Assembly: GCF_900078675.2 (NCBI RefSeq)
Contig: NZ_LT546237.1
Location: 4,317,341 to 4,353,908, forward strand
Reading direction: 5' to 3'
DNA: 36,568 bases
From: Mycobacterium interjectum
GTDB lineage: Bacteria; Actinomycetota; Actinomycetes; Mycobacteriales; Mycobacteriaceae
Part shown: piece after piece, positions 1 through 36,568 of the stretch
How positions within the stretch are numbered: position 1 is the stretch's first letter
Layout of the letters: every line of letters starts with the position of its first letter
Notes under the pieces: generated by a model
Told to the model about the DNA's origin: nothing
Databases searched by the model: none
The model's input: only the letters and a program-made list of their open reading frames with translations
Made by a program: the position numbers and the translations under genes

Positions 1-257
1 CCCCGGAGGTGCGTCACGGCGGCATGACCGACGACCGCCCCGCCGGGGAGGGTGAGGCCGCTCGTCACGGCGTCGGCGGTGCCGACCAGCTGGCCGCCGG
101 CGAAGGCACCGACCGTGCGGCCCGGCTCGAGCAGCTTGGTGATCTGGCCGGGCGCCAGGTTCGACAGCGGCGCAAACCCGACCATCGCGGCGCGGAACAC
201 GTTGGCCGCGGCGATCAGGTCGTCCTCGCCGTCGAGGACGCGGATGTCGGAGGTCAT
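1..257 (-). CDS. GNAT-family N-acetyltransferase (Eis-like), partial
   Basis: The first 85 or so residues of a protein cut by the window edge. It starts at an ATG at 257 and reads towards position 1. The N-terminus (MTSDIRVLDGEDDLIAAANV) is followed by a GNAT-like strand pattern and the segment GQLVGTADAVTSGLTLPGG, which resembles the Eis-type acetyltransferases of mycobacteria. Members use acetyl-CoA to acetylate amines. The acetyl-CoA binding loop would lie past the edge, so the call rests on the N-terminal half of the domain. It lies 46 bp downstream of the acyl-CoA dehydrogenase gene on the same strand and may be the last gene of that operon. No convincing ribosome binding site is visible. 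Confidence 0.65.
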   Translation of the reverse strand, partial: MTSDIRVLDGEDDLIAAANVFRAAMVGFAPLSNLAPGQITKLLEPGRTVGAFAGGQLVGTADAVTSGLTLPGGAVVGHAAVTHLR

Positions 258-303
258 GCCGCCATCATGGCGCGTGCGGTGTCCGACGGCTCCGGCGCGG
301 TGC

Positions 304-1515
304 CTATCGGATTTGCAGGCCCGTCAGGGCGCGCGAAATGACCAGGCGCTGAATCTCGCTGGTGCCCTCGAAGATGGTGAAGATCTTCGCATCGCGGTGC
401 ATCCGCTCCACGGGGTAGTCGCGGGTGTACCCGTTGCCGCCCAGGATCTGGATGGCCTCGTCGGTTACGTAGACCGCGGTCTCGCTGGCCACCAGCTTGG
501 CCATCGAGCCCTCCGCCGAGTCGAAGCTCTGGTTGTTGCGCGCCATCCAGCCGGCGCGCCACACCAGCATGCGTGCCGCGTCGATGCGGCTCTTCATGTC
601 GGCCAGCTTGAACGCGATGGCCTGGAACTCGCCGATCTTGCGGCCGAATTGCTCACGCTGGCAGGCATAGTCGAGGGCGTATTCGTAGGCGGCCCGTGCC
701 ACGCCGACGGCCATCGCACCGACCGTGGGCCGGGTGCGCTCGAAGGTCTTCATCGCCGCCTGTCCGCGCGACGAGGCGCCGGACTTGACCCGGGCGATGC
801 GCTCCTCGAACTTCGCCCGGCCGCCTAGGATCGTGTCCTCGGGGAGCCGGACGTTGTCCAGCACCACCTCGGCGGTGTGCGATGCGCGGATGCCGTGCTT
901 CTTGAACTTCTGGCCCTGCGACAACCCGTGGGTATCCGGCGGGATGACGAAGGTGGCCTGGCCGCGGGTGCCGAGCTCGGGATAGACGGACGCCACCACG
1001 ATGTGCACGTTGGCGATGCCTCCGTTGGTCGCCCACGTCTTGGTGCCGTTGAGGACCCATTCGCCGGCCGCCTCGTCGAACCGCGCGCGGGTGCGGATGG
1101 CGCCGACGTCGGAACCGGCGTCGGGCTCCGACGAACAGAACGCCCCTAGCTTGGGTTCGTCGGGCGTGCCGAACATCTCGGGAAGCCAGCGGCCCAGCTG
1201 TTCGGGAGTTCCGTTGCCCGCCAACGCCGCTGCGGCCAGCCCGGTGCCCAGGATGGACAGCGCGATGCCGGCATCACCCCAGAACATCTCCTCGAACGTG
1301 GTGAGAAAGCCCAGGCCCGTCGGTTCGGCTGCCTGCTGGGCAAAGAAATCGGGGGAGTACAGGCCCACCTTCGCGGCCTCCTGGATCACGGGCCACGGCG
1401 TTTCCTCCCGCTCATCCCATTCCGACGCGGCGGGGCGGATCACGTCGGCCGCAAACTTGTGCACCCAGTCGCGCACCTCGATCACGTCGTCGCTCAGTTG
1501 CAGTGAGAATGTCAC
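304..1515 (-). CDS. Acyl-CoA dehydrogenase (FadE type)
   Basis: A 403-residue FAD-dependent acyl-CoA dehydrogenase catalysing alpha,beta-desaturation of an acyl-CoA. Length and architecture fit the standard single-domain family. The FAD/substrate motif [16 protein letters not shown] lies near residue 130, followed by [28 protein letters not shown] is the usual flavin/adenine contact region. The C-terminal IFEGTSEIQ holds the likely catalytic base, Glu383. Translation starts at GTG with AGGAG about 8 nt upstream. The gene lies 27 bp downstream of a tetR gene on the same strand, so the two are probably co-transcribed and controlled from the palindrome at 2146-2167. The acyl substrate cannot be told from sequence, and I do not assign a fadE number. 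Confidence 0.93.
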
Positions 1516-1542
1516 AGCTTCACTCCTGAAATAGATTGATAG

Positions 1543-2145
1543 TTAACGGTTCCGGTAGTGGGCGAGGACGCTCACCGTCTGGTTGACCCAGGCCTCGAAG
1601 TAACGGTCCTCATCGATGTTGCCGGGCAGTCGCCCGGTCAGGGCTTGCAGCGTCGCGGCGTAGGACAGCGACCCGATCGCCGCGGCCGCGGTCGCCTCGG
1701 GATCGGGTATGCGCGTGCGTCCGGAACTATTGGACGCGACCAGCTCGTCGGCGAAACGCTGGTAGGCGTTGTCGGTGATGACCTGCCAGGTCTTCTCCCC
1801 GAGATCGCCCAGCTCGTCGGGCTCGCGCAGCATGACCTTGAGCAGTTCCTCGCTTTGTTTCAGGTTGTCCCAGATCAGCCGGCCGGCTGTGCGCACCGCC
1901 TGCTCGACGCTGCCGGGCGCCCCGGCGTCGTACTGTTCCCGCGCCGCCACGATGCTGTCGATCCGGTGCGCCACCGCGGCCTCCAGCAGCTCGCGCTTGG
2001 AGCCGAAGTGCTTGTACAGCGCGCCGGAACCGGGCGCCAGGCCCGACGCCCGCTGGATGTCGGCCACCGAGGTCGCCGCGTACCCCCTGGCGGCGAACAG
2101 GCTCATCGCGGCGGCCAGCAGCCGATCACGTCCCGATGTCTGCAT
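1543..2145 (-). CDS. TetR-family transcriptional regulator
   Basis: A 200-residue TetR repressor. The N-terminal helix-turn-helix is clear (TSVADIQRASGLAPGSGALY, then KHFGSKRELL), followed by a helical ligand domain with no recognisable specificity. I chose the ATG at 2145 (MQTSGRDRLL). An in-frame GTG at 2166 would add seven residues but would put the whole 22-bp palindrome inside the coding sequence. With the ATG start the palindrome abuts the start codon, which suits an autoregulatory operator. The gene heads a leftward unit with the acyl-CoA dehydrogenase, so the inducer is probably an acyl-CoA (inference). Confidence 0.9.
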   Translation of the reverse strand: MQTSGRDRLLAAAMSLFAARGYAATSVADIQRASGLAPGSGALYKHFGSKRELLEAAVAHRIDSIVAAREQYDAGAPGSVEQAVRTAGRLIWDNLKQSEELLKVMLREPDELGDLGEKTWQVITDNAYQRFADELVASNSSGRTRIPDPEATAAAAIGSLSYAATLQALTGRLPGNIDEDRYFEAWVNQTVSVLAHYRNR

Positions 2146-2167
2146 GGTGAGAGAGTACTCTCTCACC
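2146..2167. promoter_or_regulatory. 22-bp perfect palindrome, probable TetR operator
   Basis: Each half reads GGTGAGAGAGT and the two halves are exact reverse complements with no spacer. It ends one base before the tetR start codon at 2145, so a bound repressor would block the start of the tetR-fadE transcript. The position and the symmetry point to autoregulation by the adjacent TetR protein. Confidence 0.7.
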
Positions 2168-2233
2168 TCTGGCCACGAACGCGTGTGTAGCGCAATTCAC
2201 AGCGCGGGGTGTGCCTCAGCAAAGATTTGCGTT

Positions 2234-2285
2234 CGGTATGCAGGCGGCTTGTCAGGTTGCTCCCCGTCGGGGAATCCGCATACCG
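2234..2285. other. Imperfect stem-loop in the tetR-sulP intergenic region
   Basis: CGGTATGC at 2234-2241 pairs exactly with GCATACCG at 2278-2285. Inside the loop CCCC-GTC-GGGG (2262-2272) can form a second hairpin. Both structures are visible directly in the sequence. The element lies about 150 nt upstream of the sulP start and could be a structured leader if transcription starts before it. It matches no riboswitch I recognise, and there is no U-tract. Confidence 0.35.
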
Positions 2286-2433
2286 TCGAAATCGGGAGCG
2301 AGGCGTTCCCAGTCGAGCGACAACGACTGTCGTGCTTGTAATTGACTGCGCTCCAGACGATTACGTAATCCACACCGCAGCGGTGCGGAGCGGATGGCGA
2401 AAAGGCCCTTAAAACCTAGCGAGGAAGCGACCG

Positions 2434-4038
2434 ATGCGGCACGTCAAAGAACCCGGCAATCGGGGTGCTCACTCGCGGCGAAACGACCGTCTGCGCTCCA
2501 TCATTCGATACGACTTGCCCGCGTCACTGGTGGTCTTTCTGGTCGCGCTCCCGCTGTCGCTGGGTATCGCCATCGCGTCGAACGCGCCGGTACTTGCCGG
2601 GCTGATCGCCGCGATCGTCGGAGGGATCGTCGCCGGATGCATCGGCGGGTCACCGCTACAGGTCAGCGGCCCGGCGGCCGGACTCACCGTTGTCGTCGCC
2701 GATGTGGTGTCCGAGTTTGGCTGGGGGGTAACGTGTTTGATTACAGCCGCCGCGGGCGCCCTGCAGGTCCTGTTGGGTCTCAGCCGCGTTGCCAGGGCGG
2801 CACTGGCCATCTCCCCCGTCGTCGTGCATGCCATGCTGGCCGGAATCGGGCTCACCATCGCGCTTCAGCAGGTGCACGTGCTCCTCGGCGGTCAATCCAA
2901 AAGCACTGCCTGGCAAAACGTTGCCGGCCTTCCGGGCCAGGTCCTCGGCGCCCACCGGCCGGGGGTGCTGCTGGGCATTCTGGTGGTCGCCATCCTGGTC
3001 GCATGGAAATGGGTACCGGCCAAGGTCGCCCGCGTTCCGGGCGCACTGGTCGCCATCGTGGTGGTGACGGTCATCTCGGTGGTCTTCCCGTTCGACGTGC
3101 CACGCATCGAACTGGACGGATCGGTGCTGGACGCGCTGCGGTTACCCGCGTTGCCCCACGGTGATTGGACCGCCGTCGTGATCGCCGTCATCACGGTGAC
3201 GCTCGTTACCAGCGTGCAGAGCCTGCTGACGGCGGTTTCCGTCGACCGGATGCATCACGGGACGCGCACCAACTTCGACCGCGAGCTGATCGGGCAGGGC
3301 GCCGCGAACATCGCCTCGGGCGCGATCGGCGGCCTGCCGATCGCCGGCGTCATCGTCCGCAGCGCGGCTAATGTCAACGCCGGGGCCAAATCCCGCGCGT
3401 CTTCGGTCATGCACGGCGTGTGGATCTTGCTGTTCACCCTTCCCTTTGCCGAGTTAGTCGAACAGATCCCCACCGCCGCCCTCGCGGGGCTGCTGATCGT
3501 CATCGGAGTGGAGCTGCTCAAGCCGGCCCACATCGAAACCGCCATGCGCAGCGGGGATCTCACCATCTATGTCGTCACCGTGACCGCGGTCGTGTTCCTG
3601 AACCTCTTGCAGGGCGTCATGATCGGGCTGGCGCTGGCCATCGCGCTGACGGGCTGGCGAGTGCTGCGGGCCAAGGTGGAAGCGTGCCCCGTGGGTGCAC
3701 AGTGGCGCGTCGACGTCGGGGGCGCGTGCACCTTTCTCGCGCTACCACGGCTGACCCGCGTGCTGGCATCGGTGCCGGAAGGTGCCACCGCAACGGTCAA
3801 TATCGCGGTCGACTACCTTGACCACGCTGCGTACCAGGCGATTAGCGATTGGCACCGACTGCACCTGGCCCGAGGCGGCGCCGTCCGATTCCAGGGCACC
3901 ATCGAGCGGGGCCGGCTCGCTCACCGCCCCGTCGAAGAGCTCTTCGAACCCGAGAATTCCGAAGCGAAGCCGTCGAGCGCCGACCGGCGCGGCGTCCAGC
4001 TGACGTTGGTGGAGGCGGTGCCGCCGGCCTCCAGATGA
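2434..4038 (+). CDS. SulP-family anion transporter with a C-terminal STAS-like domain
   Basis: A 534-residue polytopic membrane protein of the SulP/SLC26 family, which moves sulfate, bicarbonate or related anions. About ten to twelve hydrophobic segments cover residues 25-415. They include the family hallmarks PASLVVFLVALPLSLGIAIA and SPLQVSGPAAGLTVVVA, then GLPIAGVIVRSAANVNAGA. Residues 420-500 resemble a divergent STAS domain. From memory it is strikingly like the membrane part of M. tuberculosis Rv3273, a SulP-carbonic anhydrase fusion of about 764 residues, but it stops before the carbonic anhydrase. Bicarbonate is therefore a reasonable guess for the substrate. The start is ATG with GAGGAAG about 7 nt upstream. 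A histidine kinase gene follows 207 bp downstream. Confidence 0.88.
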   Translation: MRHVKEPGNRGAHSRRNDRLRSIIRYDLPASLVVFLVALPLSLGIAIASNAPVLAGLIAAIVGGIVAGCIGGSPLQVSGPAAGLTVVVADVVSEFGWGVTCLITAAAGALQVLLGLSRVARAALAISPVVVHAMLAGIGLTIALQQVHVLLGGQSKSTAWQNVAGLPGQVLGAHRPGVLLGILVVAILVAWKWVPAKVARVPGALVAIVVVTVISVVFPFDVPRIELDGSVLDALRLPALPHGDWTAVVIAVITVTLVTSVQSLLTAVSVDRMHHGTRTNFDRELIGQGAANIASGAIGGLPIAGVIVRSAANVNAGAKSRASSVMHGVWILLFTLPFAELVEQIPTAALAGLLIVIGVELLKPAHIETAMRSGDLTIYVVTVTAVVFLNLLQGVMIGLALAIALTGWRVLRAKVEACPVGAQWRVDVGGACTFLALPRLTRVLASVPEGATATVNIAVDYLDHAAYQAISDWHRLHLARGGAVRFQGTIERGRLAHRPVEELFEPENSEAKPSSADRRGVQLTLVEAVPPASR

Positions 4039-4047
4039 GCTGATCGC

Positions 4048-4066
4048 CCCGGCGTCGCTCGCCGGG
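4048..4066 (+). terminator. Hairpin after sulP, possible intrinsic terminator without U-tract
   Basis: CCCGGCG (4048-4054) and CGCCGGG (4060-4066) form a perfect 7-bp GC stem with a 5-nt loop, starting 9 nt after the sulP stop. There is no run of T after it. U-less hairpin terminators are discussed for mycobacteria, so termination here is plausible but not shown. Confidence 0.4.
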
Positions 4067-4245
4067 ACACGCGCGCGCACCCGTGTGCCAACGCGGGCGG
4101 CAAACGCCACGCCTATATCCTGAGGTCGATGTCCAACCCCGGGGCGAACACGCAAGGCGCGATGACACATGAAATCGCTGCCGGGAGCCGGCTGACCGAC
4201 GGCGCCGGTCGGGCGCGTCGGCGGCCGCCACGGATGGGGTGAGCA

Positions 4246-5616
4246 ATGACCCCCGATGCTCCCGTGTTCGGCCCAGTTCGCCTCCCGATGCGTGTGCTGT
4301 CGCTGCGCACCATCGTCATCGTCGCCGCGCTGTCGGTGATCACTCTCGTCGTCCTGTTGGGGGCATGGGTGTGGATCGGCGTCACCAACGATCAGTACAG
4401 CCAGCTCGATCGCCGACTGGATTCGGTGAGCAGTTTGGGTGACATCAATACGTTGATCAACGGTGGGCAGCTCACCACCCCCGACCACCCCCTTCCGGAC
4501 GGCAACCTGGTCCGCACCGCCCGCATCGGCGACGTGACAGTGTCCGTTCCCGGCAACATCGTGCTGCCCCAACTTCCCAACGGCTACGCCAACACCACCA
4601 TCAACGGGGTGCAGTACCGGGTGCGCACCTTCACCGCCGGACCCGCCTCGATCGCGCTCGCCGCGCCGCTGGCCGAGGCCCAGCATCGAATCAACGAACT
4701 ACACCTGCGGGTCCTGCTGATCTGCGGCAGCGTCATCGGCGGCACGGTGCTGGTCGGCTGGGTGATCTCCCTGATCATGGTCAATCCGTTCCTGTTGCTG
4801 GCCCAGCAGGCCCGCGCCATCAACGCTCAGTCGAGTCCCGACGAGGTGCAGGTCCGTGGCGTCCGCGAGGCCGTGGAGATCGCCGAAGCGGTCGAGGGCA
4901 TGCTGGCCCGCATCGGCAACGAGCAGGAGCGCACCAAGGCCGCGCTCGAGTCGGCCCGCGACTTCGCCGCCGTCGCCTCGCACGAGCTGCGCACCCCGCT
5001 GACCGCCATGCGCACCAACCTGGAAGTGTTGTCCACCTTGGAGTTACCCGCCGAGCAGCGCCACGAGGTGATCGGCGACGTCATCCGCACCCAGAGCCGG
5101 ATCGAAGCGACGCTGACGGCGCTCGAACGGCTGGCGCAGGGGGAGCTGACCACCGTCGACGATTTTGTCCCCTTCGACATCACCGAGCTCCTGGATCGCG
5201 CCGCGCACGACGCGCTTCGCATCTACCCCGGTGTGGACGTGTCGCTGGTGCCGTCGCCCACGGTGCTGATGGTGGGGCTGCCCACCGGGCTGCGGCTGGT
5301 CATCGACAACGCCATCGCGAATGCGGTCAAGCACGGTGGGGCCACCGAAATCCAGCTCAACGTCAGCAGTTCCGCCGAGGGCGTCCAGATCGCGGTCGAC
5401 GACAACGGCACCGGCGTTCCGGAAGGCGAACGCACCGCGGTCTTCGCGCGCTTCTCCCGCGGGTCGACCGCGTCACGAGCGGGCTCCGGGCTGGGGCTCG
5501 CGCTCGTCGCCCAGCAAGCCGAATTGCATGGCGGCTCGGCCTCATTGCACGCCAGTCCGCTGGGCGGCACGCGGCTGCTGCTCAAGCTGGCCGGCGACGG
5601 GCGCGGCCCGGCATAA
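4246..5616 (+). CDS. PrrB-like sensor histidine kinase, orphan
   Basis: A 456-residue membrane histidine kinase. TM1 is about residues 20-46, an extracytoplasmic sensor domain covers 47-154, TM2 is about 155-179 and a HAMP-like linker follows. The HisKA box ASHELRTPLTAMRTNLEVLS puts the phosphorylated residue at His246. The N box is DNAIANAVKHGG, the G1 box DDNGTGVPE, the F region FARFSRG and the G2 box GSGLGLALVAQQ. From memory the kinase core closely matches M. tuberculosis PrrB (Rv0902c), while the sensor domain diverges. No response regulator gene adjoins: upstream is sulP and downstream a deazaflavin-type reductase. It may cross-talk with PrrA or act with a distant partner (inference). 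ATG start with GGGGTGAG just upstream. Confidence 0.92.
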   Translation: MTPDAPVFGPVRLPMRVLSLRTIVIVAALSVITLVVLLGAWVWIGVTNDQYSQLDRRLDSVSSLGDINTLINGGQLTTPDHPLPDGNLVRTARIGDVTVSVPGNIVLPQLPNGYANTTINGVQYRVRTFTAGPASIALAAPLAEAQHRINELHLRVLLICGSVIGGTVLVGWVISLIMVNPFLLLAQQARAINAQSSPDEVQVRGVREAVEIAEAVEGMLARIGNEQERTKAALESARDFAAVASHELRTPLTAMRTNLEVLSTLELPAEQRHEVIGDVIRTQSRIEATLTALERLAQGELTTVDDFVPFDITELLDRAAHDALRIYPGVDVSLVPSPTVLMVGLPTGLRLVIDNAIANAVKHGGATEIQLNVSSSAEGVQIAVDDNGTGVPEGERTAVFARFSRGSTASRAGSGLGLALVAQQAELHGGSASLHASPLGGTRLLLKLAGDGRGPA

Positions 5617-5639
5617 CGCGCCGTCCGGCATCAGGCGCC

Positions 5640-5669
5640 TTGACATATATCAGCCAGATTGATATCAAT
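5640..5669 (+). promoter_or_regulatory. Probable promoter with palindrome over the -10 region
   Basis: TTGACA at 5640-5645 is followed after 17 nt by TATCAA (5663-5668), a fair SigA-like pair. The -10 region lies inside a perfect 12-nt palindrome, ATTGATATCAAT (5658-5669). Transcription would begin a few bases before the ATG at 5678, giving a very short leader or none. The AT-rich stretch stands out in this GC-rich background. The palindrome could be a repressor site. Confidence 0.5.
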
Positions 5670-5677
5670 GGTGCGAA

Positions 5678-6154
5678 ATGTCCGACTTCAAACCGCCGGC
5701 CTGGCTGAAACCGATCAACAAGGCCGTCATGGCCGTGCAGAAGCTGGGTATCGCCACCGGACCGGTGCGGGTGCTGACGGTGCCGGGCCGCAAGTCGGGA
5801 CGGCCACGGAGCACGCCGGCGACTCCGTTCGCGCTGGGTGCCGGCGTCTACGTCGTCGGCGGCCATCCCCGCGCGGACTGGGTGCTCAACGCGCGCGCGG
5901 CCGGCGCGGGCACCGTCACGCGAGGTCGCCAGTCGGAACGTGTCACCTTCGTCGAGCTCACCGCAGAGCAAGCGCGCCCGGTGCTGCGCGCGTTTCCCGC
6001 CAAGGTGCCCCGGGGCGTCGGCTTCTTCAAGCGTTCCGGGCTGGTGCGGCGGGGAACCCCGGATGAGTTCGAGGCCCTCGCGGGCCGCTGCGCGGTGTTC
6101 AGGCTCGACGCGGTCTCGGCGAGCGACGCGCAATCCCGCGACGAACCGTTGTAG
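5678..6154 (+). CDS. DUF385 / deazaflavin (F420)-dependent nitroreductase-family protein
   Basis: A 158-residue protein of the split beta-barrel family that includes Ddn-type F420-dependent reductases. The family signature is visible as VRVLTVPGRKSGRPRSTPAT, followed by GAGVYVVGGHPRADWVLNAR, the region that contacts F420 in relatives. Length fits the family. The C-terminal third is variable and gives no hint of substrate; relatives reduce quinones, nitroimidazoles or other electrophiles. The gene has its own promoter-like sequence and is convergent with the small membrane protein gene at 6191. The ATG at 5678 is the only reasonable start. Confidence 0.82.
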   Translation: MSDFKPPAWLKPINKAVMAVQKLGIATGPVRVLTVPGRKSGRPRSTPATPFALGAGVYVVGGHPRADWVLNARAAGAGTVTRGRQSERVTFVELTAEQARPVLRAFPAKVPRGVGFFKRSGLVRRGTPDEFEALAGRCAVFRLDAVSASDAQSRDEPL

Positions 6155-6190
6155 GTGCACCGTGACGGCGGAAGCGCGCCGCTCGCGGAT

Positions 6191-6571
6191 TCACATCGGG
6201 GTGGCCTGCTGGGCCAGGTTCAGCAGGACGTAGGCGAGGCAGAAGAGAAAGTTCAGGACGACCAGGACCAGGCCGGCGAACATCAGCGAACGGGTGCCCT
6301 GGCGCTTTAGGCGCTTGACCCGCGCGCCGCGCGCCTCGCGGTTCAGCTGCATCGCGATCAGGGCGAAATTGACGTCTGTGACCTCGTCGTCCGCGACGGG
6401 TGCGCCCGCGACCATCTGCTGCAGCCGCTCGGGAGCGGTGTGCACGCCGACGCGCTCGAAGTGGTGACACAGCCGTCGCGCACGCCTTCGACCGAGTGCC
6501 TGACATCGCACCTGTACCTGATGCATGAGCTGCCGCCGTTCGTAACCCCACGCCTCGGACGCACTCGTCAC
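6191..6571 (-). CDS. Small protein with one C-terminal membrane segment, unknown function
   Basis: About 126 residues, not recognised. A charged, probably helical cytoplasmic part is rich in Arg (RCQALGRRRARRLCHHFERV). One hydrophobic segment follows near the C-terminus (SLMFAGLVLVVLNFLFCLAY), with the tail LLNLAQQATPM. Two starts are possible: GTG at 6571 (VTSASEAWGYERRQL) and ATG at 6526 (MHQVQVRCQA). I give the longer form because residues before the ATG (ASEAWGYERRQL) look like protein. No clear ribosome binding site supports either. It follows the Rieske gene by about 50 bp on the same strand and could be the last gene of that operon. Confidence 0.55.
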   Translation of the reverse strand: MTSASEAWGYERRQLMHQVQVRCQALGRRRARRLCHHFERVGVHTAPERLQQMVAGAPVADDEVTDVNFALIAMQLNREARGARVKRLKRQGTRSLMFAGLVLVVLNFLFCLAYVLLNLAQQATPM

Positions 6572-6621
6572 AAGCCGGGATTCTAATTCGCCGATGCCCG
6601 TTTTCGGGAGGTCTACACCAA

Positions 6622-7962
6622 TTACGTCGACACCTTTTGATCGCCGCTCATCCGCTCGGCGTCGGGCAGGTCGAGGTAGCGCTCGAGGTTGCGATGCATG
6701 TTGATCACGCGCCGTTCCTCGCTGGAGAGCACCAGGTGGGTGAAGCCGGGCTGGTGCAGACCGCGCTGCAGGCCGGCGAGCAGGCGGATGTCCTGGGTGA
6801 GCACCAGGCCCGGTTCGGCCTCGCCGGCCGTCGAGCGCACCTCCGCCGGTTTGCCGCGCGGCGCGCCGGGCGCCATCCGGGTCATCAGGAACATGACCAG
6901 CTCGCCGTGATCGGGATCCGGGCCGGGGCGGGAGCACATGATGGTCAGGTGGTCGGCGTTGGCCAGCAGCGTCATGTTGGGGAACACGTTGTACTGGTGC
7001 AGCCGGGTGATCCGGTCGGTGTCGGCCCAGTCGAGGTCCACGCCGCGGCCGGCCGCAAACGCCCGCGTGCGCGCCGCGATCACGTCGGCAACCGTCTCCC
7101 CGGGGCGGCGCTCGTCGGCAGGAAACGGCGTGCCTTCGGCGGCGCCCATCAGCGCGCCCTGGGTGTAGACGTAGGCGTCCCAGACCTCTTCGTCGCTCAG
7201 CGCGCCGTCAAAGCGCGGGCTCTGCACCCCGTACGGCTGGTCGGACTTGCCCGTGTGACCCCAGATCTGTTGTGGCGCATGGATGTCATCGACGCAGCGC
7301 AGCAGCTCGGGATGCAGGGTCTGGATGTGGTAGGTCTCGCTGTAGCCATCGGCGATCGTCTTCCAGTTGGCCTCGACGTCGATGGTGAGCGTCGCGTAGC
7401 AGCGGAAGTCGCTCAGCCGGCACCAGGCGATGTCGTCGGGCACCGCCTCCAGGTAGTCGGCCAACGGCATCGCGTCGATGTCGAGGTTGACGAAGACGAG
7501 CCCCTCCCAGGTGTCGACCCGGGCCGCAACCAGCGGAAAGTCGGACATCCGCAGCGAGCCGAAGCCCTTGCGGTTGGGCACCCGCTTGAGCATGCCCGCC
7601 AGGTCCCAGGTCCAGCCGTGATAGCCGCACTTGAGTTCGCGCAGTCCCGAACCCGAGCCCGCGCACAGGGTGTTGCCGCGATGGCGACAGGCGTTCTGAA
7701 ACGCGCGCAGCTTCCCGTCGTCGCCCCGCACGATCAGCACCCCGTAGGGGCCGCAGCGGTACTCGAAATAGTCGCCCGGCTCGGCGACGTGGTCGACCAT
7801 GCAGGCGAGCTGCCACACCTTCGGCCACATCCGCTCGATCTCGAGCGCCGCGAACTCCGGGGAATAGTAGCGCTGCGCCGGCACCAGGGTCGGGCACTGT
7901 GGCGGGGTGCCGATCGCGTCCTCGTCCCGGATGCGGGCCGGATTGCCGGTGGGCGCGTTCAC
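6622..7962 (-). CDS. Rieske non-heme iron oxygenase, alpha subunit
   Basis: A 446-residue aromatic-ring-hydroxylating-type oxygenase. The N-terminal Rieske [2Fe-2S] centre is formed by C92-R-H94 and C112-G-Y-H115. The catalytic mononuclear iron site carries H212 and H217 in DGYSETYHIQTLHPEL. Such enzymes insert oxygen into aromatic or other unactivated substrates, or demethylate them, using electrons from a separate reductase. No reductase or ferredoxin gene is visible nearby. Translation starts at GTG 10 bp after the stop of the amidohydrolase gene, so the two form an operon. That pairing suggests breakdown of an N-acylated or amide compound (inference). Confidence 0.9.
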   Translation of the reverse strand: MNAPTGNPARIRDEDAIGTPPQCPTLVPAQRYYSPEFAALEIERMWPKVWQLACMVDHVAEPGDYFEYRCGPYGVLIVRGDDGKLRAFQNACRHRGNTLCAGSGSGLRELKCGYHGWTWDLAGMLKRVPNRKGFGSLRMSDFPLVAARVDTWEGLVFVNLDIDAMPLADYLEAVPDDIAWCRLSDFRCYATLTIDVEANWKTIADGYSETYHIQTLHPELLRCVDDIHAPQQIWGHTGKSDQPYGVQSPRFDGALSDEEVWDAYVYTQGALMGAAEGTPFPADERRPGETVADVIAARTRAFAAGRGVDLDWADTDRITRLHQYNVFPNMTLLANADHLTIMCSRPGPDPDHGELVMFLMTRMAPGAPRGKPAEVRSTAGEAEPGLVLTQDIRLLAGLQRGLHQPGFTHLVLSSEERRVINMHRNLERYLDLPDAERMSGDQKVST

Positions 7963-7972
7963 GCGTGCAGCC

Positions 7973-9733
7973 CTAGCGCGCTCCGCGCACCAACCGGCCG
8001 GGGCGTGCCCCGGTGTCGACGTCGTTGCGCCGGGTCACGGTCCCGCTGACGATGGTGGCCGCGTAACCGCTGGCTCCCTGCAGGATCCGGTTTCCGCCGG
8101 CGGGCAGGTCGAAGGCCATCGCGGCGGGATGCAATGTCAGGGCGTCCAGGTCGATGACATTGATGTCGGCCTTCTTGCCCGGCTCGATGGTGCCGCGATC
8201 GGTCAGACCGAACAGGTGAGCCGTGTCGCGGGATTGCTTGCGGATCACGTACTCCAGCGCGAGCTTGTCGCCGCGGTGCCGGTCGCGCGCCCAGTGCGTC
8301 AGCAGGAAGGTGGGATAGGAAGCGTCGCAGATCATCCCGCAGTGGGCGCCGCCGTCGGACAGCCCGAGCACGCCGGCGGGGTGCAGCAGCATCTCGCGGA
8401 TCGCGTCGTGGTTGCCCTCGGCGTAGTTGAACAGCGGCAGCATCAGCATCGCGGTCGCGTTCCGCTCGAGCATCAGGTCGTACAGCGTCGACAGCGCGTC
8501 CTCGCCGCGGGCCTTGGCGATCGCCGCGACGGTGCGGTCGGGGGTGGGCTCGTAGTCGGGCGGGTCACCGAGCGCGAAGAGCCGTCCCAGCGAGTGCTGC
8601 ACCAGGGCGAACATGCCGTCGAACAACAGGGTCGGGTCGGGGGGCAGGTCGTCCTCGGAAAGGATGGCGGCTTTCACCGCGGGGTCGGCCAGGCGCTGGG
8701 CGAGCTCGGCACGGCCGTACTCGGCCTTCAGCCGTCGGTAGGTGGGCCGGTGGCTGAAACCGTGATGGCCCTGGAATCCGATCATCATGCCGAACGGCCG
8801 CGCCGCAACCTGCGGGTACAACCGGGCGCCCTCGGCGTGCGCGTCCGCGGACAGGTCCAGCATCTCGCGCCACAGGTTCGGGTCGGCATCCACCTGGATG
8901 AGGGCGAACGACACCGGCCGGTCGATCTCACCGCTCAGCCGCCGCATCCAGTCCAGTTCCTTTTTGGGCGCGACGATGTCCTCGCCCGCGGATCCCTGGG
9001 GGGCGAGCTCGAACACCGCCTGGCCGCCGGCGGCCATCGCCCGCCCGAGGCCGAACAGCTCGTCCTCGGCCGCGTAGGTGCCGGGGACCGGCTCGCCGTC
9101 CATCGCGCGGTGGCCCATCGTGCGCGATGTCGAAAAGCCGAGCGCGCCGGCTTCGATCGCCTCCCGCACCAGCCTGCCCATCGCCTCGATGTCGTCAGGT
9201 GTCGCCGGCTCGTTGCGGGCACCCCGCTCGCCCATCGCGTAGGCGCGGACGGCGCCGTGGGCGACCTGGCTGCCCACGTCGATCGCGAACTTGTGCTTGC
9301 CGATCGCGTCGAGGTACTCGGGATAGGTCTCCCAGCCCCATTCGATGCCCTCGGTCAGCGCGGTGCCGGGGATGTCTTCCACCCCCTCCATCAACTCGAT
9401 CAGCCACTGCTCGGCGCCGGGCCGCACCGGCGCGAAACCGACGCCGCAGTTGCCGGTCACGATCGTCGTGACGCCGTGGCCGCTGGAGGGCTCGAGCAGC
9501 CCGTCCCAGCTCACCTGGCCGTCGTAGTGGGTGTGGATGTCGACGAACCCGGGAGCCACCACATGCCCTGTCGCATCGATGGTTTCGGCCGCTTCCCCCG
9601 CCATCGCGGGGTCGTCGGCGCCGCGCCGGACGACGTCGACGATCACGCCGTCCTTGATGCCGATGTCGGCCCGGTAGCGCTCCGCGCCCGTGCCGTCGAC
9701 GACTGTGCCACCGGTGATCTTCAGGTCGAACAT
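7973..9733 (-). CDS. D-aminoacylase / N-acyl-D-amino-acid deacylase-like amidohydrolase
   Basis: A 586-residue metal-dependent amidohydrolase. The N-terminal beta domain ends in [17 protein letters not shown], where His67 and His69 are metal ligands and HTHYDGQ is typical of D-aminoacylases. GNCGVGFAP supplies the metal-bridging Cys96 known from that family. The C-terminal part has [12 protein letters not shown] with the catalytic Asp, and [15 protein letters not shown], the usual return to the beta domain. Length suits this larger subgroup. I chose the ATG at 9733 because AAGGAGAG lies just upstream, rather than the in-frame start 14 codons earlier. The substrate is unknown; relatives hydrolyse N-acyl-D-amino acids or cyclic amides. 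It is the first gene of an operon with the Rieske oxygenase. Confidence 0.88.
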
Positions 9734-9781
9734 GAGGGCCTCTCCTTGTCGCCATGCGTTGTCGACGTCAGACACGCGGCA

Positions 9782-9804
9782 TTACGCTACGCAGCGTAGC
9801 GTAA
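9782..9804. promoter_or_regulatory. 23-nt palindrome upstream of the amidohydrolase operon
   Basis: Arms TTACGCTACGC (9782-9792) and GCGTAGCGTAA (9794-9804) are exact reverse complements around one central base. It lies 49-71 bp upstream of the amidohydrolase start, where an operator over a promoter is expected. No regulator gene adjoins directly; the nearest is the TetR gene at 11142-11762, whose own region carries a different repeat. Confidence 0.6.
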
Positions 9805-9894
9805 CTACTGACGATATTCCTCCGGATAGATCGAGTCAATGAATCGCCGGAACTTCGCGGCCGAACGCCACGAGCGCGCGATCGCATCGATGCG

Positions 9895-11031
9895 CTAGAG
9901 AGAACTCTTCAGCGCTGCAACGGTTTCCAGGTCGTCGAGCGCGGCCACGCCGCGCCGCAGACCCTCCATGGCGATGCCTTCAACCTGCATTCCGCCCATC
10001 CCGGCAGTGATGAGCGGAGCGACATATCCGTACAGCGCGCTCTGGCGGTACCGCAGCCACAGGTCGTCGCGGTCCAGGTCGGGTCCGCCAGCGGCCGCGA
10101 GCGCGCGCCGGTAGTCGTCGAGGAGGTCGCGTTGCGTCGCCCGCCGGTCTTCCGGCGTCAGGCTGGTGATCAGCGTGTACGCCAGTTCGCGGGAGGGGTG
10201 ACCCCGCCGCACCGCCTGCCAGTCCAACAGACCCGCCTTGCCCCCGTAGAAGTACATGTTGCCGGGGTGGGCGTCGCCGTGCATGACGGTGTGCGGGGGA
10301 GTGTCGATCAGTGCGGCGACCGCGCGATAGTTGTCGGCGATGAAGCGCCCGTTGTCGACGGGGAACGGGCTGCGCTCGGCGAGGCGCTTCATCGACGCGT
10401 GCATCAGCGACCCGGTCAGCAGGGACGTGACGTCTCCGGATGGGGTGTAGAGCCAGCCGAGCGGCCCGCGACCGTCGCGCGACAGCCGGTCCCAGAAGGC
10501 GGCGTGCAGGTCGGCGAGCAATTCGACGATGAGGCTGGCCTGGTCGGGGGAGATCGGGTGCAGGGTGTCGGGAAACTCGCACGACTCGCTGGGCAGGTCT
10601 TCCAGCACCAGCAGGTACCGGCCCGTCCAGCTGTCGAACGCGGCGCCGTAGGCATACGGCAGGCCGGTGAGCTGCGGCGCGAGTTGGTTGTAGAAGCGCA
10701 CCTCGGTCTGCCCCAGCCGGCCGAGTTCGCCCATCAACCGGGTGGCGGCGCTCTTGGCGGCGACCTTGACGAACACCGACTCGGGCACGTCTTTCCCGGT
10801 CAGCACCAGCCGGGCCCGCGACGACGTCCCCGCGTCCCGGTCCAGGACGCGGACCGACCTGACGGTGGTCCCCAAAACCTTCGACAGGACCCCGGCGTCG
10901 ACGTCTTCGACGGTGCGGGGCAGCCCCAGGCGCCCGCCCACCACGGCGTCGGTGGTCACGCGGCGGACGCCGTGGCCCAGGTGAGCGGCCAAGCCCGCGA
11001 CGGACAACGCCTGTCCCGCAAGATTTTTCAT
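9895..11031 (-). CDS. APH-family phosphotransferase (aminoglycoside phosphotransferase fold)
   Basis: A 378-residue kinase-fold protein. The catalytic loop is VMHGDAHPGNMYF (HxDxxxxN type) and the metal-binding motif is GLLDWQAVRRGHPSREL. The N-terminal lobe holds SVFVKVAA with the probable ATP-binding Lys and RYLLVLEDLPSE as the hinge. Family members phosphorylate hydroxyl groups of small molecules; in actinobacteria many are of unknown substrate and need not confer drug resistance. The start at 11031 (MKNLAGQALS) is an ATG. A tandem inverted repeat lies 67-121 bp upstream, so the gene is probably repressed by the neighbouring TetR protein. Confidence 0.85.
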   Translation of the reverse strand: MKNLAGQALSVAGLAAHLGHGVRRVTTDAVVGGRLGLPRTVEDVDAGVLSKVLGTTVRSVRVLDRDAGTSSRARLVLTGKDVPESVFVKVAAKSAATRLMGELGRLGQTEVRFYNQLAPQLTGLPYAYGAAFDSWTGRYLLVLEDLPSESCEFPDTLHPISPDQASLIVELLADLHAAFWDRLSRDGRGPLGWLYTPSGDVTSLLTGSLMHASMKRLAERSPFPVDNGRFIADNYRAVAALIDTPPHTVMHGDAHPGNMYFYGGKAGLLDWQAVRRGHPSRELAYTLITSLTPEDRRATQRDLLDDYRRALAAAGGPDLDRDDLWLRYRQSALYGYVAPLITAGMGGMQVEGIAMEGLRRGVAALDDLETVAALKSSL

Positions 11032-11097
11032 CTATAACCGTCCTGGTTCGGTATGCCCGTCACCGGCGGAGCGGGCCGCAATCGCCACAGCGCCCCG

Positions 11098-11152
11098 TCA
11101 GACAAAACTAGCCGAATGTCTGGACTTCAGACAATACCAGATTATTGTCTGA
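11098..11152. promoter_or_regulatory. Tandem operator: two inverted repeats with 29-bp period
   Basis: The half-site TCAGACA occurs at 11098-11104 and 11127-11133, and its complement TGTCTG(A) at 11117-11122 and 11146-11152. This gives two units, each with a 12-nt interior and repeated exactly 29 bp apart. The second unit extends to 10-bp arms (TCAGACAATA / TATTGTCTGA). The array lies upstream of the phosphotransferase gene and overlaps the end of the tetR gene (stop at 11142-11144). There is no U-tract, so an operator is likelier than a terminator. Confidence 0.65.
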
Positions 11153-11762
11153 TTTGTGGCACCAGCGCCCGCACCACGTATTGCTCGACGAATTGTCGTT
11201 TGTCGGCCGCCGGGCGGCGCCGCCAGGAGGGCGCCAGCAGGAACAACGTCGCGGTGTGCAGCCACTGGACGATCGACCGGGGGTCGAGATCGTCGTAGAG
11301 ACGCCCCGCCGCCTTCCACCGGTTCAGCAATGGCTCGTAGTGCCGCAGCAGTAAGTCCACGAGGGGTTCCGAGCCCTTCTCGAGGGCGGTGGCCACCGCG
11401 GTGCTCTCCGCGGCGAACAGCGCCTCGTTCAGCGGGTTGCCGTCCACCGACTCGACCCGCGCCAGGACCATCTCGGGAACCGAGCGGATGGGGTCGTCGG
11501 GCGCGGGCAGCGATGTCACCAGGTCGCCCAGCGCCTTGTCCACCCGCATCAGCATCAGGCCCAGCAGCACGTCGTCGCGGGCGGGGAAGTACCGGTACAC
11601 CGTGGATCGCGACACCCCGGCCTCGTCGGCCACCTCGCCCATCCGGAATTGAGTGTTGCCGCGGCGGACGATGCAGCGGCCCGCGGCGTCGAGGATCAGT
11701 CCGCGCGCCTCTTCGTCGTCGTGGATGGCGCGGTCGTCCCCCCACCACCGGCTCGGTTCCAT
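11142..11762 (-). CDS. TetR-family transcriptional regulator
   Basis: A 206-residue TetR repressor. The HTH reads FRMGEVADEAGVSRSTVYRY followed by FPARDDVL, preceded by EARGLILDAAGRCIVRRGNT. The C-terminal helical domain is typical in length but not specific. It starts at ATG 11762 (MEPSRWWGDD). It is divergent from the gene at 11884 with a gap of about 120 bp, and upstream of the phosphotransferase on the same strand. The operator-like array at its 3' end suggests it controls the phosphotransferase, and perhaps the divergent genes as well. Confidence 0.9.
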   Translation of the reverse strand: MEPSRWWGDDRAIHDDEEARGLILDAAGRCIVRRGNTQFRMGEVADEAGVSRSTVYRYFPARDDVLLGLMLMRVDKALGDLVTSLPAPDDPIRSVPEMVLARVESVDGNPLNEALFAAESTAVATALEKGSEPLVDLLLRHYEPLLNRWKAAGRLYDDLDPRSIVQWLHTATLFLLAPSWRRRPAADKRQFVEQYVVRALVPQIRQ

Positions 11763-11883
11763 GGCGCCGATGCTACGGGATGCGTTGTGCTACTTCAGTA
11801 TCTGATGCGCCGGGCAGCCGCTGTCCAACCGTGCGTCGCCGAATCATGTTACGGCGCAGGCGATCAGCATGGCAGAGAGGGCA

Positions 11884-13023
11884 ATGATGGGGTACTCCGC
11901 CGCCGACGAGTCATTCACCCACCAGCTCCCGACGACCTTCGACCGGGTGCACGATCCCGACCCGACGTGGTCGGACCGGTGCTACTTCTTCGCCGCCTCG
12001 CCAGACGGCACGATGCTGCTGGCCAGCGGCTACGGCAACAACCCGAACACCGCCAGCGGGCTGGGCTACGTCAAGGTCAGCCTCGCCGACGGTCGGCACT
12101 GGGATCTGTTGGCCGGCCGGCCGGTGGCGGGCGACGACCGCGCGGACCTCAGTGCCGGGCCCATGCGCTGGACCTGCGTCGAGCCGCTGAAGAAGTGGCG
12201 GCTCGACGTCGAACCGAACAACTCGGGCATCGAGTGGGAGTTGTACTACCAGCCCACCGCCCCGATGTGGGAGCTGTTGCCGATGAAGGTGCGCGACAAG
12301 GACGGCCAGACGCTGGCCGACATGTACCACATGAAGGAGCCCGGGCGATGGAGCGGCTGGGTGCAGATCGGCGGCGAACGGACCAGCGTCGACGGGTTCC
12401 GCGGCGGCCGGGACCGCACGTTCGGCGTGCGCGTTTCGGACAAGATCGACTTCTGGCTGTGGCTCGACGCCGGGTTCGATGACTACGCCATCGAGGCCTG
12501 GGTCATCGAATCCACCGACGGCACGGTCAATTACGTCGATGGTGGCGTCACGCACGAGGACGGCACGCTCTCGAAGCGATTCGTCAAGATCGAACACGAG
12601 ATCGAGTTCGACGGCGACCGCAAGCGCCCCGCCCGCGCGGCGCTGGTGTTCACCGACGAGGACGGCAAGGCCTACCGCCTGTTCGCCGACGCTCCGCATC
12701 AGCACGTCAACGCCTACTACGGGTTGCCCATGGCGCATTGCGAGTACGAAGACCTGGGTGGCGGCCGCTACTTCATCCATTTCCGCTGGGATAGCACCGA
12801 TTACGAGCAGCTCGGGGAGACCGAGGGAAAGTCGATGGCGCTTGATCAACTGATGCGCTTCGAGCAGGACGGCGACACCGGTTGGGGAGTCTTCGAATTG
12901 CTGGTCGGGGGACAGGGCTACCGTCGCTACCCCAACTGGGCGGCGATGGACATGTCCGCGTTCACCCAGGACAAGACCCCGGTGGACCGCCTGCCGGCAG
13001 ACGGGGAAGGGGTCCGTCAATGA
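11884..13023 (+). CDS. Conserved hypothetical protein, beta-rich, calycin/AttH-like
   Basis: About 379 residues. I do not recognise a characterised family. The sequence is Trp/Tyr-rich and beta-strand-like with no membrane segment or signal peptide (for example YGNNPNTASGLGYVKVSLAD and RWSGWVQIGGERTSVDG). The two-part layout recalls AttH / hydroxyneurosporene-synthase-type lipocalin folds, which is only a resemblance. I chose 11884 because AGAGAGGG lies just upstream; ATGs at 11869 and 11887 are in the same frame. Its stop overlaps the start of the next phosphotransferase gene in an ATGA arrangement, so the two are translationally coupled and probably act on the same compound. Confidence 0.72.
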   Translation: MMGYSAADESFTHQLPTTFDRVHDPDPTWSDRCYFFAASPDGTMLLASGYGNNPNTASGLGYVKVSLADGRHWDLLAGRPVAGDDRADLSAGPMRWTCVEPLKKWRLDVEPNNSGIEWELYYQPTAPMWELLPMKVRDKDGQTLADMYHMKEPGRWSGWVQIGGERTSVDGFRGGRDRTFGVRVSDKIDFWLWLDAGFDDYAIEAWVIESTDGTVNYVDGGVTHEDGTLSKRFVKIEHEIEFDGDRKRPARAALVFTDEDGKAYRLFADAPHQHVNAYYGLPMAHCEYEDLGGGRYFIHFRWDSTDYEQLGETEGKSMALDQLMRFEQDGDTGWGVFELLVGGQGYRRYPNWAAMDMSAFTQDKTPVDRLPADGEGVRQ

Positions 13024-14105
13024 TGTTGGACGACAACGTGAGTCAGCGCCTGGCGGCTTGGCTGCGTGCGCAGCTGCCCGACGCCGACGACGTGCGCGTC
13101 GAAGGCCTTGATCGGGTGAACTTCGGGCATTCGGCCGAAATGGTGATGCTGAGCATCGTCACCCGCCGCGGCGACCGCGATCACCGCCAAGACGCGGTAC
13201 TGCGCCTGCGGCCCAAACCGCCGGCACTGCTCGAGCCCTACGACCTGGCGCGCCAGTTCACCATCCTGCGTGCGCTGGCGAACACCGCGGTCCGTGTTCC
13301 CCGGGCGCTGTGGCTCGAGGAAACCGGCGCGGTACTCGGGAGACCCTTCTTCGTGATGGAACGGGCCGCCGGCCGGGTCTACGAGATGGAGGCGCCGACC
13401 GACGTCGCCGACTCGGTCGTGGCGCGGATGTGTCAGAGCCTGGCCGAACAACTCGCGGCCATCCATACGGTCGACCTCGCACGCACTGGGCTCGACGCGC
13501 TCGACAGCGGCGGCGACCACCTGGACCGTGAGCTCGACCACTGGGCGGCGGAGCTGGACCGGGTCAAGCGCGGCCGCCTGCCCGCCCTCGAACGGCTGCA
13601 GCAGGCGCTGCGGTCCGACAAGCCGGAGCCGTGCCCGAATGTCACTTTGGTGCACGGCGACGCCAAACCGGGCAACTTCGCGTTCGCCGGCGGCGAGGTC
13701 AGCGCGGTCTTCGACTGGGAGATGACGACGGTCGGCGACCCGCTGACCGACATCGGCTGGCTCGAGATGCTGTGGATGCAGCCCGTCGGCCTCAGCACCC
13801 ACCCCGCGGCGCCCGACATCGACGCCTTGCTCGCGCATTACGAGTCGGCCAGCGGGATCGCGATCCAGAACCGCCCGTGGTACCGCGCGTTCAATGCCTA
13901 CAAGATGGCCGTCATCTGCCTCATCGGCGCGATGCTGATCGACGACGGCCACAGCGACGACCAAAAGCTCGTGCTCGCCGCCTACGGCACGTCGCTCATG
14001 ACAAAAGCGGGGCTCACCGAACTGGGAGTCGAGGAACCCCTCGAGGACGGTCCCGTCCTGCCGCGCGACGAACGCATCCAGCAGGTCCTCGCGCCGGCGA
14101 CCTGA
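13020..14105 (+). CDS. APH-family phosphotransferase (ACAD10/11 N-domain-like)
   Basis: A 361-residue kinase-fold protein. The catalytic loop is LVHGDAKPGNFAF, and the metal motif AVFDWEMTTVGDPLTDIGW is typical of the group related to the N-terminal domain of ACAD10/ACAD11. RPFFVMERAAGRV marks the hinge. The start ATG at 13020 overlaps the upstream stop by four bases; a second ATG at 13023 is also in frame. ACAD11-type kinases phosphorylate 4-hydroxyacyl-CoAs, so a hydroxy-acyl substrate is possible, but no acyl-CoA dehydrogenase adjoins here. It is the second phosphotransferase in this cluster after the one at 9895. Confidence 0.87.
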   Translation: MMLDDNVSQRLAAWLRAQLPDADDVRVEGLDRVNFGHSAEMVMLSIVTRRGDRDHRQDAVLRLRPKPPALLEPYDLARQFTILRALANTAVRVPRALWLEETGAVLGRPFFVMERAAGRVYEMEAPTDVADSVVARMCQSLAEQLAAIHTVDLARTGLDALDSGGDHLDRELDHWAAELDRVKRGRLPALERLQQALRSDKPEPCPNVTLVHGDAKPGNFAFAGGEVSAVFDWEMTTVGDPLTDIGWLEMLWMQPVGLSTHPAAPDIDALLAHYESASGIAIQNRPWYRAFNAYKMAVICLIGAMLIDDGHSDDQKLVLAAYGTSLMTKAGLTELGVEEPLEDGPVLPRDERIQQVLAPAT

Positions 14106-14112
14106 CGCGTTT

Positions 14113-14604
14113 TCAGGCGTTGGACCGCTCGGCCCGTCGTGACAGGTCGGTCCAGACCAAGGTGACGTGTGTCCCTCGGGGGGTGCGGTCGATGGTCACC
14201 CGATCGGCGAGCGCCCGCATCAGCGGAATGCCGCGCCCCCGGACCTGTGGCCGGCGCGGCACGGCGGCCGGCTCGGGCAGCTTCCGGCGCCATCGGCCGC
14301 GGTCATTGACGGTGACGGCGAGCGTGTCGGCAACGTCGTCGTAGGCTGCGCTGAGGTCCATGGTCCCGTGCCGCGGCGCGTCGACGTACGCGAATTCGGC
14401 GGCGTTGGCCAGCGCTTCGTTCACCGCAAGGAGCAGGTCGTTGCTGCGCTCGGCGCCCAGCCGGAAGTGCCTCTCGAGCCACTTTTTGAACTCCGCTCGG
14501 ATCCGAGCGGCGCTTCGCGCGTCGGCGGCCACCCGCCTCCGCACGAAGCGGGTTCGGTCATCGATGTCGGACACCTCATCCGGCCCGTGTTCGGAGCGTC
14601 CCAT
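14113..14604 (-). CDS. RsbW-type anti-sigma factor / serine kinase (HATPase_c)
   Basis: A 163-residue protein with a GHKL ATPase fold as in RsbW/SpoIIAB. The N box is DLLLAVNEALANAAEFAY, the middle section is VTVNDRGRWRRK (G1-like DRG), and the G2 box is RGRGIPLMRALADRV. Such proteins sequester a sigma factor and phosphorylate the STAS antagonist. The STAS gene lies 30 bp upstream on the same strand, giving a partner-switching pair. No sigma factor gene is in the window, so the target, perhaps SigF or another sigma factor, is unknown. It ends 7 bp from the convergent phosphotransferase gene. Confidence 0.85.
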   Translation of the reverse strand: MGRSEHGPDEVSDIDDRTRFVRRRVAADARSAARIRAEFKKWLERHFRLGAERSNDLLLAVNEALANAAEFAYVDAPRHGTMDLSAAYDDVADTLAVTVNDRGRWRRKLPEPAAVPRRPQVRGRGIPLMRALADRVTIDRTPRGTHVTLVWTDLSRRAERSNA

Positions 14605-14634
14605 CGCCCAGCTGCATCCTCACTCTGTCAGGGT

Positions 14635-15012
14635 TCACCCATCGGCGATGCGGCTCAGCGCGCTGTCGAGCGTGCTGTAGAGCGCCAAGACTTTGTCCAA
14701 GCCCATGAGCTTGATCGGCCTGCTGGTGGCCGGGCCGTTCGCGACGACCGCGAATCGCGTCGGCGGCGCGACCTCGGCCTGCGCCGTCACCAGGACGGTC
14801 ATCCCCGCCGAGGCCAAGAAATCGACCTTGGTCAGGTCAATGACCAGCGCCGGCGGTCGCTCGGCCAGCGCGGCGCGTACCGCCTCGGCGAGCTGCGGCG
14901 CGCTGAGCATGTCCACTTCACCCGAGACGCTCAGCACGACCGCGTCGTCTAGCTGGTGTTTTCCAACGTCGAAGGTCGTCGGATCGACTGAATTGCCGGA
15001 TTGTTCGATCAT
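14635..15012 (-). CDS. STAS-domain anti-sigma factor antagonist (RsfB-like)
   Basis: A 125-residue single STAS domain. The phosphorylation loop is IDLTKVDFLASAGMTVL, where the Ser of SAG is the expected phospho-acceptor. The C-terminal PIKLMGLDKVLALYSTLDSA closely recalls M. tuberculosis RsfB (Rv3687c; PIHLMGLDKTFRLFSTL, from memory). In that system the unphosphorylated antagonist frees SigF from its anti-sigma factor. The ATG at 15012 (MIEQSGNSVD) is preceded by weak purine sequence only. It forms an operon with the RsbW-type gene 30 bp downstream. I leave the symbol blank because this may be a paralogue. Confidence 0.87.
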   Translation of the reverse strand: MIEQSGNSVDPTTFDVGKHQLDDAVVLSVSGEVDMLSAPQLAEAVRAALAERPPALVIDLTKVDFLASAGMTVLVTAQAEVAPPTRFAVVANGPATSRPIKLMGLDKVLALYSTLDSALSRIADG

Positions 15013-15380
15013 GCTTCGTCACTCACATTCGCCCCTTGCGGGACACCGAGAAATCACACAGCCTTTGCCAAGCCGGGGCTGTCGACTCAACCCGCGTAAC
15101 ACGCCTTGTCAGGGAGAAAGGCTCCATCTCTTCTGCACCGCTGAGCGGCGGCGCAGCCGCACGTGTTTAGACAATTTTAGGCCATGGCGAAAACGACGCC
15201 TGCGGCCGTCGCTTTGTGTCCAATCCGACTGAACGAATCCGGGCGCCCTGCCGTAGTCCGAATGTGCGCGATCCTCGCCGCAGATATTGCGCACGGCAGC
15301 CTCCCGTGGGTGAATGCGTCCACCGATTTCGTTCCCAGGCTGCGCGGCTTGGCCCGGAAAGTGGGGGAGGGACGGTGGGC
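15013..15380. other. Divergent intergenic region between STAS and peroxidase genes
   Basis: 368 bp that must hold promoters for both directions. I looked for the mycobacterial SigF pattern (GTTT - about 16 nt - GGGTA) on both strands and found no convincing match. A short GC hairpin (GCGGC / GCCGC, about 15150-15165) and an AT-rich patch near 15170-15180 are the only local structure. Reading frames cross it in several phases without protein-like character. Confidence 0.5.
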
Positions 15381-16514
15381 ATGGAGCCCGGTGATCACGA
15401 TGGCGACCCGGACGACGAAACCGGTGAGACCGGGCCCGCGCGCCGCCTCGCGCTGACCCGACGAAGCGCCCTGCTCGGCATGGGCGCGGTCGCCGGCTTC
15501 GCGGCGGTGGATGTGGGCGGGTTCGCCTACGCCGGCGGCTGGCTGCGGCCGGGCACTCCGACGCCGCTTACCCCTGCACGGTTCGCCGATCGCTTCGAGC
15601 AGGTCGCCGGCCGTCATGACGGCTTCCGGCGAAACCATGCCAAAGGGCTCGCGGCCACCGGCTCTTTTGCGAGCAACGGGGCGGGCGCGGCCATCTGCCG
15701 GGCGGCGGTCTTCCGGGTGGGCACCGTTCCGCTCGTCGGCCGGTTCTCGCTAGGTGGCGGCGTGCCGGATCAGGCGGACAAGCCCGACACGGTGCGGGGT
15801 CTCGGGCTGCTGTTCCAGGCGGGCGGCCAGCAGTGGCGCACCGCGATGATCAACCTGCCTGTCTTCACCGACAGCACCCCCGAGGGCTTCTATGAACGCT
15901 TGCTCGCGTTCAGACCGGTGCCCGGCACCGGCAAGCCCGACCCGCAGCAGATAGCCGCATTCCTCGATCGCCATCCCGAGACCGTCGCGGCAATGAAGAT
16001 CATCAAGCAGTCGCCGCCCAGTGCGGGGTTCGCGGACAGCACGTTTTACGGGCTCAACGCGTTCTGGTTCACCAACAGCGCCGGGGCGACGGTTCCGGTG
16101 CGTTGGTCGGTCGTTCCGCAGAACGCCGTCGGGGCCGGCGGCCCGCAGCCACCGCGCGGCAAGGACTACCTCTTCGACGACCTCATCCGCGCGCTGGCAC
16201 AGGGGCCACTGAAGTGGCGGCTGGTGCTCACCGTCGGAGAGCCGGGCGATCCGACCAACGACGCCACCAAACGGTGGCCGCAGTCGCGGCGGTCGATCGA
16301 CGCCGGCACCATCACCATCGCCGCGGTGCAGACCGAGCAGGCCGGCAACGCGCGAGATATCAACTTCGATCCGTTGGTGCTGCCGGACGGCATCACCGCG
16401 TCCGACGATCCGCTGCCCCCGGCGAGATCGGCCGTGTACGCGCGCTCCTCCACGCGCCGCGCCGAGGAGCCCAAATCGCCCAGCGAGGTCAACGTGGCGC
16501 AGGTGCTCGCATGA
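15381..16514 (+). CDS. Catalase-family peroxidase (SrpA-like), Tat-type signal
   Basis: A 377-residue heme protein of the small catalase-related peroxidase group. The N-terminus has a twin-arginine signal, ALTRRSALLGMGAVAGF (Arg27-Arg28), so it is probably exported folded. The distal heme motif is RRNHAKGLAATGSF with His86, matching the catalase HAKG. The proximal ligand is likely Tyr353 in RSAVYARSSTRR. It is much shorter than full catalases (about 480-700 residues) and probably reduces peroxides with an electron donor. I chose the ATG at 15381 because GGGGGAGGG lies about 9 nt upstream; GTG at 15375 is possible and longer upstream frames lack protein character. Its stop overlaps the cytochrome b561 start (ATGA). 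Confidence 0.87.
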   Translation: MEPGDHDGDPDDETGETGPARRLALTRRSALLGMGAVAGFAAVDVGGFAYAGGWLRPGTPTPLTPARFADRFEQVAGRHDGFRRNHAKGLAATGSFASNGAGAAICRAAVFRVGTVPLVGRFSLGGGVPDQADKPDTVRGLGLLFQAGGQQWRTAMINLPVFTDSTPEGFYERLLAFRPVPGTGKPDPQQIAAFLDRHPETVAAMKIIKQSPPSAGFADSTFYGLNAFWFTNSAGATVPVRWSVVPQNAVGAGGPQPPRGKDYLFDDLIRALAQGPLKWRLVLTVGEPGDPTNDATKRWPQSRRSIDAGTITIAAVQTEQAGNARDINFDPLVLPDGITASDDPLPPARSAVYARSSTRRAEEPKSPSEVNVAQVLA

Positions 16515-17104
16515 CCGCCCAGGCGAACGAAACCGCCATCGCACCAAGGCGTTTCGCCCTCCCCTCCCGGATTCTGCACTGGCTGATGGCGCCGATGGTC
16601 ATCGCGCAGCTGCTCATCGGCGTGATCATGATCGCCTCGTTGCGCTATTACCCGCTGCTGTTGGCCATCCATCGGCCGTTGGGGGTGTTGATCCTCGCGT
16701 TCGCCGTCGTGCGGCTGGCGAACCGGCTCACCCACCGGCTGCCACCTTTCCTGGCCACGATGAGCCGCGCCGAACGGCGCATCGCGTCCTGGTCGGAATA
16801 CCTCTTGTACGCGCTGTTGCTGCTGCAGCCCCTGATCGGGTGGGCCATGCTCTCGGCGGCGCGATTCCCGATCACCCTGGCGGGGCCGCTTCAGCTCCCG
16901 GGCATCGCGCCGCACAACCTCGACCTGTACGCGGTGCTCCGCCAGGCCCACAACGTGGGGGCGTTCCTGCTATTCCTGACGTTCACCGCCCACGTCTGCG
17001 CGGTGCTGTTCCACACGCTGGTGCTGGGGGACGGGCTGCTGGACCGCATGGCGGTCTGGCCCAGCAAGCGGGCCGCACGGCGGGAGGACGAGGCCGCGGT
17101 GTGA
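16511..17104 (+). CDS. Cytochrome b561-family membrane protein
   Basis: A 197-residue membrane protein with four helices. Histidines placed for two b-type hemes are RILHWLM, LAIHRPLGV, RQAHNVGAF and LFHTLVLGDGLLDRM. The last motif is characteristic of bacterial cytochrome b561. These proteins pass electrons from the quinol pool across the membrane. The start codon overlaps the stop of the peroxidase gene, so the two are translationally coupled. The sensible model is that b561 delivers quinol electrons to the exported peroxidase for peroxide reduction at the cell envelope (inference; the pairing is also known in proteobacteria). Confidence 0.9.
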   Translation: MTAQANETAIAPRRFALPSRILHWLMAPMVIAQLLIGVIMIASLRYYPLLLAIHRPLGVLILAFAVVRLANRLTHRLPPFLATMSRAERRIASWSEYLLYALLLLQPLIGWAMLSAARFPITLAGPLQLPGIAPHNLDLYAVLRQAHNVGAFLLFLTFTAHVCAVLFHTLVLGDGLLDRMAVWPSKRAARREDEAAV

Positions 17105-17122
17105 CCGCCGTGTCGTGCGAAT

Positions 17123-17791
17123 ATGACCGACGTGACGTACGAGAAGGACCTCACCGGCCTGGTTGTGATCGATCCGTACAACGACTTCATCTCCGAGGGC
17201 GGAAAGGTGTGGGATCGCCTCAAGGGCGTCGCCGAAGCCAACGGGTGCGTTCCGCACATGCGTCAAGTCCTCGACGCCGCACGAGCCGCGGGCATCCGCG
17301 TTTGCTACGCGCTGCACCACCGTTACCGGCCCGGCGACTACGAGACTTGGAAGTACATCGCGCCGATTCAGAAAGCCGCGTGGTCGCGCAGGACGTTCGA
17401 ATACGGAACCTGGGGCGGTGAACTCCGCCCCGGGTTCGAGCCTCAACCGGGTGACCTCGTCGCCCAAGAGCACTGGTGTTCCAGCGGTTTCGCCAACACC
17501 GACTTGGACCTGCTACTCAAGAAGCGCGGCATCCATCGGCTCGTGATGATGGGGCTCATCGCGCACACCTGCCTCGAGGCGACCGTTCGGTACGGCGCCG
17601 AGCTCGGCTATGACGTCACGGTGGTCAAGGACGCGACCGCCAGCTATTCGGACAGGGAAATGCACGCCGCTCTCGAGGTCAATATGCCGAATTACGCCAG
17701 CGCCATCCTCACCGCGGACGAGGTCATCGACGCGCTGAAGCCGCGTTGCAGTGACCACGGCCCGCACACCCCATCCTGCGGGACCGACTGA
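17123..17791 (+). CDS. Isochorismatase-family cysteine hydrolase
   Basis: A 222-residue alpha/beta cysteine hydrolase. The catalytic Asp17 is in LVVIDPYNDF and the nucleophile Cys150 in LIAHTCLEATVRYGAELGYD. The segment VAQEHWCSSGFANTDLD corresponds to the usual AKEHW..SGFANTDLD; the expected catalytic Lys is replaced by Gln115. The fold and length are otherwise normal. The family cleaves amides or vinyl ethers such as isochorismate, nicotinamide or ureidoacrylate, and the substrate cannot be told here. It starts 18 bp after the b561 gene and may be co-transcribed with it. Confidence 0.85.
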   Translation: MTDVTYEKDLTGLVVIDPYNDFISEGGKVWDRLKGVAEANGCVPHMRQVLDAARAAGIRVCYALHHRYRPGDYETWKYIAPIQKAAWSRRTFEYGTWGGELRPGFEPQPGDLVAQEHWCSSGFANTDLDLLLKKRGIHRLVMMGLIAHTCLEATVRYGAELGYDVTVVKDATASYSDREMHAALEVNMPNYASAILTADEVIDALKPRCSDHGPHTPSCGTD

Positions 17792-17867
17792 CGACCTGGC
17801 TGCTCGCGCCCCGATGGGACGAATATGATCGGCACCCGACAGTGCCACGAGGGAGTGGGGAAGTTCC

Positions 17868-18761
17868 ATGCCGAACCAGCAGCAAGCCGACCGGATGACA
17901 TCGGGCAAGGGATTCATCGCAGCGCTCGACCAGAGCGGGGGCTCGACGCCCAAAGCGCTGCGCCTGTATGGCATCAAGGAGGACGCGTACTCCTCCGAGG
18001 AGGAGATGTTCGACCTGATCCACGAGATGCGCTCGCGGATCATCACCTCCCCGGCGTTCAACGGCGACCGGGTGCTGGCGGCGATCCTGTTCGAGCAGAC
18101 CATGGACCGCGACATCGAGGGCAAGCCGTCGACCACCTACCTCTGGGAGACCAAGGGCGTGGTGCCCATCCTCAAAATCGACAAGGGCCTGGCGGAGGCG
18201 TCCGACGATGTGCAGCTGATGAAGCCGATGCCGGGACTGGACGACCTGTTGGAGCGGGCCGTGAGCAAGGGCATCTTCGGCACCAAGGAGCGGTCGGTGA
18301 TCGGCGGCGCCAACGCGGCGGGCATCGCCGCGATTGTCGCCCAGCAGTTCGAGGTCGGCCATCAGGTGCTGTCGCACGGCCTGGTGCCCATCCTCGAGCC
18401 CGAGGTCACCATCTCGATACCGGACAAGGCCGAGGCCGAGGGCATCCTTCGCGACGAGATCACCAAGCAGCTGGAGACCGTGCCCGACGGGGAGCGCGTG
18501 ATGATCAAGCTGAGCCTGCCCACCGAGGTCAACTTCTACCGTCCCCTGATCGAACACCCGAAGGTGATGCGGGTGGTCGCCCTGTCCGGCGGCTACTCCC
18601 GCGACGAGGCCAACGAGCTGCTGGCCAAGAACACGGGGCTGATCGCCAGCTTCAGCCGCGCGCTCACCGAGGGCCTCTCGGTCGACCAGTCCGACGAGCA
18701 GTTCAACGCCACGCTGGACAAGTCGATCCAGTCGATCTATGAGGCTTCGGTCGCCGGCTGA
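17868..18761 (+). CDS. fda: Class I fructose-1,6-bisphosphate aldolase
   Basis: A 297-residue Schiff-base aldolase, which splits fructose-1,6-bisphosphate to DHAP and glyceraldehyde-3-phosphate without metal. The family start FIAALDQSGGSTPKALRLYG is diagnostic. LVPILEPEV and VMIKLSLPTEVNFY follow, where Lys214 is the likely Schiff-base residue. Length matches the short bacterial class I enzymes (about 296 residues). Mycobacteria usually also carry a class II enzyme, so this would be the second form. It is preceded by GGGAGTGGGGAAG about 7 nt before the ATG. Confidence 0.93.
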   Translation: MPNQQQADRMTSGKGFIAALDQSGGSTPKALRLYGIKEDAYSSEEEMFDLIHEMRSRIITSPAFNGDRVLAAILFEQTMDRDIEGKPSTTYLWETKGVVPILKIDKGLAEASDDVQLMKPMPGLDDLLERAVSKGIFGTKERSVIGGANAAGIAAIVAQQFEVGHQVLSHGLVPILEPEVTISIPDKAEAEGILRDEITKQLETVPDGERVMIKLSLPTEVNFYRPLIEHPKVMRVVALSGGYSRDEANELLAKNTGLIASFSRALTEGLSVDQSDEQFNATLDKSIQSIYEASVAG

Positions 18762-19158
18762 TCCCGCACGGGCCGATCACCTGAAGTGCGCATTGGCGAT
18801 CTCCCCGGCGATCCCCACGGCGCGATCGACCACTTGAGAGACCGAGCCCGGACGAAGTCACGCCGGCCAACACCTTCGACGATGGTGCCACGCGCCCTCC
18901 GTGCAATCGCCTCGTCCATTGACGGCACCGGGGTTTTCGATTCGGCCCACGGCATGCAACGGGATCCTTGCATCCCGCGCCTACCCGGACCCAATGCCAA
19001 TCGGTGAAGGGCCCCATCGGCGTTAATGATGGCTCATCGCAACGACTTTGAAGCCCGAGCTGTTGTCCGATGCCAATCCCGATCCTTGTTTCGGACGCGT
19101 TAAGCGTCGGCTACGCGCATCGAAATGCACTCCACCACGGCGTTTCCAGTCGATCGCG
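18762..19158. other. 397-bp stretch without a supported gene
   Basis: It lies between the ends of the convergent aldolase and DUF190 genes. Short frames occur on both strands but show no protein-like composition or ribosome binding sites. Two small inverted repeats are visible: ATGCAA / TTGCAT with an 8-nt spacer (about 18954-18973), and GACGC-GTTAA-GCGTC (19094-19108). Either could help terminate a transcript; neither has a U-tract. Confidence 0.5.
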
Positions 19159-20238
19159 CTAATAGCGATGGTTGGCCATGGGGGGTCTGCCCTGGCCGTT
19201 ATCGCCTTCGTCCGACACCAAGGCGGGCACCATCTCGCTCGTGACCAGTCCCTCGTCCTGAGTGAGTTCGTCGATCACGTCGAAGCATTCGGCGATGTTG
19301 TCCGGGGTGTCGACGATGACGGTGACGACGGGGACGTCTCGGCTGAGAGTAAGAAGCTTGTCACCGTGCGGTTGGTGGTCGCCGTGGAAGCCCCAGATGC
19401 CGCGTATAACGGTCGCGCCGTCGGGCACCTTCCGTTTTCGAAGCTGCTGGAGCAGGCCGCGATGAATCGGCGCACGGTTGTGATGCGCGGACTCCGAGGT
19501 GTAGATCATCAACTTCTGCCACATCGGTAGGCCGTGTTCGTCGAATCCCGGCAGGGCGTGCGGCCGTTCCAGGAGTTCCCCATCGCGCTTGCACACGCGC
19601 ACCCGTTCGACCGTGATCATCGGTCGCCGCAGCAGCCCGCCGAGTTCGGGCAGTACCCGGGCGATCCGCTCGCCGGACCCGACGGCAACGACCATCATGG
19701 GGACGTCGGGGTTGCGGCCAAAAAAGCGCGCTCGTTGCCTTTGCGCGTGAGCGGTACCGTCGACGCCGAGGAATACCGACGCGCCGGCAAGTTGTCGCCG
19801 ATACATCAGGTCGCAAATGGCGACGTAGGCCGGCACCCCGTAAACGCGCTCCTTGCGTCCTACGTAAACGGTCAGCTTGACGGCCTCGTTCACGTTATCG
19901 GGAAGCTCCAGCGGCCCGATGCCGTCGCGCAGCAGACGCGCGCGCTCGAGGGTGAGCAGCCCTCGCTGTTTGACGGCAAGCACCGGGTCGAGTACGGCCT
20001 CGATGGCCTCCCTGGTGTCCACGGCCACGACCACCACGGGGGGGTCCTCCGACAGCGTCAACGACTCGTCGGTCCGGAAGTGGCGCCCCGTTCCGAAGCC
20101 GCCGATGCCGCGCAGCACGATGCTGCTCGCGATGCGGTGTTGTTCAAACAGGCCGAGCAGCACGTCGGAGACGATGCCGTCGCGGGTGCGTCGCCGCTCG
20201 GCCAAATAGACGCTGAGCTTCAGGCAATCTTCGTCCAC
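19159..20238 (-). CDS. Triple DUF190-domain protein (Rv3071-like)
   Basis: A 359-residue soluble protein made of three tandem DUF190 units. Unit 1 is about residues 6-107, from KLSVYLAERRRTRDGIVSDV to GLLTLERARLL. Unit 2 is about 120-220, starting KLTVYVGRKERVYGVPAYVA and ending MITVERVRV. Unit 3 is about 241-345, starting KLMIYTSESAHHNRAPIHRG and ending EGLVTSEMVPAL. DUF190 has a PII-like ferredoxin fold. In M. tuberculosis a similar protein (Rv3071) lies beside the CrcB fluoride channel genes, but no crcB is visible here. Binding of a small anion or nucleotide is possible; function is unknown. GTG start with GAGGGG just upstream. Confidence 0.85.
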   Translation of the reverse strand: MDEDCLKLSVYLAERRRTRDGIVSDVLLGLFEQHRIASSIVLRGIGGFGTGRHFRTDESLTLSEDPPVVVVAVDTREAIEAVLDPVLAVKQRGLLTLERARLLRDGIGPLELPDNVNEAVKLTVYVGRKERVYGVPAYVAICDLMYRRQLAGASVFLGVDGTAHAQRQRARFFGRNPDVPMMVVAVGSGERIARVLPELGGLLRRPMITVERVRVCKRDGELLERPHALPGFDEHGLPMWQKLMIYTSESAHHNRAPIHRGLLQQLRKRKVPDGATVIRGIWGFHGDHQPHGDKLLTLSRDVPVVTVIVDTPDNIAECFDVIDELTQDEGLVTSEMVPALVSDEGDNGQGRPPMANHRY

Positions 20239-20543
20239 GGCCGCCCCTCAAGCGTCGGCGGCGTAACCCGCCTTTGCTGAAGATTTCTGTCACGTTGCGA
20301 AAAGCTTACCCGCAACCAAAGACCGGCGAGCCCGGCGCCCTTCGTGGCTGACGGGCGGCGCGGCAGCGGCCGTCGGAGTCGATTCCCTCGGCGCCATGGC
20401 GCCGCCGCGGATTGGGGACCAATTCCTCTCCCCGCGGCGCAGCGACCACGACTAAGTTGGTGTCTGCCTTGATGATTCGCATCGAGGACCGTTACATAGA
20501 CGTTAACGCCAAATGGCCGTAAGGCTTCGAACGAGGAGTCGCC
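20239..20543. other. Divergent intergenic region, DUF190 / pyruvate-kinase-like
   Basis: 305 bp holding promoters for both directions. Visible structure includes a perfect 14-nt palindrome GGCGCCATGGCGCC near 20390. There is also an 8-bp stem, CGCCGCGG (20403-20410) with CCGCGGCG (20432-20439). The loop of that stem contains TTGGGGACCAA, which resembles half of a DosR box but lacks the second half. I found no fluoride-riboswitch-like fold. GAGGAG precedes the downstream GTG start. Confidence 0.45.
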
Positions 20544-22484
20544 GTGCCCAGTGAGCGCATGCCCGACGGATTGCGCGGCGCCCCGCCCGGCCCACGGCCG
20601 TCGCTCGAGACCGACAGCGCGCGGCCATTGGTTGGCTTGCTCGGGCGGGTAAGCGGCCTGCTGACCCGATTGTCGGATGCCGAGCTCGCGTGGGCGGAGT
20701 GGCTATCCGCCGTCGCGCCCGAGCATCGGACAAGCGCGCGAAACCTGGTGCACTACTGGGCGATTCGGCAACTCGATTTGAGGGAGCTCCAGACCGGCCT
20801 CGCGGCGTTCGGGCTTTCGTCGTTGGGCCGCAGCGAAGCACACGTGCAGGCGACGCTTTTGGCCGTTCGCTCGGCGATCGCCGCCATCGTGGACGGAACC
20901 TGGCAGCCACCCCCACCCTCGGCCGTGCCCATCGAACAGGGGCCAGAGATTCTGCGCCGTCACACGCTGGAGCTGCTGGGCCCGCAACTACCGCATCGTT
21001 TGACCCGCATCATGGTCACGCTGCCGTCGTCGGCCGCGACCGATGCCGACCTGGTCCGCGGCTTGGTGCGCCGCGGCATGAACATCGCGCGGATCAACTG
21101 CGCGCACGACGACCCACGGGCATGGCGTGCGATGGCGCACCACGTTCGCGACGCGGCGGCACGCGCCGGTGGAACATGCCTGGTGGCAATGGATCTGGCC
21201 GGGCCAAAGCTGCGGACCGGGCCGCTGGAACCGGGACCCCGCGTCGTCAAACTCAGTCCGCAACGAAACACCCTCGGTCAGGTCGTCAGCCCGGCGCGCG
21301 CATGGCTGACGTCCACCGAGGACCCGATGCCTCCGCCGGAGGCCGGCATGGCGGTGGTTACGGTGCCGCGGCCATGGCTGACCAGCCGCGCGAGCGGGGA
21401 TGTACTGGTTTTGCGGGACGCCCGCGGATCCAGGCGCCGCCTGGTGCTCAATGCGGTCGACGAGCCTGCCTGGGGCGGCTTCGTGATGACCGCGCCCAAG
21501 ACGACCTACCTGCAAACAGGAACGGCGCTGCGCGCCGACGGCGGCGGGGAGCCGACCGAAGTCGGCCCGCTCCCGGAGACGGAACAGAGCTTGATGTTGC
21601 GCGCCGGGGACCTCTTGCAGCTGACCCGCGACTGTTCCCCGGCCCCGGTCGACGGTCGTCCAACCATTCCGCGGATCGGTTGTACCCTGCCCGAGGCATT
21701 CGATCACGCCCAGCCGGGCGATGCGGTCCACTTCGACGACGGCAGGATCGGCGGGCGGGTGCTAACGGTCGACCGCGACGTCCTCACCGTGCGCATCGAT
21801 CACCCGGAGCAAGGCGAAGCCCGCCTGAAGGCGGGCAAGGGCGTCAACATGCCCGACACCGATTTGCCGATCTCGGCGGTCACCGACCGAGACGTCGCCG
21901 ACCTCTCCGCCGTGGTCGAACTGGCGGATCTGGTCGATATGTCATTCGTCCGCACCCCGGGCGATGTCGAGCGGCTGCTGGTTGAGCTCGACCGGCTCGG
22001 TGGTGACCACCTGGGCGTCGTGCTCAAGATCGAAACACGACGCGCCTTCGAACACCTGCCACAGCTGCTGCTGACCGCGATGCGCCGGCCGCGGGTCGGG
22101 GTGATGATCGCCCGGGGCGATCTTGCCGTCGAGTGCGGCTACGAGCGGATGGCCGAGCTACAGGAGGAAATTCTGTGGCTCTGCGAGGCCGCCCACCTGC
22201 CGGTGATCTGGGCGACGCAGGTGCTGGAGCAACTCGCGAAGACCGGACTCCCGTCGCGTGCCGAGATCAGCGACGCGGCGATGAGCGAGCGGGCCGAGTG
22301 CGTGATGCTGAACAAGGGCCCCTACCTCGACGAGGCGGTAACCGTGCTCGACAACATCATGCGGCGCATGGCGGAGCACTACTACAAGAAGAACGCGTTG
22401 TTGCGTCCGCTGCGCTCATGGTCGGCTGCGCGGCCCGAGGGCGTCGACGATGATCCGGGTGGTGCGTTCCGCCCGGCGTCGTGA
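20544..22484 (+). CDS. Pyruvate-kinase-like protein with N-terminal extension and enlarged B domain
   Basis: A 646-residue protein built on the pyruvate kinase barrel. PK motifs visible are [11 protein letters not shown] (about 178), [11 protein letters not shown] (about 216), [19 protein letters not shown] (432-450), [12 protein letters not shown] with Lys495 and Glu497, [12 protein letters not shown] (521-532) and [20 protein letters not shown]. Differences from a normal PK are an extra helical N-terminal region (about 25-145), a B domain enlarged to about 180 residues, MLNKGPY in place of MLSGETA, and no C-terminal regulatory domain. It may be a true kinase with altered control or act on another phospho-enol substrate (inference). 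GTG start with GAGGAG 7 nt upstream. Its end overlaps the convergent tetR gene by 69 bp. Confidence 0.85.
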
Positions 22485-23009
22485 ATATTGTTGCGGCTCA
22501 GACAGTATCGGATACACCACGCCGCCCACGATGGCGTCCGCCGCCGACTCCGCGGCCGCCGGATCGACCCCGTCGGCGACGAGCCGAGCCCGAACGCTGT
22601 CGTGCAGCGGCGCGCTGAACCCGGCGCGCAGCCTGGCGGCGGTGTCCTCGTGCTCCATGCCGGCGACGGTCAAGATCCGCAGCATCGCCATGCCCCGCGC
22701 CGTCGTCAGGCTCGCGACGAGCCTGCCCACCCACCGCACCAGGTCGGCGGACACGTCATCGGTGTGGTCGACCGACGCCAGGATCTTGTCGGCGTCCTCG
22801 AGCATGACGTCGGCGACGAGGGCGGGACGGCTGGGCCACCAGCGATAGATGGTCTGCTTTCCCACCCCGGCCCGGGCGGCGACCGCCTCGATGGTCAGCC
22901 CGTCGAACCCGCGCTCGAGCAGCAGCTCACGGGTGGCCGTGACGATTGCCGTACGCGACTTTTCGCTGCGGCGCCGCGGCGGGCTCACCCGGGTGAGATC
23001 GCTTGGCAT
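22416..23009 (-). CDS. TetR-family transcriptional regulator
   Basis: A 197-residue TetR repressor. The HTH region reads [20 protein letters not shown] then [15 protein letters not shown], a sub-type with the WWPS turn. The C-terminal domain is typical. It diverges from the double acyl-CoA dehydrogenase gene across 144 bp holding two inverted repeats, so it very probably represses the lipid-degradation operon to its right and itself. Its last 69 bp overlap, in antisense, the 3' end of the pyruvate-kinase-like gene. Confidence 0.9.
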
Positions 23010-23051
23010 GTGGAGATCCTCACTGCTGCATCAGCCCGCTTTACATATCCC

Positions 23052-23096
23052 GACTACCCCCGGTAGTCTGCCACAAGACGAGACGGTTCGTCTTGT
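23052..23096. promoter_or_regulatory. Two inverted repeats in the tetR / acyl-CoA dehydrogenase divergent promoter
   Basis: The first repeat is GACTACC (23052-23058) and GGTAGTC (23062-23068) with a 3-nt spacer. The second is ACAAGACGA (23073-23081) and TCGTCTTGT (23088-23096) with a 6-nt spacer. Inside the second lies an offset palindrome AGACG-GTT-CGTCT (23081-23093). Their position between divergent genes, one encoding TetR, marks them as operator candidates. Confidence 0.62.
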
Positions 23097-23153
23097 AAAG
23101 AAAGGGCAGCGGTCTTCGATGGCGTGTCGTCTCAGCCGCGTGGGCTCGCCACC

Positions 23154-25376
23154 ATGACGCTAGGACTGAGCCCCGAGCAGCAGGCCCTCAGCGACGCCGT
23201 CGTCCAGTTCGCCACCCGGCACGCCCCGATCGCCGAGACCCGTGACAGTTTCGACGCACTTGCGTCGGGACGACTCCCGGCATGGTGGGACGCCCTGGCC
23301 GCCAGTGGCTTTCACGCGGTGCACCTGCCGGAGCGCCTCGGTGGGCAAGGTGGACGGCTGATCGACGCGGCATGTGTACTCGAATCCGCGGGCAAGACGT
23401 TGCTGCCCGGCCCTTTGCTGCCCACCGTGACGGCGGGAGCCGTTGCGCTGCTGGCCGATCCGACGCCAACCGCCGAATCACTGCTGCGTGACCTCGCATC
23501 CGGGTCACCCGCGGCGGTCGTCCTTCCCGAGGGCGCCGACTTCCGTGCGCGGGCCGACGGCCAGGGATGGCTGCTCAGTGGCGAGTCGGAGGTCACCGCG
23601 GGCGTGTGTTCGGCGCGGGTGATCCTGGTGGCAGCCCGAACCGGGGACGGCGACCTCGTGTGGGTCTTGGTCGACACCGAAAAGCCGATGGCGGCAATCG
23701 AATCCGTACACGGAACCGACCTGGTCACCGATGTCGGCATCCTGCGGCTGCACGACTACCGGCCCGAGGCGCCGGCGCTGACCGGGATCGACGCCGACCG
23801 CGCGCAGTGCGTCGCCGTGGGACTGGTGGCCGGCATGACGGCCGGGATCGCGCAGTGGTGCGTCGAAGCCGTCACGGCGCACCTACGCACGCGGGAACAG
23901 TTCGGCAGGGTGATCGGGACCTTCCAGGCGCTGCAGCACAACGCGGCGATGCTCTTGGTCAACAGTGAGTTGGCGAGCGCGGCGGCCTGGGATGCGATGC
24001 GCGCCGCCGACGAGCCGCCCGACCAGCACCGTCTCGCGGCGGCCGGGGCTGCGGTGATCGCGGTCTCGCCGATCCCGGATCTGGTCCTCGATGTCCTGAC
24101 GATGCTCGGCGCCATCGGTTTCACCTGGGAACACGACGTGCATCTCTACTGGCGGCGGGCCATCAGCCTGGCCGGATCGATCGGTCCGGCCAATCGCTGG
24201 GCCCGGCGGCTGGGCGAACTGACCCGCACCCGGCAACGCGATATGTCGGTCAATCTGGGCGACGCCGAGTCGGACTTCCGCTCCTGGGTCTCCGAGACGC
24301 TGGATGCGGCAATGCAGTTGCGCAACGACACACCGGCTCCGCACGGCGATTACCCCGACCAGGCCTCCGGGCCGCAGCGCACGTTGATCGCCGGCGCCGG
24401 TCTGATGGCGCCGCACTGGCCGGCGCCGTGGGGCGTCGATGCGGGCCCGCTCAAACAGCTCATCATCGACGAGGAGTTCGCCAAACGGCCCGGGCTGGTT
24501 CGGCCGTCGCTCAACATCGCCGAGTGGATCCTTCCCTCGGTGCTGGCCGCCGCACCAAAAGAGTTGCAGGAAAGGTTGATTCCGCCGACCCAACGTGGCG
24601 ATATTCATTGGTGCCAGCTGTTCAGTGAGCCGGGTGCCGGCTCGGACCTCGCGTCGCTGGCCACCAGGGCGACCAAGGTCGACGGCGGCTGGCGGATTAA
24701 CGGCCACAAGATCTGGACGTCGTTGGCGCAGTATGCCGACCTGGGCGCGCTGCTGGCGCGCACCGATCCCGAAGCCAGCAAGCACCGCGGCATCGGTTAC
24801 TTCATCGTCGATATGAAATCCCCCGGCATCGAAATCCAGCCCATCAAGACGGCGACCGGTCAGGCGCACTTCAACGAGGTGTTTCTCAACGACGTCTTTG
24901 TCCCCGACGAGATGCTGCTGGGCGGTCCCACCGACGGCTGGAGCCTCGCGATCGCCACGATGGCCGAAGAGCGCTCGGCCATCAGTGGATACGTCAAGTT
25001 CGACAGGGCCGTCGCGCTACGCCGGCTGGCCGCACAGCCCGGGCCGGATCGTGAAGACGCGCTGCGCGAGCTCGGCGAACTCGACGCCTACACCAACGCC
25101 ATCCGGGCGCTCGGCGTGCGGGAAACCATCCGGCTGCTCGACGGCCAGGCGTCCGGCCCGGCGTCGAGCATCGCCAAGGTCGCGATGAACGTGTTGCTGC
25201 GCCGTACTTTCGAGGCCACGCTGCAGTTGACCGGCCAGGTGGCGATGGTCGATGACGCCGACGCCGCGGTCGTGGAACCCTACCTGCATCTCCCGGCCGA
25301 GCTGATCGGCGGCGGAACGAGGGAGATCCAGCTGAACATCATCGCGCAGATGATCCTCGGGCTGCCGCGGAAATAA
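23154..25376 (+). CDS. Double acyl-CoA dehydrogenase (two fused ACAD units)
   Basis: A 740-residue protein, about twice the usual acyl-CoA dehydrogenase length, like FadE6/FadE22/FadE34 of M. tuberculosis. Unit 1 (about 1-365) keeps LRTREQFGRVIGTFQALQHN, but its FAD/substrate loop is degenerate. Unit 2 (about 375-740) has the intact CQLFSEPGAGSDLASLATRA and NGHKIWTS, and ends GGGTREIQLNIIAQMILGLP. The active flavin site is probably mostly in unit 2. Substrates of such fusions are often large, such as sterol side-chain CoA thioesters. I chose the ATG at 23154; an in-frame GTG at 23124 would add ten residues lacking family character. Thiolase and DUF35 genes follow closely. Confidence 0.9.
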   Translation: MTLGLSPEQQALSDAVVQFATRHAPIAETRDSFDALASGRLPAWWDALAASGFHAVHLPERLGGQGGRLIDAACVLESAGKTLLPGPLLPTVTAGAVALLADPTPTAESLLRDLASGSPAAVVLPEGADFRARADGQGWLLSGESEVTAGVCSARVILVAARTGDGDLVWVLVDTEKPMAAIESVHGTDLVTDVGILRLHDYRPEAPALTGIDADRAQCVAVGLVAGMTAGIAQWCVEAVTAHLRTREQFGRVIGTFQALQHNAAMLLVNSELASAAAWDAMRAADEPPDQHRLAAAGAAVIAVSPIPDLVLDVLTMLGAIGFTWEHDVHLYWRRAISLAGSIGPANRWARRLGELTRTRQRDMSVNLGDAESDFRSWVSETLDAAMQLRNDTPAPHGDYPDQASGPQRTLIAGAGLMAPHWPAPWGVDAGPLKQLIIDEEFAKRPGLVRPSLNIAEWILPSVLAAAPKELQERLIPPTQRGDIHWCQLFSEPGAGSDLASLATRATKVDGGWRINGHKIWTSLAQYADLGALLARTDPEASKHRGIGYFIVDMKSPGIEIQPIKTATGQAHFNEVFLNDVFVPDEMLLGGPTDGWSLAIATMAEERSAISGYVKFDRAVALRRLAAQPGPDREDALRELGELDAYTNAIRALGVRETIRLLDGQASGPASSIAKVAMNVLLRRTFEATLQLTGQVAMVDDADAAVVEPYLHLPAELIGGGTREIQLNIIAQMILGLPRK

Positions 25377-25385
25377 GGACACAGC

Positions 25386-26594
25386 ATGGGATTACGTGGA
25401 GAGGCCGCGATCGTCGGATACGTCGAGCTGCCGCCGGAACGAATGACCAAGGCGTCGCCCGCCCCGTTCGCCATCGAACAATGGGCGGAACTCGGTGCCG
25501 CCGCACTGGGCGACGCGGGACTGCCGTTCGAGGTCGTCGACGGCATCGTGGCCTCGCACCTGGCCGAGTCGGAGATTTTCGTGCCCTCGACCATCGCCGA
25601 ATACCTCGGCGTGGGAGCGCGATTCGCCGAACACGTCGACCTCGGCGGGGCCAGCGCCGCGGCCATGGTGTGGCGGGCCGCCGCCGCCATCGAACTCGGC
25701 ATCTGCGAGGCGGTGCTGTGCGCGCTGCCCGCCCGGTACATCACCCCCATGTCTGCCAAGAAGCCCAGATCGCTGGGTGATGCGTTGTACTTCGGTTCCT
25801 CGAGCAACCAATACGGTTCTCCGCAGGCCGAGTTCGAGATCCCGTACGGCAACCTTGGCCAGAACGGCCCCTACGGTCAGGTGGCCCAGCGCTACGCGGC
25901 GGTCTACGGCTACGACGAGCGGGCCATGGCCAAGCTCGTCGTAGACACCCGAGTCAACGCCAACCACACCGACGGCGCGATCTGGAAGGACAAGCCGCTC
26001 ACCATCTCCGACGTGCTGGCCAGCCCGGTGATCGCCGACCCGCTGCACATGCTCGAGATCGTCATGCCCTGCGTCGGGGGCGCGGCCGTCGTCGTGGCCA
26101 ACGCCGACCTGGCGCGGCGGTCGCGCAATCGCCCGGTCTGGATCAAGGGATTCGGTGAGCATGTGCCGTTCAAGACGCCGACCTACGCCGAGGATCTGCT
26201 GCACACCCCGATCGCCGCGGCGGCCGACACCGCCTTCGCGATGACCGATCTGAGCCGTGCCGACATGGACATGGTGTCGATCTACGACTGCTACACCATC
26301 ACCGTGCTGTTGTCGCTGGAGGACGCCGGTTTCTGCGAGAAGGGCAAGGGGATGGACTTCGTCGCCGAGCACGACCTGACCTTCCGCGGCGACTTCCCGC
26401 TGAACACCGCCGGTGGGCAGCTGGGGTTTGGTCAGGCCGGATTGGCGGGCGGGATGCATCACGTGTGCGATGCCACCCGCCAGATCATGGGCCGCGCCGG
26501 CGCGGCCCAAGTCGCCGATTGCAACCGCGCCTTCGTGTCCGGCAACGGCGGCATCCTGTCCGAGCAGACGACGCTGATCCTGCAGGGGGACTGA
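25386..26594 (+). CDS. Thiolase-like lipid-transfer protein (Ltp / SCP-x type)
   Basis: A 402-residue thiolase-fold protein of the Ltp group. It starts with GEAAIVGYVELPPERMTKAS and has the conserved NTAGGQLGFGQAGLAGGMHH, which carries the catalytic-region His. The C-terminal NGGILSEQTTLILQG is typical. Where classic thiolases carry the nucleophilic Cys, the segment reads HVDLGGASAAAMVWRAA, with no Cys. Ltp2 of M. tuberculosis likewise acts as a retro-aldolase in sterol side-chain degradation with a DUF35 partner. The DUF35 gene follows 3 bp later. A carbon-carbon cleaving role on an acyl-CoA is the best guess. Confidence 0.88.
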   Translation: MGLRGEAAIVGYVELPPERMTKASPAPFAIEQWAELGAAALGDAGLPFEVVDGIVASHLAESEIFVPSTIAEYLGVGARFAEHVDLGGASAAAMVWRAAAAIELGICEAVLCALPARYITPMSAKKPRSLGDALYFGSSSNQYGSPQAEFEIPYGNLGQNGPYGQVAQRYAAVYGYDERAMAKLVVDTRVNANHTDGAIWKDKPLTISDVLASPVIADPLHMLEIVMPCVGGAAVVVANADLARRSRNRPVWIKGFGEHVPFKTPTYAEDLLHTPIAAAADTAFAMTDLSRADMDMVSIYDCYTITVLLSLEDAGFCEKGKGMDFVAEHDLTFRGDFPLNTAGGQLGFGQAGLAGGMHHVCDATRQIMGRAGAAQVADCNRAFVSGNGGILSEQTTLILQGD

Positions 26595-26597
26595 ACC

Positions 26598-27014
26598 ATG
26601 GACCTCCAGCGGCCGATGCCCGTCAAAACGCCGACCACCGCGCCATTTTGGGATGCGCTGGCGCAACACCGCATCGTCATCCAGTACTCGCCGTCGTCGC
26701 AGACCTACGTGTTCTATCCGCGGGTGCGCGCGCCGCGCACGCTAGCCGATGACCTGGAGTGGCGGCAGATATCCGGCATGGGAACGCTGTACTCGTTCAC
26801 CGTGGCCCGCCGCCCCGTCGGCCCGCACTTCGCCGACGCGGTTCCGCAGCTGCTGGCCATCGTCGAATGGGATGAGGGCCCACGGTTTTCCACCGAGATG
26901 GTGAACGTCGAGCCGGAAGCCCTGCGGGTGGGGATGCGGGTGCGGCCGGTGTTCTTCGACTACCCCGAGCACGACGTCACCATGCTGCGGTACGAGCCGG
27001 CCGAACAGGGCTGA
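26598..27014 (+). CDS. DUF35 OB-fold protein, zinc ribbon degenerate
   Basis: A 138-residue DUF35 protein. The N-terminal helix (KTPTTAPFWDALAQHRIVIQ) leads to the place where relatives have a four-Cys zinc ribbon. Here YSPSSQTYVFYPRVRAPR contains no cysteine at all. The OB-fold part follows, with GMGTLYSFTVARRPVGPHFA and MRVRPVFFDYPE. DUF35 proteins pair with Ltp thiolases as acyl-CoA binding or aldolase subunits. The gene starts 3 bp after the thiolase stop and is the last gene of the operon, converging on the LysB-like gene. Confidence 0.87.
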   Translation: MDLQRPMPVKTPTTAPFWDALAQHRIVIQYSPSSQTYVFYPRVRAPRTLADDLEWRQISGMGTLYSFTVARRPVGPHFADAVPQLLAIVEWDEGPRFSTEMVNVEPEALRVGMRVRPVFFDYPEHDVTMLRYEPAEQG

Positions 27015-27029
27015 CCGCGACGCTTCGGT

Positions 27030-28025
27030 TCAGCTACGCAGTCGATCGCGCATCCAAGCGACTCCGCCGCTGATGTCGTACGGGGAGTAGTGCGGATTGG
27101 GCTGGTCGCCCAGGAACGCCACGCCGCTCACGATGGCCTTGACAATCGCCAAGACCTCCTCGACCGGCTGCCCGAACAGGATGGCGATCTGCGCGGCGAC
27201 GGAGAACGGGTTGGAGAAGAAGTCGGCGCGCGCCACGGCCTGGTACACGGCGGCCTTCACCTCACTCGATTTGTCGTCGGTGTTCTCGGCGAAGATGTCG
27301 CCCTCGCGGTACACGTCAACCCAGAAATCGGGCTTGTCCGGGCAGCCGGGCAGCCCGAACCGCCGGATCGGGTCGAGCCCATGGCTGCCGGCTTGGGTGA
27401 TCCACGACCGGGCCCAGTCGGCGATGCTGTCGGCCTGGCGGCCTGGAGTACCATAGGCCAGAACGCCTTTCAGATCCGGCGTTCGCCACGCCAGCGGCTT
27501 ACCGGGTGCCAGGTAGTCGAAGTAAAAGTCGCAGATGACGATGCCGCCTTGGGAGAACCCGCCCAGCGACCAGGGCGTGCCTTTCGGGAAGGGTACGAGG
27601 CTATCCATGACCTCGGAGCCGACGAGCCGGGCCAACTCGTTGACACCGCTGGCGTTGTCGAACGGAATCGGGCCGTTGTTGTAACCGATCGGCTGGTGGT
27701 GACACAGGCCTTCGGCCTCGAGTTGGCCGGCGGTGTCGGCGACCGGCCCGGCGAACATGTTCGAACTATGCCCTTCGACGGTGAACATGATGGGCCGCAG
27801 GCCCGGAGCCGGTGGCACGTATCCGACGCGGCTTGCCGTGGTGGCGTCGAATTCTCCCGATTGCGACAGGCCTAGGCGGCGCTGCATTTCCTTGACCGCG
27901 GCGACTTCGTCCTTGCCGTAGTAGCCGTCTTCCGGCGGCGCGTAGGCCCGGTACTCGCGCCTGAACCATGCCTGCCAGTATTCGATTTCCGGGCCATGGG
28001 ACCCGGGTTTGTAGGGGAGCGGCAT
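27030..28025 (-). CDS. LysB-like mycolyl-arabinogalactan esterase with PG-binding domain
   Basis: A 331-residue phage-type lysin B. Residues 8-68 form a peptidoglycan-binding unit (WFRREYRAYAPPEDGYYGKD, then AAVKEMQRRLGLSQSGEFDA). The alpha/beta hydrolase follows, with nucleophile Ser158 in WSLGGFSQGGIVICDF. Candidate acid and His are in VYREGDIFAEN and NPHYSPYDIS. LysB cleaves mycolate esters off arabinogalactan to open the mycobacterial outer membrane during phage release. There is no signal peptide, as in phages. The start is ATG with AAGGAG about 10 nt upstream. It is the third gene of a leftward cassette after the LysA-like gene, with no phage structural genes nearby. Confidence 0.88.
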   Translation of the reverse strand: MPLPYKPGSHGPEIEYWQAWFRREYRAYAPPEDGYYGKDEVAAVKEMQRRLGLSQSGEFDATTASRVGYVPPAPGLRPIMFTVEGHSSNMFAGPVADTAGQLEAEGLCHHQPIGYNNGPIPFDNASGVNELARLVGSEVMDSLVPFPKGTPWSLGGFSQGGIVICDFYFDYLAPGKPLAWRTPDLKGVLAYGTPGRQADSIADWARSWITQAGSHGLDPIRRFGLPGCPDKPDFWVDVYREGDIFAENTDDKSSEVKAAVYQAVARADFFSNPFSVAAQIAILFGQPVEEVLAIVKAIVSGVAFLGDQPNPHYSPYDISGGVAWMRDRLRS

Positions 28026-28070
28026 TTCGATGAATCTCCTTGAGGGTCGGTTGATTTGTGGGCGGCAGTC

Positions 28071-29591
28071 TCACCGCTTCTTTGCGGGGGCCTTTCGCGC
28101 CGGCGCCTTCTTGGCAGCCGCGGCCGCCCCGTTGCCGGCCGCAGGGATCACGATGCGGGGAGCCGCCTTCTTGCTGGTCGCCCGGGCAGCCTGGGTGAGC
28201 AGCACATCCAGGGCCGGCTGGTACTTGGCCAAATAGTCCACGATCGTCAGGTTGCCGAGCTGCGGCCAGCCGTGCCCGTAGCCGTCCGAGCCGACCGGCC
28301 CGGCCAGCTGCTCGTAGATGAGCCGCTGGTAGTCCGCCGGCACGCTGGGTATCACCAGCGGCGAGGGAGCCACCGGTGACGCGTCGCCCACTCCGAGCAC
28401 CGAGGCTAACTGGGATGGCGACAGGCCGTCGGCACTGTTCATGTCGCAGTTGCCGAAGGGTGGCGCCCCTTCGGGCAGGCCGCCTCCGTACCCTTGGCCG
28501 TCGGTGTATTGGTGCGCGACCTTGAACACGGCCGGGTCGTTGGGATTTGAGCCGTACCCCGCGATGATCATCGGCACGTGCTCTGGCCTGGTCTGCCACA
28601 TCTGGCGCATGTCGTTGAGGTTGCAATACCCGATGACGCGGCGCGCGTCGCCGAGCCACTTCGCCAGCCCGTAGTACATGCCGTTGACCGCGGCGCTTTG
28701 ATCGCAGCCGGGATTGCCATCTCCGCATTCCACGTCGATCATGGCGACCATCTTGGGGTGGGGGCCGCCGTTGGCGTTGATCTGATCCTGCAAGGTCGCC
28801 AGCGTTGCCTGCCAGTCAGGACGCCAGTAGGCGTAGACGATGAAGCCCTTGAGCCTGCCGTCGTCGGCGGCTTGGCTGCACCAGCCGTAGTTCTGGGCGA
28901 AGTTGTTGTCGCGGTGTGTTCCGTCGTTGGCTCTGATGGACAGCCAGCGATAGGGCCAGTCGATGCCGTCCTGGTTATACGTGGCGTCGGTGTAGGCGTC
29001 GGTCACCGGCACCTGGTGCTCGGACACGTCGGCGAACAACGTGTCCCGCGGCTCGCCTTGGGGCGCCGGAGCGCTTCCGCTGGGCTGGTGCGGGATCGGC
29101 GTGCCGTCCTCGACGATCGGGCCGGGTACGAACCACCAGTCGTTGGCGTAGGGGTTGTCCACCGCCATCGCCTGGTCGCGCAGCACGGTGCCGTTGTCGC
29201 CGTTGGTTTCCACGCGCAGATCGCCGATCTGGCACCACATGTGGGAGTTCATTCCGCCGCCGGGCCCGTGGTGCAGGGCAATCTTGATCGCGGCGTCGGC
29301 GGGAAACACGCTGGGGTTGGCTACCTGGACGGTGTGAAACGGGCCGTCGAGCGGGTTGGCCTGGCCGCCGTGCGACGGCGCGCGCCAGCTCTCCGTGCAA
29401 AGGCCGTGGCGCGACCACTCCATCGCGGTGCCGTTGATTCCGCCGTCAAGTTCGTCAACGACGCAGCCGGAGCAGTCGGTGCCCTTCTTGCGGTCAAAGG
29501 GGTCCCAGTTGCCGCCGTAGTCGTACGGGTTACCCGCGCGGTCGATGGCGATCTGCTGCCCGAAGGAAATGGTCTTGCGTGGCACCGGCAT
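28071..29591 (-). CDS. LysA-like endolysin: NlpC/P60-type peptidase plus GH25 muramidase
   Basis: A 506-residue modular lysin. Domain 1 (about 8-160) has a cysteine peptidase look, with Cys40 in GTDCSGCVVDE and His117 in GMNSHMWCQIGD. Domain 2 (about 185-395) is GH25, with Asp188 in LFADVSEHQ, the catalytic pair Asp286/Glu288 in AMIDVECGDG, and AHQYTDG..CDMNSADG near its end. A third part (about 420-465) contains the actinophage wall-binding motif GYGHGWPQLGNLTIVDYLA. The tail (473-506) is a Lys/Ala/Pro run ending KKAPARKAPAKKR. It would cut stem peptides and glycan of peptidoglycan. There is no signal peptide. AAGGAGG lies 8 nt before the ATG. Confidence 0.88.
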   Translation of the reverse strand: MPVPRKTISFGQQIAIDRAGNPYDYGGNWDPFDRKKGTDCSGCVVDELDGGINGTAMEWSRHGLCTESWRAPSHGGQANPLDGPFHTVQVANPSVFPADAAIKIALHHGPGGGMNSHMWCQIGDLRVETNGDNGTVLRDQAMAVDNPYANDWWFVPGPIVEDGTPIPHQPSGSAPAPQGEPRDTLFADVSEHQVPVTDAYTDATYNQDGIDWPYRWLSIRANDGTHRDNNFAQNYGWCSQAADDGRLKGFIVYAYWRPDWQATLATLQDQINANGGPHPKMVAMIDVECGDGNPGCDQSAAVNGMYYGLAKWLGDARRVIGYCNLNDMRQMWQTRPEHVPMIIAGYGSNPNDPAVFKVAHQYTDGQGYGGGLPEGAPPFGNCDMNSADGLSPSQLASVLGVGDASPVAPSPLVIPSVPADYQRLIYEQLAGPVGSDGYGHGWPQLGNLTIVDYLAKYQPALDVLLTQAARATSKKAAPRIVIPAAGNGAAAAAKKAPARKAPAKKR

Positions 29592-29645
29592 TCGTCGGCC
29601 CTCCTTAGTCTGTGTATGTGTTATTGCGGTCGGCCGTCAGCGTTT

Positions 29646-30371
29646 TCAAGCGGTCGCCTGAGCGAGCATCGCGTCGGTCTGCTCGAGCCGGCGGCGGGTG
29701 CGGGCGAACTTTCCCGCCTTCATTTCCTTGCGCCAGTCGGGAAACTCGTCGCCGAATTCTTGGTGCTCGCCCCCGGCGGCCTCGAAAACGACGTAGCCGC
29801 CCTTGAGAATGCTGAACGGGGCGTGCAGCTTACCCAGCTTGTCGTATTGGGCGGTGGCCTGATTGGACAGCGGGTCGAACCATGCCGGCGTCACGAAGTT
29901 CGACACCGACACGCCGTCGACGGCGTACGTCGGGGCCTCCACCGGATCGCACACCTCGAAGCTGTAGGCCTTGCCCCGTCCGTCGTTGGACCACAGGTTG
30001 CAGTTGGGGTCGATGAACATCTCGAGCACTTCGTGTGACAGGACGCTCGAGACGCTCCAGTCCCCCTTCGTCGCCGTCCCGCCGTTGTCGAGTTCGGGCT
30101 TGGCCGCGACCACGCCCCACAGCTTCCCGCCCCGGTCCTCGGTGTGGTAGCCGAGCACGCCGTCGGGTTGGTCCTTGATGGTGTCGACGAGTACGATGCC
30201 GTGCGCCGCCGGGGGCACGTCCTTGGCGTTGGTGTAGAAGATCACCGCCGCGGCGGCCCGATCCCACAGTGGCGCAACGTCCATTCGGACTTGCTTGGCG
30301 ATCGCCTGGGTCATGCCCGCGGCATCCGCGTTGGACACCAACTTCGACTGGTTGATAATCGCGATGAGCAT
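29646..30371 (-). CDS. Phage-type zincin-like protein with HEVLE motif, unknown function
   Basis: About 241 residues. It belongs to a family I have seen near lysins in phages and bacteria, but whose role I do not know. The N-terminus is MLIAIINQSKLVSNADAAGM, then VLGYHTEDRGGKLWGVV. The key motif VLSHEVLEMFIDPNCNLW (His113, Glu114, Glu117, Asp121) looks like a metal site (HExxE..D), followed by FEVCDPVEAPTYAVDGVSVS and NFVTPAWFDP. I chose the ATG at 30371 because AGGAG lies 7 nt upstream; the longer frame from 30413 has no such site. It is the first gene of the lysin cassette, 54 bp before the LysA-like gene. A protease role is possible but unproved. Confidence 0.75.
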   Translation of the reverse strand: MLIAIINQSKLVSNADAAGMTQAIAKQVRMDVAPLWDRAAAAVIFYTNAKDVPPAAHGIVLVDTIKDQPDGVLGYHTEDRGGKLWGVVAAKPELDNGGTATKGDWSVSSVLSHEVLEMFIDPNCNLWSNDGRGKAYSFEVCDPVEAPTYAVDGVSVSNFVTPAWFDPLSNQATAQYDKLGKLHAPFSILKGGYVVFEAAGGEHQEFGDEFPDWRKEMKAGKFARTRRRLEQTDAMLAQATA

Positions 30372-30435
30372 GTCCGGCTCCTGTCGTCGTGGATGTGGCA
30401 GAGAATGTGCCACCTCCCCGCGACCCGGCGCATGA

Positions 30436-30512
30436 GTAGTTGACTACGTCATCGCGTATGGAAGGGAGTTCTCGTTGGCTGCTTCGCAAGCAAGTAGCCG
30501 ACTACGCTACTT
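30436..30512. promoter_or_regulatory. Duplicated GTAG-NN-GACTAC motif in the lysin cassette divergent promoter
   Basis: GTAGTTGACTAC lies at 30436-30447 and GTAGCCGACTAC at 30494-30505. With flanks the two match over AGTAG-NN-GACTACG, 58 bp apart. The second copy is nested in a larger repeat, AAGTAGC (30492-30498) and GCTACTT (30506-30512). The pair sits between the zincin-like gene (leftward) and the membrane protein gene (rightward), so one regulator could control both. Confidence 0.6.
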
Positions 30513-30581
30513 CGGCCTCGCCTTCGGGAGTGATACTCGACGCGATTCTCTGGCCCGACCCGTTCACCCTGGGAGGAATCC

Positions 30582-31652
30582 ATGTCCACACCGCCGAACG
30601 CCGGCTCGACGCCGCCAGCCCCCACCTTCCGTGGCGACACGTGGAACGGCTTCCAGTCGGGACTGCCGAAGACGTGGCGGTCGACCTCGCCCTGGCGGCA
30701 AACGGTCCAACGCCGTCGCATCATGCTCCTGGACGACCTGGCCCGCCTCGAGCTGAAGAATCGTCCCGATCAGGAGCAACGCGCCTTTCTCATCAACAGC
30801 CTGCTGTCCGACGCCGGTATCGCGGCGGAATCCAACGTCGCTATCCGAAAGTGGTGGTGGGGCACCGAGATCGAGCGTGCCTGGGCGCGTCTCCATGAGG
30901 TCGAGGAGCGCACGGTCGATCTGCTGCCCGACTCGGAACTGCGCGCCCGCGGCAACGCAGCCTTGGCATATGCAAGCTTCCATCTTAAGGATGACAAGAG
31001 GCAAAAGGATCTGCAGGCGTTGCTGGCGGACCCGTCCCATATCGATACCGCGGAGCTGCGCCCGTCCATCGTCGGTGTTTTGCGCGCCGCGCACGACAAC
31101 TCTGATCGCAGCAACCAAGAGGCGCGGTATCTCAGGAACCGGTTCATCCTCGCGTCCGGTGTCTGCCTCTTTTTCACCACTCTGACCTTGTTGACCCAAC
31201 GGCTGTTCCGAGACGATCACTTCCTCCCCCTGCCCGACGACAGCTTCAAGGATGCGCCCTGGCAGTACCTGTTCCTGGTCATGTTCTTCGGGTCCGTCGG
31301 TGCGTTGTTCACCGCGATCCCGGCCATGTCCAAGGTGCCGCTGGGCCACAGTCCCTTCAATCTGCCGCTCCAGCAGGGCTTATTGAAACTTGTCCTCGGC
31401 CCGCTGGTCGCCGTTGTCGGGCTCTTGATCCTGGGCGCCGATGTGCTGCATGTCGGATCGTCGAACACGTTGATCGGTTGCCTGCTCCTCGCGACCATAT
31501 TCGGGGCGGGCCAGCATGCCGTCACCCGCTACGTCGACCAGCGTGCCATCGAAATCCTCACGGCGGATACGGATCCCGCGAACAGCAGTTCCGCGAACAA
31601 GGATCGACGCGCCGAGTTGACTCAGCGCAACGGCTCCGTCGGCACCCCGTAG
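30582..31652 (+). CDS. Multi-pass membrane protein, unknown function
   Basis: A 356-residue protein, not recognised. Residues 1-185 are soluble and charged, probably helical (LARLELKNRPDQEQRAFLIN and KWWWGTEIERAWARLHEVEE). About four hydrophobic helices follow: FILASGVCLFFTTLTLL, YLFLVMFFGSVGALFTAIPA, LVLGPLVAVVGLLILGADVL and LIGCLLLATIFGAGQHAV. The C-terminal tail is polar. It begins with ATG after GGGAGGAAT. It diverges from the lysin cassette and shares the duplicated motif region, so it may partner it, for example as an exit or regulatory factor (inference). Its last 31 bp overlap the convergent sulfotransferase gene. Confidence 0.8.
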   Translation: MSTPPNAGSTPPAPTFRGDTWNGFQSGLPKTWRSTSPWRQTVQRRRIMLLDDLARLELKNRPDQEQRAFLINSLLSDAGIAAESNVAIRKWWWGTEIERAWARLHEVEERTVDLLPDSELRARGNAALAYASFHLKDDKRQKDLQALLADPSHIDTAELRPSIVGVLRAAHDNSDRSNQEARYLRNRFILASGVCLFFTTLTLLTQRLFRDDHFLPLPDDSFKDAPWQYLFLVMFFGSVGALFTAIPAMSKVPLGHSPFNLPLQQGLLKLVLGPLVAVVGLLILGADVLHVGSSNTLIGCLLLATIFGAGQHAVTRYVDQRAIEILTADTDPANSSSANKDRRAELTQRNGSVGTP

Positions 31653-32794
31653 CGGTCCTGGTAGGCGCTGACGCGGTCGCGGACCTCGGCGGCATCCAGG
31701 CGGGTGTCCGACCACGTGTAACGGCTGCCCCCGCCATCCCCGGGATGGGCGGCCAGGAAATCCCGCATCTTTTGTGCGGTCTCGGGTTTCAGCTCTCGGC
31801 CCAGCTTCCGGTAGATGTCGTCGATCGTGGTCCACGGGTCGTTCATGAAATCGGTGAACAGCACGTCGATTACGCGGCCGGCGGGAATGGCGCCGGCGTC
31901 GCGCAGCGCCATTGCGCGGTCCAGGCCGACGACGATCTCCTCATAGGACTGGGCCGCGCACTCGGCGATGTCCGACTCGTCGCTGCCCATCCGCCGGAGG
32001 TGGTGGGTGAGCGCGGCGATCGACGAGATGACGTTGAGCGGATCGCGGTGGGCCTGGACGATCAACGCGTCGGGGTACTCGGCGAGCAGGTCGTCGAGGT
32101 GCCACAGGTGCGCCGGCGATTTCAGAAGCCACTGCCCGGGAACCCCGGACTGCAGGTGTTGCAGGAAGATTCGGTGAAAGCGGTAGGCGCCGGCATGGTC
32201 GGCCTCGTACAACAGCCAGCGGTAGTAGCTTGGCAGGCGGTACTGCACTGAGAAGATCATGCTGGTGAACTCGCTGGCGGTGATGCGCACGCACTCCTGC
32301 CCGACGAGGGCGCCCATCGGGTGAAACGCCAAGAAGCCGGGGATGATCTGTTCGGACATCTCGATGCTGGCCTGGGCCTGAGCGATGCGCGGATCGGTGT
32401 GATAGGTCTCCGGTTGCGGGACCGGACAGGGAGCGTCGACCTCCCAGGTCAGCGGCGCCCGCAGGTCAGGGTCCTGGGCGAGCAGGTCGTAGAGGATCGT
32501 GGTGCCGGTGCGCGGCTGGCCGACGATGAAGATCGGCGCGGTGATCGGCTTGCCGGCGATTCCGGGATGCTTTTTGCGCCAGGCGATCACGCCGAGCCGG
32601 TTCTTCAGGGCGCGGATGACGTCCAGGTAGGCGATCTCCACACCGATGGGCGAGAGCCGCGCCTCGCCGACCAGTCCGTCGGTGAGCCGCTGCAGTCCGG
32701 GCTGCCACCCGTCCGCGCCGAAGTCGTCGCTATCGGCCACCTCGCAGGCGGTGGCGATGAGTCGCTCCGGCGCGAACCGCTCGCTCAGGGTCAT
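31622..32794 (-). CDS. Sulfotransferase-family protein
   Basis: A 390-residue PAPS-dependent sulfotransferase-fold protein. The 5'-phosphosulfate loop is PIFIVGQPRTGTTILYDLL (about 86-104). The 3'-phosphate region is ALIVQAHRDPLNVISSIAAL, with the Arg and Ser expected to contact PAPS. Mycobacteria carry many such genes, often of unknown acceptor. Start at ATG 32794, whose last bases overlap the stop of the DUF1214 gene (ATGA), so the two are translationally coupled. The far longer open frame continuing upstream is antisense shadow and was not used. Confidence 0.9.
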   Translation of the reverse strand: MTLSERFAPERLIATACEVADSDDFGADGWQPGLQRLTDGLVGEARLSPIGVEIAYLDVIRALKNRLGVIAWRKKHPGIAGKPITAPIFIVGQPRTGTTILYDLLAQDPDLRAPLTWEVDAPCPVPQPETYHTDPRIAQAQASIEMSEQIIPGFLAFHPMGALVGQECVRITASEFTSMIFSVQYRLPSYYRWLLYEADHAGAYRFHRIFLQHLQSGVPGQWLLKSPAHLWHLDDLLAEYPDALIVQAHRDPLNVISSIAALTHHLRRMGSDESDIAECAAQSYEEIVVGLDRAMALRDAGAIPAGRVIDVLFTDFMNDPWTTIDDIYRKLGRELKPETAQKMRDFLAAHPGDGGGSRYTWSDTRLDAAEVRDRVSAYQDRYGVPTEPLR

Positions 32795-33894
32795 CGCGTT
32801 TCCGTACCTTCGCGGACTGACACGGAGACGTCGGGTGGGCCGGGGTTGTCCAGCCAGCGCACGACGATGAATCCGCGATGGCGGCCGCCGGTGTCGAGCC
32901 AATGGCCGAAGCCGAAGTCCTCCGCCGAGACTGCGATCCGCACCCGCCCGTCCGCGTCGGGCCGCACCGCGCGGTTGGTGACCGAGCTGTGCCGGCGGCG
33001 CGGCTCGAGGCACTCGTGCCAGACGCTTTCCAGCGTGACGTTCCAGTAGCGAGTGTCGGGCGGCTCGATGTCGAGCACGAGGGCTTGGCCCGGATCGAGC
33101 CGGAAGGTCCCCATCATGTACAGGTTGTCCGGCGTGGTGTCGGCGGCGCCCAGGTCGGCGGCCTCGGCGGTCAGCAGCGTATTGGGTTGTCGCAAGAGCT
33201 CGGGCTTGATAGTGCGGTGCATCGTGGTGAGTTTCATCAGCGACCACGCCATCGCGGTGAACTGATCGGCGAGCTCGTCGTCGCTCAGCGGCGCCACGGG
33301 GTCCGGGTCCAGCGCGTCGATGCGCAACGTGGCCAGGGTCTCCGCGGCGGGGTCCCCGATGTATTCGCGGACGACGACGGAGGATGCGTCGCCGGGGATC
33401 TTCACCCACCGGGCGCCGGCGAGATCGGCGGGTTCCTCCGGCGCGAGCACCAGCGCAAATTCGTCGCCGCTCAGCTGCAGCTCGGTGTCGCTGACGTAGT
33501 TCGCCATCCGGCGCGGGGTCAGGCCGGTGCCGGCCAGGACCTGAAATCCAAGGTAGGCACTGGTGCCCCGGGTGCCGGTGATCCGGTAGCACCGGTCGCC
33601 GCGAATCATCGCCAGGTAGTAGTTGCCGTCGGGATTGGGGCCGCCGATCATCCTTGTCGGAGAACACATATCGAAGAACGAGGGCCGGTCGGCGTCGGCC
33701 TCGACGGACAGTTGCGAGCACAACGACGAGACGCGCGCGATGACGCGCAACCCTTCGAGCAGTTCGCGCTCGGATTCGGCGTCCTCCATCACGACTTTGG
33801 TGACGTCGGCCACCATCTGCTGGAAGAACTGCCACGCGGCGCGCGCCTTCGGGGCGACCTCGTCGGCCGGCCCAGGCGCCACTGTCTGAGACAT
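32791..33894 (-). CDS. DUF1214-domain protein
   Basis: A 367-residue soluble protein. The C-terminal half carries DUF1214 features: WNVTLESVWHECLEPRRRHS, then VRIAVSAEDFGFGHWLDTGG and GFIVVRWLDN. The N-terminal half has PNPDGNYYLAMIRGDRCYRI. It lacks a signal peptide. No enzymatic role is established for the family as far as I know. In mycobacteria such genes commonly lie beside sulfotransferase and TetR genes, as here. The start is ATG 33894 inside an inverted repeat shared with the divergent tetR gene, so the operon is probably repressed by that TetR. Confidence 0.85.
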   Translation of the reverse strand: MSQTVAPGPADEVAPKARAAWQFFQQMVADVTKVVMEDAESERELLEGLRVIARVSSLCSQLSVEADADRPSFFDMCSPTRMIGGPNPDGNYYLAMIRGDRCYRITGTRGTSAYLGFQVLAGTGLTPRRMANYVSDTELQLSGDEFALVLAPEEPADLAGARWVKIPGDASSVVVREYIGDPAAETLATLRIDALDPDPVAPLSDDELADQFTAMAWSLMKLTTMHRTIKPELLRQPNTLLTAEAADLGAADTTPDNLYMMGTFRLDPGQALVLDIEPPDTRYWNVTLESVWHECLEPRRRHSSVTNRAVRPDADGRVRIAVSAEDFGFGHWLDTGGRHRGFIVVRWLDNPGPPDVSVSVREGTETR

Positions 33895-33919
33895 AGTCTT
33901 ATACTTAGACTATGTCTCA
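33887..33919. promoter_or_regulatory. 33-nt inverted repeat spanning two divergent start codons
   Basis: Arms TGAGACATAGTCT (33887-33899) and AGACTATGTCTCA (33907-33919) are exact complements with a 7-nt spacer (33900-33906). The left arm holds the DUF1214 start codon (33892-33894) and the right arm the tetR ATG (33912-33914). TATACT at 33900-33905 is a good -10 hexamer that would start tetR transcription at or next to its ATG, meaning a leaderless mRNA. A bound TetR dimer would cover promoter and starts of both genes. Confidence 0.75.
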
Positions 33920-34529
33920 CCCTTTGGCAACAGCGTCCCATGGGGATGGTGAGCGAATCCCGCTGGCCGAACGGCGGCGCACCGCGACGCGTCAGCGCAT
34001 CGCGGAAGCGGCGGCGCAGCTGGTCGCCGGCGTTGGTCTGGCGGGCGCGACGGTGGACCGGATCGCGGACGCGGCAGCCATCGGGCGGGCGACCTTCTTC
34101 CGCTACTTCAACTCGAAAGAGGACGCCGTGGCCGAGGGCATGAACGCCCATTGGCTGAACCGCATCACCAGCGCGCTGGCCGCCCAGCCGGCGGGACTGA
34201 CCGCCACCGAGGCGGTCGTCGGCGCCTTCGGAGATCTCGCCCTCGGCTTTACCGAAATCGAGGACCAGGTCCGCGAATTGGCCGCGCTCACAAGGTCATC
34301 CGAGACGCTGGACGCCTGGACGCTGCGCATCTATGTCCGATACGAATCGGCGATCGCTGAGCTCATCGCGCCGCGGATACCTCGATTGGCGGCCCAGGAT
34401 CCCAGGCCCCGGCTGATCGGCGCGCTGGCGATGGCGGCGGTGCGCATCGCCCTGGACGACTGGCTGAGCGATGGCGGATCGCTACCCGAGCGGGTGCGCC
34501 AGGGCCTGACCGCCATCGCGATCGCATAG
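33912..34529 (+). CDS. TetR-family transcriptional regulator
   Basis: A 205-residue TetR repressor. The HTH reads GATVDRIADAAAIGRATFFR then YFNSKEDAVAEGM. The C-terminal helical domain is unspecialised. The ATG at 33912 sits in the right arm of the 33-nt inverted repeat, and no ribosome binding site is possible if transcription begins there. That fits a leaderless, autoregulated gene. Likely targets are itself and the DUF1214-sulfotransferase operon. The downstream amidohydrolase is 187 bp away with a related short palindrome between. Confidence 0.9.
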   Translation: MSHPLATASHGDGERIPLAERRRTATRQRIAEAAAQLVAGVGLAGATVDRIADAAAIGRATFFRYFNSKEDAVAEGMNAHWLNRITSALAAQPAGLTATEAVVGAFGDLALGFTEIEDQVRELAALTRSSETLDAWTLRIYVRYESAIAELIAPRIPRLAAQDPRPRLIGALAMAAVRIALDDWLSDGGSLPERVRQGLTAIAIA

Positions 34530-34716
34530 CCCAAATGCAAGCGGACTAATAGTCGCTGACATTCGCCACGAGCGGGCGGCGGCCACCGGCCCCCGGGCCT
34601 TCCTTTCAGCCGATGATGCGGCTCTTTTCCCGTCAAGTAGTGCCGGCCGACGCCGTTGACACTGTGACCGAAACCATTGTCTACTAGTCCCTATATCGGC
34701 GGGCGAGGAGCGCGGC

Positions 34717-36066
34717 ATGCATAAGGACGACCTGATCCTGATCAGCGTGGACGACCATATCGCCGAGCCCGCCGACATGTTCGACGCGCATGTCCCCGCC
34801 AAGTACCGCGACCTCGCGCCCCGGGTGGTCCTCGAGCCCGACGGGGTCCAGCAGTGGTACTACGGCGACGTTCGCGGGCGGAACATGGGCCTCAATGCCG
34901 TCGCCGGAAAGCCCCGCGAGATGTACAACATCGACGCCTCGCGCTACGACGAGATGCGGCCGGGCTGCTTCAACGTCGACGAGCGGGTGCGCGACATGAA
35001 CGCGGGCGGGCAGCTGGCGGGCCTGAACTTTCCGAACTTCACCGGGTTTTCGGGCCAGGTCCTCAACCAGGGGCCCGACCGCGACGTCAACCTGGTGATG
35101 ATCAAGGCCTACAACGACTGGCACGTCGACGAGTGGTGCGCTTCCTACCCGGGCCGGTTCATCCCCTGCGGCATCCTGCCGCTGTTCGACGTGACCGAGG
35201 CGGCAAAGGAAGTCAAGCGACTGGCCGGCAAGGGCTGCCACGCGGTGACGTTCTCGGAGAACCCGGAAGCGTTGCAAATGCCCAGCATTCACACCAAGTA
35301 TTGGTATCCGCTCTTCGAGGCGGTCTGCGAGAACACGACGGTGCTGTGCACCCACGTCGGGTCGGCGTCGCGATCCCCGCAGGTGTCGAGCGACGCGCCG
35401 CCCAGCGTGCAGATGACGGCGTCGTCGATGATGAGCATGTTCACCTTCACCGAGCTGATCTGGGCCGAATTCTGGGCCGACTTCCCGCAACTGAGGTTTT
35501 CCCTCACCGAGGGTGACGTCGGCTGGATCCCGTACTTCCTGTGGCGCGCCGAGCACGTCTACAACCGGCACTCGGGCTGGACGCTCGCGAAGTTCCCGCC
35601 CGGCTACAACGGACCGGCGGACGTCTTCAGGCGACATTTCTACACCTGCTTCATCAGCGACAAGGTCGGCGTGCACAACATGGACTGGTTCAACGAGGAC
35701 ATGCTGTGCTGGGAGTCCGACTTCCCGCACTCCGACAGCAATTGGCCGTTCGCTCCCGAGGACGTCATGGAGACGATGGGCCATCTCGACGACTCGGTCA
35801 TCAACAAGATCACCCACGAAAACGCCATGGCCGCCTACTCGTTCGATCCGTTCCGCTACATCCCGAAGGAGCGCGCCCGCGCCGGATCCCTCCGCGCGCA
35901 GGCCACCGACGTCGACGTCGTCACCCATGTCGGCCGCCGAGCCAGCCAGCGTGACCGCGACGCGTGGACCCGGATGACGCAGTTCGCCCTGCAGGCCCAA
36001 GCGGCGGCACCGGTGACGGCGGAGGCTTCCGGTATCGCGGGACGCGCCACCACCCTGGGCAACTGA
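34717..36066 (+). CDS. Amidohydrolase family 2 (ACMSD-like) protein
   Basis: A 449-residue metal-dependent hydrolase/decarboxylase-fold protein. The N-terminal LISVDDHIAEPADMFDAHVP is the family's SVDDHxxEP motif. Metal and catalytic residues are expected in VLCTHVGSASRS (His) and CWESDFPHSDSNWPF (Asp). The length, with a C-terminal extension after about residue 395, is usual for the long mycobacterial versions. The reaction is unknown; relatives decarboxylate or hydrolyse aromatic and cyclic acids. Translation starts at ATG 34717 after GAGGAG. A CoA-transferase gene begins 2 bp after its stop, so the two form an operon. Confidence 0.9.
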   Translation: MHKDDLILISVDDHIAEPADMFDAHVPAKYRDLAPRVVLEPDGVQQWYYGDVRGRNMGLNAVAGKPREMYNIDASRYDEMRPGCFNVDERVRDMNAGGQLAGLNFPNFTGFSGQVLNQGPDRDVNLVMIKAYNDWHVDEWCASYPGRFIPCGILPLFDVTEAAKEVKRLAGKGCHAVTFSENPEALQMPSIHTKYWYPLFEAVCENTTVLCTHVGSASRSPQVSSDAPPSVQMTASSMMSMFTFTELIWAEFWADFPQLRFSLTEGDVGWIPYFLWRAEHVYNRHSGWTLAKFPPGYNGPADVFRRHFYTCFISDKVGVHNMDWFNEDMLCWESDFPHSDSNWPFAPEDVMETMGHLDDSVINKITHENAMAAYSFDPFRYIPKERARAGSLRAQATDVDVVTHVGRRASQRDRDAWTRMTQFALQAQAAAPVTAEASGIAGRATTLGN

Positions 36067-36068
36067 GC

Positions 36069-36568
36069 GTGGCCGCCCGGGCACCGTTCGCCGACTGGCG
36101 GGTGCTGGAGCTCTCCAACGGCATCGCGGCCTCGTACTGCGGCAAGATGTTCGTCGACGCGGGAGCCGAAGTCGTGAAAATCGAGTCCCCGCACGGTGAT
36201 TCGGTGCGGCGCTGGTCGGCCCGCCCCGGCGGACCCGCCGGGGCGCTGTTCGGCTACCTGGCCGCGGGCAAGAAGTCGGTGACCGACGACTCGCAGACCG
36301 CGGCGCTGCTGGCCGGCGCCGACCTCGTCATCACCGACCTGACCGACGGCTGGACCCTCGACGCCATCGCGGCGCACGCCGGCGCCGCGGCCGTCGTCGT
36401 GGCCGTGACCCCGTTCGGCATGACGGGTCCCTACGTCGAGGACCAGGTGGACGCCAACGAGTTCATACTGCAGGCGTTGTGCGGATCCATCGCGAGCCGC
36501 GGGTGGCCGGGTGACGAGCCGGTGCAGGCCGGCGGCCGGCTGGGCGAGTGGCTCGCGGGCACCTTCGC
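36069..36568 (+). CDS. CaiB/BaiF-type CoA-transferase, partial
   Basis: The first 166 residues of a class III CoA-transferase running off the window. It starts at GTG 36069 with MAARAPFADWRVLELSNGIA. VLELSNGIAASYCGKMFVDA, then GAEVVKIESPHGDSVRRW, is the family signature for CoA binding; the catalytic Asp would come later. AVTPFGMTGPY is also characteristic. These enzymes move CoA between carboxylic acids. It follows the amidohydrolase with a 2-bp gap. The pair probably acts in breakdown of one carboxylic acid compound. Confidence 0.88.
   Translation, partial: MAARAPFADWRVLELSNGIAASYCGKMFVDAGAEVVKIESPHGDSVRRWSARPGGPAGALFGYLAAGKKSVTDDSQTAALLAGADLVITDLTDGWTLDAIAAHAGAAAVVVAVTPFGMTGPYVEDQVDANEFILQALCGSIASRGWPGDEPVQAGGRLGEWLAGTF

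Follow-up and report, generated by a model that had tools for sequence, protein, structure and literature searches.

The current study identifies a chromosomal cassette of Mycobacterium interjectum in which relatives of the mycobacteriophage lysins LysA and LysB are encoded together with a predicted metallopeptidase-like protein (Zin) and a predicted integral membrane protein (mem). The same four genes occupy the same site in seven species. We lean toward the view that the cassette belongs to the host and allows it to lyse its three-layered envelope in a regulated manner; its trigger, purpose and regulator, as well as a pore function of mem, are what we infer.

A conserved cassette outside any recognizable prophage

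Within the window (the whole 36,568-nucleotide stretch that was analysed), three genes run leftward on the minus strand among metabolic genes: LysB (27030..28025, 331 aa), a LysB-like mycolyl-arabinogalactan esterase with an N-terminal peptidoglycan-binding domain; LysA (28071..29591, 506 aa), a LysA-like endolysin; and Zin (29646..30371, 241 aa), which begins at an ATG at 30371 with an alternative longer GTG start at 30413. An earlier note on this DNA had recognized this trio, and its open reading frames were confirmed; as a description of the complete unit, however, it overlooked the divergent fourth gene mem (30582..31652, plus strand) and the palindromes that separate it from Zin. Palindromic element 1, GTAGTTGACTAC, lies at 30436..30447, 64 bp upstream of Zin, and palindromic element 2, GTAGCCGACTAC, at 30494..30505, 76 bp upstream of mem. 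The inclusion of mem in the unit and the paired conserved palindromes between Zin and mem are new here. A sigma-70-like match at 30332-30359 was set aside, as it falls within the 5' part of the Zin gene.

In line with the earlier note, no phage genes were recognized around the cassette. In a PHROGs scan, none of the ten flanking genes matched a structural or integration family, three of them matching families of unknown function, and the window contains no tRNA. No common run of at least 10 bp, direct or inverted, was found between 26901-27100 and 31501-31750; short repeats were also seen beside this search for att repeats. The empty site of one genome (G031), which carries 61 bp in place of the cassette, delimits the latter to 27005..31625.

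The same genes, order and neighbors are found in six further species, with no phage genes noticed, Zin being internally deleted in one of them. Median dN/dS values were 0.126 for LysB, 0.131 for LysA, 0.197 for Zin and 0.221 for mem, compared with 0.104-0.169 for five flanking genes; pairwise values of Zin and mem reach 0.43-0.44. At synonymous sites, LysA, LysB and Zin (dS 0.26-0.27) have diverged just as far as four of these five flanking genes. It is evident that LysA and LysB are kept by purifying selection, like the flanking genes, and dN/dS reveals selection rather than its object. Given the shared site, the flank-like dN/dS, the intact catalytic residues, the empty site and the lack of phage structural matches in ten flanking genes, both a recent prophage and a decaying remnant were rejected. 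The earlier note had proposed a domesticated lysis module, to be supported by conservation of the trio with the same neighbors and refuted by a prophage in related strains or by inactivation in most relatives. Since the trio is so conserved and neither a prophage nor widespread inactivation was found, the single exception being the Zin deletion of M. alsense, domestication is well supported; the accompanying GC argument is weak, and the zincin-like, phage-type label given to Zin is right only in part. Sequence cannot separate altruistic lysis, prey killing and release of cargo, the three uses that had been suggested.

Concerning GC content, the two hand-counted lines (37/60 and 43/60) were correct, but the hint of foreign origin drawn from them is weak, as 119 of the 609 60-nt lines in the window contain 37 or fewer GC. 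The cassette has a GC content of 0.652 versus 0.678 in the remainder of the window, and the 1-kb stretch poorest in GC (0.629) is the one over mem. GC3 is 0.84-0.88 for LysB, LysA and Zin, 0.81 for mem and 0.82-0.88 for five near neighbors. A foreign origin judged from GC was rejected because the difference is slight and the GC3 of the three genes falls within the neighbor range; GC is thus no good sign of foreign origin.

The four proteins

LysB matches PHROG 102 (E 3.5e-64), carries a Pfam PG_binding_1 domain and matches PDB 3hc7 'Gene 12 protein' (E 4.8e-8), which we take to be the LysB of D29. Its Ser158, Asp243 and His312 are intact, and among 26 LysBs the corresponding columns hold S in 25 and D and H in all 26. 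LysA has no Pfam match and matches the PHROG endolysin families 6707, 317 and 26250. It presumably consists of an N-terminal peptidase-like domain (C40/H117) and a GH25-like muramidase domain (D188, D286/E288), both named by motif, and its C-terminal end comprises a motif plus a Lys/Ala-rich tail. Judged from residue columns of 31 LysAs, its catalytic residues are intact. Among the matches listed, identity does not exceed 51% for LysAs of phages or 39% for their LysBs, the LysA of phage Bernal13 being 50% identical to that of the cassette, and none of 765 phage records for LysA or 1818 for LysB reaches 60% identity. Phages of roughly 75 kb, presumably relatives of Kostya, match at 45-46%. Kostya gp33, a phage LysA described as N4-GH25-C1, is reported to cause modest lysis of M. 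smegmatis in the absence of its holin (PMC3314691). By hydropathy, an N-terminal hydrophobic export signal is absent from both LysA and LysB.

The motifs of Zin are H76, HEVLE at 113-117 and EVCDPVE at 139-145; its H, E, C and D motif columns show no variation among the 26 diverse sequences compared. We found 1442 homologs. The description 'zincin-like phage-type' is only partly right. The motif is HEVLE rather than HExxH; no relative was found in 50,697 phages, and the relatives in 30 viral contigs share only 28-46% identity, for which reason its identification as a phage protein was rejected. No family match exceeded the cut-off in Pfam, PHROGs, NCBIfam or PADLOC (the best Pfam match, C2c1, is sub-threshold at E 0.063), no PDB sequence match was credible, and the AF2 model (pLDDT 43.5) was too poor for a fold search. 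Among 346 genomes of the wider Actinomycetota, a search at E 1e-20 returned only the two carriers already known. Because the in-frame internal deletion in M. alsense runs across its motif, Zin may be dispensable.

The mem protein is predicted to have an N-terminal helical domain and three clear (four possible) transmembrane helices, judged from its AF2 model (pLDDT 83.5) and hydropathy profile. Its family is present in 39 of 396 genomes of the genus; mem has no PHROG match, and searches of phages, plasmids and viral contigs turned up no relatives; the fold search of the AF2 model returned no detectable relative and nothing usable. Neither Zin nor mem is a standard phage lysis gene.

Palindromic elements and recurring parts

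Both palindromes are of the GTAGTYGACTAC type and are conserved between Zin and mem: element 1 reads GTAGTYGACTAC in six of the seven species, M. paraense having one change, and the core of element 2 is identical in all seven. The M. interjectum genome contains six GTAGTNNACTAC sites versus 2 for a reversed control. Genes for an emfourin (E 4.8e-6) and for a patatin-like membrane protein, whose Pfam match (E 8e-5) stays below the cut-off, have further GTAGTNNACTAC sites upstream, and one site is near a STAND-LuxR gene; the label 'catalase-like' for one protein was dropped, as Pfam calls it DUF6345. With the discovery locus excluded, 10 of 53 lytic-type genes have the element close to their start, compared with 4 of 215 other genes (p 2e-5). 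This and the other Fisher p-values are optimistic, because the gene set was chosen with the site positions already in view and a site between divergent genes is scored for both. In a wider sample of 42 of 77 sites, from 13 of 60 genomes picked mostly for having several sites and with one genome with three (G041) left out, many unrelated genes lie downstream of the palindrome. The claim that the palindrome marks lysis genes alone was therefore cut back. It is probably a broader mycobacterial promoter element, and a 'lysis regulon' is thus only partly supported.

Parts of the cassette recur elsewhere in the genus with patatins, peptidases and peptidase inhibitors. Four loci of Mycolicibacterium encode LysB, patatin and LysA together, and a STAND-LuxR gene is present at every one of them; M. 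interjectum has a second site with patatin, LysA and LysB; two further genomes (G447 and G248) pair Zin with patatin; and G054 combines mem with an amidase-LysA and LysB. The second M. interjectum cassette and the Zin-patatin loci are without the palindrome. Tentatively, and with considerable doubt, it is conceivable that mycobacteria own a 'lysis regulon' in which STAND-LuxR proteins act as switches by binding GTAGTCGACTAC. The sets under their control would be interchangeable and put together from captured phage lysins: mem or patatin to attack the membrane, together with an endolysin, an esterase for mycolates, and peptidases with matching inhibitors, so as to burst the producer on command. 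The link between STAND proteins and the palindrome is one of gene proximity.

Proposed function and relation to known systems

Should the cassette be a self-lysis device, a regulator binding the palindromes would induce both transcripts, the candidates being STAND-LuxR proteins whose genes lie close to sites of this kind. The mem protein may then disturb the cytoplasmic membrane as a stand-in for a holin, releasing LysA and LysB, which have no recognizable export signal. LysA would cut peptidoglycan and LysB would free mycolates from arabinogalactan, while Zin may cleave some protein, perhaps activating or timing the set. The presumable outcome is lysis of the producing cell.

Several other readings were weighed. 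Captured lysins might act at a low level in housekeeping, trimming peptidoglycan and mycolate during stress or division without lysis, with mem as a membrane-bound regulator. Purifying selection resembling that of metabolic genes and the existence of mem without lysins in four genomes agree with such wall remodelling, for which the role proposed for the DLP12 lysis module of E. coli is a precedent (PMC7918800). We consider it unlikely, as hydropathy reveals no hydrophobic N-terminal signal for export in LysA or LysB, the mycolate and peptidoglycan enzymes are both kept, and recurrence with patatins, peptidases and peptidase inhibitors suggests a destructive set. Somewhat less probable still is that mem represents an unconnected family of membrane proteins and lies beside Zin-LysA-LysB by chance: it is divergent and less constrained, has an internal stop in one genome (G323) and lacks an adjoining lysin in 4 of 13 strong occurrences, but a lysin is nearby in the other 9 (7 of which are this one cassette), its neighbor is the same in all seven species and the paired elements lie in a common promoter region.

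A similarly low probability is assigned to abortive infection or antagonism, whereby lysis would follow when a phage attacks or a competitor inflicts damage, or LysA and LysB set free from lysed cells would harm neighbors or prey. LysBs target a layer specific to mycolata; in G054 a TIR/STAND/WD40-type gene (by inspection) adjoins mem, LysB and an amidase-LysA, and in G323 a caspase-domain gene adjoins a mem-like gene. Against this, no sensor gene was recognized beside the cassette in the window, defence islands do not typically keep to one fixed site across seven species, and the four proteins gave 0 PADLOC matches at E 0.01, a result that bears on catalogued anti-phage systems only. Scarcely credible is a passive remnant, in which lysis genes of an old prophage have merely not yet been lost. 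LysA and LysB do have phage relatives, but dN/dS matching that of the flanking enzymes already largely refutes it, and the ten flanking genes without a phage structural match, the absence of any phage relative of mem among those searched and the conserved palindromes speak against it as well.

To our knowledge, genetically programmed self-lysis in mycobacteria is still an open question, and no published description of the module was found in the titles and abstract openings of the open-access papers that our searches listed. A selected module outside a recognizable prophage, seemingly aimed at three envelope layers and accompanied by a candidate promoter element and regulator family, is testable in M. 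smegmatis, and would also supply host-tuned lysins that act on mycobacteria from inside. One close parallel is the LysA, LysB and holin cassette of mycobacteriophages (e.g. Ovechkin, prophiGD27-1), with homologous LysA and LysB, intact residues and the same membrane, peptidoglycan and mycolate layers as predicted targets. Unlike that cassette, it is chromosomal and vertically inherited, includes Zin and mem, has no recognized holin and has no phage genes found around it. Caulobacter LypABC, a CARD-NLR-like lysis control described as distinct from holin-endolysin lysis (PMC13236601), is likewise host-encoded and involves STAND ATPases, whereas the STAND tie here is gene proximity only. In Streptomyces, cell death mediated by contractile injection (PMC10066040, PMC10020575) is likewise an actinobacterial death that uses phage-derived parts; by eye, no injection-system gene was noticed at the present loci. 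Domesticated lysis modules of defective prophages have been reviewed for P. aeruginosa and B. subtilis (PMC8987985). As in DLP12-type modules, phage lysis genes have been retained by the host, but here they lie outside a recognizable prophage, in an organism with a mycolic-acid envelope, and have as partners a membrane protein and a peptidase-like protein, both non-phage, along with a putative promoter element that recurs.

A four-gene unit at one chromosomal site

The three leftward genes read by an earlier note on this DNA as a stand-alone lysis cassette, LysB (27030..28025, minus strand, 331 aa), LysA (28071..29591, minus, 506 aa) and Zin (29646..30371, minus, 241 aa), are confirmed at these coordinates, and a fourth, divergent gene, mem (30582-31652, plus strand, 356 aa), completes the unit, its 3' end overlapping that of a sulfotransferase-like gene. 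LysB matches PHROG 102 (E 3.5e-64), contains a PG_binding_1 domain and aligns to PDB 3hc7; among 26 LysBs compared, its catalytic Asp243 and His312 are kept in all and Ser158 in 25. LysA hits endolysin PHROGs, and over 461 aligned columns it shares 50% identity with Bernal13 LysA. As it lacks any Pfam match, its peptidase and GH25 labels represent motif recognition by eye; C40, H117 and D286 are retained in 31/31 LysAs compared, and D188 and E288 in 29/31. A separate GH25-only gene in the same genome (C4:4051852-4052781; 6853-7698 of fetched locus L331) resembles the LysA middle domain; genes related to it are common in the genus.

The cassette is not a recent prophage. A search for the genes in other genomes, as the earlier note had proposed, showed that six other species (M. 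terramassiliense, M. interjectum, M. paraense, M. alsense, and strains E3198 and 852002-50816) carry all four in unchanged order, flanked by the same five neighbours as here. These neighbours are acyl-CoA dehydrogenase-like, thiolase-like, OB-fold, sulfotransferase-like and DUF genes, all but the OB-fold gene named by inspection; the next gene out, TetR-like, has a counterpart in three of these six species. The absence of phage genes held as well, since 10 flanking genes yielded no structural or integration match in PHROGs (three match PHROGs of unknown function), and no tRNA was found in the window. GC is only a weak hint of foreign origin: cassette GC is slightly lower than that of the rest of the window (0.652 vs 0.678), but GC3 is unremarkable. 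The cassette is absent from all 16 OB-fold gene regions inspected, only one of which, in genome G031, has the same convergent neighbours; there only 61 bp, without the 4.6-kb cassette, separate the matched flanks, and the adjoining sulfotransferase-like gene is broken.

Median pairwise dN/dS values of LysB (0.126) and LysA (0.131) equal those of the five neighbours (0.104-0.169), as does their dS (0.25-0.27; thiolase-like gene, 0.38). The looser genes are Zin (0.197) and, from 6 sequences with a dS of 0.37, mem (0.221), with single pairs reaching 0.43-0.44. That selection acts at a single site across seven species indicates that the host gains from the cassette, candidate benefits being stress lysis, DNA release and phage exclusion. 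Two carriers have altered copies: in M. paraense (L005 7086-9530), Zin and LysA share one ORF, a natural fusion frame, and in M. alsense (L006 7454-7945), Zin is internally deleted, having lost residues 112-184 and with them its motif.

Lysin origins and recombining parts

In the LysA tree, the seven cassette carriers and a second M. interjectum LysA form a clade (100/100) whose sister is a pair of viral contigs (97/97); LysAs of patatin-containing Mycolicibacterium loci fall in other parts of the tree, a placement that carries a long-branch warning. In the LysB tree, the patatin-locus LysBs are nearest to the seven (89/95, not fully supported). These placements suggest repeated capture of lysins, which entered different combinations. 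A LysB 54% identical to that of the window also occurs on the phage-like M. intracellulare plasmid pM018 (L272), together with portal and capsid genes.

The four Mycolicibacterium loci (L009, L010, L013 and L066) contain LysB, a patatin-DUF3376 protein and LysA together, with no phage genes recognised. Their patatin-DUF3376 proteins are 75-83% identical to that of L013, which has C-terminal membrane helices, and a STAND-LuxR protein (91-94% identical) is encoded within about 110 bp after LysA in three of these loci; in L066 it lies at a distance of 4.7 kb. The second M. interjectum set comprises a patatin (61%), LysA and a LysB-type protein, with no STAND-LuxR in the 17.5 kb fetched around it. 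In genomes G447 and G248, a patatin-type gene (35% and 56%) follows Zin within about 15 bp (L414 3797-7568; L415 5588-10564); neither locus has a match to the window's type of LysA or LysB, and L415, from G248, includes a divergent 257-aa protein 36% identical to part of an M23-type LysA from G006.

Across 396 genomes of the genus (E 1e-10), Zin was found in 12, including the seven carriers, and the mem family in 39, of which 13 are strong matches (E < 1e-100). Seven of these 13 belong to the cassette, two adjoin other lysins (G054 and G323), and no lysin lies beside the remainder (G169, G413, G272 and G336). LysA is matched in 42 of 148 relatives, mostly in its GH25-like part alone; full-length matches above 90% are confined to the window's genome and G017. 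G054 carries two copies of a mem, LysB and amidase-LysA set (L175/L176) at chromosome sequence ends, at least one apparently frameshifted; genes beside them are, by inspection, TIR/STAND/WD40-type and caspase-like. G323 combines a mem with an internal stop, an M15-type LysA, papain-type and M4 peptidases and, by inspection, chagasin-like and emfourin-like genes. Among nine remote mem loci fetched, two contain an amidase-LysA (L231 and L233), and L238 has genes of patatin-like and caspase-domain type; no lysin was matched in the rest.

Zin, mem and a proposed order of action

Zin has 1442 database relatives, and the 120 matches listed share 74-95% identity; few of these are named (Mycobacterium, Streptosporangiaceae, Acidimicrobiales and Ca. 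Nephthysia). No relatives were found among 50,697 phages, and 30 viral contigs encode relatives at 28-46% identity. Eight residues (H76, H113, E114, E117, E139, C141, D142 and E145) are invariant in the 26 sequences compared, which fits a metal enzyme without proving one. For mem, no relatives were found in phages, plasmids or viral contigs; its model (pLDDT 83.5) has an N-terminal helical domain and membrane helices and matches no known fold.

By hydropathy, neither LysA nor LysB has an export signal. Phage LysAs usually need a holin. Kostya gp33 (N4-GH25-C1) is reported to cause modest M. smegmatis lysis without one (PMC3314691). For these reasons we propose that mem, a predicted membrane protein, would act first by disturbing the inner membrane, after which LysA and LysB would open the peptidoglycan and mycolate layer. 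Among the papers listed by searches of open-access literature, no title or abstract beginning describes a chromosomal set of this kind in mycobacteria.

Palindromes between Zin and mem, and elsewhere

Alignment of the Zin-mem interval across the seven species revealed two palindromic blocks, GTAGCCGACTAC, identical in 7/7, and GTAGT[TC]GACTAC, in 6/7. The string GTAGTCGACTAC was not found in the open-access literature searched. The window's genome has six GTAGTNNACTAC sites (window 30436-30505; C3:715650, C3:794367, C4:2910124, C4:3270706 and C4:4292597) vs 2 for the reversed pattern; a looser search (<=2 mismatches) gave no clear excess (20 matches vs 16 in the control). Apart from the cassette, sites in this genome precede a 1025-aa membrane protein with a weak Patatin match (by ~83 bp), an emfourin (by 59 bp), a 95-aa hypothetical protein (by 38 bp) and a 98-aa protein (by 91 bp), and one lies 0.4 kb past a STAND-LuxR stop. 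The 98-aa protein shares 36-39% identity with small proteins encoded near mem in G054 and G365. This family of about 100 aa (L338 5981-6277; L167 1168-1476; L231 10729-11028) occurs near mem loci in those two genomes and is preceded by the palindrome in the window's.

The perfect palindrome occurs in 36 of 60 genus genomes, 77 times vs 39 for its reverse (p 3e-4). In a sample of 42 of these 77 sites, drawn from 13 genomes, mostly those with several sites, 30 fall between genes (expected, 8%), and 26 have a gene no more than 150 bp downstream (expected, 4.5%). From this excess and placement, the GTAGTNNACTAC-type palindrome looks like a broader mycobacterial promoter-region element. In homology-gathered loci, with the window left out and STAND-LuxR and DUF5995 counted as lytic-type, the element is near the start of 10/53 lytic-type genes vs 4/215 others (p 2e-5), and of 17/69 vs 8/344 once the window and motif-chosen loci are included, values that are optimistic because the lytic-type set was named after the sites had been viewed. 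Most genes downstream of the sampled sites are unrelated to lysis, those recognised nearby being two 98-aa-type, one patatin-type and one emfourin gene, along with three STAND-LuxR genes within 0.5 kb. The palindrome is absent from the second M. interjectum cassette and the Zin-patatin loci, and M. litorale has a copy immediately ahead of a prophage LysA (L011 7893). Together, these observations support lysis genes as members of the palindrome-bearing set and do not support a lysis-only regulon.

Near the mem-like genes of L233 and L235 there are also clusters of M4-type peptidase, emfourin, chagasin, PLD, DUF5995 and DUF6345 genes, several assigned by similarity or inspection only; a palindrome lies upstream of some of them, and L233 also includes its amidase-LysA.
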